64,000 nucleotides of DNA from Arthonia radiata. Taxonomy: Eukaryota; Ascomycota; Arthoniomycetes; Arthoniales; Arthoniaceae. Below are positions 1 through 64,000 of this stretch, one piece after another. The notes beneath the pieces were generated by a model, which saw only the letters and a list, made by a program, of their open reading frames with translations, was not told where the DNA came from and ran no database searches. Made by a program: the position numbers and the translations under genes. Where the stretch lies: assembly GCA_002989075.1 (NCBI GenBank), contig PSQN01000012.1:1624480-1688479 (forward strand), in the 5' to 3' direction. How positions within the stretch are numbered: position 1 is the stretch's first letter; each line of letters begins with the position of its first letter.

Positions 1-1497
1 GCTGAGGTTGCCAACTACATCAACCAGGTTCGCAATGCTATCGCCAACACCGCTGCAAGTGGCGCTCTCGTAGGTCACGTCGACACCTGGACTGCCTGGG
101 TCAATGGCAGCAACCAAGCCGTTATTGATGCTTCTGACTTCATCGGAATGGATGCCTATCCCTACTTCCAGAACACCATTGCCAACAGCATCGAGCTCGG
201 TCAGGCAGTCTTCAACGACGCTCTTGGTGCCACTCGCGGCGCTGTCGGTGGCAAGCCCGTGTGGATCACCGAGACCGGCTGGCCTGTCAGCGGACCTCAG
301 GAAAACCAAGCAGTTGCCAGCATTCCGAACGCTGAGACTTACTGGAAGGCCGTCGGTTGCCAGTACTTCGGCAACACCAACACATGGTGGTACACTCTCC
401 AAGACGCTCTTCCCGACACGCCTTCTCCCAGCTTCGGTATCGTCGGCGCTGCGGGCGGCACTACGCCTCTCTTCGACCTTTCTTGCTCAGGTGCCGCCAG
501 CTCCTCCATCTCAGGTCCCAGTGCCTCCGCGCAGGCAAGCTCAGTCGCCTCTCAGGTCTCGTTGGCCGCGACCGGTGGCAGCGCTGCTCCTACGCCAGAC
601 TCTGGATCGCCTGGCCCATCTGCGCTCCAAGGCTCTTCAGCTGCTGCCTCCGCTCCCTCGGGTTCCGTGAGTAGCGCTCACTTGGCTCCTGCTGGTTCGT
701 CGGCCGCCAACAGCGCCGCTGGATCTTCGGTTCCTGCTGCTAGCGGTGGCGCACCTCCTGCTGGAACGACCATCTACGAGACCACGTCTCTCTGCCCAGT
801 GACAATGACTGGTGCTAGCGGTGCAGTCTCTACGGTGCTTTCGACTTCCACCTTCACCGTCACGACCTGCCCAGGTGGGTGCTCCAAAGCAGCAACTGCT
901 GCCCCTGTGGCGTCTTCTTCTGTTGTCGCATCTGGCGCTCCAGCTCCACCACAATCCGCAGCCCCTCAGGCTCCAGCTCCGGCCCCGTCTGCCTCTTCTG
1001 CGGCCGGTGCGTGCCCAGCGTCGCTATCTGGTACTTATGAGTATCCTCATCTGATTGTGCCCATCGACAAGAACCAGCCGACAAAGGCTTTGGGAACGAG
1101 CTACAACGGCACTGTCTCCTCGACCGTGAGCAGCATCTTCAATTTCGATATCCCGCCCGTTGACGCTGGAAAGACGTGCAGTCTCGTCTTCCTCCTTCCC
1201 AACAAGCAGGACCTTCAGACTAGTAATTATGAGCTCTCAGGTTCTGGCGGTCTCGACATCAAGGGTCTGAGCGCGCCCGCAGATGAGCACACTAGCTACT
1301 CCAACGTTCCCGCCGTCTCTGGAAATGCTGGATCAATTCCAAGCGTCGCGCCTGGCAACTCCTACACTATCAGCTCTGGACCCTGTGCCGCTGGGCAGCG
1401 TATTGGATACGAGGTCAGCGCCACCGGAAGCCTTGGCCTCAATTACTTCCAAGACTACAACCCGCACCCTGTGGGTCTGTACATCACAGTCTGCTGA
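1..1497 (+). CDS. GH17 beta-1,3-glucanase with But2 C-terminal domain (5' partial)
   Basis: The reading frame is open from base 1, so the signal peptide and first half of the barrel lie outside the window. The visible N-terminal part is the end of a glycoside hydrolase 17 barrel. [11 protein letters not shown] (about 265-297) carries the Glu that serves as catalytic nucleophile in GH17, and [13 protein letters not shown] follows. A Ser/Ala/Pro/Thr-rich linker runs from about 484 to 1005, as in wall-anchored EglC-like glucanases. The last ~160 residues, from [18 protein letters not shown] to the stop, resemble the ubiquitin 3 binding protein But2 C-terminal domain, with paired cysteines. The family cuts or remodels beta-1,3-glucan at the cell wall. 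The C-terminal domain takes the place where many EglC proteins have a GPI signal, so the protein may be secreted or wall-bound by other means. Family assignment is firm; the role of the But2 domain is inferred. Confidence 0.88.
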
Positions 1498-2270
1498 ATG
1501 GCGACATGGTCACGCAACATCTTGGATGCTTGGTCCGAACAGCCACTCAGTCGCACCACTTGGTGAACGGCCCTCACGTGTACGATGAAACAAAATGGAT
1601 GAAGGGGACCCTACGAACATAATTAGACAAGTCGTCAGATTGTATATTAGAACGACGAAGAACTTGAAAGCCTATCAACGGGCAATTTCCTCCATATCTA
1701 TGTTGCCTGTTTCTTCATCTGCCATAGTTCAGCTTAACGCTGTGAATTTATGAGCCATTTTGGTTCTGGGCGGGAGCCGCTTGACCCCGCAGTCTGCACG
1801 TCGCCACGCTGTCAAAAACGTCCCGATCTTGGCGTTCAGGATGACACTAGCCGCATCGGGCATAGCATCGCCCAATGCACAACCTAAGATGACAGCGGGC
1901 AGCTTCTTCATGCAACCACCTCAATCCCGACATTATACATCTCGCCACATCTTCTTATACGATAATCCTGATGCTTTGTGTAACTTGAGTTAAAGCTTGT
2001 TAGCGATTCGAGGATCCGATCATGTTTTCATTTGGCCACACTGGTGAGTGAATCTTGCCCCTCTGCCCCCACGTGCCTGCTGTGAAGTGAGAGAAGTGAG
2101 AGGTGAGGTGAGTGTTGCCCTGACTACGATGGGAAGTGGGAAATGTCGCGTAATTTGGTATGATGTAGAGCGTTTCACCCTTTTTCAAAATTGGTCTGAT
2201 CCTCCTTTTTTCTTGATAAAGATCTTGACCCGTCGAATTTGTCGGGTTTTATCCAGTAAACACACCTACG
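1498..2270. other. Intergenic, no gene seen
   Basis: This is the 3' flank of the GH17 gene and the 5' flank of the next gene on the same strand. Open frames here are short and lack protein-like composition. I see no RNA gene or repeat. Confidence 0.6.
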
Positions 2271-4489
2271 ATGACGCTCAAGATCGTAAAAGTATATCGT
2301 AGTCTCAAGCAAAAGTACGAGGCTCGCAAAGAGAAAAAACGAGCTGAAGAGGCCCCAGACTTCGGTATCTCCCGCTCTGAATCTTCCTCGCCAGGCTCTA
2401 GCATCTCCCTCTCTTTCGCCCCCAGCGCCTCCAGGTCACGGGCGGCGCGAGACAATACGCGCGTTCAAGCCCAGGCAGAGCCCAGGGCCTCCCGCTCTGC
2501 AGCTACCCGACCAGCCTCCGGCGTTTTTGTCTCTCCAGCCCGCATCCGTGCAGCGGCGCAAGAGCATAGACAGCGGAAAGGCCAGGCGCACCTGGAAGCC
2601 CAGCGTGATGATTTGCTGGAGCGCAAGCGTGCCGCCAAACAGCAAGAGCAAGATGCTAATCGTTTGCAACGAGATAGGCGGAACCTCCACAAGCATCGAT
2701 CCTGACAGAGCTCGAGCTCCTCCACCACCACCAACCCTTGTCTACTTCCCACAAAACGACGTCGAGATCGAGCAGCGAGATGACTGGATCGATGATACTC
2801 CGGATCTCTTCAAGAACTTCGCCTCAATTGCAAAGCCGTCAGACATTCGGCCAACAGACGTCGAGCGCCTCAACGTCTCTGTCATGAACGAGGTCGAGCT
2901 AGAAGATCTAATTCCACTATGCGACGACGGTAAACACCACCTACCGCCAGAAGGGCTGGCTGCGCAACTGGATCCAACCTCTCGAAGGAAGTCGCTACAA
3001 GGAAGCATTGCCCATGAGTTCCCCCTTCTGCTTAGCAACGGACACAAGGCACCAGGCGCTGAAGATTTCGTGCGTATCGGAAGAGAACTCAGTGCGAATA
3101 CTGAAGATGCACTCCGTGTCGTCGGTCGCCGGAAGCTCAAGCCCGGAAGAGTAGCACCAGGCTTGAACCACACGCGAGAGTTCTTTCAAAAGCTTGAGCT
3201 GGTATCACAGTATTGGGACACGAGGTAAGACTTAGCCCAGTTTTGCTTACAACCAATGCGATATCCTTGAGCGGACACTGACAATACTCCAGTCTAGATG
3301 ACTATCAAGAAGTTACTGGATCGCCTCCACCCTCGCCTACCTCTCCACGGTCAACTGTTCGCAGAATGAGCTTGTTCATGACAGACAATAGAAAGCACCA
3401 GCCAGCAGAAGCGGCCGGTCACCCTAAGGTCTACAAGGGCTTCCGCAAAAGTACAGGCTCGAAGATGCCCGACTCGTATCGGTCAGACATGGTGCGCGCG
3501 TTTCTGAAGCAGATCATCTACCTTTTCCACTGCCAAATGTCGACACCCAGTCCTCGAAAGACTCCTCAACTCGAAGTCAACTCTCTGCTTCTGCCGGTCA
3601 CTCAGACATTTGTGGTGTGGAGAACGCCAGAAAGCAAGGAAGCCGTCAGAGGTGGGTTCGTTGAGGGACCGATGTTCGCCACACAGGCTCGTCATGAAAC
3701 TCAGTTTGTTAAGAACAACAACACATCAGCACTCGACTACGCGCGAGAGTGCGCATGCCTACTACTACTCGCACAGGAGCGTGCAAGGGAGGGCAAACCG
3801 AAGCGTACTCCTGGAGCAGGCGCGTGGTATACTGGCAAGAAGCGATGGGGAGGTGGCCCTGGTGGCGAGTTCGGTGAGGCTGATGGCAACAAGGATGAGC
3901 ACCCCAAGGGAGGCGAAAACTCAGCATTAAAGCGAGGTATCAAGCCCAACAGCACGTTTCCACACCGTCAAAGCGAGGAAGAGATCTGGAAGGAATTGAA
4001 GCCCAACCAGAGCCTTTGGGAGCCACGACACACCTATCTCGCCATTGGCAAGAGCCCGAATACGAGAGAAGACACGGTATGTTCGCTGGCCTTTCTCACG
4101 TGCGGTTCGCCACGCTGACTTCCTAGGTGTTCATGGTGTCTTCGCTTTTTCATCACATCGCCATAGTCCGCCTTGATATCGACCCACTGTACCTCGAGTG
4201 GCTTACCTTTGGTCACAAACCTCCAGTGTCAGATCCCAACCCCAACTGGTACAAACCAACGATGTACCGGAGCCGCTGGTATGACATGCTAGACCGCAAG
4301 GACCGAGTAGAAGCCTTTCGAGGTCTCTGGGGCATGATGTCGAGGATGATGAGGAGGATTGATGGACCCTCTCGTGCGCCAGCTCAACGACAGCACTCCG
4401 AGGCCCATCATCTCCTACCATCGCATAAGAAGGGCCATGCTGGACCGTCCAATCTCACAGCCCAACGATCACACTCCGTGGCATTTTAG
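2271..4489 (+). CDS. Unrecognised fungal protein, three or more exons
   Basis: I do not recognise this family. Two introns are clear from frame and splice sites: 3225-3292 (GTAAGA...CTCCAG) and 4077-4126 (GTATGT...CCTAG). They join QYWDT to SLDDYQEV and REDT to VFMVSSLFHH. The C-terminal half has a Gly-rich stretch (AWYTGKKRWGGGPGGE) and an aromatic block (RSRWYDMLDRKDRVEAFRG). The N-terminal end is unsettled. ATG 2271 opens a basic, probably helical segment (KQKYEARKEKKRAEE) in one frame, while the rest from about 2700 lies in another frame. I found no phase-compatible intron linking them, so the start may be 2271 with an unseen intron, or ATG 2653 in the downstream frame, or there is a frame error. 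Product about 600-700 residues. Confidence 0.55.
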
Positions 4490-5190
4490 AAACGTGTCGC
4501 TGGGAAGTTCTTCGGGAACTCGAGATGATACCCTCGCGGGAGCTACTAGGAGTAGGAGGAGTTTCTGGTTACATACCCCTGGGTGCTGATTGTACATGTC
4601 AGGATAGGATGCCGCAGGAACACGACGAATCCGTTGAGCGCATACCCAAGAATCGAATTGTATTTGAGATACCCTCCCAAACAGAAAAGAGCTGGCGTAG
4701 CACGTCTTCCGTAAAGACAAGGGTATTAATTGTTCTTAGCGCATGCTCTACTGATGGTCGTTGGCTCTGTGCAATGTGCGGCAACTCAACCTGACGCTGG
4801 CAATAGTGGCGGGCGAGCCCCCAATGCCCCACTACGTAATGCAGTGATAGTGGGGTCGGGAATAATCTTTTGTGAGTCCACCATCCGATCAACACTCCCG
4901 AATCTTCCCTGCAATGTCTGTAGTCTATCGCAACAATGCTTTCATCTTCTTGTATATCACTCAGATTGCCTATAATATAACCTGCCCTTCTGCTTATCTT
5001 TCGTCCCGCGCATAACATCTAAAAGCTCCATCACTGCAGGAGCAAAGCACAGTAGGTCCGTCTCACCGCAGCGCGCATACCTGGCGGATATCGCGGAAGG
5101 CGCTGACTCTGCTGACAGTATCTTCGACTTCACACTCCTCTCCGACCGCCACAGTCCTCCTTATATATCCCTCAGCGCTCACACATCACC
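4490..5190. other. Intergenic, hexokinase promoter region
   Basis: There is no convincing coding frame. The last ~190 bases are pyrimidine-rich with short T/A runs (TTATATAT at 5161-5168, 23 nt before the ATG) and form the likely promoter and 5' leader of the hexokinase gene. Confidence 0.5.
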
Positions 5191-6768
5191 ATGGTCGGCC
5201 TAGGACCCAGACGGCAGCCGAGCCGCAAAGGCTCAATGGCCGACGTTCCACAAAATCTCCAAGATGAGATCAGAAGACTCGAGGATACCTTTATAGTCCC
5301 CAAGGAGAAGCTCAAGCAGATCACCGACCATTTCGTCAGTGAGCTCAAGCAAGGCCTGACGAAAGAGGGCGGAGACATCCCGATGAACACGACGTGGTGC
5401 ATGGGCTACCCAACTGGCTACGAAACTGGCACATACTTAGCGCTTGATATGGGCGGGACGAATCTACGTGTTTGTGAAATCAACCTACCAGAAGAGAAGG
5501 GCGAGTTCGACATCATACAGTCCAAGTACAAGATGCCCGAAGAGCTCAAGACCGGTGACAGTGAAGAGCTGTGGGACTACATCGCAGATTGCTTGGAACA
5601 GTTCATTGAGTATCATCACGAGGGGGAGAACCTCGGCAAACTGCCTCTGGGCTTTACGTTTTCCTTCCCAGCGACACAAGAGTACATTGACCACGGCATC
5701 CTGCAAAGATGGACGAAAGGCTTTGACATCAGTGGTGTGGAAGGCAAGGACGTCGTGCCGCCGTTTGAGAAAGCTCTGAATGACCGAGGAGTGCCATTGA
5801 AGCTCACGGCTCTCATCAACGACACCACTGGGACCTTGATCGCCTCTAATTACACGGATGACCAAATGCGCATTGGCTGTATCTTTGGCACTGGCTGCAA
5901 CGCAGCATACATGGAGCACTGCGGTGAGATCCCCAAGCTCGCACACCTTAATCTGCCACCAGACGCACCAATGGCCATCAACTGCGAGTATGGCGCTTTC
6001 GACAACCAGTTGAAGGTACTGCCACGGACCAAGTACGATACCATCATCGACAAGGAGTCACCACGCCCCGGCCAGCAATGCTTCGAAAAGATGATTGCAG
6101 GACTCTACCTCGGCGAGCTGTTCCGCCTTGTTACGCTCGAGCTTGCCGAAGGTCCATGTAAAATGTTCATGGGTCAAGACATCAGCAAGCTAAGGAAGCC
6201 GTACATCCTGGATGCGTCGTTCCTGGCGCAAATAGAAGAGTAAGTTCACTGCCCATATCCTCCGTCGTCTTCGCCTTAGTCCCTCGCACTCCTATCATCT
6301 CCCTCAACAGACTCGACCATCACTGACGCCGCAGCCAGAGATCCCTTCGGCAACCTTCAAGAAACAGCCGATCTGTTCGAGAAAGACCTCGGCCTCAAAG
6401 TCAACCGCGCAGAGTGTGAGCTCTTCAGGCGCCTCGCCGAGCTCATCGGCACGCGCGCCGCTCGTCTCTCTGCCTGTGGACCGGCCGCCATTTGCAAGAA
6501 GAAGAACATCGAGACCTGTCACGTTGGCGCTGACGGTAGTGTATTTAACAAATACCCACATTTCAAGGCGCGTGGCGCGATCGCGTTGAGGGAGATCTTG
6601 GACTGGAAGAGTGATGAGAGGGACAAGGTTGATATTCGGCCGGCTGAGGATGGTAGCGGTGTCGGTGCGGCGCTGATTGCGGCGTTGACGCTGAAGCGGG
6701 TGCAGGAGGGTAAGATGTGGGGTATCAGGGACGCGGACAGTATACTGGCGTGTGCGGGCGTGAAATGA
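5191..6768 (+). CDS. hxkA: Hexokinase
   Basis: Phosphorylates hexoses with ATP at the entry of glycolysis, in the cytosol. Model: join(5191..6239, 6339..6768), 492 aa, the normal length for a fungal hexokinase. The start matches the conserved fungal leader MVGLGPRRQPSRKGSMADVP and has a good context (CACCATGG). Visible motifs are the phosphate-binding loop LALDMGGTNLRV (about residue 83), the sugar-binding segment LGFTFSFPA, NDTTGTLIA with the catalytic Asp, IFGTGCNAAYME, and the C-terminal GADGSVFNKYP and GSGVGAALIAA. The intron starts at GTAAGT (6240). Its acceptor must be the CCAG ending at 6338, because this restores IEEDPFGNLQE. The earlier CAACAG ending at 6310 would bring a stop after a few codons. 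A paralogous glucokinase is less likely given the leader sequence. Confidence 0.96.
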
Positions 6769-6840
6769 GGAAGTCGTGAGGGCCGTTGATCGTATGATGA
6801 TTGTATAAACCGCGAAGACATAGAGAAACATACTTCAACC

Positions 6841-7359
6841 TCAGCGGGCTTCGTGCCCTGCCTTCGCCTTCGCATCATCCTTGACACGCATCAACGTCTC
6901 GACAGCCTCGTCTGCGCGATCGGCAGGCACGAACAGATGGTCGCTATAAAACGCGGACACCGGGTTGCAGCTGATACCTCTGGCCGCCAGCGCTCCCGTC
7001 AGCACAGGCATAAATCCGACAGCAGCCAAACCGGAGTGGACATCAATGGTGATCTGCCGACATTCAAAATCCCACGTCAAGCCTGGAGTGCGGCTGTTCT
7101 TGGCCACCTCCGCAGGCATCACAAACGTCACTGCGCCGCGCGCTTGTTCGTCGAAGAACATGATGGCCGTTGACGCCAGATTCCGGTGAACAAACGAGGA
7201 ATCAGGCAAAATGCCGAAGACTCTCGCAAAGACGTAGGTCGTGGGCTGTAACGTCGGCTGCAATGATGACAACAGTTTCGAAAGCGAGAGTTCGCCTGAC
7301 TCTGGGTTCGGCGGTTCCACAGCAAAGGTGCTTTGATAGGCTTCCATGTCCATGTCCAT
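6841..7359 (-). CDS. ACT-domain protein (ACT_3 / DUF2241-like)
   Basis: Single exon, 172 aa, starting at the in-frame ATG at 7359 (the frame extends upstream without another ATG). The layout is that of the small two-lobe ACT proteins. It begins with LSKLLSSLQPTLQPTTYVFA, then FVMPAEVA. The ligand-binding-like second ACT repeat is ITIDVHSGLAAVGFMPVLT, and the protein closes with NPVSAFYSDHLFVPADRADEA. Known relatives are common in bacteria and scattered in fungi. ACT domains usually bind amino acids, but no enzyme domain is attached and the substrate is unknown. It converges on hexokinase with a gap of 72 bases. Confidence 0.85.
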   Translation of the reverse strand: MDMDMEAYQSTFAVEPPNPESGELSLSKLLSSLQPTLQPTTYVFARVFGILPDSSFVHRNLASTAIMFFDEQARGAVTFVMPAEVAKNSRTPGLTWDFECRQITIDVHSGLAAVGFMPVLTGALAARGISCNPVSAFYSDHLFVPADRADEAVETLMRVKDDAKAKAGHEAR

Positions 7360-8336
7360 GCTGCTGCACAATTCACAGTCTGCGGCGGAGGAGCTTCGAG
7401 TCTGGGGCGGAAGGATCTGAGTGAAGGAACTCCTGCAAGACGAGGGGCGAGGGGAGGATCATTAAGACATGATTTGGTGATGTTGGTCCCGGCACGCCCA
7501 TCCCTTACAACAGGTCGCACTGCTTACAGCTGACGCCGTGATGCGAGGGAAACGGTCAGCCTGCATGATAAAGGCGTAGATTCTGCAGCTGACATTTTCC
7601 CCATCGGGAGGCACAATCTCCGACGGTGGCTGAGAGTGTTGGCGGTGTCATGATGTTGGTGGTCGCGTCTAGTGTTGCCACGAGTCGCGCCCTTCGCCAA
7701 GTAGTGCCGGTCACTGTTCATGCTCTCCTCTCAACCTCTCATCTTTGTCGACGCCAGGGTTCAAATCTGTCACGATCCAGACTCTTACCCCTTCTAGTAT
7801 GGGCCGTGAGCTCAGAGCCGCTTTCCGTTTGCTCTTGAGAGTCACGACGGGCTAATTGTCCAACTAGATCTCCCGGTGCAAGCACAGTCAAACTGAATAC
7901 ATCAATCGCTTCAAAGGCTGCCTTCGCAAGATGTAAAGTCGCCGTTTGTCTCGCCAGCCCGAGCGGTCTAACAAAGTCGATGCCTGTACCCGCGCCTGAG
8001 CCCGCGCCCGCGCCTCCCAAGCGAACCGCAGACAAGTCGCGCGTCAGGATGAACCATGAATCCGTTTGCTTTTAGTGACGTTGAGCAAGTATGAACCAGT
8101 GCTCATAAAATCGTTCCCTGCCCGTCTCTTAAATCTCAGCTCCCTCCCAGATCTGTTGACATGTTCTTGGTCCAAGCTATGTATGCCCTTTTCACTTAGA
8201 AAAGCACCTCCTCATAGCTGGATACCTGAGGATGAAATCTGAATTCCACACGTACACTCACTCAGACAGAGATCACGGCCTCATTTGCGCAGGCTTTTCG
8301 CCCACCACACTGGAGAATCAACTACCGCGAGTCAAC
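7360..8336. other. Intergenic, no gene seen
   Basis: This is the divergent region between the ACT gene (-) and the first F-box-like gene (+). A 98-codon minus frame at 7739-8035 is Gly/Ala-rich and looks incidental. GGTTCAAATC near 7758 resembles a B box, but no tRNA fold surrounds it. Confidence 0.5.
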
Positions 8337-9955
8337 ATGTCGAAAAGCACGGTGTCGATGTTGAACCTGCCGCACGAGATCTTACTCATGGTGGTCCACC
8401 TTTTGTCGGGGACGAGCAAAGAGCAACTTCACCTTCGAGCTATGTGCAAGGGACTCAATGACGTTGTTCTAGCACACTTTGAGCAGGTGAGTTGAGAGCA
8501 TCAATCTTATCCGCCCGAGAAGCAGTCTTTGACAGTTGCTTCGTAGGAGACAAGAAATATGACCGACCATCCCTTTTCATCGATCCGAATGGGGCTAGAT
8601 CCGGCGTTCATATATGGCCTCGACATGATCTCCAAAAATGAGGCACTCAGTTCACTCCCGTACATCATCGATTTCGATTTCGGTGATACCTCATATTCAC
8701 CGAGCCCCAGCTATCTGCGCTATCAATACATAAAAGAGGGCGCCTGGGAAGGTCGATACGGACTGGCTTGGGGGGCTCTACAGCTTTTGCTGGTCGGCCT
8801 TCGTGATGAGGGGCCCTGCCCAGGTCAACATGAAGAGGGCGGCTATCGTAGAGATAGGTCTGTTTCACCCTCTCCCTACATTTCTTCGGGCGGCCATTGA
8901 TCTGAGCGTGTCACTGACTATTGTGTCGAGATTCATTGAAGCTCGTGCTTTGGAGCAGCACCACGACAAGTACAGTAGCTTCCTCGCCGGACCACAAGGC
9001 CAGCGACTTTTGAAAGACGTTTTATCACACTTCCCATCTTTGAGCGAGATCAATGTGGGGCAAATGTACTCAAACGGCGCAAATGGCACGTCACTAAAAC
9101 GGAGTCTCCCTTTCAATGAAGGGTTGAGCTATCCCCTGCCCGACAAATACGGCGCTCTGCAAAGAGCCATGGAAGTGGAAGATCAACTTGAGAGGCGCTG
9201 CGGTCGACCATGCGAATACATGTGCCTCGAAGCACTGATTAACGCACTTTCTTGTGAGTCTGCAGCTCCACAGCAGTCACTTGACCCCACGCACAGTAGG
9301 GCTACCGGCTAGTTTCTTGGGCGACGTGATCATCTTGCTCGTGAATATGCTTTTGCGCTAATAATCGATCGCAGCGCTGAAGGCCGACTTCAAGGAGATG
9401 TCATTGATCGAGCTTGACCCCGGCGCTTTCGCTGACCAGCACATTCCCCGCATGTTAGCACAGAACAGCATGAGTGCTCTTACTTCACTTTTCGTTGTGT
9501 TCGACACGGACGACAATGTAGTTCAGACGGCAGAGGAATGGCATACGTTCCTGGCTGCTGCTAAATCATTACAGTTTCTCTGCCTTCGCGAGCTGGTGAC
9601 AGAGATGCCACAGGAAGCAGCTGAGGAGAGCCTGATGGAATCATGGTTCGCGAAGATATTCGATAAACAGTACTGGCCGCACCTGGTCTCGTTCATCGTC
9701 TGCTCCTTTCCTGTCAGCCTTGGCGTACTTTCTCCCGTGATCATGCGCCACGCGAAAACGCTTCGCCGCTTGGACTACGATGGCTGCGGTGCTCCTCAGC
9801 CTTCACACCTTCACGAGATCCTAAAGCAATTGCGGTCAGCTTTGAGCCTCAAAAGCGCTAGGGTCAAGCTTGGCGAAGATGATCGAACAATGCTACAAGC
9901 ACAAAAGCCCACAGATGTGGATGTTACAAGGATGTCGAAACTGGCCGGCAGTTAG
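8337..9955 (+). CDS. F-box-like protein, paralog 1 of a tandem pair
   Basis: Model: join(8337..8486, 8547..8857, 8931..9253, 9375..9955), 454 aa. The N-terminal MLNLPHEILLMVVHLLSG...LRAMCKGLNDV is a degenerate F-box, the helix set that binds Skp1 in SCF ubiquitin ligases. The rest is an uncharacterised substrate-type domain with HPFSSIRMGLDPAF, YIKEGAWEGRYGLAWGALQLLL, CGRPCEYMCLEAL and QYWPHLVSF. All four blocks recur in the gene at 10613. Intron 2 has a weak donor (GTCTGT at 8858) and acceptor TCGAG, accepted because the joined codon restores RDRF as in the paralog. F-box-like function is inferred from the N-terminus; no substrate can be named. Confidence 0.75.
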
Positions 9956-10612
9956 TCTTCGCATAGCTCAGACTGGGATTGCGGTAAGTACGTGCTCAGC
10001 GAGGACTAAGGCAGCATGAGGAGGCTGTAGCTAGTTAAAAGCATTCACGCGAGATAATCTGAGCGAGAAGGGTTTCAGAAGCGCTGCGGAATTCTGGCGA
10101 CGACGTGATGTTGGTGGGCACGTCCTGAGATCAATCGAGTCTAGCGCACACGCGCCCTTAAGCATTGTCGCTTTTCATCGTCTTCGATGCTCATCCGGAA
10201 TACTCGTCATTATCATTGACGCCAATTACCACTTCAATATGCGTCAAATACTGTGACACCCCGACTGATTGTGCCGTGATCCCACCGCTTGTCGAGCAAT
10301 ACCGTTGCAAGGTCACCTATCGCAGCACCTCACCTTCGACTGCAAACTATTCTGCATGCCGTTAAACGTGAAAAATGAGCGCTTGTGAGCTCAGTGAAGA
10401 CGCTCTTCATCGCTGAATCCGTAGCTCGCGTTGGACTGCAAGTTCACCTTTGTTGCTTTCGCCTCACCGCTAATCAAGAGCCCCCACCTTTTGGTCGCGA
10501 CTTCCACGCGCCCCATCAGAAACAATGCCAGCACCGTGCGCTTCATCCGAGCGAGTTGTCTTTCATCCCTCCAGCGCCGATCGCTCTTCTGCAGCGCACG
10601 CCACTCACAGCG
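9956..10612. other. Intergenic between tandem paralogs
   Basis: This is the 3' flank of paralog 1 and the promoter of paralog 2. A frame open before 10613 has no ATG and is not taken as coding. No repeat of the gene bodies extends into it that I can see. Confidence 0.5.
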
Positions 10613-12711
10613 ATGGCTCCGGGCTCCAAATCTCCGGCGTTGTCTGATCTGCCCTCGGAGCTCCTCATGCATGTGCTATCCAACCTCGATGTATGGAGTC
10701 GCGAGCTCCCCAACATGCGCGCCGTATCACAGCAATTCAACACGCTCGTGATCACCAATTGCGCCCAATTGACGAAGCAGCGCCGTCGTCACCCGTTCTC
10801 TTCGATCCGTATGGGCCTCGATCCTGCGCTGGTGCACGGCTTGAATATGGTTAGCCACAGCACAGCCTTCAAGGATCTGCCGTATCAAGTCATTTTCAAC
10901 TTCGAGGAGCTCTCGAGCGTGGCAAGCCCTCGTCGCCTCAATTTCGAGTACATCAAGGAAGGCTCTTGGGAAGCTCGCTATGGTGAGTCAACAACAGCGT
11001 GCACTCTGTGTCTGTTATGGTCCTTCAGGGTCGTTCAGAAGCCGTTTGGCTGGCGTTGGCCGACACGAGCTGCTTTGAATACATTGGCCCTCCAGTGAAG
11101 ATGCTGTTTAGCTGTGCTGACGTTTGTCCTGTTAGGCACAGCGTGGGGCGCCTTGCAGTTGCTCCTAATTGGCATGCGCAACGAGGGACCGGTTCGCCCT
11201 GATGATGCGGACTCAGATTACCTCAGGGATAGGTGAGTAATCTGGTTATAATCCTCGTCCCTTTTGAGCCTATCTGAATATTGGTCCCTGCTTCTGTTTT
11301 GTCATCACAATTGCTTTTCCGCCGGCGCGACTTTCCGGGGACTTGACGCGGACCTCACTGAATTGATGTTCCTGCTGTCTGGAGAAGTCTTGCTTCCACC
11401 ACCGAGCTGTCTCACTAACAGTCTCGTCTCTAGGTTTCGGGAAACTCGCTCACTCGACCGCCATCAGGACCGATATAGCAGGTATCTACTCAGTCACCAA
11501 GGTCAGCATCTGCTGAAAGATATATTCGCACGCTTTCCAAGTTTGAGCCACCTCTCCATCGCGTAAGTCTTCTCCATTCCGCCACCACGCTTGATGGTAT
11601 GGTTTCGGCGCGTCTAACAGCTCACCTGGGCCGGCGTATCTCCATGCTGATGCCCTAATGTAAGCCAGCTTGCTGATTTTGGCGATTGCACCGTGTTTCT
11701 ATCCTGATGCAACCTTGCACAGACGCTATTCTGCAGCGCCGTACTAACGACATTGCGATCACAGGCACATAGGCATGTGTATGACATATCAGTCTTCGCT
11801 CAAGCGCAGTATGGCTGAGTTCGATGGCATCGCTCTCGACACTCCCGACACCAGCTGCGCGGCGTTGAAGAGAGCCATCGAACAAGACGAGCAGATGGAG
11901 GAGCGCTGCGCTCGACCATGCGAGTACCAGTGTCTTCAAGCGATGCTACGTGCATTCGCAGGTACGGGGATCAAGTTTACGGACATAGCGATCAACAAAG
12001 TAGGTTTCAGCCAATCTGCACATCGTTCGCTACTCCTTTCTGGTGCTGCTGAGCCGGCGCTGCTTCTCTAGAGCGCTTCTGACCTGTATGAATGAAAATG
12101 GCTTACTGATCTCTGCTTAGCTTGACGGTGGGGGTCTCATTAAGCATGAAATCCCTGACATTCTCGTCGAATGCGGACTCGGCAAGCTGACAACACTCGA
12201 TCTGGAGATTGGCACTTATAAGGAGATGCAGCTGGAAGCTGAAGATTGGCGCCGCTTTCTCGCAGCAGCGTCGAGCTTGCGATCTATAAACTTCAGAGGT
12301 TCCCTGCCACATCTACCCTTTTTGGAGGGTGCTTCGCAGGATGAGCTCAATGTGTTCTTCGCTCGTGTCCTTGACGGGCAATACTGGCCGCATCTCGAAT
12401 CTTTCAGCATCGAGTTCTATGACGTGCCGCTGGTGGTCCTCTCAACCGCGATTGTACGTCACTCAAAGACGTTGCGCAAAATGAGGTACGCGCATTGTCA
12501 CATCATGCAGCCTGAGGAGGTGCTCTACACCCTGAAACAGTGGCGCAAAGTGCTGAGGCTGGAATCTGCGTACGTGGAACTTCCCATTATTGAGAAGATA
12601 CGGCTTGAGTCGCTCGCAGCGGGTGAGCAAGATGCCAAGGAGTTGCTAGAGCTCGCTAAGGAGAACAAAGCCTTCGGAACATGGGATTTCGGTGACTATC
12701 TGCTGCAATAG
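10613..12711 (+). CDS. F-box-like protein, paralog 2 of a tandem pair
   Basis: Model: join(10613..10982, 11136..11232, 11434..11562, 11765..11999, 12121..12711), 473 aa. ATG 10613 has a good context (ACAGCGATGG). The N-terminal LSDLPSELLMHVLSNLDVW...MRAVSQQFNTLV is a clearer F-box than in paralog 1. Shared downstream blocks are HPFSSIRMGLDPAL, YIKEGSWEARYGTAWGALQLLL, CARPCEYQCLQAM and QYWPHLESF. Introns use good donors (GTGAGT, GTGAGT, GTAAGT) except the last (GTAGGT). Introns 1 and 3 have no counterpart in paralog 1, and intron 4 lies about 12 codons downstream of paralog 1's last intron. The two genes come from an old local duplication with later intron change. Confidence 0.78.
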
Positions 12712-13071
12712 AGACCATCGAGCGCGTTGTCAGAGTGAGAACAGCTTCACTGGCGGTGTATATGAGACAAATCGGCCGGCCCAGCCTAAGAATGGTCCTG
12801 TTGAGGCCAGAAGCAGAGTATCGTACCTGCTGATGTCGGTCAACAGCCGAGCAAATCTACGAGAGTTAACATCAGACCACTGTTCTAATTGATCTGCAAC
12901 ATCACCTCGTCCGTGCCAAGACCTGGTATACAGCTTCCGACCCAAAGAGGCAAGTCAAATATATGCTGACTAAGCACTCTTCCGCACATTCAACCAGCAG
13001 CACACCGTCATTGATACCATCAGCGCACCTTCTCTGCAAACACACAGACGATCTCAGAGTAGTCAGCAAAG
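12712..13071. other. Intergenic, promoter of eL42
   Basis: There is no coding frame of note. The last ~100 bases before ATG 13072 are C/A-rich and should hold the promoter and short leader of the ribosomal protein gene. Confidence 0.5.
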
Positions 13072-14057
13072 ATGGTGAGTCTCTCATCCCCTGTCGCGCT
13101 TCTGTCTAAGGTCCGCGAGACGCTGGAGATGGCCGCTGGTCCCACACAATCGAAGGAAAGCCGCCACATCTTGCAATGACCACTGGAAAGGAGGGATTTG
13201 AAGACCAAGAGCGCAACATCTTATTACGCTATCTCCACGGAGAGTATGACATGACTGGAAGCGACCGATGGAGGCGCGCGTTTGCATTGGGTATCGCACA
13301 GCAAGAGTTGAAGTTCAAGATTGCGGAGTGAGACATCCAACTGGAATCGCATACGCAGCTGCTGGTGCTTTTGTTGCGCGCAACAAGATTTCGATTCGAA
13401 CACCTCGGCCTCAGCGACTTGGTCAAAACGGGTTGTCATCCTGCTGAGTGGACTGTCGACATCCTCTCTCTTAGCACACACCCGGCCATTCTCTGAACTG
13501 CCAGGCGATCGGCTTCAGCAACTTGTAGCAGCTTCAGCGTCTCCAGCGTCTCGCACACATTGACACGGACAACTGCCGCCGTCAGATCATGGAAGACGCG
13601 AAAGGTCGCTGACAGAACCCTTAGGTCAACGTACCCAAAACCCGCCGCACCTACTGCAAGGGCAAGGACTGCAAGAAGCACACACAACACAAGGTCACAC
13701 AATACAAAGCGGGAAAGGTACGCATCATCCCAACACCTTTATCCTTTCACATTGTGTCTACACGGATTAAACTTGATCCTGCTTCCCACGATCACTGCTC
13801 CCCAGTCCTCGTACTCACTCACACTCCCACAGGCCTCACCCTTCGCGCAAGGCAAGCGCCGCTACGATCGCAAGCAATCCGGTTACGGTGGTCAAACGAA
13901 GCCCGTATTCCACAAGAAAGCCAAAACCACCAAGAAGGTCGTGCTAAGAATGGAGTGCACGAGCTGCAAGACGAAGGCGCAGCTGGCGCTGAAGCGATGC
14001 AAGCATTTTGAGCTGGGCGGTGATAAGAAGACGAAGGGCGCTGCGTTGGTGTTTTAG
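13072..14057 (+). CDS. RPL42: 60S ribosomal protein eL42 (L44/L36a)
   Basis: Model: join(13072..13074, 13625..13717, 13833..14057), 106 aa, exactly the family length. The first exon is the ATG alone; the donor follows at once (ATG|GTGAGT) and intron 1 is 550 nt. Exon 2 begins [20 protein letters not shown] and intron 2 (115 nt) falls after YKAGK. The protein sits at the ribosomal E site. It has the zinc-type Cys pairs CKGKDC and CTSCKTKAQ and the basic stretch [13 protein letters not shown]. Proline at residue 56 is the usual form associated with cycloheximide sensitivity; known resistant fungi carry Gln there. I searched intron 1 by eye for box C/D snoRNA boxes and saw none. Confidence 0.96.
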
Positions 14058-14380
14058 TTGTGTGTTGTGGACAGGGTTCTCGCGCGAGGGGCTGTGTGGT
14101 GGATGAGGATTACTGAGGAGGCTGAGCATACTTCTGCGCGATGGATGAGAGGGCGCCGTCGACGCACGCATGGTGGTGAAGGTGTAGTGTCACGTCTGAG
14201 CGATAGACGTATGCATAGTCATGGACTCGAAGCATGACAAACTCCTCTGAGCGGCCTTGACGTACTTCATTCCATTGCCATCTTTGCTCGTTGAGCATCT
14301 GCGAGTAGACTGAGACATCACCATGCCACCAAGCTACTTGCCCCTGCGTGCGCAGTTTTAGACTGCATCATCCATCTCCC
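14058..14380. other. Convergent intergenic
   Basis: This is shared 3' flank between eL42 (+) and the 2H phosphoesterase gene (-). Nothing coding is seen. Confidence 0.5.
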
Positions 14381-15703
14381 TCAACTCTCCACAGCAAGTC
14401 CACTCCCAACAACCCATCCGCCATCTCCATACCAACACGCCCCAGCCCTAGCCTCCAACCCGTGTTCCTCTCCCACAGTCCACTCGCCCCTTCCTCCCAG
14501 CTGTCTCAACTCCTCGACCCCATCTGACCCGTCACTCGCATGCCTCCCCTTCCCGTCTCCAGTTCCATCACCACCCTCCCACCACTCTAAAGCCACGTTA
14601 ACCCCATCGACAGCCTTGCCCAATCTTCTGATCTCACCCTCAGACAGCGGGTACGGGTACCGCGCAATCGTCACATGCGCGCTGGGCAATTGATATCTGC
14701 TTTCCACGTCCACAGCTCTTGATACAATGTCATAGACGTCTCTTCTGAGATGGTGGTATGTCCAGTTGTAATTACCGTTTTGCTCACCCTGCTGGTGCCT
14801 CTGTCTTTGGTCATCACTGCTGTGCTCATCATCACCCTCGGGCCCACCATCATCACTCCCCTTCCCTGAGCCAACACCACCCTCCTTCCCACCAGCATCC
14901 TCGCCCTCCTCACGATCTACACCCCACTCCCTTCCCTCCCTCCCCCCCTCCCTCTCCACCCTCCTCGACCGCCTGCCAGACCCATCAGACCCACCATCCC
15001 CCCGTCCAACCACAGGCAAAAACCCCAAAGCCACACCACTTGCATCCCAGCCCACTCTCGGACTTCCCAGTCGCGCTTTCTTGCCCTCTTTCGCCCACTT
15101 CCAGACGCATTCCTCAACTTCTTTGACAACGCCCGCGTCTTCTAGCTTAGCGACCAGCTCTGTGATCTCAGATAAGGAGCGGGAGTGTGCGATTTCGAGG
15201 ACGGTCAGGTGCAGGGCGGTGGGGGTGGGGTACCAGAGACCTCCTTCTCTTTGCTCTGCTGCGTTTCTGGCTCCTTCTACACCTACTCCTACTGTCGCCG
15301 CTGCTCTTCTAGTCGAGGGTGTTGGAAGACGGGACCGAAGACGTCCCTGCGCCCACGCAACTAGCTCTCGCACATGTTCAGGCGGACGCGCCCACACTGT
15401 GAGGTTATTCCGGGGATCGACGGCATCTGAATCGTGCAGCAGCGAGTGCAGGATGGCGTCGGGTGTGATGCCCGGCGAGGGTCGGTCTGCGGGGAGGAGG
15501 AGGGAGCGTTGGTGCGCTGCGCGGGCGGTGCGGTGGGTTTCGTAGAGTTTGCGGATGGTGGTCTGGGTGCGTCAGATTAGATGGATGAGGGTGGGAGGGT
15601 GTGAAGAGCTCACGGGATCGTTGTTGCATCCGAGTATCAGTGTCGCGCATGGGTTTGGTGGTGGAGTGCGGGGGTTGGACGGTGTGGTATTGTTGGATGC
15701 CAT
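14381..15703 (-). CDS. 2H phosphoesterase / LigT-like RNA ligase-phosphodiesterase
   Basis: Model: complement(join(14381..15562, 15614..15703)), 423 aa. The start is the ATG at 15703, the donor GTGAGC at 15613 and the acceptor CCCAG before 15562, in phase 0. Two HxT motifs define the 2H superfamily active site: ALHLTVLEIAHS (about 15200) and SAHVTIARYPYP (about 14670). Members hydrolyse or form 2',3'-cyclic or 2'-5' phosphate bonds in RNA or nucleotides. Between the motifs lies a long low-complexity insert rich in Gly, Asp, Glu and Arg, which on the plus strand reads as C/CT tracts (14860-15010). The insert makes the protein longer than simple LigT proteins. Substrate is unknown. Confidence 0.82.
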
Positions 15704-16061
15704 TTCATTCTCTGCGTGAGATGCGCCGGAGTCTGAGCATGCACTCGATGTCAATAGTAGAGCAGGTGGCGGCTCGAAGCCGCTGTAGTTGTGTTCACAT
15801 GTTTGTGTAAGTGTGAAGGAGATGGAAGGTGAGAGCGAAGTGGGCGATATCAGCTCAGTGAAGAGACGTCAGTAACGCTTGATGAAGCTTGAAGAACGTT
15901 CAGAATTTCGGATTTCCTGCGATTATATTTGAAAACGAAGATGCTCAAACGCTGCACGCTATAACGCTGACGTCCTCCACGACCTGTAAACAAGACTTCG
16001 ACCGTGACACATCCAAAACAAACGCTGGAACGCTGACACCACTCTTTCTCAAGCACCCCTC
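15704..16061. other. Intergenic
   Basis: This is the 5' flank of the 2H gene and the 3' flank of the GH128 gene, both on the minus strand. No further gene is seen. Confidence 0.5.
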
Positions 16062-17082
16062 TCACAGAACCCACGATAACATAGCCACCACAGCAGCCAT
16101 GGCCACACCACCCCAGCTGACACCCCAGCGAGCTCCGGCATTGGGATCCGCACCCGTCGTCCCAGCACCCACGTACTGGGCACCGATACTCGTCAATTTG
16201 CCATTCTTGTTCAACATGGCCACGTTCTCCCCAACAAAGCTGTTCGCGTTGTCGCTCTCAAAGCTGCCGAAGTAGCTGTACCGCCTGATCGCATCCTGAG
16301 TGTCCAGGTACTGCACGCTCCTCTGGAAGAAGTCCAGCGTCGCGTTAAGGTCCTGCGCTGGGAACGCGAACTCAGTCAACCAGATGCCGCCGCGGCTCGT
16401 GATATTGTTGTACGTGTTCTGCACGAGCTCGAGGTATGACACAAGCCCATCAAAAGGGCCGTAATAGTGCACAGCCATGAAGTCGGGCTCGCACTTGCCG
16501 TCGCACTCAGAGAACCACTCGTCCAGCCAAGGAAAGCCAGACGGTCCATTCGACACCGCTGGGCTGCCTAGCTGGAGGCTTGGATGATCCTCCTTCAAGC
16601 TCGCGAATTGCTTCTGCCAGAGGTCCGCGGCGTCGCCAGGATCCACGCCGGACCCGCCGTCCTTGCCCATGTCCGGCTCGTTCATGAAGAGCATGCTCGT
16701 GATGTTATTGGCGGGGTCGTCCAGCAGCGGTCGTACGGTGTCCACGAACCTGGAGCCGCCATTGTCGTCGCTGGCGCCCCAGAGCTGCGGGACGAACTCG
16801 AGTTTGAGGGCGGAGGTGCTATTGGAGATGGTGGTGGAGGGCGTGGGGTTGTAGTTGTAGTACCAGCTCAGGGAGGAGGACGCAGTCAGGAGGGGGGCGT
16901 CTTGGCCTGTGTCCCCGCTCTGCGGAGGGATGTAGATCTATGCTGTGTCAGTAGGGTGGGTGAAAGTGAATGGGAGTTGGACGTACGAGTCCTCGCTTTG
17001 GGCTGCCTGCTGCTGCTGCACCTGATACGGCATTTGCGATTGCTGTGATCTGAAGGAGTAGGCTGACAGCAGACTTCCCCAT
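16062..17082 (-). CDS. GH128 glycoside hydrolase, probably GPI-anchored
   Basis: Model: complement(join(16062..16937, 16987..17082)), 323 aa. Exon 1 encodes a signal peptide (MGKSAVSLLLQITAIANAVS) ending at PKRGL; the 49-nt intron (GTACGT...CATAG) rejoins it to IYIPPQSGD. The KRGL-IYIP junction is typical of the alkali-sensitive-linkage (Asl1) type of GH128. Catalytic residues are visible as MLFMNEPD (acid/base Glu) and IWLTEFAFP (nucleophile Glu). The C-terminus has a small-residue stretch (GTTGADPNAG) followed by a hydrophobic tail (VAMAAVVAMLSWVL), the pattern of a GPI attachment signal. It likely acts on beta-1,3-glucan at the wall. A longer frame starting at 17210 is out of phase and does not give the signal peptide. 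Confidence 0.9.
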
Positions 17083-17918
17083 CGGAATGGTGCGGGTGAG
17101 CTCGAGCGTGAGGTGGGTGCAGATGAGGTCGGAGTAGAAGACGAGGAGTCACCGCCGGAGGACTGACTGGCGTTGTCGAGGTAGGGGACGCTGAGGAAGT
17201 GGTCCATCATGCCGAGGATGTTGTTTTGATACCGTGGGGAGGGTAAGATTGCGGTGATGCAAGTGAGGTCGAAATACCCCGGGTGGGCGCTTCAATGAGG
17301 CTAGAAGACTTGGGTGTGGTGAAATTGGGCAGGGATGCGTGTTCCGGATGGCAGGTTGAGCCGGGGGTGATTGGTGGTGAAGTGTTTGCTTGTCACAGCA
17401 CAATGTGCGATGGTACAAGCGAATACTGAGGTCTGCTGGTGTTCAGTGCTGAGATGAATAGAGAGCAAAATCGTCGATCGACGGGATGTAAGAAATATAG
17501 CAACAGCTGTTGAATTGTGTGAGCTACGGTGTCCACAATTTTCTCAATGGCTCGAGTCAGGACAGTCGGTATCGGCCCGGGAGGTCCGTGTGTTTGATTT
17601 CTTCGGATCTTTAATCCCAACGATTGCTGAGCACTCACACCGTACTCCGTAAGAGAACACTTCTCCGAGAGTGCCGACACTCGTCTCGAACAACTTATCG
17701 AGATCGATTCTGTGCTGCTACGACTTCTTGACTGTCGATGATCACTGGCACCCAATTCGCGCTAGTCCTCGTTCAGCGTAACGCGCCAAGACTGTCAAGC
17801 TCCATCGCGCGTCTCTCACGCGTCAAGCTCTTACAAGCGCATCATCTCTTCGTGCCTCTGCACCCTCCTCATTCCCTTCGAGCAACCGCAGATTCTCCGC
17901 CAAACCTCAAACACTACA
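17083..17918. other. Divergent promoter region GH128 / SUB1
   Basis: This is 836 bases between two divergently transcribed genes. The last 200 bases before SUB1 are C/T-rich with short leader features. No other gene is seen. Confidence 0.5.
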
Positions 17919-18520
17919 ATGCCGCCCCGCAAACGCACCTCCGAAGCCTACGACTCAGACAACGGCTTCGTCGCAGATGCGCCCGCCACCAAAAAGAGCA
18001 AGACCAAAGCTTCAGCCTCCAAAGCAGCAGCCAGGGGGCCAGCGATTGCCGCGCCGCCCGCATCGGGATCAGGCGTTGACGACGATGGCAACACGTTTTG
18101 GACGCTGAATGAGAGGGGAACGAGGCGGGTGACGATCAATGAGTTCAAGGGCATGTGGATGGTGAATATACGCGAGATGTATGAGAAAGATGGCAAGATG
18201 CTGCCAGGGAAGAAGGTGCGTTGTTTGTCTTGTTTTGGAACGGATTTTGAGTTGTTGATAGTAGTGGTGAGGATCGAGAGCTGACCTAGGATATGCAGGG
18301 TATTAGTATGCCGATTGAGCAGTATGAAGCGCTTATTGGAGCAATGCCGGGCTTAGAGGCGGCGCTCGTTGCGAAGGGACAGAGTGTATCGAGGCCAGAC
18401 TACGATACTGTGCCTGATGAGCCGATGGCGAAGGCAGACGAGGGTGGTGAAGGGGGCGGTGATGAGGAAGAGGAGGACGTGAAGAAGAATATCGAGGCGA
18501 CGAGCGAGGAGGAGGATTAG
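17919..18520 (+). CDS. SUB1: Transcriptional coactivator PC4/Sub1
   Basis: Model: join(17919..18215, 18299..18520), 172 aa. After a basic, Ser/Ala-rich N-terminus (MPPRKRTSEAYDSDNGF) comes the PC4 DNA-binding fold: FWTLNERGTRRVTINEFKG, MVNIREMYEKDGKMLPGKK, then after the intron GISMPIEQYEALIGAMPGLE. The C-terminus is acidic (EEEEDVKKN...SEEED). PC4/Sub1 binds single-stranded and melted promoter DNA and assists RNA polymerase II initiation and elongation in the nucleus. The intron is 83 nt (GTGCGT...TGCAG) and lies exactly at the GKK-GI turn. Confidence 0.94.
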
Positions 18521-18719
18521 ATCTGCATTTCCCATGGCGTGAAACAAGACGATTCTGCGGCGCGGTAAAGGAGCACCAGACCCAGAGTCCGGCAATCACG
18601 ACATGCATGCTGGCATTCGTATCTCGCATTTACCTGCAATGCGATGCTATACGTGCCGATGCACATCACTTCACACCATCCAACGGTCTCCACCACCTTC
18701 TTTCACAACCTCCACAACT

Positions 18720-19684
18720 TCACGACTTTATAAACGTGTCAAACCACTGGACTGCTTGCAGAAACGCCTGCTCCTTCGCAAACTTCGCCCGCTTGTCCTT
18801 CACATCCCCTCTCACAGCGAAACCATGTTCCACGCCACTATACAAACTTAGCTGATATGGCAGCTTCTTTTTCTCGCTCAGCTTCTTCAGTATGCCCTCG
18901 CTCTCATGCCGCTTCTCCTCTGGGAAGATCTGGTCCGTCTCGGCCGCAGCAATGGACAAAGGGCCGTTGATGGCTTCCAGCTCGTCGGCTTGGACGAAAG
19001 AGGGGTGCGCGACATAACCTGCGTCGATGGTCGCGCCGGCGGACGCACCCGTTGCGCCCATGAAACGGACAACGTACTTTGCGCCGAAGCAGTAGCCGAC
19101 TGCGGCGATGTGCTTGGCTTTGTGAGTTGTGCGGAGGGCTTGGATCGAAGAGGTGATGATGGGACTATGGGAGCGTTAGCGGCCGAGCGATGAAGGGTGA
19201 TGGAGTTGCTTGAATTTCCAGCTTGATTGAAAAGAGGCATACTCGACGCGATCCGGCATGTGCCCAGGCGGTCCCTGCAGCCACTTCATAAGGTCGAAGC
19301 CTTCGGGTCTGTTTAAAGGGACGGGATCACCGTGGAAGAGGTCTGGCATCACGGCAAAGTATCCGTTCGCTGCGAATTGGTCGGCGATTCTATAGGCGTG
19401 GTCAGCGTTTTTGTGGTATCGAGTGATGATCAGAGAGCGTACAATTGGGCATTGGTGAACTGGTGGCCGATCACGTCTGGCAGGATGAGGACGGCGTTTT
19501 CCGTTGACTTGTCCTCTGGGTAGCTGAAGTAGGCTTCGCCTTTGCTGGGAGTCAGTCACTTGCCAGGCTCTTAGAGAGCTCTTGCGCTTCACATACATTC
19601 ACCAAGCTTGTCGAGCTTGCCTTTCGGTTCACCTTCATGCTTGACGCCAACGGTGCAGCATTGGGCGGGTGCGTGGGACGTCAT
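18720..19684 (-). CDS. Dienelactone hydrolase family protein (AIM2-like)
   Basis: Model: complement(join(18720..19164, 19243..19389, 19443..19539, 19597..19684)), 258 aa. The catalytic triad of the family is visible: Cys in AAVGYCFGAKYV, Asp in AAAETDQIFP, His in SGVEHGFAVRG. IADQFAANGYFAVMPDLFHGDPVPLNRP is a family hallmark, and the start MTSHAPAQCCTVGVKHEGEPKG matches fungal relatives. Introns are 57, 53 and 78 nt. The first acceptor is a weak AAAG at 19540; it is chosen because the nearby CCCAG gives the wrong phase. Fungal members are cytosolic hydrolases of unsettled substrate. Confidence 0.92.
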
Positions 19685-20776
19685 ATTTTGCTATTGCTAC
19701 CAAAGGCTTTGTGAATGCTGTGTTGGTGTCTCGCGAAGATATGCATAGGTTTGAGTCCTTGATAAACTTTCAAGCACTATTTCTATTGCTTCATCGTCAT
19801 CTCAAACATCCCCGCTTGGCGGAGCTACATTGGCCGATCGGCCACCGAAGTCGGTATCATCAAAATGATTATTCGCTTCGTCTCTCCATTTCGAATCGCT
19901 TTTTGCATTCGTCAGCAAGACAGCTCAGTTGAGACCTGAGTGATCCGACAAGATTAGAGATACGCATCTACAAATTCGGACAGTATCGGAAACTAGAGCC
20001 AGAGCCGAGGGTCTGAGCTGCTGAAATAACATTGGCAACTCCCTCTGATCTTACGTGCTCTCCTGTAGCATCGTCGCAAACAGAGCCTCAACTAAGCAAT
20101 ATCGCCCAGAACGCGCGCATAATTTGCGGCGAGGCGGCCGTATGGTCAACCTGCTTCATCGCTAAGAGTAAAATGCGGTCCTGCAAGCTGGCGGGAGATG
20201 ACTGTGCATGCGGATGGTGGATCCGATACAGCCTTCACACCTCGCTCCTGCACCGCACCACGGCAACGGCAGCGTGAAGTAGCAGCAACGCCTCGAGCGT
20301 CTGGGATGTAGACTTGAAAATCCTCAAAGACCTACGGAGGCCGAACTGCCGGAGGCGAGACAAAGGAAGGGGAAGCTTGAGTCTCTGATGATGCTTCACA
20401 AGCGCCGCACTGCAGACAGTCGCAGATCCCGAGACTGTTATGAGTTGGCGCTATCGACAAACTGAAAGGTAAAAATATTGAGGGTGGCAGAGTGCAGATG
20501 AGTGTGCAAGCCTTTTTGCTCGTCTTGGCGGCTGCAGGATGGTGGTCGCGAAGGAGGTCGCAGCTGCCTTTGCTACGCCGCATTTCCCACTTCCACACCT
20601 TCCTCTTGCCATCATTCTCTTCCAACCTTTCATTCTTTCTCCTCTTTTTGTCAATATCTACCTCCTCCTCGTCTCCTCGTAATGACGCTTTCTTCCTCTT
20701 CTCTCGCTTAGCCCGTGGAGTGTACTCAGCGATTTGCCAACTTCGATACGAGTCCAGCTCCTGCCATACAGCAACA
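19685..20776. other. Divergent promoter region, 1.1 kb
   Basis: This separates the dienelactone hydrolase gene (-) from the GNAT-like gene (+). A strong C/T-rich tract (about 20580-20710) precedes the GNAT start, as is common in core promoters of filamentous ascomycetes. No coding frame is credible. Confidence 0.5.
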
Positions 20777-23088
20777 ATGTCAGCGAACCACATCAAGTAT
20801 CAAATACACTTCAATCGCGACTATGAGTTCAGCTGGTTCCGCTGGGCGCTCGTGGAAGCTGTTGTTTACCCCGGCCCAAAGCCTGAAAATCTCGTGCCGA
20901 ACCAGAAGGAGACCGTGATACCCCAGGTACAGACACTGCAATGCATTAAAGAGAACACGCGAGATGATCGCGACGTAAGTTGACCGTGATAAATCAGTCT
21001 CGCATTGGTGCTAATCGGTACTTAGTCTTTCTTTGTACCAGAAGACGAGCGTCAAGCCATTTTAGACTACAAGTTGCAACACAAAGACAAGTCCCTGCTG
21101 ACGACTGAAGAGCTAGAAAAGGCAGAGCAGGAGGGGCGCGGCTTGGACTACTGGGTCTATGACGGCAATGAGTCCATCCTTCGGGTGTCAGACGCGGAGG
21201 AGTTGGCCGAAGAACGTTACAACGAGTTTGGAGATGGCTTCGACGAGGAGCTCGATGAGGAGTTCACTAAAGAGACTGACTCTGACCAAGACGATCACGA
21301 TGAAGCTGCGGTTGACGCCGAAAAGAGCGCAGGCGTTGACAATGCCATAGACCCTGTCCGTTCCACAACCATCAAAGTATCCAGTATTGATGCCACAACG
21401 TCTTCTACCAACAAGCGCAAGCGTGACAGTAGTGAGTCTTTTGCTGCAGCTGCTGCGCAGGAGAGAGCACCAGACCCGCCGACTTTCACTGTCCGAACAA
21501 GCACGGACGACAAAATCCATTACAGGATAGTCGACACAGAGGACTACCCTCATGAGCTTGCTTGCAGCTCTACTAGCCCGGCGAATCAAGATCGGCTTGG
21601 CTTGGGGAAGAAGATCGGCAGCGTCGTTGGTCGCGTCATTCGCCGTAACGCCATCCGCCCTGATTTCTGGGAGGAAATGGAGTCGGCCGTACAAGACACT
21701 GCAGACCTTGCTTTCGCCGTCTTTGACAGGTATATGGCCAACTTTCAGCCTTTCATCTAGTCCGCTGACAGCATATCAGACACGGCTTTGTACAGCGCTT
21801 CCATATCAAAGGTTCTACCTGCGGCTCTGGTGCGTGGGGTCGAGAGCTCGATGATGGCAACATTCTGCTGGTCGAGACCGTACGTGTGGACACCGCTCAC
21901 CGAAGACGTGGGATCGCTCGCAAGCTCATTGATACACTGATTGCCAACTGTGCGCGCAAAGACATCGGTTTACGTTTTGTGTTTGCAGAGTCATGTTGGC
22001 TTCGGGAGGAGGTCCGCGACGAGATGGACGAAGATGAAGCGAAGACACTTCGTGGCAGAATTCTGCAGAGGAACACGAACCTTCTTCGCAACGTCGGTTT
22101 CCGCAGAGTCGGCTGGTCCTACTGGCTAGCTCGAGCTGTCGACCGGAATCATGATTCACACCGCTTGTCCTCAGAGCAAGACGCTGACCGCCCAGACAAA
22201 TCTCAGCAATCCGAACTACAACTTTTCGAGAAGCATCTAGAGAAGTCCCGCTCTTCGCGTGAGCAAGGAATGGCGAAGATCGTGACATCGGATAAATTTG
22301 TTGGCTACAGCGATGACGATGTCAAGCGCTTGTTGCAGCTGCGTGGTATTGAGCCAAGCGCTACCTCTCCAGCACTCATTGCAAGGACTAAATTCGGTTG
22401 CTCCTGCGAGCTATGCTACTGCGGGTTCATCAGCCCACGGATGCGCTATCTGCTCAACAGCGCTGCCCTGGAGAGCAGAGATCACCTCGACGAGGATGCG
22501 AGATGGCTGTTCGACGAGGACACCTTCTGTCACATCAGCGACAAGCATCTCAGAGCGCGGATGATGACGAACAAGGGTTTCCGGCAAGCATACCGCGACG
22601 TGAGTTTTTGTTCCCATTCGCGCTGGCATTGACACAGATCGGCAGCTAATATATGGATGCAGCTTTGCGAAGCCTTTGCCACAACCATGGAGTCAAACAC
22701 CCCCCCCAACCCTCTCAACGTCGGCGTTGGCATTGCTCGAGACTTTACAGACAGTATGATCTCGCAGTGGCCACCCCACATTCGCAACTTTCTCGATGCT
22801 GGTGGCTCTATAAAGCCCATAATCAAGGCCGTAATTGAGTACGCGGAGCTGCAGGATCCTCAGATTGGGAGTGAAAGCATGATACCAGAGTTTCACCTCG
22901 AGCAGATGAAGGATATGCCTGAGTGCCGCAACGATCGCGAGTACGCAATGGTATTGAGAAACCTCATCATCAAACGACGAAACGACGGTAGCATCTCACC
23001 TGAAGAAACCTTCCGTGACTTGACACTGTACCCGGAAAAAGAGCAGCTGAGTGTGCGTCGCTTCGGATATAATTGCGCTATGCAGTAG
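20777..23088 (+). CDS. GNAT-like acetyltransferase domain protein
   Basis: Model: join(20777..20974, 21026..21729, 21780..22599, 22663..23088), 715 aa, all phases closing. The central part reads ILLVETVRVDTAHRRRGIARKLIDTL. This fits GNAT motif A, where the R-R-x-G-x-A turn holds the acetyl-CoA pyrophosphate. VFAES and NVGFRRVGWSYWL fit the later strands. The N-terminal third carries an acidic stretch (DEELDEEFTKETDSDQDD). The C-terminal part has a Cys cluster, FGCSCELCYCGFISPRMR, and a helical tail. Fungal proteins with this layout are not well studied. Acetyl acceptor is unknown, and the Cys cluster could bind metal (inference). Confidence 0.8.
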
Positions 23089-23392
23089 ATGGATGAGGTA
23101 GGGTGCGGTAGTATTTGTACTATGTGTGGGGCCAAGTCCTTCAGTTCAGAGAATCCGTCAAGGAGTTTGCTGGGCAAATGCACTATGTATAAGATATGTA
23201 GGTTCTCAACGTAAACGGAGTAAGCAGAAAGCAAATATAGAACTCCAATCTCCTCGACTGGCGCGCTCCGCCACGTCAGTATGATAAAACACCGCGATGT
23301 CCGTCTCGATTCTCCATGTTATAACCTCTCCCCATCCAGACCATTCCCTTCAAAATGATTCATCTCAACATTGCTTCATGTGTCAACGTACA

Positions 23393-23535
23393 GGTTCCAC
23401 AGCTCAGTGATAGAGCGTCGTTGGGATAGAGCCGGTTGTCGGGTACACGGCCTTTGTGACCCATGGACTGCTCTCTTCTCACATAAGGAGCTGACCGCCC
23501 TCAGGCTGGTCGTGAATCCGATCCTCACCGGAACC
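23393..23535 (+). tRNA. tRNA-like sequence, degenerate copy
   Basis: The 5' end GGTTCC(A) pairs with the 3' end GGAACC. The D arm and A box are recognisable (CAGCTCAGTGATAGAGC). The T arm is degraded (GTGAATCCGATCCTCAC), with one stem mismatch and a changed loop. About 90 bases separate the D arm from the T arm, far more than an anticodon arm plus variable loop. I could not find a proper anticodon arm. It resembles the sequence at 28822-28987 and is best read as a decayed tRNA gene with a long insert or a tRNA-derived repeat. Confidence 0.4.
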
Positions 23536-23825
23536 ATTGTTACTTCCCCTCTTGCTGCGCTTTGTGCCGAGCAATCTCTTCGACAGGCCGGATGTATGAC
23601 ATCTTGTTTGCGATGGACGCCGTCATATTGTCCCCATAGGTCACGACGTAGTTGTGCATATGCAGACCAGAAAGCAGTCGCATCGCCAATTTTTTGCTGG
23701 GAAGGATCTTCCGTCAAAGACTATGGACATGAGCTAACAGCCTCCGCAGCTTCTCACGTCTGGTGTCACATCTCGTGTGCAGCAACTGAGCTGCTGGCGT
23801 TGCTCCGAAAGAGCTTCTCTTAAGC

Positions 23826-24773
23826 ATGCAGCTCATGACACGAAGGCTCGGAAGAGCTCGCTGTGCTTTCCGAGGTCAAGTCGCAAGAGCGCCGTTTCAC
23901 AGTCACGTTCAGCACAAGCAGCGCGCAGACATTGTCGAGGAAGAAAGTGGGTTTGCAGTAGCTTGCACTGCTTCTCTCCCTGCTTCACCGCTACCTCCTG
24001 CCGCCAATGAGGATCCCATTTATGTGCAACAGACAATCTAAGGCTATCATGCGACAACGTTTGCCGAATCTGAGCGATCCAGTAACCGTGGAATAGCAGC
24101 GCGACCTGTTAACAAGAGAGATGCTGGTAGCTCGTCTTCATCTGATTTGTTGGATAGCGAACAGACTCCGCGCCCAACGAAGAAGCCGCGCCAGGGTTTG
24201 CCACAGAACAAACCGAGCGCGTTGAAGTGTATGCCAGCGGCGGTAAAGATGATGTCGATGCTAAGAACAGGAAACGACTTACTCAGTGGGAGTGGCGGCT
24301 TCACAGCCCGCTAGATGATGTCTCCTATGCAATCAGAGCAGCAAGCCAACGTTGAGTCACCATCATCCTCAGACGACGGTGAAGACCAGATATCGTCGGC
24401 GATCGTGCTTTAACGCGAGTTTCGATAAACGATGGCAGCGGCGCAACTCCCGAGAACCACCTTACGATCAAGCAACTGCTGCGCAAGACCATCCGCGACA
24501 AAACCCTGAAGCACCTTGGACCCGGACCATTGGAGCGTATAAACAAGGTAGTCATGCGGAAGGTCACATACAAGTGCCTGAAGAATCGTGTGGGAAGTAG
24601 AAAACAGGGTGAAGGTCACTACTCTAGGTGTGCCTTGCGATGTATGCAAGAAGAAAAAGATGCCTTGCGTGCAGAAAAGCTATCGGAGCGGGACCTACGT
24701 CTTGTGGTTCCTGGCCGGGGGAGAGAGGAAGGGTCTGACTATTGAGGACGTTTGCTATGGGACTATGCAATGA
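23826..24773 (+). pseudogene. Family B copy B3, broken
   Basis: This is recognised only by comparison with the two longer copies at 25241 and 38805. In shifting frames it shows a Ser/Asp/Pro/Lys-rich middle (about 24054-24315), then a NDGSGATPEN segment (about 24428), then TYKCLKNRVG (about 24567) and finally GVPCDVCKKKKMPCVQK followed by ERKGLTIEDVCY (24630-24760). The last block matches GIVCDACKRKKEPCVQK plus EREGLTVQDVGYW of copy B2. Several frame changes and stops prevent one product, and the coiled-coil N-terminus is not visible. The 5' limit is approximate. Confidence 0.6.
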
Positions 24774-25240
24774 GCGAAAGAGAGTGAGAGGATGGAATTC
24801 AACGTGGGCGCTAAGATTCTCAGGCATAGCCACAACTCTTGAGCCCGCGCCCGTTCTGAGAGAGCTCACGATCTCAGCGGATACCTTCCACGCCCGCTCT
24901 TTCGCTCTTCCATTGTTGATCTGAGGGCAGATGTGGCTCAGTGTGGCTGCTCGACATCGTATCGCAATCAACTTACGACCAGCGGAATGAGTCTTCCACT
25001 CAATGGTCTCGCGAATGTATTCCATATACTATAAGCGATTCCTAGGCAGCAAGGACAATATTGTAGAACATGCTGCAAAGGACATGGGATACGGGATAAG
25101 AGCTGTGAAAGAATAGGGTCTCAACTTGCAGCTGGCATTCCTGCAGAAAAGCTCTCAAGAACTTCTGCTCACTATAGACCGTACCTCCCGCAGGTACTGA
25201 GGACCCATCACCACTCACGCGCTGATGGCGTAGTGTAGCT

Positions 25241-26629
25241 CTAGCTATGAGGATACCAGTATCCCGCATCCGTCTCCGTCAATCCTTGCCGCAAGTCCTC
25301 CGGCATGGGGACATTGACCCATCTGTCGCATTTGCGATGCTTCTGACAACACGGGATGTCCCCCTTCATACAGTGGTCACATGTACGGCCAACTTCGTCT
25401 TCGGTCAGAGAGTAGCTCATCCCGCCTCGAGCCTTGCGTTTTAGACATGAGCCGTGTTTGTTGGTCATGACATTGCCTTCTAAGATGCTCTCTTTCACGT
25501 TTCCATATACCTCCTTGATCTTGTCCAGATTTTCTGCGCATGGCATTGTGGTCATGGCTGGGGCATTTCTCGCCGATTCGCCCTTCTGTCGAATATAGCC
25601 GCCCTCATTGAGGAGGATATTCATGGTAGTCCGATCCTCTTTGAGACGCTTTGGTGCAGGCTCTCGTGTGGAAGACATCGCATTGCTTCCTCTCCGATCA
25701 CCTGTGCTCTCTGGTGACGCATTGAGATCGCCGTCATCGCCGTCAATTGCCAAGGCTCTCTTGCCACCAAGCGTCCGCTTGAACATGCTCGTAGCAGGTC
25801 CTGAGACTGCTGGCGAACGGCTAGCCGCTTGCCCACTGCGGGGGCTACTCGGCGTCATGGATGACTGATCTAGGAGCCGAGAGAAGAACTGAGGTCTATC
25901 CCTCGACCCAAAGGGCATCTTTTGAGAAGATCCCGCTGTTGCTTGGATGTATGCAGCCATGTCATAGTTTGGCACTGCCTCCAGCTGACTGACTCTTGCC
26001 TCGGCCTGTTCCAATTTATGTTCGAGGTCTTGGTTCCTCTTCTTGCTAATCGTCAACTGAGATTCGAGTTCATCATCTTGCCTAATCTTAGTTTCGAGCT
26101 CCTCGATGTAGATTTCATCTGACGCCTTCTGACGCTGGAGCTGTTCCTCCTTAGTCTGACTCTCAGCTAGTTGTGCGCTGAGGTGGCTTGTCCGACGTTG
26201 AACGTGGGCATCGATATCGGCATTGAGGCGATTCATTTGTGATCTGAGGTCACTTGTCTGCCGCTTAACGTCAGCATCCACGTCAGCTCTGAGAAGCTCT
26301 ACTTGGGATCTGAGGCTACGCGTTTGAAGCTCAATTATGGCATTACGGTCAGCCTTCTGCCGCTCCATTTGTGATCTGAGGTCACATGTCCGACGCTCGA
26401 CTGCAGCATCGGTGTCAGCTTTCAGACGCTCCATTTGTGATCTGAGGTCACACGTCTTGCGCTCGATTGCGGCGTCAAGGTCAGCCTGTTGACGCTTCAA
26501 TTCTGACTTGAGGTCATCATTTTCACGCTTGAGGCTACTCGCTGCCTCTTGGGCGGCTTCAAAGGCGCTCGCATTGGAAGCAAGCTGCTTCTCTTGTTGC
26601 AGAAGCTCAGCAAAGTTTGAGTCAGCCAT
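25241..26629 (-). CDS. Family B copy B1: coiled-coil protein with C-terminal Cys module
   Basis: Single exon, 462 aa from ATG 26629; the frame is open further upstream but without ATG. Residues 1-47 are helical. Residues about 48-157 are five 22-residue repeats built on A-D-x-D-A-x-V-x-R-x-T-x-D-L-R-S-Q-M, then a long coiled coil to about 230. A Ser/Pro/Arg-rich middle follows (KRLKEDRTT). The C-terminus has SCLKRKARGG, then CDHCMKGDIPCCQKHRKC, then LRQGLTETDAGYWY. The C-x2-C-x6-C piece resembles half of a Zn2Cys6 cluster. With the upstream Cys it makes four conserved cysteines, shared with B2 and B3. No known function. It looks intact and is the best whole member of the family here. Confidence 0.7.
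   Translation of the reverse strand: MADSNFAELLQQEKQLASNASAFEAAQEAASSLKRENDDLKSELKRQQADLDAAIERKTCDLRSQMERLKADTDAAVERRTCDLRSQMERQKADRNAIIELQTRSLRSQVELLRADVDADVKRQTSDLRSQMNRLNADIDAHVQRRTSHLSAQLAESQTKEEQLQRQKASDEIYIEELETKIRQDDELESQLTISKKRNQDLEHKLEQAEARVSQLEAVPNYDMAAYIQATAGSSQKMPFGSRDRPQFFSRLLDQSSMTPSSPRSGQAASRSPAVSGPATSMFKRTLGGKRALAIDGDDGDLNASPESTGDRRGSNAMSSTREPAPKRLKEDRTTMNILLNEGGYIRQKGESARNAPAMTTMPCAENLDKIKEVYGNVKESILEGNVMTNKHGSCLKRKARGGMSYSLTEDEVGRTCDHCMKGDIPCCQKHRKCDRWVNVPMPEDLRQGLTETDAGYWYPHS
26159..26488 (-). repeat. Five tandem 66-nt coding repeats
   Basis: The units encode 22-residue coiled-coil repeats in family B copy B1. Units 1, 2 and 4 share DLRSQM(E/N)R. Units 3 and 5 have drifted (SLRSQVELL, HLSAQLAES). 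The unit of 22 residues (three heptads plus one) would keep one face of a coiled coil nearly in register. Confidence 0.8.
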
Positions 26630-27575
26630 GATAAGAGAAAATGATGGCGTTGGGAGATTGACTAAAGAGAGGGAAGAAAGGAAGAGGAGAGAAAATTTGC
26701 CTGAGAAACCGCGTTGAGATGGGCGGTCCAGAGTGCGTCCCGGTAACAGGGTCCTTACGATTCTCACCGCCAATTCTATTTGGGCGAGATCGGTCTCAAA
26801 TGGGGCCTTGCAGAATCTGAAACATGTCAACACAGGCAGTGGACATAAGGAAATGATTCAGAAGCGACCGCGATGTTCGCACATGATTCTCCGATGATGT
26901 AAATGGACATGGACGGCTGATAGATCCCTCCCTGACGCTGCACTGACTTCTCTATGACCCTCGTTCATTGCAGATGTGCCATTCCAATACTCAAGCGGTC
27001 GCCCCGTGACCGTCCTGGTCTCGGTGATTGAGAGTTGGAGGGTCACGTCTCTCGTGTGAGGGAAACGTACGCGTATTGCCCGTTGGCGGGGCGACTCGGT
27101 TGTTCGGATGCCGAGCTTTTGCGGTGCTATGGTCTTACTATACAGCCCGCCCCCAAGAGCTCCACGCGCAATCACGTGATGTTTATTAGCTAGAAGGGAT
27201 GCGCACGAACACCGTGATGACAAAGCTGGAGATCATATTCAGTTCATTGGCATCGTCGTAGAGCGACGTCTGAGCTCATGGCCGACGACGCGCCCAGCAT
27301 CGCCACTGTTCACCTTATTATACGCGACTGACTTGTTACCCGCCCGTTCACATAGTAGAGGACTGCACAATCGCTCCACCACATCCGTTGCCGCGGAACC
27401 CACTCAAGAGACATCTGTAACGCCCCTCTCACAGAGCACGTCGCACCCCAGAAAGCGCGACAGTCATATGGAGACCGCCGGCCGTGGGCGCGCGGCCACT
27501 GCACGCTTGCTCCTCGCCTCCACAAGAAGGTGACTTTGACCCCGGGGATCTTCTGCGAGCTGTTGCGAACCCTTC
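26630..27575. other. Intergenic between family B1 and family A1 copies
   Basis: This is the divergent flank of B1 (-) and the A1 remnant (+). Short open frames only. CTCACGTGTG-type and CACGTGAT motifs occur but no promoter can be assigned. Confidence 0.4.
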
Positions 27576-28430
27576 ATGACAAAAAGCACAGCGTTTAGGC
27601 TCACGTTTCTTGTCAAAATGCAGAAGTCTCTGTCCAGAGAGACAGCCGCAACATCTCGCGCGAAGCGAAATATGCCGAGTGCGGATAACCCTCGAGGCTT
27701 GGACCTTGCACCGCACTGCAGACGATCTATGAAGCACACAGTGCTCGATCAAGCAGCGAACGTAGGGAGTCAATTTTTTGTACCATACACCGGACGTGAT
27801 GGGATTCCGCTGGCGCAAGCTTCCGCGGCTTGTGCGAGGAGCAACCCCACCATTCCTACCCTTTGCGAACCATACAACAAATGGATGCTGTATTTCACGA
27901 CGGACGGGTTTTCCGGTGTCGCAGATGTTCCCGCCAATCCTCCTTGCCCGAGAAGCCTTGCTGCCGGAAGTTGTGCACGACGCATGCAACGGAAATGTCC
28001 ATGTTCCAATGGCACGTCCTTTGCGGCTCTTTGCTTGCTTGTGACTCTCATTCAAGAACGGCTTTAGGTTCTCCCGACCTCACCGACCTCGTATTGACAA
28101 TGTCAATGTCGGCAACTTTCGACCCACAACCACTTGTTTTCAATGGATTGCGCAATGTCACGAAAAGCACGAGGCCGGCCACACTCAGCCGTCTGCGCGA
28201 GCGTTGCGCAAGAAGCGCGGCTGACGTCGAGTACCAAGAAGGACCTGACGCGTCTTGTAGAGTTTACAGCCTGTATGAAATTGAGCTGTGGATCTTGGAC
28301 CTCTGGGGCAAGCTAAGGCAGGAGATGAGGGACTTGTAGCTGGTCAGAGACAATATCCATGCAAGTAGTGTTGATGTGGCAATACGAGATAAGCTAGACT
28401 GGTTCGATGGTCCTAGGATAACCTATATCA
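27576..28430 (+). pseudogene. Family A copy A1, broken
   Basis: Recognised by comparison with the copies at 35615 and 40558. The first frame carries GLDLAPHCRRSMKH, then NKWMLYFTTDGFSGV (about 27877), then PPCPRSLAAGSCARRMQRKC (about 27943). Two frame changes and a stop then follow. The second frame carries SRPHRPRID and FRPTTTCFQW (about 28075-28145). The third carries YSLYEIELWILDLWGKLRQEMRDL (28266-28336) and, past the stop, DKLDWFDG. These blocks keep the order seen in A2 and A3, so it is a decayed gene and not chance similarity. Confidence 0.65.
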
Positions 28431-28821
28431 GCAGTCTTCTCCCTTCGCAGCAAGAAACAGAAATGTGCGTCGGCTACTCACCGAAGCCACGAGCGGGCGG
28501 TGGCAATCGCAGCAACAGCGACGAACGCAGATACTGTCGAGCTGGTGGACGGGCCTGGGTTTCAGGCTTTGTCCACGGCATCGAAACAGCCGCCCGTGCT
28601 GCCTTGTTGATCAACGTTTACGTTTCTCAGACTTTTGGCGAATGATTTGCGTTGCTGTGGTCACATTGGGTTGACGTGCTTGCTTTGTAGCAACAGCATA
28701 CGCCGCTCACCGACAGTTCGGCTGTACCTCCACCATCCTACTCCCTTCGCCGCCTGACCGCCGCTGGCCCCAATGCGCATGCCTTATATTCATCAACTCA
28801 AGACAATCAGTTCATCATGCA
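28431..28821. other. Intergenic
   Basis: No gene is seen between the family A1 remnant and the tRNA-like sequence. Confidence 0.4.
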
Positions 28822-28987
28822 GGTTCCATAGCTCAGTGGTAGAGCAGCGCCGAGATAAAGTGTTGGCTCTCGCCATATCAGGTGGGCCTGAGTGGCGGGA
28901 GGCCGTGCTTTCACGATGACAACATGGTTTGGGGTCCCGGACACCACATTTTCAAGCGTGTGCGTCGGTTCGATCCCGACTGGAACC
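28822..28987 (+). tRNA. tRNA-like gene with long insert
   Basis: GGTTCCA at the 5' end pairs perfectly with TGGAACC at the 3' end (7 bp). The D arm is intact (TAGCTCAGTGGTAGAGC, a good A box). The T arm is intact (GTCGG-TTCGATC-CCGAC, a good B box). A TTTT run at 28995-28998 could end pol III transcription. The problem is the middle: 118 bases lie between D and T arms. The stem that would follow the D arm (GCGCC) has no U33 in place, and its partner (near AAGCGT) is imperfect. So this may be a tRNA gene with an unusually long or misplaced intron, a tRNA-like RNA, or a tRNA-derived repeat. No anticodon is assigned. Confidence 0.5.
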
Positions 28988-28994
28988 AACCCTC

Positions 28995-28998
28995 TTTT
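28995..28998 (+). terminator. Possible pol III terminator
   Basis: A TTTT run 8 nt after the acceptor-stem end of the tRNA-like sequence. Confidence 0.4.
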
Positions 28999-29593
28999 GG
29001 GTTGTTTTGTCTTTGCCTTTGCAGTCTGTCGCCAAGAGACCATTTTGTGCTTTTCGCGTGACTGTCTTCTCTTTGCTCACGCTAATCAACCCAAAGCGAA
29101 AGTTTTTATTACAAGCGTAGACATCCCAGACAGAAAAGACATTACACGAGAACGGAAGGAAACGAAGAATCTTTTTTACATCTTCATTCACTAAAACGCA
29201 CTATTTATACACAGCCCTGTCCCAGGCCAAAACGCGACGGAGAGAGCGACAGACAACGATTGACATTTGGAAAAGTGTAGAGAGTGTGTGAGGAAGCCTC
29301 CGTGCCTGTGCTGCCTCTCCATGTTGCGGTGTCGACACCGACACGTCCAGAACATACTTAGCTAACGCTGAAACATGATGGATGGTCAGTGTCCAACACC
29401 TCCGATATTGCCCGTCACATCCACAAGATTACGTCCTCCCTCCTCCGCGCAGAGTCTCTAGATCTCGAAATGAACGACACGCTAAGGTGTCCGCAGTAAA
29501 ACAAAACGATCGGTACTCATTCGTAGACGCGTGGCGCGTTAGTCACCCACGCCTGCGAACCAGCCGCACTCACCTCCATCAATCGCTACAAGC
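28999..29593. other. Intergenic, 3' flank of the SH3 gene
   Basis: No credible coding frame. Confidence 0.4.
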
Positions 29594-31072
29594 CTAGTCA
29601 GACTTCGCACCCTTGGCAGGCCCCTGCTTCGTCTCGGGGCTGCTGGGTGGGCTCTGGTTCGGGCTGTTGCTCAAATTGCTCGGTTCGTACTCCTTGGCTC
29701 TGTACTCGCCCTCGCCGAACGGTCCCTGCGTGGGCGTGATGGGACGGTTCATGTTGAGCGGAGCAGGGACAGCGTTGGAAGACTTGCGCGCGCGACCTTG
29801 AGCCTGAGCTTGAGCGGCAGCCTGTGTCTGAGGAGTGGTGGGGCGGCTCTTGGGACCTTGGCCGGGCTTGGGCTTGACGGGGTTCTTGGAGACGCAGCTG
29901 CGTGGGCAGACGCCCTGTTTGCTGCGATCGAGGCGGACACAGAGGCACCAGCCGTCATCGTATTCGTGGAGCATGCGGACAAGTTGGCCTTGACGCAGCT
30001 CGAGCTCGTCGTCCATGGAGGGTGCGAAGTCGAGTTGAACACGGTGAACGTTGAGAGGTTCGCCGTCTGGGCCACGTGGTGGTGCCACAGCTGTGGCGGA
30101 CTTGTCAGAAACGGGCGAGACCGGGCGGGACTTCTCGGAAGAGACCTTGAGAGGCGCAGGTGCGAGAGCAGCATCAGTGGGGTCAGCGAAGGGGTTGGTG
30201 GCTGGCTTCTCAGGCTCGGGAGTGCGGCCACGGGTGGTAGGCGCGGCAACGGCAGCGAGACCAGCGGATGCTGCGGCCTTCTCGTTCATCTCAGGAGCGG
30301 CGGAGGCATCTTTCTTGTTCGAGACTGCGGCGGCGGGCGCGCGCACAGAGGGACCACGGGCGACGGCAGCGCTGCTCTTCTCATTGTCGAGGAGTTGAGC
30401 CTGCGCGTTGCGCTCGGCCCTGCGGCGGCGGAACCAGAAGGCCACGGCAGCAAGGATGGCCAAGATGGCGATTATGCCGATAGCGAGACCAGCTTTGCCG
30501 CCCGAGGACATGCCGGACTTGGACTCGGTCTGCTCGGGAGCGGCAGGAGGAGCAGCGGTCGAGCTGCTCTGGGCGCTTGCGAGAGGGGGTGGGATGGATG
30601 TGGTAGCTGGCGCGGACGTAGAGGCGCTTTGAGCCAAGGTCGTCTGCTGCGACATTGCTGATGAGACAGGGCTGGACGCCTGCGAGGAAGCAACGACAGG
30701 GACGGCAGCTGCAGGAAGTTCGCTCGAGGGCTGGATGGCAGCCGAGGATTGAACGGGCTGAGCCACTGGGACAACAGGCTGGGTAGGAGCAGCAACAGCT
30801 GGCGCTGGCTGCGTGTTGGCATTGTTCGAACCTTGCTGCTGACCACCGCCGACGAGGGGTGCAGCAGGAGCTACGTTGCCGCCGTTGGCGAAGTTTGGCT
30901 CGTTGTTGGCGGGCTGGGTAGCCTGAGAAACGGAGGGTGTGCTGTAGCCCCGGATAGGTCCATCGAAGGTCTTTGCGGCTGTTATGAGGACGACAGAGAC
31001 GGCAGTGGAAACCCCAGCGTCGTCACCGCCGAACTGACGAGCGACGTGGTGGTGGTGGTTGACGTGAACCAT
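29594..31072 (-). CDS. Single-pass membrane protein with cytosolic SH3 domain
   Basis: Single exon, 492 aa. The N-terminal ~185 residues are Ser/Thr/Pro/Ala/Gln-rich and probably extracellular and O-glycosylated, starting MVHVNHHHHVARQ. One membrane helix lies at about residues 189-214 (LAIGIIAILAILAAVAFWF), followed by RRRRAE as a stop-transfer signal. The cytosolic part has a disordered linker and an SH3 domain at about 342-394: VQLDFAPSMDDELELRQGQ, then EYDDGWCLCVRLDRSKQGV and CPRSCVSKN. The tail is Pro/Gln/Ser-rich. The layout is like fungal Fus1- or Sho1-type wall or mating sensors but with only one membrane span. Ligand and partners are unknown. It stands alone and intact within accessory DNA. 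Confidence 0.85.
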   Translation of the reverse strand: MVHVNHHHHVARQFGGDDAGVSTAVSVVLITAAKTFDGPIRGYSTPSVSQATQPANNEPNFANGGNVAPAAPLVGGGQQQGSNNANTQPAPAVAAPTQPVVPVAQPVQSSAAIQPSSELPAAAVPVVASSQASSPVSSAMSQQTTLAQSASTSAPATTSIPPPLASAQSSSTAAPPAAPEQTESKSGMSSGGKAGLAIGIIAILAILAAVAFWFRRRRAERNAQAQLLDNEKSSAAVARGPSVRAPAAAVSNKKDASAAPEMNEKAAASAGLAAVAAPTTRGRTPEPEKPATNPFADPTDAALAPAPLKVSSEKSRPVSPVSDKSATAVAPPRGPDGEPLNVHRVQLDFAPSMDDELELRQGQLVRMLHEYDDGWCLCVRLDRSKQGVCPRSCVSKNPVKPKPGQGPKSRPTTPQTQAAAQAQAQGRARKSSNAVPAPLNMNRPITPTQGPFGEGEYRAKEYEPSNLSNSPNQSPPSSPETKQGPAKGAKSD

Positions 31073-31779
31073 CTTGACCGTGTGTAACCGTTCACTGTTG
31101 ACTAATTACTTCTTCTCTTCACTATTCGTTCAGATGACTTGACACGCCGACCTGCGACGAGAAAAAGTCGAGGAGTCGAAGTCGTTCAGCTGTTGAAAAC
31201 GTGTTCTGGGTCGCACGAGTGCGGAATGAGCGGACGCGCAGCAGGACCGATAAAAGAAGGGCGGTTCTGTGCAAGTTGATGCAGTGTATGAAGAAACGAG
31301 CGTGTGTTGCGTGGCTTCCCTGGAGGTTCTTGACCTGGAAGGAAATGAAAAGAAGGAGAGGCGTTCAACAGCACCGGCGACAACGAGGGTGGAGGTCTGG
31401 GGAGAGGAAGGGAAAGGGAGAGGAGAAAGGCCGAGAAATGGTCGAGCCGCAGGGGAAATTGAGCAAACAGCGGAATCGGCGTTTGATTGGCTGAAACGGC
31501 AGACACAAGATGACTAGCGCATGGTCTGTCCCCTGAATCGCGTTGAGACTAGCGCGTCTCTTCATCAAGGGCTCAGCCTATCCCTGAGCGTCGTTCTTGT
31601 AGCTGCAATAACAGCAACTGCCCAGCTTCTCCAACTTCACACCTTCTTTATCAAGCTATTTTCTTGCCAATGTGGTTGTCCGTTGCGAAGACAACCTGAA
31701 ACTTTCGAAGCCAGGCGGTGCGTTGGTGATATTTGCTGACACGGTGGTCTCTTCCGCCCCACGCCGTCACAGGCGTGTT
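31073..31779. other. Intergenic, promoter side of the SH3 gene
   Basis: No credible coding frame; contains an A/G-rich stretch at about 31330-31450. Confidence 0.4.
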
Positions 31780-32959
31780 TCATGTGCTCCAACACTGACC
31801 GCCCGCTCGCCCTCTTCCTCTAAGGCACCAGCAAGTCTCAAATCTTGCACGGCTGTGGTCAGCATCGACTTGAGAGATTTGAGAAGTTGCAATGTGTTCA
31901 TAGGACGCCGCCGTGGTGGCTGCATCTACGTTACAGCATGCCATCCGTACTACCGAAGCTGTTACGGGTTGTCCCCGGATGTGTCCATTCATACTCCTAT
32001 CTTCCATTGAATCGACGGCAATCCTACGCGTATGCCGCCGCATACCTTGTGGGTAGTCACTTCCCTCTGTATCGTCTTTAACCGGTGAATTTTGCGCTAA
32101 GTCGTTTGCATCGCGACGCATCCTCAACAGTGTGCTGGCGGTGTGCATACGTCGTTCGAGCGCTTCGCATTGCGAGAATCGGCGTCCTTCCAGGTTGCGA
32201 CAGAAGTGAGGTCGCGGCACCAGCAGCCTGTCCAGCACGCACAACAGTTTTGCAAGGCGGTCGAGGCTGTTGCTGCGCACTGTCATACTCGTAGGCTCAC
32301 CAGTCGCCGCGTCCTGTATTCTGGCGACGCCTTTTCGCAGACAGTGGCGAGTCTTCGTTGACTTTTTGCGGTGAGGATGATGGCGTTGGACGTTTAGGCA
32401 GAGGTACTCTGCTCTGCGCAGGCTTCAAGTCCCATCTCCTATTCCCAGATGGTGTGTGCCTGACCTGCGCTGGTTGCATCGGACCGATAGCGCCTTCACC
32501 ACGTGGTGATACTGAATTTGGAGAAGCAGCCAAAGATCCAGGCCCTGATGTTGACATCGATGCAATGGGTGCTCGGAAGGATGCATGGTTGGGTCTCAGC
32601 TGTGGTAGATCTTGGTAGCGTCTCTCAGTGTTGGTGGACTGCGCACTCTCTGGCATCTTAAGCTCAACCGCTTCTTTGACCTTCGCCAACTGTCTTCGCA
32701 GCCACGTATTCTTAATGTCGAGCCTGTCGCGATCCTCAATGATGTGGCTCAATTCATTCAGCTGTCTAGCCAGATCGTCTTTCTCGATTTGCAGCTCCTG
32801 ATTACGGACGCGTAGATGCTCATGGTGATCGTTGAAGCGAACATGGCGTTCTTTCAGAGCGGTCCTGAAAACGGCGAAAGCATCTTCGGCTGGATGAATC
32901 TCGCCGTCCTCGAGTCCACTTCCAGTGCGGGCTTGTGGTGAGCGCTGAGCAGATGTCAT
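31780..32959 (-). CDS. Unrecognised coiled-coil protein
   Basis: ATG 32959 opens a frame of 220 codons. It has a coiled coil (VRNQELQIEKDDLARQL, then RDRLDIKNTWLRRQLAKV) and a Ser/Pro-rich basic tail ending KRRRQNTGRGDW-stop. The stop TGA overlaps a good donor (GACTG|GTGAGC at 32297). Splicing from there to the GGACAG ending at 32214 (about 84-nt intron, phase restored) would add a 145-codon exon to 31780, in which EGRRFSQCEALERRMHTAS is plausible coding. Both forms are possible. The first half recalls the coiled-coil part of family B, but no four-Cys module is seen. Not recognised otherwise. Confidence 0.45.
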
Positions 32960-33576
32960 TTTGATTATGGTAACAATGCAGCTTCGTTCAACACGCCGGC
33001 ATAGCAAAGAATGGCGGCGCAACAATGGAGTTTCAAGCGTCGAACATTGCTGAGGAGAAGCAGCGTCTTGAATGAACGGGCAGGACGCTCTCACGTCATT
33101 TGTGTTGTGGCGGTCAGGCAGCAGCAGTGATCGCTCTTGCCAGGTACGAATCATGAGCTCAACGCTCCTTCCGCGTCTGTGCAAGGCAAGCATCATCTCA
33201 GCTATTCACTCAACGCTTCCGAATTTCATCATCAATTAAATTTTTAAAAATATAAACGATTTACAAAAATAGTTTTTATGGAGCAGCGGGCATCAGATGA
33301 CTGTCTTGCCAAGCGGCTACCTCAAGCTACACGTCTTTCGCAGTACAGGTCTGACCTTTGCAGGCCTATTTTGCTCCTGCTGTAGACACTCAGCTTTAGC
33401 AAGGCAATGCAAACTCGTTCGCAGGGTGGTGCTGCCCCAGCCATGCCTCGATGCGGACGCGCACAGAAGAGAACAGCAAACGTCAGTGTCAGTATATGAT
33501 GAAAGAAGGGCCATGTAGACCACGCTTCAACCTAGCCTGTATACCTGATGCTCAGGTGCCTAAATGTATCCTAGTG
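32960..33576. other. Intergenic with AT-rich patch
   Basis: It includes an AT-rich patch of about 55 bases (33230-33283, runs such as TTTTTAAAAATATAAA), unlike the rest of the window. No gene seen. Confidence 0.5.
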
Positions 33577-34328
33577 TCACCACTCCATCGGCGGGCGACA
33601 TTCGATGTCACAATCGTTATCCCATAGATCCTCGCGCTGGTGAGCATTCGGATCCCAGACATGTTCCTTTTGGACGCCGTCTTCTACGTACGTCTGTTGT
33701 GTCTCTTCATCCTGCCTCGGTGCATGTCTTGAGAAAGTGTTGGCTGATCCTTGATGCCCGGCCTCTTCGACCTTTGGGTCATCAACGCGCTCCCCTTGCG
33801 GTGCCTCTTCGGCTTGTTCGCGTATTATTGTTGCTAAAAACCTAGCCCGACCTGATTGCTGCTGCCTTGGTGGCCCTATCTTGGGAGAGAGGTCAGTGCG
33901 CCTCCAAGGCTGTCCTATAGGTCTCGGCGTTGCTCGATTTCCCTGTTGGTTCTCACGCAACAGTCGTCGCCGCTGACTCGTGTCTGCTTGAGCCTGTTCT
34001 CGGGCACCACCGTAACTGAAGTCTGCCTGTTCGTGTCTTGTAGAGTAACTAGAACCGATGCGTCCTCTGCCAAGCTCTCCTGTGCCTGTATCTCCTCATG
34101 AGGCTCCACTAGGGCCTCATCGTTGGGAGAAAAGGTTTGACCTTGCTTATTCCTGAGGTCGGCATCCTTCTCGTCTGACGCTGAGATTTCGATCGCCTGC
34201 GTGTCCACACGAGCCTCTACTAGGACCTCGTTGTTGCAAGAAACAGCTCGGCCTTGATTCCTAGCGGGCATCACGCCAAGCTGGCCTTCTTCTGTGGCAA
34301 TGCCTGTCTGTGCATTGGCGTGAGCCTT

Positions 34329-34370
<42 letters not shown>

Positions 34371-34818
34371 TTATTGAGCATCCTGGATAGCCGCATTCAT
34401 CTGCTCATTTTGCCGCTGCAGCTCTCCTGAGGCGGCCGCGCTTGCGAAAATCTCTTCTATCGGGATCCTGGGTCGGTCGTCTTGTGGGAGGGTAGGCCTT
34501 ATCCTAGCGGATGCTACGACGCCTTCGCTGATTTCGTCGCGCCACCGAAGAGTTTGTTCGGCGGCTGCTAATATCCTGCAAATAACCTCTGGAGCTGCGA
34601 AGCACATCTCGTCAGCGTTAATGTTCATACCATGAGCTCTCAATAATGCGCATACAATTTGATGCCAACCTGATCACTGGGCACCTATCCTGGTCGAAAT
34701 AAATCTCGAGGTGGGTCAAAGCATCCCTAAGTTCTGGGTATGCATCCTGGTATGCGACTCGCAGCGGTCCTGAAATATCCACGAGGTACACAGCGTCTTG
34801 ACTTACTCTAAGTGTCAT
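33577..34818 (-). pseudogene. Unrecognised gene, interrupted
   Basis: A spliced gene of unknown family. ATG 34818 opens LRVSQDAVYLVDISGPLRVA...LEIYFDQDRCPVI. Near 34670 the reading moves to another frame (ALLRAHGMNINADEM...), which a one-base change would explain. An in-frame TAA lies at 34371-34373, directly before an Ala-Gln run coded by the hexanucleotide repeat. The frame then stays open to a clear 77-nt intron (donor GTGAGA at 33956, branch-like CACTGAC, acceptor CCAAG at 33880). The last exon runs to 33577 with GPPRQQQSGRARFLATI. The good intron shows that it was a real gene. No domain is recognised. Confidence 0.45.
34322..34370. repeat. Hexanucleotide repeat (CCTGAG)n
   Basis: About seven near-perfect CCTGAG units. 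On the minus strand they encode an Ala-Gln run within the interrupted gene at 33577-34818. Confidence 0.9.
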
Positions 34819-35127
34819 CTTGAATGTATTGCTTACAAGATGGTGTTACGCGAGGTTTTGGCGAGAAACACACAAGCAACAAGCAGGCCAAAAGTGCGTG
34901 CTTAGCTAATTCGCGTGGACATGCCAAAAGGGGAAGTGGTCGAAGATGGCGGTGAAGGAACAGGTGGAGCGAGAGAGATGAGATGGTAGGGTGGAGTGTT
35001 CAACTACACAGGATGTATTGCAAAGTGCGGAGCCTTCTTCGTGGTTCATAACATTCACATAAGAGATGGATGCATGACCAGCATCCGGGCATCGAACACC
35101 CACCGTTCGTGTGGACTATGTATCCGA

Positions 35128-35466
35128 CTATCCAAACGCTGGTTTGCCTCCATTGGCAGTCCTCAGCTTCAGCTTTTGGCATGCCAGGGCATTGATTTCC
35201 ATAGCAATCGTCGGTGAGGAATGCTTTCCTATGGCATTGTTCGCCTTCCTAGTGGAGACTGGCTTCAAGGTCATTAGGTACGCTCCCGTGGACGGTCTCG
35301 CTTGCATAGCAAGGCAGACGCGACGTGTGCTCTCCTTGGACAACCTGTTCTTGATCTCGATCTCGTCCCTTTTTCCAAGGCGTACAGCAGACATAGCATC
35401 CTCGACCTCATTTAGCATAGGATCAATATCGACACCATTCAATCGCCGAATCGAAAGAGGGAACAC
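35128..35466 (-). CDS. Hypothetical open frame
   Basis: About 110 codons with acceptable composition (LNEVEDAMSAVRLGKRDEIEIKNRLSKE) but no ATG at its 5' end; the first ATG is 15 codons in. It lies 149 bases downstream of family A copy A2 on the same strand. It could be an exon of that gene, a separate small gene or chance. Not recognised. Confidence 0.22.
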   Translation of the reverse strand: MFPLSIRRLNGVDIDPMLNEVEDAMSAVRLGKRDEIEIKNRLSKESTRRVCLAMQARPSTGAYLMTLKPVSTRKANNAIGKHSSPTIAMEINALACQKLKLRTANGGKPAFG

Positions 35467-35614
35467 GGGGAAAAGGAAAGCATTAAAACAGGTAGGTGAT
35501 TGGTATTAAGTTCATGACACCGCCAACAGAAGCACTTGCGGATCTTGTCTTGGCATTACCCCTGAGACCGTCGCTGTTTCTGTCTCATCAAACGGCACCA
35601 TTTTTGCATGAAAC

Positions 35615-37129
35615 TCATTCGTGCTGGTCACTCGTCCCATCATCCACCTCCTGGATGCGCCTATCATCGTTCCGCACGTATCCATTCACAGTCATAAAGC
35701 CAGCCGTCAAGGACCGATACCCTCTCTGCCCCGGCAATTCCACGCCCCTTGTATTGCGAAGGTGGCGTCTGAAGCCACCGATTGCAGCCACAATGGAGGC
35801 TGGTACCTCGACTGCACCTGATTGCGCAGGTGTGCTGGCTATTGTGAAGCCATGAGCCATGTCGAGCATCGAGACAGGCATGCCGCCTACTTCAATGGTC
35901 TGCCTGACCAGCCGAGATCTCCTAGTCGACGCAGGCGACAAACCCCAGAGCATAACAACCCACAGCTCTATCGGATAGAAACTGTGTAGCGCGTACCTCC
36001 TGCCGTTGCGATCGAACATCTCCTTCTCAATGACAGAATGCGCGCAAGGGTGTCTCGACCGGCTGAGGCGGTCTTTGAAGACGCAGTCAGGATGGTACGG
36101 TCCTTCATCTGAGTTACCTCGGAACTGCACGAGGAACTGCCAACACACGAGGTGCGGCTGGAATGAGCCTAGGCCAAAGTCGTCAGTAGGGCGGCGAAGA
36201 TCAGCCCTATTGCGAAGGCCGAACTTGATGAGCCCAATGAGCCACTTTATTAGCACGAGTCTGAGGTCGTGGCTTTGTGTGCAACTATCGGCGGTGTCTT
36301 GAGAACATCTCGCCTTGTCGAAGACACCCGGGCAAGGGTTCTCGAGCCTTAGGTAGTCATCTATATTCAGATCTAGCGGCTTTGCAGAAATCCAGTAAGT
36401 CTTCCACTGTGTCCACTTATTGTGAGGTGGTTGCAGAGACGCATCTTCCACGAGACGAGCAGCAAGAGCATCCTCTATTGGGATTAAGTCATATCTTAAA
36501 GGTGGGCCGTGTAATCTTCCGCCTCTTCGACGATCATCAGGGATCTCATTGGTATCCTCTTCAGATACGGCATTGTGTAGTACATGTACCTCTGAAGGTC
36601 CTCTTGTGAAGGATACCCTCATTATTCGCATGTTGCGCACACTGCTTTCGGGTTGGACATACAGCCGCTCTTTGTCCATTAAAGCGCGAAGCCGTTGTAC
36701 ACTATGTGGACGGCCAATGGTGCAAAGATCGTGCTCGCGACGCTGAAGACAGCGTGTCGCCTCATCGAAGAAGTCCTTCAAGTCAGAAGGTGCTGATTAA
36801 GCAGCACCATATCCGTCAACGCGTCGCTCTAGGCAGTGGACTAGGAAACGCAGTGCTGAGCGAGGACTTGTGCGGCCTCCTGTCAAGCTCGAGAACGCTG
36901 ATTCCTCGAAGGACCGGAACTCGAAGAGGTTCTCATAATCCCACCGAGGGGGATTCTCCGCCTCTGGTGCAGCAGTCAGCACAGCAAGACCGTCCGCTCC
37001 GAGACGCACTTCCAATCTCATGAGGAGATTTTCGACAGCATCAGCGGGTATTGAGACCCCGTTTTCAACCATTGCATCTGATTGTAGATTTCGGTCGAGC
37101 ATGTACAGCTCGTACATGCGCTGCGCCAT
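35615..37129 (-). pseudogene. Family A copy A2, with one in-frame stop
   Basis: One frame runs from ATG 37129 to 35615 (504 codons), broken only by TAA at 36797-36799. The part before the stop starts MAQRMYELYMLDRNLQSD. The part after it (388 codons) carries the family blocks. These are NKWTQWKTYW, then a C-x8-C-x7-C-x3-H set (NPCPGVFDKARC, SQDTADSCTQSH), then a hydrophobic helix LVLIKWLIGLIKFGL. They continue with FQPHLVCWQFLVQFRGN, PIELWVVMLWGLSP and a C-terminal region with GYRSLTAGFMTVNGYVRND. The Cys/His spacing is CCCH-like, suggesting metal or RNA binding (inference). Without the stop this would be the longest member. A short intron spanning the stop is possible, but no good donor is visible. 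Confidence 0.55.
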
Positions 37130-38804
37130 CTTTGCAAGATTACGTGCAGATTGGCAGTCTGAAAAGTTGCGAAGGCTGAAGGGAAATGGAGCAAAGCAGA
37201 GAAGCGGTCAGAAAAACATGCTTGGCTAACCCTAAGCTGGTTGCCCTAGCAGCGCCAAAGGTTACTATCAACAAAGCACAAATGTAGAGGAGAGTCTTTG
37301 AGGTCAGCTTCTTAAGTTTCTTCAGCGACTAATAAGCGCCGTGACCCCTGTGAACAGCTCAGGTTGTGTTCACACTTCCTTTCAATCCCTGAATTGAAGA
37401 GGTGCGTCTCAATCTTCAACAGGCGTTGGATCACAAGCTCTTCTATCCCATTCATATTGGGACGAGGAGTCTGCCATCCATGATTTCATTATTTCCCACA
37501 TAGGAAGGCTCTTTTGGAAGACCCGCAGGTCCCACGATACCCACTCCCGTAGTCAAGTTTTGAGATCCAAGCCTAGCGTACATCGTCCGCGTATTCGTAC
37601 GAACGTACCACATTTATACTCGGAAGAGGATCGACTCCTCTGCAAACCCTTTAAATCCCAGCTTGCAAGAACCGAACCTGATGGATGAGAGCAGGTATAG
37701 CGGGCTCACATGCTTAGTCCAACAACCGTGTAATCATTCGCCGCCCAAACGTGTTACATACTCATCGAATTTGAGCTTTCAGAACACTGACCAAGGCTAA
37801 GCACTTCATTCCAGGCCCTTGAACAACGTCTTTGAAAAATCTATCAGAAGTGTCGGTTCAATCTGCAAGTCTTGGGTAATTCTGTCGCTCGATCCCGACA
37901 ATATTAAAAGTATTCATGTCTGCATCAGCTTTCAAGCAAGATCGGTATCCGAACATTGTCATGCATGTTGCAAGCGTTCCGGAGGCGGTGATCGCGCATG
38001 CACATTCTCTGATTAGACAGCTGATAAGCGGCTGCTCCAATTCCGTCGCAAATCCCTGACAAAGCCACAAATACCTCGATGATCTATCGATTGAACCCTG
38101 TCAACCTTATCTTAGGAGATCTACACAGACTCATATCTGTCCCCGCAAGCGGAACCTCGAAAATCGTAGTCTACTGAGGTCACGTAAACGTCTGGTGTCT
38201 AAGGCGCTCACATTCTGTGGAGCGATGCTGGCTATTATCTAGACACCGAGGTTCTGTCGTCTGTACCAAAGCGGAGTAAGGCCTCCGATTAGTGAGCTGT
38301 CGCTGCCGGCGGATGGAACGCAAAGTTTAGGTTAGCAGTCAGTGAAGATCACGTTCAGCTACGCAAGGTCAGCCGCTGTTGACATACCCGCTCGATATTT
38401 TCTTTCTTCTTTTTTCGCGAGACGCCGAAGGTACAGCATTGAATATGGTGGCAGGCAAGGAAGAAGAACGAGAAGCACGAAGATAAAGACGGGAAGAGAG
38501 GAGGAACAACAATAGCACAGGCGGTCAATAAGAAAGCTGCTTACAAACCTGCGGTAAGGTTGGGCTTCGAATGCCATCTAGCAGGAAGAATGACATATGT
38601 GAACACCAGAGTACGAGATATAGCTTGCGGCTGGATGTTGTTTCTTCTTTGATTGCAACAGTATCGTTCGTAATTCTCTACATCTCTTAGCAGTCCCGCC
38701 TGAGGTGCGAATGAAGAATCTCCTTGCCAGTCATCGCTCAAACCACCATCTTATATCCAACATATGTGATATGCCACATTTCCACTCGCGGTGACATTCT
38801 GCAA
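37130..38804. other. Gene-poor stretch, 1.7 kb
   Basis: Only frames below about 75 codons, none protein-like. I see no element ends, repeats or RNA genes. Confidence 0.45.
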
Positions 38805-40214
38805 TCACTCCTTGATCCAATATCCAACATCTTGCACGGTCAGCCCCTCTCGCTCGCTCTCTGGCAGAGGGCACAGGACCTGTCGGTTGCTGCCATAGAA
38901 TTTCTGAACGCAAGGTTCCTTCTTCCTCTTGCAAGCATCGCACACGATACCAGGCGTAGCCACCTTTGCTCTTGCGCCACCCATGTGTCGGTGCCAGAGG
39001 CATTTAGACGTGTCTCTCAAATTCACTCTTGCTGCTGTACGCTCCAGTGGCAGGTCAGAGAATCTTGCATAGACCTGTTGGCGCGTCTGCTTGCATGGTA
39101 GCTCACTGATAAGTGGAAAGCTCTGGGGTTCACCACTACCGTCATCGTAAAGAAAGTTGTTGAGAGCGCGGTCACCAATAGTGACAATTTCTTTGGCTTC
39201 GGAATATGCAGAGGGCTTGTCGTTCGCGATTGTTTCTGCAGGCTCAGCCAACTCGTCAGGCAAATCATCCTCTAATTGCGCCGCTTTTGTACTATTATTC
39301 GGGCGTGTGTCGTTATCATCGCTCTCAGCGCTATCGCCAGAGTGTGCTTCGCTGTCTGTCACGGGTTGTTCGACGCGTGATCTCTTAGCCCCTCGCCTTT
39401 CGTGGTCTTGATTCACAGCCGAAATCGAGTCTTTTCGGTCTCTCTTTCGCCCTAAATCAGGTGGTTGATGTCGGCGTTGGATCTTTTTGGTCAATATATT
39501 CCGAGATGACGCAGGCGTTGTGCTCTTCTTAGACTGATCGTGCGACTGGAAATCGTTGCGACGTGGCATCTGCTTAGAATTACTGAACAGAGCTGGGGTA
39601 GTTGAAGGCTTGTCTGGCAGTTTCTCATCATCCTCGGTCTTGAAGGGGCTCTTTCGATTTTGACCAACACGAGCCTTGAATTGCTTGATACCCGTCTCAA
39701 AGGAGTCGATGTGCGACTCAAGATTTTGGTTAGCCAGCGACAAAGCTTTGTTCTCCTCGCGCGTGGCAGTGAGCTCCGACTTTAGCTGCGCATTCGCTGT
39801 TTGTAAAGCTTCAGTGCTGTTCCGAGTGCTTTCAAGGTGCTTGCGTAAGCCCATGGCAAAGCGCTCGGCGAAGGTCTCAAATTCCTTGATCTGCCCTTCC
39901 ACATATTTGTAGAGCATGGACTGCTGCAACTATGACGTGTCAGTCATTTCGTTGTCATTGCTGTTGTCGTTATTATTAGCGACGTTGTTTCCAATGTCCT
40001 CTTCATTGTCCTCTTCAATGCCCTCTTCGGTTCCGTCATCATCGTTCAAATCTTCTGAACCCTCATCGTTATCATCTTCCAGATCGTTATCATGATTTAT
40101 GAGCTCCTCATTCAATAAGAAGTTATAGTTATCAACGAGCTCATCCTCGTCGACTGATCCGGGCGAGCCGGCACGGGAGTCTGTTTCTGGAGTCATGGCA
40201 ATCTCCGTCAGCAT
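38805..40214 (-). CDS. Family B copy B2: coiled coil plus Cys module
   Basis: One frame of 470 codons from ATG 40214 (or the ATG six codons on) to 38805, crossed by a TAG at 39930-39932. The first 94 codons are very acidic (EEGIEEDNEEDIGN). After the TAG come a coiled coil (LYKYVEGQIKEFETFAERF, then LKSELTATREENKALSLAN), a Ser/Arg/Asp-rich middle and the family B end: SKCLWHRHMGG, GIVCDACKRKKEPCVQKF, SEREGLTVQDVGYW. The TAG could be the end of a 54-nt intron (weak donor GTCGCT at 39983, good branch site ATGACTGAC, acceptor TCATAG), which keeps the frame. It could also be a C-to-T change of a Gln codon. If spliced, the gene is intact. Confidence 0.6.
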
Positions 40215-40392
40215 TCTACACGCTGAGTAGCATTAGCAAGGATAGGAAGGAAGAGAATAGTGCAAAGTCGATGAGCAGAGAAGAAAAGCTGTCTTTAGGC
40301 AGCAGGTTGCCAAGAAAACCTGCATGCAGGAAGTAAAATCAAATCGGGCAAGTGCAACCCACGATTGTAGATGGTGTCTACCTACCTTATAC

Positions 40393-40477
40393 AGGACATG
40401 GAACTCATCCTCCAGCACATGGTCCTCATCCAGGACATGCACCTCAAACAGGACATGCACCTCATAGAGGACACGGA
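40393..40477. repeat. 18-nt minisatellite
   Basis: About 4.5 units of AGGACATGCACCTCAAAC-like sequence, period 18 (one unit 21), lying between family B2 and family A3. Confidence 0.75.
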
Positions 40478-40557
40478 GGACCACAAGAGAGGGAGTGCGG
40501 TTTAATGTGAGACTCTATCTGCTTTGACGCCCATGTATTGACCTCGGCGACTTTGCG

Positions 40558-41919
40558 TCAGTGACCCGTCTTCTTGCGCTGGTAGCTGGTGTTGTCCGTG
40601 GGGAAGGCATCTGCATACGTACGGTGACGACTATCAGTCTGCCGAACTGCAGAAGGTCCGTACGCAGCGCCCGCTGGACTGCCAGTCGTAGGGACTTCAG
40701 GTACTTCAAACACTTGTCGCTTGTCTTTAAGCCCGTGCATCCAGTCCAATTTGGCAGTGTCCAATCCGCAGGCAGCGATGCTGTCTTTCATAAGCTTCCA
40801 CTCCCTTACCTCCTTCGAAGCCTTTCCCCAAAGATCCATAACCCACAGTTCAAGTTGGTTCATACTATGCATCCGGTAGTTCAGTCCTGCAGCTTCGTAT
40901 CGCCAAATGTCAATCGGGTTCTTCGCGCAGCGCCACTCCGTAACACCAGAGTCATCGGCAGAGCAAATGTCATTGTAGGGTCCTTCAATGTGTTTTCCAT
41001 TGAAGCGGGCGACCCATAGTCAGCAGACTTGATCTGGTCGAAAGTCGCGGGCATCGAGCTCATCGACGTGGCTCCTATTCGTCCGCAGGTACCCAACGCC
41101 GTGTTTGAGCAGGGCCAAGATCAGCCAGAAGACGATGCACTTAAGGCCGTGTCCATGACTCTTTTTGCGGCAGAACGACTGCGCATTGCAACCTTGGGGT
41201 CGAGCTTCGTCTGGACAAGGTGGTTTAGTGACGATAGACTCTACATTCGAGAAACCCTCGGTAGTGAAGTAATTCAGCCACAGTTGGTATTTGTTGAAAA
41301 GGTCGAGGAGACGGGGATCTAGCGTGACACGGTCTTCCAGAGCGTGTGTGAGCCGAATAGTATCGCGGTACAGGTCAGAACCAAGACAGGTCCTGTGCTC
41401 GCGCGGGCTCTGGTGTTCAGCACGAGAATGAGGTGCCGTCCAAGCACGCTGACTAGAGACTGAGGCAATTCTTTGTTCTGCTTCAAAGTCTCGTGAGTTT
41501 TGTCTTTCGTGGCTAATGTGGTGGGATTCCTGAGGGGTTTCTTTTCGCTGGGGGTGAGCATTGCGTGCGGTGTGTTCAGTCTGCTCAGCTGAGCCTCGCT
41601 GTCGAACAGAGGCTTTACGTCCGCCTCTCAATTCTCTGGCTGCTTTTGCGCTCTGCTTGGCTCTACTCTTCGCAATCATGAGATCCAAAGAGTGCTGATA
41701 GTCTGGACAGTCCAGATCCTCTCGAGGCGCAGGAAGCCGTGCGGGCGCCGTTGATCGGTCTGCGTCCATGCCGACATCTTCATCAGGACGTGACATCAGG
41801 CCAGGAAGACGCTGGGCCGGCATCGTGAGAAAGCCCGAACAATTTGACGGGTAGAGGAAAGTTGTCGGAATTTTCAGGATTTTCAAGTCGAAAGAGTCAA
41901 TGGAGTGTGCTCGGCTCAA
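40558..41919 (-). pseudogene. Family A copy A3, with one in-frame TGA
   Basis: One frame runs from about 41919 to 40558 (first convincing ATG at 41823, MPAQRLPGLMSRPDEDVG), broken only by TGA at 41020-41022. Before it: an Arg/Ser/Gln-rich region, LFNKYQLWLNYFTTEGFSNV, and the Cys/His set KPPCPDEARPQGC, NAQSFCRKKSH. Then come CIVFWLILALLKHGVGYLRT and DFRPDQVC. After it: LWVARFNGKHIEGPY, MHSMNQLELWVMDLWGK and DTAKLDWMHGL. In copy A2 the codon after the Cys is Trp and in A1 Phe, so TGA probably replaced TGG. The TGA is followed by CTA, the best known leaky context for stop readthrough in fungi, so expression of a long form cannot be excluded. Confidence 0.6.
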
Positions 41920-42430
41920 AGATCAATCAAGCAGGAGGTGAAAGAACTTTGTAGGTCACCTTGGTCTGCGTCACTTACTTAACTCCAAACGAAAGCAAAA
42001 CGTGTCTTGGCAAATTGCGAGAAGTGTGGCGGATCTGAAATCGCAGGCCACCAACCAGGAATCTTTCTATAGCCATGTTCAAGTGAGGTGGATTGGAGTG
42101 GACGTTAGCTCTTATAAGACTGTGAATGTTAGCCTACGTTAGAATGAGTGGACTTATCTTTAGCAAAAGGAGTATAGAGTCCTTGTTGTTCGGAGGCTTA
42201 GAAAGGAATTGAACGAGAAGAATGAATGATATCGTTGGTGGGTATGATGACAAGGCGCAATTGAGCGTGCGCCTGCTGTGTTCGTCTAGACTATTTGTCA
42301 CCATTCGGCGACGCTGTCGAATACCATAGTTTTGCCACTGCGATGGCTGTGGCGTTCTATTGTACGCCTCCTTGGGTATCTCATTGCTACTGTGTGTGGT
42401 CACCCGTCAAGCCTGACGATGATTTGACCC
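41920..42430. other. Intergenic
   Basis: Border between accessory DNA and core genes. No gene or repeat boundary is visible. Confidence 0.4.
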
Positions 42431-44851
42431 TCACCTGCCTTTCTTCCTACGCTTCTGCCTCTCATCGTACTCACGCTTCGTCACCCTCATCAGTACATCC
42501 TCATTACCCACCGGCACATGGCTCGTCAAAGCGCTCATGGCATTCTCGAACTCGGCGTCCACGAGCGTCTCTTGCAGCGCGTCGATGATCGCGGCAGAGA
42601 CCGCATGCAAGATATCGAATCGTCCATCGTCGATATCTTCTCCCTTGCCGGTAGTACTGGGGTGAGTCGTCTGCTGCGATCCACCGAGCAGAATGAACAC
42701 ATCCCACACACGCAACTGCGCCTCGAAAGGCAGCGCGTAGTTGAAGAGTGTCAGATACCACTTCGTGCCGTAGCTTGTAGCCGGAATGCTCAGCTCTTCA
42801 AGCTGCTTCTTGACGGCCTTGTTCTCCGCCAGCCACTTCGTCTCGAATACATCCAGTGCAGACATCAGCCCGCCAAAGCCAGGTGCGAAAAGCTCAGCAA
42901 GGCCGCGATCGCTCCACAGTCGGCAAGCACAGACGAATGCCCGTTCCTCGTCGAAGTAGCAAAGCAGTGTTGCCGCAAGCGGCGCCATGCCCTGCACATA
43001 CCCCGTCTCCGGATGCTCCATTGACAATGCGCGCAGTACCCGAAAGAGCAACCGCTGGCCGCCACGATATCGGGCTCGAAACATGACGTGCTGGCCTATC
43101 GTACGAGGCACATCCATGTCGATCTGAATGTCGTCCAGCGAATCTTGCTCCTGGTGCTCGTAATAACGCCGTATCAGCTCGTGATCATGCACATACCCAG
43201 CTTTGTTCATGGTCTTCGATGATGCGGTGAGGAAGGAATGCCACGCAGGGGCACGCCAGACATCCGGTATGCCCTTCCACACACGCTCAACAAGCTTTGG
43301 CGCTGAAGTATCGAATGCGTATGTCTGGCCTCCGCCAACAGCAGGCTTGGGCGATTTCTGCGTCTTGTTCAGTTGCCTCGCCATCTTCTCCCACTTCTCC
43401 ACGCGACGCTGCTCGATCTTGTGCTTTGCGACCTCGGCAGGCGTCTCCGGGGCTTTTGGCGGATCAGGCATGCCTGGCTGGACACTGAGCATGTCGGGTG
43501 CTTCGTCCGCCCATCGACGGTGCTTGTTCGACGCGAGCTTAGACGGGCCCTTCGAGCGGCGACTGCGGAACGACAGCGCAGACGGCGTATGACTTGTTGC
43601 TCGCGAAGACGGTCGTGACGAATGCGTGCTATGCCCCGTCACCGAAAATCTGTGTGAGCGCGAAGAGTCCGGAGGCGGCTTATGTAGCTTGCGGTGCTTA
43701 ACCGAGCCTTCTTGAGGGCTTTCAAGCTGGCCGGAGTTGCGACCTGCACGCTCGGGCGTGTTCGCCCCGCGCGTCGACCCCATTGAGGATGCATGCGACC
43801 TGGCCGTGCCAGGACGGATGAAGCCATAGCGGTCGACATCAGCAATACTGACATCGTGGTAATCTTCGATGCCGCCTGCTGCTTCCCATGGCTCCATCTT
43901 GATATAGCTAGACCGCACGCTGCCGGGGCGTGCGTTATTGAGATGTCGACTGGGCACTGTCAGATCGCCGTGACTTGGCGATGTGATTCTTGGAAGCTCT
44001 GCAACGGTATCCTTGGTGTCATCGGTAGAGTCTGTGCTCGCATGCTGCTGGTGCTCCGGGTGGCCATTGCTTTGCTTCTCCTCAACGATGCCCAACCCGT
44101 CTTTCGCATCTTCATCTTCATCTTCTTCAGGAATTGCACCACCTTCATACATTGACCTCACCTTCTGGGACAGCCTCTTCTCGGCCGTTGAGGGCGACCT
44201 TTGTGGAACTCCTAAGTGGGGAGATTTCGACAACTGAGGCGACTTGGAGGAGAGCGCCGGACTCCTCTTGCTCATTATGCTACCTGACCTGCTTCCGTCG
44301 AAGAACGCCTTCTGTCCATCTAGCATCACACTGCCCCTCTTCGAGAACGTCAAATGGTCTCCGCCGAACGGATCTTCAAATCCAGTCTCGATCGAGGTAC
44401 TCAGTCGAGCGAAGCTGCTGGCCACCGGAGACGTTGCAGGTGTTTCATAGACATCATCAGCCTCCTCCGTTCCTTGCTGTGATGTCTGTGAGCTGCCGAC
44501 CGCCGACAGTGAGTGTTGCTGCGACGTTCGAGAGCTTCCTGGCGCTGAGCGCGGGTGGTGCGCATCCCCTTCTTCAACCGCATCTCCTACGGCGTCGTTG
44601 AGCGCAATAGACGGCACGTTTGCATTGTTGCCAGCTTTTGAATGCATGTCGCCATCCATATCTGCCTCGGGTGACGGCTCCTTCTCGTTACTGCCAATGG
44701 ATGGGGCCAACCCAGAGTCGCGCTTCACATCCTCGAGGTGAGTGCGGCGCTTCCAGAACGGCTTCGAGTCTCCGGCGGAGGTATTGGGTCTGAGGTTGGT
44801 GGCTGAGGTCTGTGCTGGTATGTGCTGGTTCGAGGTAGCTTTGTGAAGCAT
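42431..44851 (-). CDS. TBC-domain Rab GTPase-activating protein
   Basis: Single exon, 806 aa from ATG 44851. The first ~515 residues are disordered and Ser/Pro/Asp-rich, with short basic patches. The TBC domain occupies about 515-790. It starts at VWKGIPDVWRAPAWHSFL; the arginine finger is in IQIDMDVPRTIGQH (about 582) and the glutamine finger in ETGYVQGMAPLAA (about 617). TSYGTKWYLTLFNYALPFEAQLRVWDVFILLGG forms the later helices. Both fingers are present, so the protein should stimulate GTP hydrolysis by a Rab GTPase at a membrane-traffic step. The Rab partner cannot be told from sequence. The basic end is RQKRRKKGR. Confidence 0.93.
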   Translation of the reverse strand: MLHKATSNQHIPAQTSATNLRPNTSAGDSKPFWKRRTHLEDVKRDSGLAPSIGSNEKEPSPEADMDGDMHSKAGNNANVPSIALNDAVGDAVEEGDAHHPRSAPGSSRTSQQHSLSAVGSSQTSQQGTEEADDVYETPATSPVASSFARLSTSIETGFEDPFGGDHLTFSKRGSVMLDGQKAFFDGSRSGSIMSKRSPALSSKSPQLSKSPHLGVPQRSPSTAEKRLSQKVRSMYEGGAIPEEDEDEDAKDGLGIVEEKQSNGHPEHQQHASTDSTDDTKDTVAELPRITSPSHGDLTVPSRHLNNARPGSVRSSYIKMEPWEAAGGIEDYHDVSIADVDRYGFIRPGTARSHASSMGSTRGANTPERAGRNSGQLESPQEGSVKHRKLHKPPPDSSRSHRFSVTGHSTHSSRPSSRATSHTPSALSFRSRRSKGPSKLASNKHRRWADEAPDMLSVQPGMPDPPKAPETPAEVAKHKIEQRRVEKWEKMARQLNKTQKSPKPAVGGGQTYAFDTSAPKLVERVWKGIPDVWRAPAWHSFLTASSKTMNKAGYVHDHELIRRYYEHQEQDSLDDIQIDMDVPRTIGQHVMFRARYRGGQRLLFRVLRALSMEHPETGYVQGMAPLAATLLCYFDEERAFVCACRLWSDRGLAELFAPGFGGLMSALDVFETKWLAENKAVKKQLEELSIPATSYGTKWYLTLFNYALPFEAQLRVWDVFILLGGSQQTTHPSTTGKGEDIDDGRFDILHAVSAAIIDALQETLVDAEFENAMSALTSHVPVGNEDVLMRVTKREYDERQKRRKKGR

Positions 44852-45596
44852 GTCAAGGGAAAGTTGGTGTAACGAGTAGGGGCCGCAAGGCTAGTCAGGG
44901 ACAGTGGGCGGGGCTTGGTGGCATGTGAATAGGTCGAGCGCGAAGATTACGACCGTGAAACATCAGCATTACCCACCAGATTCACACTGAACGCTTGAAC
45001 AGCAAAAGGACTTGGAATGAGTGTACATGCAAAAGGAGAGACAGCGCGACCTTGGGGTGATGAAATTGGTCAGGGCGCGCGGGAGCTCCCACGCCGTTCC
45101 CCTTTTTGCCGCCGCTATCGTTCATGTCAGGTTCAATTGCCGGCTCTTTGTCAAACCCAATTACAATTTACCATTAGCAGAGCCATCGCCCAAATCGAAT
45201 TTCCTCTTCATCTTCACAAGCTCTATGCCATGCCAGCTCTTTGCTTCCTTAAGAGCCACGTCAAGGCCGGACCAATCATTGCGTATGTGCTCAGTGCATG
45301 GAGTACTGGAGCCAACTTCACGGGTCGGCAACCTATCCTCACACGCACAACAAGCCTTTCAGATCGTCTCAAGCCTCATCTTGGCCAACAACGATCATCC
45401 ATGCATGCACGAGCTCCAGCCTTGAATTATTGATGATGTGGACCAGTATCTCGCTGAATCAGATAATCACTCATGATTCTTGTGAACAGCCCAAGCTGTA
45501 TCCTATCTATACATTGCGTTCGTGATGGAACACACCAAGATGGACATGCTGAACAAGGAGCTACGCACAACCTTCTCCCTCACGTAGTCTTACTCC
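44852..45596. other. Intergenic
   Basis: Two overlapping plus-strand frames (45017-45433) exist but neither has coding-like composition. No gene called. Confidence 0.45.
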
Positions 45597-46470
45597 TCAC
45601 TTCAACCCCAGCTTGCTCGTCCGCACCCTCGGCAAGATGCCCAGTAACGTGATCATCGCCAGAATCACCACTGCCCACAGCTGCATGCCCAACACTTTCA
45701 CATTGAAGTCCGTCTGCGTGGCGAGCGCCACGGTCGTGAACATGAGCACCAAGATCGTGTACCCGCTCACGCGATGGTACTTGTATAGCGACTTTGCGTT
45801 GCTAACGGAGCCGAAGAGCGAGGGCGTGAAGAACATGGTGATGCCGACGAGGGCCTGCGTGACGAGGAGGATGTAGGTGATGAGGCCGAAGATGGCGTGG
45901 GGGGATTCGAACTGCGTCGCGTCAGCATGCTGTTCGTCGAATGGAGGAGGAGGATACACGTACGTGCGTGCCGCCATGGCTGATCTTGGTGTAGAGGATG
46001 ACTGCCAGTCCGGCGAGCAGCGCGGCACTGCCAAGGTTGTTTAGCGCGCTGTGCGTGTATGTGCCCTTGACCTTCTGGCTCTGTGTGTGCGTGGGCTGGA
46101 TGACGAGGGTCGCTTCAGTGACGAAGAGGAGGCCGGCGGAGTTGAGGAGCTGTCTTGGCGATTAGCACCTGCAATTGATGGTCGTTTGGTAGAGTAATGG
46201 GAGATTTACGGGGTGGGCAGAGAATAGCATGACCGGCTTGGTCAAGACGCTGGCCCAGACAACCACAGCGAGGACAATAGTGCCACCTTGTGCGACGATG
46301 CCCGTGCCCATGAGGAGATTCTGCCAAAGTGACTGGTCTTCACTCTGCATAGCATCGCCAGGATGACCGAGCAGAGGCTGGTCCTCGCGGGCCTCGTTGC
46401 CTGTCTCCTGTGAAGCCATATTGGAGGGTCGCTGGCGGAGGGTGGATGCTGGACCAGACGTCCTGGACAT
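45597..46470 (-). CDS. Cytochrome b561-like membrane protein
   Basis: Model: complement(join(45597..45911, 45964..46149, 46210..46470)), 253 aa. After a polar N-terminus come about five or six membrane helices (GTIVLAVVVWASVL, LLNSAGLLFVTEATLVI, AALLAGLAVILYT, AIFGLITYILLVTQALVGI, YTILVLMFTTVALA, LWAVVILAMITLLGIL). Histidines stand at helix edges (SAHP, YTHSALNN, SHGGTH, SPHAIFG, YHRVSGY), as in the di-heme b561 core where they bind heme b. Such proteins move electrons across membranes, often from ascorbate or to ferric iron. The partner is not evident. Introns are 52 and 60 nt. Confidence 0.82.
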
Positions 46471-47079
46471 TCAGGACATATAAACCAAGAGGTCAGCTGC
46501 ACGATGGGGTCTAGTGAAAGCTGGATCGCATAATAGTGTGAGCGGGGCAGAGCTGTGAGTGGTCGTGGAGCGGTGGTGGACCATTTGTATGCATCATACA
46601 ACGCGGAGGCATCTGGTTCTACGGAGATTTCGGAGGCGAGAGGGCGGGAGGTGGGGCCAATGAGATGGTCAGCATTCATCAGGCAGCTCCGCTTGCGACA
46701 GCTTCGTGACGGTGCATTGGTAAGCAGCTTGCTTTTGAATGACAAACGACTCTTCTGTTGAAAGTTGTTCTTGTACCGTAATTCCGCGCTGGCATAGGCA
46801 TTTCGCGAGTATAATGTTAGCTGGAGCCATCTCATCGTCAGCGTCCATTTGGGTCCCCTGAACCTGTACCTTTCTCTATTGTAGCTGTTACCTATCTCGC
46901 AGACAGCATTGGGAGCTCCAGACGAGATCGTGCAAACCGCGTTGCTATATCTGCAGAGGTGCTTTGCGTCCATGATCGTAGTAGTGTGATTGATTTCACC
47001 AAGGGCAGTGTCTGTCGCGCTGCGGCTCTCGATTCATGAATAAAATTGAAAGTCAAACTATGATGGGTATCATTCCGAA
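46471..47079. other. Intergenic
   Basis: 5' flank of the b561-like gene and 3' flank of the Ras gene. No additional gene seen. Confidence 0.45.
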
Positions 47080-47840
47080 TCATAATATTACACACTTGCC
47101 GCTGGTAGTCCTTCGGCCACCTTTGCGACCTCTGCCTTCACCATTGCTGGGACCTCCTCCGCCAGGCGGTGGGCCTCCGCGACGGTCTGGCCGCCCGGAC
47201 AGGTTCCGCTGTTTTCTTAGCTGTCTTACGACGTCAAAGAAAGCCCTCTCGACGTTGATGCAAGATTTCGCCGACGTCTCAACGAACTCGCAGCCCAGCT
47301 CCTTGGCGAGGGCGCTCCCTTCCTGCGTCGAGACTCCACGCTCGGTCACGCGATCGACCTTGTTCCCTACGAGCATGATCTGCGCAGGACCTGATGCGTT
47401 AGGACTCGAAGGCGACATCGCTATATTTGTGCCCGGGTAGACGCCAGGCGACATGGACGCGACTGACTCTCGTACCCGCTGTATCTGCTTGGAATACGTC
47501 CGTATCCGGTTGAAGGACGCGCGTGATGTGATACTGTATACTAGCACGAAGCCTTCGCCGTCTCTTATCCACTGGTCCCGCAATGCGGTGTACTCTTCCT
47601 GTCCGGCAGTATCGAGCACTTCCAGCATCGCGGGCTGACCGTCTATGACGACTTGCTTGCGATACGAATCCTCAATGGTGGGGTCATATGTTTCGACGAA
47701 GTGGTTAAGGCAAAGCTAAGAGGTCGATCAACAACGATGTACGCAGCCATAGAATTTGACAAGAGACTTACTTGAATGGTCAGCGCAGTCTTGCCGACAC
47801 CTCCATCACCCAGCACCGCTAGCTTGTACCTGCCCGCCAT
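47080..47840 (-). CDS. Ras-family small GTPase
   Basis: Model: complement(join(47080..47715, 47772..47840)), 234 aa. The 56-nt intron (GTAAGT...TTAG) falls right after the P-loop helix ([13 protein letters not shown]). Switch I is [14 protein letters not shown]; switch II is [15 protein letters not shown]; base recognition is by VGNKVDR and ETSAK. An insert rich in Ser/Pro ([17 protein letters not shown]) lies before the NKVD strand. The hypervariable region is Gly/Arg/Pro-rich and ends in CVIL. This CaaX box should be prenylated, perhaps geranylgeranylated given the final Leu, anchoring the protein to the plasma membrane. The layout fits fungal Ras-2/RasB proteins involved in polarity and development. 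Confidence 0.94.
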
Positions 47841-50336
47841 CTTGAGTATGGTCCCTGGCTGTCCACCAGCAAACTCTTAATGATAAATCTGGCGAGACCA
47901 TGTATGACGGTTGGATTCGCTCTGAATGCAATCCACCGGCGATTGTCTTGTTTCGTCGGTCGGCGAGAGCTGCAGCAGGCGTGCGTGAGGATCTGAAACC
48001 GGCGTATAGACGGTGGGGTGGTTCTGGCGATCTACGAACGAGCGCTAGGACATGGCAGTCTCAAGCTCTCAACGCCGTCAATTCAACAGCTGAATGTCTG
48101 TCTTCGTGGCTGGAGTGCGCCTAGATCCACGTAGCCCTCGGAGAAGGACGAACGGCTGCAGGGAAGTGAAAGGGATCGCCAAAGATCAGCGTCGAATGGT
48201 TGTTGAGCCTCAAGAAGGAGATGACACCGCGAGCTATGCTGCAGGAACGACAGACGCCGTCTATGCAGGGACAGCGACGGCGGCTGTTGTGATGAAGTGA
48301 GAAAGATCAAATGAACAGGCGCTCATATGAGAGAGCTCGAAGCCAGAGCCAGTCGCTCAGCTTTTGTTGAACGAACGAGCCCCTCTACCAGCAGTCCAAG
48401 TAGGAGGGGAGAGCGTGAAAAAGGTTCTGGCTAGGGGAAGCGATTTGGAATGCCGCAGTTGTTGAAGCAGGCCGAGCCGTGGGTAGGAATTGGATAGCTC
48501 TCCAGCCTAGGTGATGTGGGGCGTGAAGGCGAGGCAAAGTGCTCGATGGTACGGATGCATGACGAGAAGGACGGGGGGGCAAAGGCCTTTGAAGCTGGGC
48601 GGGCTCTCTCTTGTTTTGCCTAGCACGGGAGAGGGAGTGGATTGTGAGACAGAGAACAACTAGTGACGGCGGCTCGTCGCTACGTCGAGGAAGCTTCACC
48701 GCGATGCAAGAGCCTCCACGGCAACTGGTTTGGGTCGTGCCACCATTCTCTCGCTAACCGAACGAGAATCGTGCTTTTCCTTGGGTCGCTATCTACCCTA
48801 AAGACAGTGCTACATTAAAGCCTCACCCCCCTCCCTCCATCGATAGACACCAGAAGCAGCATCCACGCCTCGCGGAAGCCATCCACAACAGCCCCGTCCG
48901 CTACCCTCCCGCAAGCCCCTTCCGGAAAGTTCGATCTCATTGCAGCGATTCCTCTCGAGCTCCTCTGGTTGAAAGCGATGCTCGCCCCGGTCCACGGACG
49001 TGTTCAGAATCTCACCTTGATGCATCAAGTCCACAAGTCCCGCAGACAACAGACGCAGGTATCCACCTCACGACGATCGACGTTGCAGAGGGAAGAGGCG
49101 CATGGCGCAACAACAACCACGGGCGGAACCCTCCAGGCCAATGAATCGCTGGCTGCGAACTTGTGCGAAGTCTTCCACGCTTGATGAAGGACCCCCGACT
49201 TCCGGCTTCCGGCCAAGACAACTGCCTGTTCCGCGAAGGTCACCGTCTCTAGTCGAGTAATGTGCCTGTTGAGGACTCGAGACCGAGAGTTTTCACCTTG
49301 ACCTTGAGCTCGCGCAATTAAATATCTAGACTATCAGAATGTGCACTTCCGGCGCTAGCTGTCGGGAGGGATTCTCGACCGCAATCTCTCTCTCGGCGAC
49401 GCTCCGAGAACAGAGCACGTTGCGACGTCGCTTCACCACGCTGTAATCTGGGCAAACAACGTGGCCAGCGGAAACTTCTTTGTGGTGGCCCCCGAGCCCC
49501 AATACAGTTTCGCCAGCAATTTCTGCTAAATCCGACCTGCCGCGCGAAGGTCTGAAAACATCACTGGCTGCCAAATGGTACTCGGCTCGATGCCGTGACG
49601 CGCCTCAACTCCCGAACCAAGTACCACACAACGTACTCCCAACACCCGAGGCAACTTCATAGAGAATCGCGAATTAGCGACCGCCTTGACAGGGCTACCG
49701 GCTTCTCAAACCAGAAGGTATCTCTTCAAGGTCCTCGTGTCGATTGTCGCCAAATTGGAGCAACAAAACGTTTGCGGTTTTCTTACCCGTTCGGTGTTGC
49801 TGCAGCTCCTTTCGTAGATTTTATATGTATCTCGGTACCTCATGCACAACATGTCAAAGCGCCTGACTGCCGAATCATCATCGCTTCACAGGACCGAGAT
49901 GTGATGAACATGCGCATGGCTTCGCGCTACTGCTCGAATTGCGGTAACAATGCCCGACACACGTGGAGATCGAAAGACCAAGGGAAATACATCTCAGCAT
50001 TGTCGTGGAGCCGGAAAAAGTACGGCGTTTTTACATCGACGCATCCAGGTGCCTGCTGCATGCTTCTTGTCTCATGTGATCGCGGTGTGCTGGCAGTACG
50101 TACCGCGATGGGTCCGCTTGGACCGCATCTGGATGAAGCCTGAAATACTGTTACCGTCTTGGAGTTGACCCGACACCGCAATAGGAATTTCGCTGAAGCC
50201 TGACAACTTCAGGCTGTGTTGACGATCGCGCCGAGGAAAGCAGGACTCTCAAGGGCTTACTAACTTCTCTCTCGCTTAGGCCAGGCCGGAGCTTCGCACA
50301 TTGTAAGGCGTCCTCTCCACATGCAACAGCTGGCAT
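47841..50336. other. Long intergenic region, 2.5 kb
   Basis: Lies upstream of the Ras gene and downstream of the acyl-CoA synthetase gene. The longest frame (49595-50143, 182 codons) has no recognisable domain and poor composition, so I do not call it. The region may contain a long Ras promoter or leader or an unseen RNA. Confidence 0.45.
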
Positions 50337-52611
50337 TCACAATTTGGCACGCTGCTCCGTGGCTTTGTGCGCCGATCCTTTGGCCTTGAAGTACTCTCGA
50401 ATCTTGGACCTGGCCACTTCGACAACAGCGGCGTCTTCGACCGTCGCAGGAATTGAGACTTCTTTTCCGAACTCGCCGTGGACAGCATTCTCAACGAGTT
50501 CCCTCAGTACTCTCCGTAGAGTCTTGCCGGATCGTGTCTTGGGAATCATCCCTTTGCCTTGGATCATACCACCTAAACTTGCAATGGCACCGATCTGCTC
50601 ACGTACTTGCTTTTGCACCTCAGCGAATAGCTTCTCGTCGGGTACTGCGGACTCCGGATGATCTGCTGTCGAGAGAGTGACAAATGCCAGGGGAACCGAG
50701 CCTTTGAGCTCATCGGGAATACCAACGACGCACGCTTCAGCGACGGTGGGAGACGTCGTCACCGCTTGTTCGATTGCACCTGTGCAGCCTGCAGTCAGCA
50801 CACATTTGCAGGAGTGAAAGGTGAAACAACGTACCCGTTGAGAAACGGTGAGCCGCAACATTGATAACGTCGTCAGCACGACTCATAACATGAACGTAAT
50901 CGTCTTCATCAATCATGCCAGCATCACCAGTGTCGACATACTTCCCGTCAAAGCGTTTCAAGTACCCCTTGTAAAAACGTTCCTCATCGCGCCATAAGGT
51001 CGTAAAAGCACTGGGTGCCAACGGTAAGCCCAGCACGATATTGCCCATTTGACCATTAGGAATGGGCTTTCCCTCGTCATCGACGATTTGGACATTGAAG
51101 CCAGGAGCAGCTTTGCCTGCAGAGCCAGGTCTGATTTTCAAAGCTTGCTGAAAATCTTGATTGCTTAGATCGTGACCGCTTGAAGACATTAATGCCAGCC
51201 CGCTGATTGGGGAACCAGACTCGGATGACCACCAATTCTGGCGGAATGTCAGTCATCGGCAATAGGCTCGTAGTAGCACACTGTCACACTCACATCTATG
51301 ACTTGCGCACCAGGCGCACCGTACTGCTCAAGCAGTTTCTGGTAAGCAATCACAATACTCGGCTCGCTCCTTTCGCCGGCCAAGAACAGCGCTCGCAGCT
51401 GTTTCAGTGCGCCACTGTCTCCTGCTTTCTTGAAAAACTTGTTTTCTGGATCCTCGCGCCTGATAGCTCTTAGAGCAGTAGGCGCCGTAAACATGGAACT
51501 TACTTTGTACTCGCTCAAGATCCGCCAGAAGGTGCTCGCATCCGGCGTGCCAACAGGCTTGCCTTCAAACAGCACAGTCGCAGCGCCAGCCAGCAGCGGA
51601 GCGTACAGAATGTACGAATGACCGACCACCCAGCCGATGTCCTAGCGTAAGATGTTAGCCGCATTCACGCAACAATAGAAGCCTCACACCTCCACCCCAA
51701 AAAGAGCACCCACTCACCGAAGCACAAAACATCACATCCTCCGGCCCCCTCACCCCAAACATATACCGTATACTCATATTCAACTGCACCAAATGCCCCC
51801 CAGTCTCCCTCACCACCCCCTTCGGCAAGCCCGTCGTCCCGCTCGTGTATATCACATACACCGGATCACTGCCCTTGACAGGCACGCACTCCGCCCGGAC
51901 GCCTCGCTTCTGCGCACTCCGCACCAGCTTATTCCAGTGCATCTCCCCACGGTCCGCGGCTATATTGTCCCACCGCAGCCTCTGCCGCTGCCAAATCAAC
52001 GTCCGCTCGGGTTTATGAGAACTCTTCTCGATCGCGCCGCGCACGAGGGGTTGGTAGGAGGTTGGCCCTTTCGCGCCCTCGATGCCGCATGACGCGGTCA
52101 GGATGAGCCGCGGCTGCGAGGCTTCAATGCGCTGCGCCAGCGACGCGGACGAGAACCCGCCGAACACGACGGCGTGGCTGGCTCCTAACCGTGTGATCGC
52201 GAGAAGCCCGATCAGCGCCTGCGGGATCATGGGCATGTACACGATCACTGTGTCGCCTTTTTTTAACCCCGCTTCTCTCAGCACGCCAGCGAGCACGGCG
52301 ACCTCCTCTTGCAACTCCGCGTATGTATATCTCGCCTTCTGCCCGTCGACGGGACTGTCCCAGAATATCGCTGGGGACGCGCCATGGCCGGCGAGAACGT
52401 GGCGGTCTACGCAGTTGTAGCAGGTGTTGATTTCGCCGTCGGGGAACCAGGACCACGTGGGGTGGGTGATGCCGGAGGGGAGGGTTTTGGTGGACTGGAC
52501 GAGCGCGCGGCTGGGGGGCTTGTGCCAGGAGAGGTGTGCGGCGTGTTTGGACCAGAAGGTCTCCGGGGAGGAGACGGAGGCGGCGTAGACGGTGTCTTGG
52601 GGGTGGGGCAT
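50337..52611 (-). CDS. Acetyl/propionyl-CoA synthetase-like enzyme with peroxisomal C-terminus
   Basis: Model: complement(join(50337..50779, 50835..51237, 51294..51641, 51718..52611)), 695 aa. It activates a short-chain acid to acyl-AMP and then acyl-CoA. Motifs in order: FWSKHAAHLSWHKPP, YVIYTSGTTGLPKG (AMP-binding loop), DIGWVVGHSYILY, NWWSSESGSPI (acyl pocket, as in acetyl-CoA synthetases), YVDTGDAGMIDEDDYVHV and SRADDVINVAAHR (hinge), then PKTRSGKTLRRVLREL with the acyl-adenylate lysine. It ends QRAKL; AKL is an accepted PTS1 variant, so peroxisomal import is likely. It resembles the ACSS3/propionyl branch more than the main cytosolic acetyl-CoA synthetase (inference). Confidence 0.92.
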
Positions 52612-53391
52612 TGTGTTGTAGAGGAGGTGGGAGAGGTTAAGGTGTTAGGGATGATTAGAGGGTAGCGAGCGAGCGCGTGGACGGCATCGATATGCAGATG
52701 TGTATAGCCTTGATTACTCTACTGTATGAATACAATGTCAAGGAATGGATTGGCACATTGGATGGTAGAAAAAGCTCTCCGAAGCTCTCAGACCGACACC
52801 CGGGAACTGACGTCCTTCCCCACACTTTGCGCTCATCCGAACGTTCCCCGCGCCGCCGCGGAGTCCAAACCGATGGCTTACCTCTTTTGGACCTCTACAT
52901 CGGTAAGGCTGAGTCCCTCGCTCTTCCCAGCAAGCCTCTTTAGCCTACTACTCCTACTGTGACCAGCAACGCAGCTTTGTAGCGCACAGCTCATTTACTC
53001 AAGGGTTCTCTCGAGTGCTTGTTCAGTGATATGGAGATGAACAGATGGTTGGCCGGCCTAAGCGCCCTCAGCCTTGGGGACGCAGCCCATCTGCCTGCTG
53101 CCCTGCTTGAGCGAGGTACAAGAGTGGGCGACAGCCTTGTGCGAAGTCGACTGCGACCTTCGTTTCTCCTTCCCTCGACACCCCGCTTATGATGAAAAAG
53201 ATCTGATCGACCATTCCTTCCTGCGTGGAGAAAATATGAGGTACCCGGGAAGACGATGTTAGCACAGCGTTTTCTGAACGTCTCTGACATTACAAACGAA
53301 GTCTTTTCGATCAAGGCCAGCGCGCTGGCCGCCCGTCGAGAGCTTCAGAGCATAAGAAGAGATTGCGTAGATGCTCTGAGACTTTCAAGAC
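52612..53391. other. Divergent promoter region
   Basis: 780 bases between the acyl-CoA synthetase (-) and the NB-ARC gene (+). No gene seen. Confidence 0.5.
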
Positions 53392-56300
53392 ATGAAAAAG
53401 TACAGTGTAGGCGAAATGTCATCCGTCTCAGCAGACGCCCCACGCTCCCGCGATGACTTCGAAGTGGCCATCATCTGCGCCTTGACTCACGAGGCCGACG
53501 CTGTCATCGCCCTCTTTGACGAGCTTTGGGACGACAACACGCACGAGCTGAGACCCAGCCTTAGCGAGGATAAGAATGAATACACCTTCGGCCGCATTGG
53601 GCTGCACGAGGTCGTCGTCGTAGTACTTCCGGGTATGGGCAAGAAAGGAGCAAGCAGCGTGGTTGCTGCGATGCACCCAACTTTTCGTAACATACAACTC
53701 AGCCTCGTGGTTGGCGTGTGCGCGGTTGCACCGTACACCGAAGACGGTTCTGAGGTAAGCTGCACAGCATCCACACATTCTTTCCTGTGGCTTTCGACCC
53801 ATCGCCAGGCAGCTAGCGCGCTGGCTTTGTCTTACGACGCTTTGTCTCAGCCGGAACTTCAGAAGAGGCTGTGCTGATATCTTGTTTCTAGGTAAGTCTC
53901 ACAGCAGCCACACACCTCGTTCTGTGCCTTGAAAGTCGTTGTCAGGCAGCTAGCGCACTGGCGCTACCCCCTTAGCCTTTGTTTAGAACGTGAAAGACCC
54001 TGGGAAGATACTGTGCTGATACTTTCCCCCTAGGTAAGTCTTAGAGCCTTAAGACACTCCGTTCTATTGCCTAGCAACTTTTGCCAGGCAGCCAGCGCGC
54101 TGGCGTTACCTCTAGAAACTCTATTTAGTACATTGAATGACCTTTAGAAGTTACTTTACTTACACTCTATTCTTAGGTACGTTTCAGAGCAGCCGAACAT
54201 TTAGTTCTGTGCCTAAAAAATTATTGTTAGGCAGCTGACGCGCTGGCGCTACTCTATAGCCCTTTATTACAACATAACCCAACTCCAGAAGACGGTGTGC
54301 TGACAATTCCTTCTAGGTCCTCCTTGGCGATGTGGTCATCAGCGCCTACGTCATTCAGTCAGACCTGGGCCGTCAATACGAAGATACATTCCTAAGAAAG
54401 GACACACTGGAGGATAATCTAGCGAGACCGCCACAAGAGATACAGAGGCTGTTGAAGCGGCTCGAGCTTGAGCATCATCACGAGCACCTTGGAGACCGAA
54501 CGCGAGGCTTCGCGAAGGAACTTCAGTCCCGAAAGAGCATCTATGCCTATCCAGGGACGAAATATGATCACCTTTACGCGACCAATTATACTCATATGCA
54601 CCGAGCCCCGGAGACATGTATTGAGTGCAAAGAAGTGAAGGGTGCGCCGGACCATGCCTGTGCGGGGGCAAAGTCGACCTCCTGTGCAGACCTTGGCTGT
54701 GAAGCGAGCCAGCTCATCCACCGAAAACGGCTCTCTGAGTCGAACAACGGCGATTGTCATGCCGCTATTTGGTTCGGACGCTTCGCATCTGGAGATCAAG
54801 TCATCAAGTCTGCCGCCCACCGAGAGGAGCTAGGTAAAAAGGAGAAAGTCATCGGTTTCGAAATGGAAGGCAGTGGTGCTTGGGAGCATTTTCCAACTAT
54901 CATTATCAAGAGCGGATGTGATTACGCTGATAGTCACAAAAGTAAGATGTGGCAGAAGCATTGTGCTGGAAATGCTGCGGCTTGCACGAAGGCGTTCCTT
55001 CAAGAATGGCGCAGGAAAGACAACGTGCGGGGCAGGGGAGAAATCTCACGTTAGTAAACCCTTGTATGCCGATGACCGTAGAAAAGTGCAAGATGGTGAC
55101 ACTCGCGGGTATTTATGTCAAATCTGGCTAACGTCCGGTCATAGCTGTCCTTGATCGCGCGCAAAGCGTTGCGAGTAGAGCTCCACGACCTCGCGTACCG
55201 CCTCCACGTTCCAGCAATCCCCTCTTCCTCGGCCGGGCGACTGAGCTGGCTAAGATCGAACAGCAGCTGTTTACCACAGATTCAACTGAACATCAAATGC
55301 TCAGAGAGCTGACCATCCTCGTCATACAAGGCTTGGGAGGCAGCGGCAAGAGTGAGCTATGCCTCCGCTATCTAAAGGTGCACGAACGGAGGTATGTGAT
55401 CATACTTAGTAGCGATAATATCCCAGTAGCGTCCTGTCTGATACTGTCACAGCTATTGGGCTATCTTCTGGATCGATGGTAGCACTGATGAGAGCCTTGT
55501 CTCAGGGTTTAAGTGCATCGCAACGCAACTCGGCCTTGCCGGCGATGATGTTGCCAAAGTTCGCGATAACCTAGAAGCACGAGAGCAGGGCTGGCTCTTG
55601 ATCGTCGATAATGCCGATGATCCAGAGCTCGACCTAGCTCCTTACTTCCCTGACCAAGGCGTTGGCCATATTCTTATCACTACTCGGAACCCAGAGCTAG
55701 GTATATTTCAGACCGGGTCGACATTGCGCCTCGAAGGTCTTGCTGAGAACGATGCTCTCGCGTTACTCTTTAAGGCAGCCGGGACAGAAGCCCCAGAACA
55801 GGCGTCGCTGACTATGGGCGCCAAAGACATTATAAAGACACTAGACTTTCATGCTCTTGCTGTCATTCAAGCTGGCGCATATATCCGAAAGACTCACGAT
55901 CTGAATGGCTACGTTAGGGTTTTCAACGAACAGAGAAAGCGCATTCTCGAGTATTGCGCTCCACAATCCCGAGCTCAGTATGGCAGCGTGTATGCAACGT
56001 TTGAGGTTTCCGCGTCGAGGTTACGGCAGGAGGCTGATGAGCGGCAACAGCGATCCGCCGCCGACGCTCTGGATCTCCTCCAACTCTTTGCTTTTATGGG
56101 CTCGCGGGGTCCATTTGAACGCATCTTTAGTGATGCAAAGGACTTCGCTATAGAGTGTACCGATTCCACAGGACCCGCCACTAACGCGGACGATGTCGCT
56201 AACATGGGAGATGTAGAGTTTTTCGCTCGGTTTCTCCCTCGGAGGTATTCCTCCCTGCTAACTCCCCTAGCCTACGCAACGAACGACCTTTATGGAAAGT

Positions 56301-56572
56301 ATCGATGGCGCGAGGCGTGTGATAAATTACGTCAATACTCTATGTTGTCATTTGACAATGACGACGATGGGGAAGAAGTTCTGACATTCCACCCATTAAT
56401 CCTAGCATGGGCACGAGACCGACAATCAAAGGATAGCTACGTGCAATCGTGGCTGTCTAGCGCTGGGACGATTTTCCTTAGCAGTCGTGGATTGTGGGAG
56501 CTGGATCGTCTTCTTTACCGGCTCGGAACTCATGCCCGCGCCTGCTTCGGTCACGTGCCGAAGGACTGGTGA
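53392..56572 (+). CDS. NLR-like receptor: nucleoside phosphorylase domain plus NB-ARC
   Basis: Model: join(53392..53754, 54317..55049, 55145..55391, 55453..56572), 820 aa, all phases closing. Residues ~24-365 form a PNP/UDP-phosphorylase-like domain (FEVAIICALTHEADAVIALF, VVVLPGMGKKGASSVVAAM, LLGDVVISAYV, KVIGFEMEGSGAWEHFP). The NB-ARC follows: P-loop QGLGGSGKSEL (~428), Walker B GWLLIVDNADD (~494), HILITTRNP, FHALAVIQAGAY and an MHD-like FHPLILAWARDR (~759). In fungal NLRs the PNP part is the N-terminal effector and the NB-ARC the ATP switch; proposed roles are non-self recognition and immunity. The product stops soon after the MHD motif with no TPR, ankyrin or WD repeats, so the usual sensor half is missing. 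Intron 1 is a four-unit tandem array. Confidence 0.88.
53755..54316 (+). repeat. Four tandem copies of one intron
   Basis: Units are 53755-53891 (137 nt), 53892-54033 (142), 54034-54176 (143) and 54177-54316 (140). Each starts with a donor (GTAAGC, GTAAGT, GTAAGT, GTACGT) and ends with an acceptor (TTCTAG, CCCTAG, TCTTAG, TTCTAG). Each carries the core AGGCAGC(T/C)(A/G)(A/G)CGC(G/A)CTGGC in the middle. Units 1, 2 and 4 have TGCTGA(T/C) as a likely branch site; unit 3 has ACTTACAC. Junctions are AG|GT with nothing between. Removing all 562 nt joins GSE to VLLGDV in phase 0, as the PNP family needs. Confidence 0.93.
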
Positions 56573-57550
56573 ACCGAAACATCTAACTTACCATTCATCT
56601 CCCTATTATACTACCTAGTATGGGTGTTATTGCTCAATTGAGACAAGGCTGTCAACTCCAACATTTGCCAATGCTTAGAAGTAGCACTCAAAACGGCAGA
56701 GAGGGGGCAGCTTAGCGAACACAGCAAGAGGGTAATCAAGCTGCTGCCAAATAGCTTCGCCGTTCATCAGCTTCAACACTGCGAGCTTGGTTTACCGACG
56801 CTGTCGTCTGCGGAGCATCTTTTGGCGTGAAGGCACACCATGACTGACCGCAAAGAAGCATGCGAGTGCGGCTGATGTACCTGCATTGTGATTCTGCTTC
56901 ATGCCCTCTCCCCTGCTCGTCGTGGTTTTTGGTGACGAAGTACTGTTGGAGGTATACCCTGCCTGTCGATATTTTGATACCAACGATGATCACCGCACTC
57001 GAGCGCAACGGTTGCGTTACGATATCAGCTGTTTGTTTGAGCATTGTAGTAGTCGAGATGAACGGGGCTCAGCGATATGGATGGCTTGAACGCTGCTTCC
57101 TGGATTGATATACACGGCCATGCTAAAACGAGCTTCACTATTTCGTGCGGTTGCTCTTCTACTCTCTGGCTCCTATTACGAGATGCCGCGTAGGATCCGT
57201 CTTAATTTGTCGCGTCGTCCCACCTAGAGTCACCACTGCTTCGACGTGCTGCGTTTTTGTCTTGCTTTCTGCTAACGCCGGGCTCCTTTCTCCATGTCTG
57301 GCGTCCTCACAGCCGTTGGCCTTGCGTCCCTGCGATTCCTTGCTGCCTGCGGGCTCACGTCTGTCGACAGCTGATCCACCTGCCGCTTGGCCCATTGCCA
57401 GCTATAGTGCCTCATATTGCCAGCTCAAATGCCTCATGTCGCCAACTGCATCGCGTACTCTTGATTGCTGTGCGCGCGCTGCGACCCATTGCCACAACGT
57501 TGACGAGCCAACTGTACCATTTGATTCATCACCAGATAATGTTTGAAGTC
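56573..57550. other. Intergenic, no intact gene
   Basis: A 59-codon stretch after 56640 (QCLEVALKTAERGQLSEHS) might be a leftover of the missing helical-repeat half of the receptor; this is weak. A two-and-a-half-copy ~22-nt repeat lies at 57398-57445. Confidence 0.35.
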
Positions 57551-57897
57551 TCAAATCCCATCGCTAGGACCATCAACAATGCCCCACCTCTTCCGGTCTT
57601 TGCTCTCATAGACGCCTCGCCAGTTCCAATCTCTCGGATCCACTTTACTCAGCCGCTCTCTGAGTAGATGGAACGTATCAATATGTGTGGGCGGCTTTGC
57701 GGTGTCCAGCGACGGATTCGAGTTTAGGGATGCTTTGAAGCGCTCGAGCTCCTCGCGGCGGACGCGGAGCCAGGCTGAGGCGGCGCCGATGGAGATGGCG
57801 AAGATTGGGTCGCCGAATCTGCTTGCTATTAGTTACAGATAATGTGGAACAAAGGTACGGGGACGACTGACTTGGAGATCAGGTAGGGTGATGCCAT
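57551..57897 (-). CDS. NCE101: NCE101-like small protein (non-classical export protein 1 family)
   Basis: Model: complement(join(57551..57818, 57872..57897)), 97 aa. Exon 1 is 26 nt (MASPYLISK); the 53-nt intron (GTCAGT...GCAG) joins it to FGDPIFAISIGAASAWLRV. The N-terminus MASPYLISKFGDP and the single hydrophobic segment match the NCE101 family, whose yeast member was found in a screen for export of proteins lacking signal peptides. The usual protein is about 55-80 residues, so this one has a longer C-terminal tail (IDTFHLLRERLSKVDPRDWNW). It converges on nothing closely; PPM1 lies upstream on the same strand. Confidence 0.8.
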
Positions 57898-58076
57898 CTT
57901 GCAATGTGATGTGAGTTGTGATGAGACGGATGATTTGTTCCAGCTTTGGACAGTTATTTTGATGGTCGGTAAGAGGTATCGTGACACCGCAAAACCCGAA
58001 GGCGGACCGTCCAGCGCTTCGGTCCATTTGCATTCACGCCCCTCGCAATCGGATTCACAGCGGCAATATTGGCTCA

Positions 58077-59165
58077 TCAAACGCTTGGCCACTGTTGATG
58101 CCCTCGCGAGCCCCAGATGAAACTATAGTGCCCAGCCAACAGCTCCCACTCCTCTTCTTCATCCAGACCTTCAAGGTTTCTCAGACGTTCTTTCTCGTCG
58201 TTTGAGATCCTCGTACGCCACCAGTCCTTAACCAGCATGCCGCCAGTCTTCTCAAAGCCACATTCTGTTAGTCTGTCTGCGTGGGCTTCGAGTGTCGGAC
58301 AAGCTCGCAATCCTGGAAGGGAAATACCGCGGGCGGAGAGATTAGAGGTCATCGTTTGGCCAAAAGCATCGTCAGGGTGGAGAGGCTCGTAAAGGACGAT
58401 TGAGATGGGTGCTGAGGGTGAAACAGTGCTTTGCAAAAAGCGTTGGAGGATGGCTATCGTGTCTGATGAACTGAGATAGGTGAAGCAGCATTCTGAAAGC
58501 AGAAGCGTCGGGCATGATCGGTCAATACCAGGCAATCCTGCACCCTCGTCTTGTTTATCATCCTGCTGCCCAGAGCTTACGGATTGGGTGGGTGTCGTAA
58601 GTTTGCGAAGGTCAAGTGGATGTAGGTAGTATCCCGCCGAAGTCAATTGAGTACCTTCTTTGGAACATTGAGCACCACTTAGTAGTTTAGCGTTGGTGAT
58701 GGCGAGGATTTTCTTCTTAGTGCACTCAGCAAAATCGAGTTCATGGTACACAAGGCTCATGTTCAGGCCGGATTGCTGGTTAAGCAAGCGGAATGGCCTC
58801 GTGTCAGTGCCGGCTCCCAGGGATATTATTTGCACATTTTGATCCTTATGAGCATTGAGGAAATCTTTTACCAACGCGTCTATTGCAACAGTCCTCACAT
58901 ACGTGCCTCGATTGATGATCGGCATGCGTTTCACACTTTTCCTTGAGAACGCGAGAGTCCGCGCATATGGGTCGTCTAGATACCCAACATCGACAGCACT
59001 CATTCTCGAGCCGGCAGCATCGTCATCAGTGTGCTGGATCACAGTATTGGAGGATGAAGTTGAATCAGCCGCTTTTCGCACTCCTTCACGTAAGCCGCGT
59101 ACGTTAGTGGCCGCTTTCGAATTTCGCAGACGCTCAAGCAAGTTTGGAATCTGGGGCGCAGTCAT
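58077..59165 (-). CDS. PPM1: Leucine carboxyl methyltransferase (PP2A methyltransferase)
   Basis: Single exon, 362 aa from ATG 59165 (the frame is open upstream but without ATG). Uses S-adenosylmethionine to methylate the C-terminal Leu of PP2A catalytic subunits, controlling holoenzyme assembly. Motifs: VDVGYLDDPYARTLAF, RMPIINRGTYVRTVAID, then the SAM-binding IISLGAGTDTRPFRL, VYHELDFAECTKKK, LLLSECCFTYLSSSDT and VLYEPLHPDDAFGQTM. The C-terminal end LEGLDEEEEWELLAGHYSF is typical. Length is close to yeast Ppm1. Confidence 0.95.
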   Translation of the reverse strand: MTAPQIPNLLERLRNSKAATNVRGLREGVRKAADSTSSSNTVIQHTDDDAAGSRMSAVDVGYLDDPYARTLAFSRKSVKRMPIINRGTYVRTVAIDALVKDFLNAHKDQNVQIISLGAGTDTRPFRLLNQQSGLNMSLVYHELDFAECTKKKILAITNAKLLSGAQCSKEGTQLTSAGYYLHPLDLRKLTTPTQSVSSGQQDDKQDEGAGLPGIDRSCPTLLLSECCFTYLSSSDTIAILQRFLQSTVSPSAPISIVLYEPLHPDDAFGQTMTSNLSARGISLPGLRACPTLEAHADRLTECGFEKTGGMLVKDWWRTRISNDEKERLRNLEGLDEEEEWELLAGHYSFIWGSRGHQQWPSV

Positions 59166-59801
59166 CTTCGGCAGCGGGTTATGAAGTCTGTGATCAATGC
59201 TCTGCGAAGAAGTGCAGCTCAAATGATCGCATGTTGGTGAAGCATTAGCTTTGCATATCCGCTGGAAGCAGCCGCTGCCGGCTGATCGTTACCAGAACGC
59301 ACGAGAGAATGTACTGATTTCAGTAATCGCAGGGTTGGAAACTTGTTTAGAGGTTCTTGATGCTGCGAGCTCGCCAAACACGGATATACTCAGCCACCGC
59401 ACCTTACCAGTTTAGGTGAAGCGCAGTCAGGTACCCGCGAACACTCACCTGCGTCACACTCAGGCAGTGAGGTGGTCGGTGTACTTCATGAAGTGCACGA
59501 CCCACACTTTCCACGACATAAACATCACACAGAAAGAGCCGTACCTACTGAGCTGATAGGCCAGCAAACATTCGAGCATTGCGCACTCCGAGAATCTTGG
59601 CTACACCGTGATTGCGAGTACCGACTTGGCAGCGTTGCGCTACCTCGTCTCACTGCGGACGTTTTCAGCCTTTCGAGACCGCTCACCTTTTCATCGTACA
59701 TTTGTGCGCCCACACTAGGACACGTGTGATTCCTCACAAGAAGCTGTGGTTACCATCACCCGAAGCGCATTCGGCGCATTGCAAGGCCTTCAAGAGACGA
59801 G
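59166..59801. other. Divergent promoter region PPM1 / patatin
   Basis: No gene seen. A frame before 59802 is out of phase with the patatin product. Confidence 0.5.
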
Positions 59802-61831
59802 ATGGCGGGGTCAGGTATGCGAAGGCAGGACACGACCAAAGGGCCGCCTTTGAGGATACTGTCGCTAGGTGAGCAATATCATTGATCTGCACTTAGCACA
59901 TCTGACACATTCGTACCACAGATGGCGGCGGAGTCCGAGGGTATTCGATGATGATTCTGCTTCAGGAGTTGATGCACAGGACGTACGTCGAGATGCATGG
60001 CGAGGCACCGAAGAGGGAGAACATCCCTAAGCCTTGCGATCATTTCGATCTCATAGTGGGCACGGGCACGGGTGGACTCATTGCAATTATGCTCGGACGA
60101 TTGCGGATGGACCTCGAGACGTGCAAGAACGTATATGTGCGGATGACTCGGCGGGTATTTGAGACGGACAAGACCTTCGCAGGCATACCATTCAAATCGA
60201 CATTGTTCAAAGCATCCAAGCTGGAGGACGCCATCAGAGATTGCGTGAAAGAGCATACGGTGTGGGACGATGAAGGCAACGACAACCTGGCGATGGCTAC
60301 GGATCTTACATCGCCCATGACACCTGATTCACCTACCAGCGCTTTCAGTCAAGGCGGTGCACCATCCCGAAATTCAAGCACAATCAGCAGGCCGATGTCG
60401 CTGGGTCCGGGCATGAGAAGCGGGATGGGCGTCGGGCGATGGGGTAATCCCAATGCGCTGCTTTATGACGTCCGCGAAAAGCGCACAAAGACGTAAGTAC
60501 GGTCGTCAAGTTAGCTCGTGCATCGCTGACAATCCCGCAGAGCAGTCACGGGTGTCTATAAGAAGAGCCCACGTGGTTCACCTCCTGCTCTCCTGAGGTC
60601 TTACGATTCAAGACGCGAGGCGCCTCCCGAGTCCAATTGCACGATCTGGCAGGCTGGCCGAGCTACCTCCGCAATCGGTCTTGCCTTCAAGCCCATCCAG
60701 ATTGGCCAATCTGTGTTTCATGACGAAGGTCAAGGCAAGTTCAACCCTTCGCCAAACGCTCTAGATGAAGCGACACTGAACGAATATCCCGGCCGAGATG
60801 TGGGCGTCTTTATCAGCATTGGTACCGGCAAAAGGCCAGGCGGTACAGATGCACGAAGCCATGAATGGTGGGAGAGCTTTGTTGGCGGTACAGCGGGGGA
60901 GTTTGCAGAGGCGCGAAGGAAGCTCATGGCGAAGATTGAGGGCTGCGAAGACACGCATCAATACATGATGAGAGAATACCTCGCCAAGCGAGGGGTCAAC
61001 GCGGAGAACTACTACCGGCTAAATGTTGAAGTAGGCGTTGGTGAGTTCGGTATGAACGAGTGGAATCGGTTGTCTGATATCAGCACATCTTCAAGGATGT
61101 ACTTGGGTAGAGTGGAGATCCAACAGCAGACACAGACGGCAGCGGCGAAGATGGCTAGGATTCACAACGCTAAGGTGCGGTGGAACCGCGGGCTTCATGG
61201 CAATCACGACGTCTCCGAGCGCAGTTCGTGGCAGGAATCACTGTTCGAGACTCACGAGCCAATGCCTCCTGTACCGCCGCCGTCAAATCCACTGGCCGTT
61301 GAACTACCGGCCGATGAAGGCTTCTCGGAAACGCGTCCGAACAGCCAAAGGCACTCAAGCCCTCGAAGCAGTCCGCCAGTGCATGGAGGGGCGCCGTACA
61401 AGCCGCCATATCCGCCATATCCACCTCAACGAGGAGCAACGGGGGGTGGCGATAAGTATCCTGTGACGGACGAGCCTCCTGTTAGAATGAGCGATGAGTT
61501 CCCAACAGCGCTCGAGTCCGATCCACGAAGGCAGCAAGCGCCTACATCGCATCCTGATGGCCACAATCGCCAGCCATCCGTACCTTATGATATCTACGGA
61601 CGTCCGCCTTCTTACGAACCTCCACCGGTCAGTGCGATGAGCCCTCATACAAGCATGTACTCGAATGGACCGGTGTCAGCTGTGTCATCTCACGCGCCTC
61701 CATTACCACCTAAGACGCCTTTCAGGGATGAAGGTCCGACATATCCATCGAACAAGCCACTACCATACCCAGATGATGCGCCACCACCACGCGTCGACAT
61801 GAGCAAGAAGCCGCAGAGCCACGTGAGATGA
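59802..61831 (+). CDS. Patatin-like phospholipase domain protein
   Basis: Model: join(59802..59868, 59922..60492, 60541..61831), 642 aa. Exon 1 is short (MAGSGMRRQDTTKGPPLRIL) and the 53-nt intron splits the Asp codon of SLDGGGVRGYSMMIL, the oxyanion loop. The nucleophile elbow reads FDLIVGTGTGGLIAIMLG, with Thr where patatins have Ser (GxSxG). RDVGVFISIGTGKRPGG is the later strand. The C-terminal ~200 residues are Pro/Ser-rich (PPYPPYPPQRG, PPPSYEPPPVS) and disordered. Fungal relatives with GTGTG are known to me, but whether Thr serves as nucleophile or the enzyme is inactive cannot be told. Likely lipid-related, cytosolic. Confidence 0.88.
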
Positions 61832-62310
61832 ATTTGGAGATAAGAGATGGCTGAATTACCTCAAATGTGTTTTGAATGGATGTGATGGCTGCAAGAGCAA
61901 ATGATACCCCAACGTCGCTGATGAATTTATTGGACTTTTTTCCAGATCTGAAACGCCTTCACCGCGCTCATAGTAAGTATGTATTACCTGCTTGCATGTA
62001 AGTCGTGCGCCCAAAAGAGCAAGTATCAGAGTTTCGGCAGACCCGCGCTACTATGCACCGTCCTTGCCTCACGGCGGGGCATTTCCAGCCAAGCTGTCCG
62101 CGTCCTCGCCTGGATCTACATACCACATCCATCCGCGCAATCCGACTCCGAGCAGACAGACAGCCAGAAAGTACTACATAGACTATCGTCACACTGACTA
62201 CATTTCCACACTGACAAATGTAGCACCGCAGAGACAAATACAACAAACATCCCACTCACGCAACACTCGTCTCTACACACAACCACCCTGATAGTGACGA
62301 AACAACCAAA
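61832..62310. other. Intergenic
   Basis: 3' flank of the patatin gene and C/A-rich leader of the MOSC gene. No gene seen. Confidence 0.5.
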
Positions 62311-63702
62311 ATGCACATCGAAGCCCTCTACCACTACCCCATCAAATCCCTCCGCGGCATCGCCCTCCCCGCCGCCACGCTCACCCCGCGCGGCCTCCCC
62401 CACGACCGCACCTTCATGCTCGTCCGCGACCACGGCCCCGGCGCCATCCACCCGAAAACAGAAACCCGCTACGAGAATATGCACGTGAGCCACTTTCCTG
62501 GTCTGTGTTTGTTTACGACGGCTATGGTGCGGGGGGTGCCGGGCGCTACCTCTTCTGACAGTGGTGATGAAGCGGCGGACGGGACGGCGACGGGTGATGC
62601 AGAAGACGGAGGCGAGGTGAATGGTAAAAGGGTGGACGACTGCATCGAAATCACGCACGTCTCCCCGGACACGAGAGCCACCTCCAGACTGCTGGTTCCC
62701 CTTCTGCCTGACGTGGAGAGCATGCAGCTTGAGAGAGTCTTCATACGCATGCACCAATCTCCCACAGTCGCTTACGCCATGCCCTCGCGCTACTGCCGCT
62801 GGTTCAGTCAGATCTTCGGCTTCGACGTCGTGCTCGTGTATCTCGGCCACAGCGACTCGGCGCAGACGCGTCCCGTACTAGGCAACATTGCGCCGAACGC
62901 CGCCGTTGTTAACGCGGAGCGCCAACGGAAATTGGAGATGCAGCGGAGGGCGCAGGAGGCGGAGCAGAGGCCGGGGGCAGGGATGAGAGGGTGGCTTGGG
63001 GTGATGTTGGGGGGTGTATCCACTTACCTTACCGGCTCTTCAGAGAACGCAGCGCTGGACGAGCAGGAAGCAGAGGTCTTAGAGACAGAGAAAGACCGCA
63101 CGAATCTGGCCGAGGCGAGGGCCGTGCGGAAGGATCTGCGGGGCCGGGAGTACGACATCACGTTTGCGGACTGTGCGCCGTATCTGGTGGTGAGTTCGGC
63201 GAGTTTGCAGAATGCGCGGGCGCGATTGGGGGACGAAGAAGGGGAGCGGTTGGATATGATGCGGTTTCGGCCGAATGTGGTGGTTGGGGGCGTGGGGGAG
63301 GCGTGGGCGGAGGATTTTTGGGGGGAGGTGGGGGTGTTTCCCACAAACAGTAGTGCGGAGGGGAAAGTTGAGGAGGTGAAGGGTGCGGTGTTGAAGCTCA
63401 CAGCGAATTGCGTGCGGTGTGCAAGTCTTAACGTGGACTACGAGACGGGGAGGGCGACGGGCACGGTGTTGAAGAGTCTGCAGAAGGATCGGCGGGTGGA
63501 TAAGGGGTTGAAGTATGAGCCTGTGTTTGGGCGGTATGGGTTTCTGGGGGGTGGGAAGGAGGTGAGCGTTAGTGTGGGGGATGAGGTAAGGGTGGTCAAG
63601 CGGAATGAGGAGCATACGGCGATGAAGTGGCCGGGGATGGGGGGAGGGAAGAAGGAGGTTTGGTTTCCTGAGGTTGCGCAGGTTGCGAGCGCTGCCGCTT
63701 GA
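62311..63702 (+). CDS. MOSC-domain protein (molybdenum cofactor sulfurase C-terminal type)
   Basis: Single exon, 463 aa. MHIEALYHYPIKSLRGIALP and TPRGLPHDRTFMLVRD form the MOSC N-terminal barrel. The MOSC domain follows at about 280-450: FRPNVVVGGVGEAWAEDFW, LTANCVRCASLNVD (candidate sulfur- or cofactor-handling cysteines), KYEPVFGRYGF and VSVGDEVRVVKR. Relatives handle sulfurated molybdenum cofactor, as in MOCOS and mARC enzymes. A central region (about 195-270, LEMQRRAQEAEQRPG) is an insert with a short hydrophobic stretch (GWLGVMLGGVSTYLTG). The exact reaction is not known. Confidence 0.87.
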   Translation: MHIEALYHYPIKSLRGIALPAATLTPRGLPHDRTFMLVRDHGPGAIHPKTETRYENMHVSHFPGLCLFTTAMVRGVPGATSSDSGDEAADGTATGDAEDGGEVNGKRVDDCIEITHVSPDTRATSRLLVPLLPDVESMQLERVFIRMHQSPTVAYAMPSRYCRWFSQIFGFDVVLVYLGHSDSAQTRPVLGNIAPNAAVVNAERQRKLEMQRRAQEAEQRPGAGMRGWLGVMLGGVSTYLTGSSENAALDEQEAEVLETEKDRTNLAEARAVRKDLRGREYDITFADCAPYLVVSSASLQNARARLGDEEGERLDMMRFRPNVVVGGVGEAWAEDFWGEVGVFPTNSSAEGKVEEVKGAVLKLTANCVRCASLNVDYETGRATGTVLKSLQKDRRVDKGLKYEPVFGRYGFLGGGKEVSVSVGDEVRVVKRNEEHTAMKWPGMGGGKKEVWFPEVAQVASAAA

Positions 63703-64000
63703 GAATAGATGGGTTGTATAAGGAGGCTATTATTCATCGGAACCGTATGCAGCAGTCGTGTGTAATGGTCGCCTAGTCTCGATCATTGAGGTGATTGGGA
63801 TTGTCCTGCGCAGACGGTTTATTCGTTGTTGACGGTCGTAGTAAGTACTTGTAGTCGGTGTTCGTGGCTTCCTCTACGAGCTGCGGTCGCTCACACTGCT
63901 GACGACATAGAGCTCGTGAAGGGACGTGTACTTCTTGAGTAAGAGCCTCGTTGTGACCGTTGACCCGGTACTCATTTCGACTTGGAGCTGAAAAGCGAGG
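63703..64000. other. 3' flank at window end
   Basis: No gene seen in the last 298 bases. Confidence 0.4.

Follow-up and report, generated by a model that had tools for sequence, protein, structure and literature searches.

The intron at positions 53755-54316 of the window (the whole 64,000-nt stretch of Arthonia radiata DNA that was analyzed) is most plausibly a run of four introners, i.e., mobile spliceosomal introns, that entered one site serially, a reading to which we assign a probability of about 0.82. It is a single intron of a gene coding for a PNP/NB-ARC protein and is composed of four abutting GT...AG units of 137, 142, 143, and 140 nt, with zero exon bases between them as read from the sequence. 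The array opens with GAG|GTAAGC (53754/53755) and closes with TAG|GTC (54316/54317). Its three inner junctions, viz., TAG|GTAAGT (53891/53892), TAG|GTAAGT (54033/54034), and TAG|GTACGT (54176/54177), all retain both a donor and an acceptor, and they bear out the AG|GT abutment without an exon base that an earlier note on this DNA had claimed. Each unit combines a donor, a common core (GGCAGC..GCGCNCTGGC), and, shortly 5' of the acceptor, a branch-like motif (CTGAY, but CTTAC in unit 3). The units, together with a further copy in their vicinity, are listed here with their best matches, given as fractional identity (L-numbers denote the genomic stretches retrieved in the searches described below):

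53755..53891, + strand: introner unit 1, family A, 137 nt; best match 0.90, to L011 1995-2133
53892..54033, + strand: introner unit 2, family A, 142 nt; best match 0.89, to the second unit of L009
54034..54176, + strand: introner unit 3, family A, 143 nt; best match 0.76, to L031
54177..54316, + strand: introner unit 4, family A, 140 nt; best match 0.76, to L025
53248..53384, - strand: decayed family-A copy; model match E 1e-27; best match 0.79, to L039

The decayed copy lies antisense to the PNP/NB-ARC gene, just 5' of its start, and its GT and AG ends are gone. Elsewhere in the window, positions 23734-23867 give a weak family-A match (E 6.5e-4 in one model search, 5e-5 in another), and positions 26234-26516 hold a tandem repeat of about four copies with a 66-nt period, i.e., a multiple of 3.

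Full-length alignment of the four units yields pairwise identities of 57-68%, with scores 7.7-13.6 standard deviations over those of 500 mononucleotide shuffles; scores so far over the shuffles indicate that the units are homologous. Repeat families of three and four copies were additionally found in the same register as the units. The earlier note had proposed this alignment, naming a lack of homology as a result that would speak against its reading, and had described the feature as a quadruplicated intron. Four homologous units are indeed present, but they are not copies of one another, as a neighbor is never the best match of a unit.

The reading frame and the protein domains support the view that the host would remove the array as a whole. 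The gene was modeled as follows:

53416..53754, + strand: exon 1 of the PNP/NB-ARC (NLR-like) gene, ending in GAG, phase 0 (sequence, frame, Pfam)
54317..55049, + strand: exon 2, beginning with GTC (frame, Pfam; homologs contiguous across the site)
55050..55144, + strand: predicted ordinary intron 2, 95 nt (GT...AG ends; frame open after joining)
55145..55391, + strand: predicted exon 3 (joined frame)
55392..55452, + strand: predicted ordinary intron 3, 61 nt (joined frame)
55453..56572, + strand: predicted exon 4 up to the stop, with an NB-ARC match in exons 3 and 4 (frame, Pfam)

When 53755-54316 and the two predicted ordinary introns are removed, the gene (53416-56572) has an open frame for a predicted PNP/NB-ARC protein of 812 aa, in which the Pfam domain PNP_UDP_1 occupies residues 17-134 and is continuous over the junction at residue 113/114. 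Five homologs with 70-83% identity are contiguous at the array site, with source genes that could be either intronless or spliced gene models; the nearest homolog named to an organism comes from Coniocarpon cinnabarinum (Arthoniomycetes; 70% identity). We also tried nine partial removals of the array, taking in contiguous unit combinations only as opposed to non-adjacent ones, and each of them meets a stop codon between residues 130 and 153, no more than ~40 codons from the site; hence, among the contiguous removals tried, only that of the full array leaves the protein open. The earlier note was right that complete removal gives the same mRNA whatever its order. It had further suggested that the array may act as a retention or length switch on an immune-type receptor, an idea with which the NLR-like gene and the truncation of the protein by each contiguous partial removal tried would accord. 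However, the frame tests and the host genes examined gave no evidence for such a switch, with all nine partial products running into an early stop, and the same kind of array is present in unrelated genes; we consider the idea scarcely credible.

The units belong to a family dispersed through the genome. In the 33.5 Mb searched (16 contigs), the four-unit array has at least 48 matches, many of which are one unit long and many of which end at unit edges, and a 21-base core pattern with up to three mismatches has 147 matches (the best 100 of these were listed) as against 4 for the reversed control. This search for the core had been suggested in the earlier note, and its outcome agrees with the surmise made there that the core may be a mobile introner. 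The main count covers 67 stretches, i.e., the window and 66 further ones (L009-L074); seven small stretches (L075-L081) were read separately, outside the counts. Units were classified with three family models, namely A (~142 nt), B (~157 nt), and C (308 nt), and 161 units were kept; family B was assigned with a five-seed model, a separate iterated B model having drifted into family A. We thus find what characterizes introners in general, namely similar introns at many positions in unrelated host genes of one genome, with element ends that coincide with splice sites as judged from the sequence and the reading frame.

Exact abutment of units is recurrent. There are 67 adjacent same-strand unit pairs with a gap of 60 nt or less, 38 of which keep AG|GT intact where the units meet; gaps between adjacent units have their mode at 0 and no values from 37 to 194. 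The remaining 29 close pairs comprise 11 in L013, nine that belong to two types of fused dimer, an overlap artefact (L012), and eight others. The 38 intact unit-unit junctions, a few of which depend on partial matches (L012, the first pair of L013, and L058), are spread over 32 of the 67 stretches, window included, a proportion that overstates the frequency of arrays because the query for L009-L046 was the four-unit array itself and junction patterns led to several of L067-L074. Among the stretches taken from the core list, best matches first (L047-L066), the core copy lies in an intact array in five of 20 (L049, L051, L059, L062, and L063), or six with L058, a stretch that had been extended to include a junction hit. 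Genome-wide searches of both strands with junction patterns gave 10, 26, and 15 hits versus 0, 2, and 2, respectively, for the reversed controls. In thirteen of the 38 intact cases the two units are of different families (A|B in six, A|C in five, C|A and B|A in one each), two of the thirteen (L012 and L058) depending on partial matches. The family-A unit is the 5' one in 11 of these pairs (two-sided sign test ~0.02, the two partial-match pairs included), which we take only as a hint. A scan of the stretches for nested insertions found no unit inside another unit.

Several further configurations were noted in these regions. By eye, L080 has a pair of units from an additional introner family (GTAAGTCTACAGC...GCGCTCTAG) in direct abutment, and L078 and L081 have further mixed junctions. 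At ~1793-1796 of L066 (- strand), just one G stands between two introners (TTAG|G|GTAAG), possibly a one-base exon or a shifted site. The 5' flank of an introner ends in CTAG at L014 2036 and in L069 (- strand); in L069 the end of an ordinary-looking intron lies 8 nt 5' of the introner, and introners may also abut ordinary introns.

The relationships among neighboring units bear on how the arrays arose. Across 23 neighboring family-A pairs (20 with an intact junction and three without), the mean identity is 0.635, the same value as for all pairs of 102 family-A units, and the neighbor is the best match of either unit in none of the 23. That neighbors are no more alike than random pairs, along with the mixing of families, which tandem duplication by itself could not produce, points to serial insertion rather than tandem duplication. 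The earlier note had raised intron growth by tandem duplication at AGGT, and one intron copied three times in place, whether by such an AGGT-type event or by unequal crossing-over, would be in keeping with the head-to-tail arrangement and similar lengths of the units; moreover, one dimer and the fused dimers considered below show that block copying can occur. Yet the window units are 57-68% alike, whereas units 1 and 2 match dispersed copies at 90% and 89% (units 3 and 4 are at most 76% like units elsewhere), and different families abut. We therefore reject tandem duplication, given the equality of the neighbor and all-pair identities, and consider it highly improbable and largely refuted for the window array, where it is out unless it was ancient and was followed by gene conversion by dispersed copies. 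As to the order of the serial insertions, the best-match identities of the A|A pairs listed give no clear bias, despite the closer matches of window units 1 and 2.

Other arrays can likewise be read as introns of the genes in which they lie. Of 94 chains, 73 have usable ends, and these include 33 with more than one unit, counting fused dimers. Both 120-nt flanks have an open frame in 25 of the 33; the other eight are without it in at least one flank. Removal from the first donor to the last acceptor joins the open frame in 23 of the 25 and fails in two, as against 13 of 25 for either shift of the acceptor by +1 or +2; for all chains, 41 of 49 join in frame versus 24 and 25 with shifted acceptors. 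Ten of the 23 joined products made were tested, and in eight a Pfam domain extends across the junction, viz., ABC2_membrane (L049, where it passes the junction by four residues only), MFS_1, Ank_2, DUF1776, SLX1_C, Fung_rhodopsin, GH28, and UQ_con (whose match surrounds a fused dimer). In the L010 product the domains are all downstream of the junction, and the L039 product has no Pfam match. The arrangement is thus not restricted to the NLR gene in which the earlier note described it: other arrays occur in ABC-transporter, MFS, ankyrin, SLX1, DUF1776, rhodopsin-like, and GH28 genes. Specificity for immune receptors is accordingly rejected, as these genes have unrelated domains.

Target preference was studied in the 41 sites whose joined frame is open. 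At -1 the exon has G in 36 of these and at +1 it has G in 30, with T second after the intron in 22; a G|G target is present in 26 and G|GT in only 17, and a strict G|GT target is rejected on these counts. We propose that introners would mostly insert between two G bases, the second of them often followed by T. As insertion brings a GT at the 5' end and an AG at the 3' end, the edges of an introner would themselves resemble the target, its 5' edge reading G|GT and many 3' edges reading AG|G or AG|GT. A further introner could then insert precisely at such a boundary, so that the array would lengthen with no exon bases added; the host would remove it either from the first donor to the last acceptor or unit by unit, with complete routes leading to the same mRNA. 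Serial introner insertion at splice junctions is perhaps RNA-mediated, and we infer that the insertion step might proceed by reverse splicing into unspliced RNA, followed by copying back.

Within the units GG is frequent (~4.9 per family-A unit) and GGT is scarce (73 in 114 units versus 233 in mononucleotide shuffles); with GG so common, the scarcity of internal GGT is an insufficient reason for the missing nested insertions. The looser G|G target weakens one argument and the missing nested cases gain in weight, which leaves our confidence in this scheme where it stood. If introners landed at random on the ~197,000 exonic GGT sites, 150-500 copies would give a rough expectation of 0.1-1.3 boundary hits, on the assumptions of a half-exonic genome and a GGT target. 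The excess of boundary insertions must reflect targeted insertion, better survival beside an existing intron, or both. An insertion beside an existing intron is probably less harmful than one into an exon, so that survival bias may account for part or all of the boundary excess; survival selection could also purge nested insertions, and the target preference could mirror differences in survival among insertions instead of a choice of landing site.

Insertion might alternatively be DNA-mediated, i.e., transposon-like, with a short G-rich target, in which case abutment would follow only from the target rule and the survival of harmless insertions. A short target rule by itself predicts some boundary insertions, and 78.5% of introner families outside ascomycetes are reported to have TSDs, TIRs, or both, whereas the ascomycete families are reported to have neither (available part of PMC9860276). 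In our 41 sites, the repeat across the two edges has a mean of 2.61 nt versus 2.50 nt for re-paired edges (a value reached by 42 of 2000 re-pairings), which is compatible with DNA-mediated insertion through a possible target duplication of 1-4 nt overlapping the splice sites. Against this, flank-to-flank repeats of 3-6 nt are found in none of the 41 sites and an edge repeat of more than 5 nt in just one, so that long target-site duplications are in general absent from them; moreover, with ~197,000 exonic GGT sites on the half-exon assumption, boundaries would rarely be hit without a strong survival filter. We regard DNA-mediated insertion as a serious possibility, albeit one clearly short of even odds. 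Ascomycete introner families are reported without DNA-transposon marks (available part of PMC9860276), and for fungal introners reverse splicing is so far a proposal; the repeated occurrence of introners at introner boundaries, with no nested case in our scan, offers many records of the insertion rule.

Recursive splicing at the inner sites, which the earlier note had raised, is possible. A functional and selected version of it, in which the inner AG|GT sequences would be zero-length-exon ratchet points needed for a long intron, accords with the donors and acceptors kept at all three inner window junctions and with the fact that 562 nt may be long for a single step where the ordinary introns are predicted at 95 and 61 nt. 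However, branch-motif mismatches per site amount to 0.107 at inner (~24/224) and 0.061 at outer sites (30/490; Fisher p 0.046, a rough and weak figure as the units are related), so that the inner branch sites are, if anything, less conserved. Loss of inner junctions has also happened repeatedly, and some of the long introns thus formed lie in genes that join in frame. The less conserved inner branch sites and the repeated loss of inner junctions suggest that the inner sites are perhaps not strictly needed, though they may still be used, and we judge selected recursive splicing unlikely. Dozens of natural zero-length-exon introns in a fungus make the choice between one-step and stepwise splicing directly testable.

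Introners, fungal ILEs, stwintrons, and ratchet points are already known kinds of element. The closest precedent comes from the introner elements of Micromonas, which in the available text of PMC3879977 are repeat introns at new positions with 'nested or merged' cases, and from the merged cases its authors infer mobility at the stage of the unspliced transcript. Merged introners occur there as here, but that text speaks of 'several' such cases, whereas our set has 38 exact AG|GT junctions, includes mixed families, and contains fused dimers present at several places; conversely, nested cases are reported there and none came up in our nested-insertion scan. The fungal ILEs, as far as the accessible part of Collemare 2015 (PMC4457414) describes them, are likewise dispersed similar spliceosomal introns of an ascomycete with no long target-site duplication. 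ILEs are described as having a stable secondary structure, and neighboring ones are reported in that paper to lie 145-626 bp apart, whereas the present units abut. Folding of 77 single family-A units gave no sign of a stable RNA fold relative to shuffles (mean z -0.09, with three below -2); window units 1-4 have z values of 0.68, 1.13, -2.01, and 0.32, and the whole 562-nt array has -2.54. A stable RNA hairpin as a common feature is thus rejected, with single units folding no better than shuffles. Since this structural feature of the ILEs is lacking, we file the units as introners in the general sense and not under a published ILE family, the separation being by description rather than by sequence comparison.

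The [D1,2] stwintrons of Hypoxylaceae (available parts of PMC9024468 and PMC8469720) are likewise repeated complex introns, composed of two U2 introns, and in their proliferated form are a neighboring case of a spreading composite intron. In a stwintron the outer donor is split after its first base and two reactions are needed, whereas in the present array no site is split, donors and acceptors are complete, and one-step removal would also work; among 117 stwintrons, none is reported with both an AG upstream and a GT downstream (available part of PMC9024468). The ratchet points of Drosophila, as presented in part of PMC8605326, share the juxtaposed AG|GT and the zero-length exon, but they are plentiful in long introns and were assayed, while those considered here are fungal, would derive from mobile introns, and are known by sequence. 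The tandem duplication in the potato RdRp gene (part of PMC4974935) is, like our case, a repeat-based intron gain; unlike it, the present units are not duplicates of their neighbors. Our searches of the open-licence literature turned up no report of fungal introners in recurrent abutting arrays or of fused fungal introners that are dispersed, and no papers on introners of Arthoniomycetes.

Arrays can lose their inner junctions, and some fused products seem to have been copied elsewhere in one piece. Family C (308 nt) is found at 14 places, about half of them full-length, and looks like a fused dimer, with family-A units aligning within its first 101 and last ~145 positions; it stands alone at L049 and L076. 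A fused B-A dimer occurs at six loci (62-75% alike), and a fused A-A dimer with a linker at three (61-85% alike). Another dimer is shared by L010 and L023 at 85% identity over 285 nt; no similarity was detected between the 200-nt flanks, and the inner junction of the dimer reads TTAG|GTACGT in L023 and is lost in L010. The dimer was seemingly moved or copied as a block, and hence not every junction stands for an insertion event of its own. In the scheme of serial insertion, the inner junctions would later mutate, turning the array into one longer intron, and some of the fused dimers might then come to be found at several places. We tentatively extend this to a full cycle, to which we would give only a little less than even odds, whereby introners enter pre-mRNA at splice junctions by reverse splicing, the arrays extend themselves, and dimers with decayed junctions become new spreading families. 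If true, it would be a cycle that makes long and composite introns, as well as natural ratchet points, out of mobile introns, and the arrangements found here look like a series leading from a fresh array via a fused composite intron to a dispersed composite family. From 1745 of L013 into L075 (C10:1219844 to ~1223260), with no clear flanking exon, extends a same-strand pile of A, B, and C units of ~3.4 kb, in which the units are nearly contiguous and the junctions mostly decayed.
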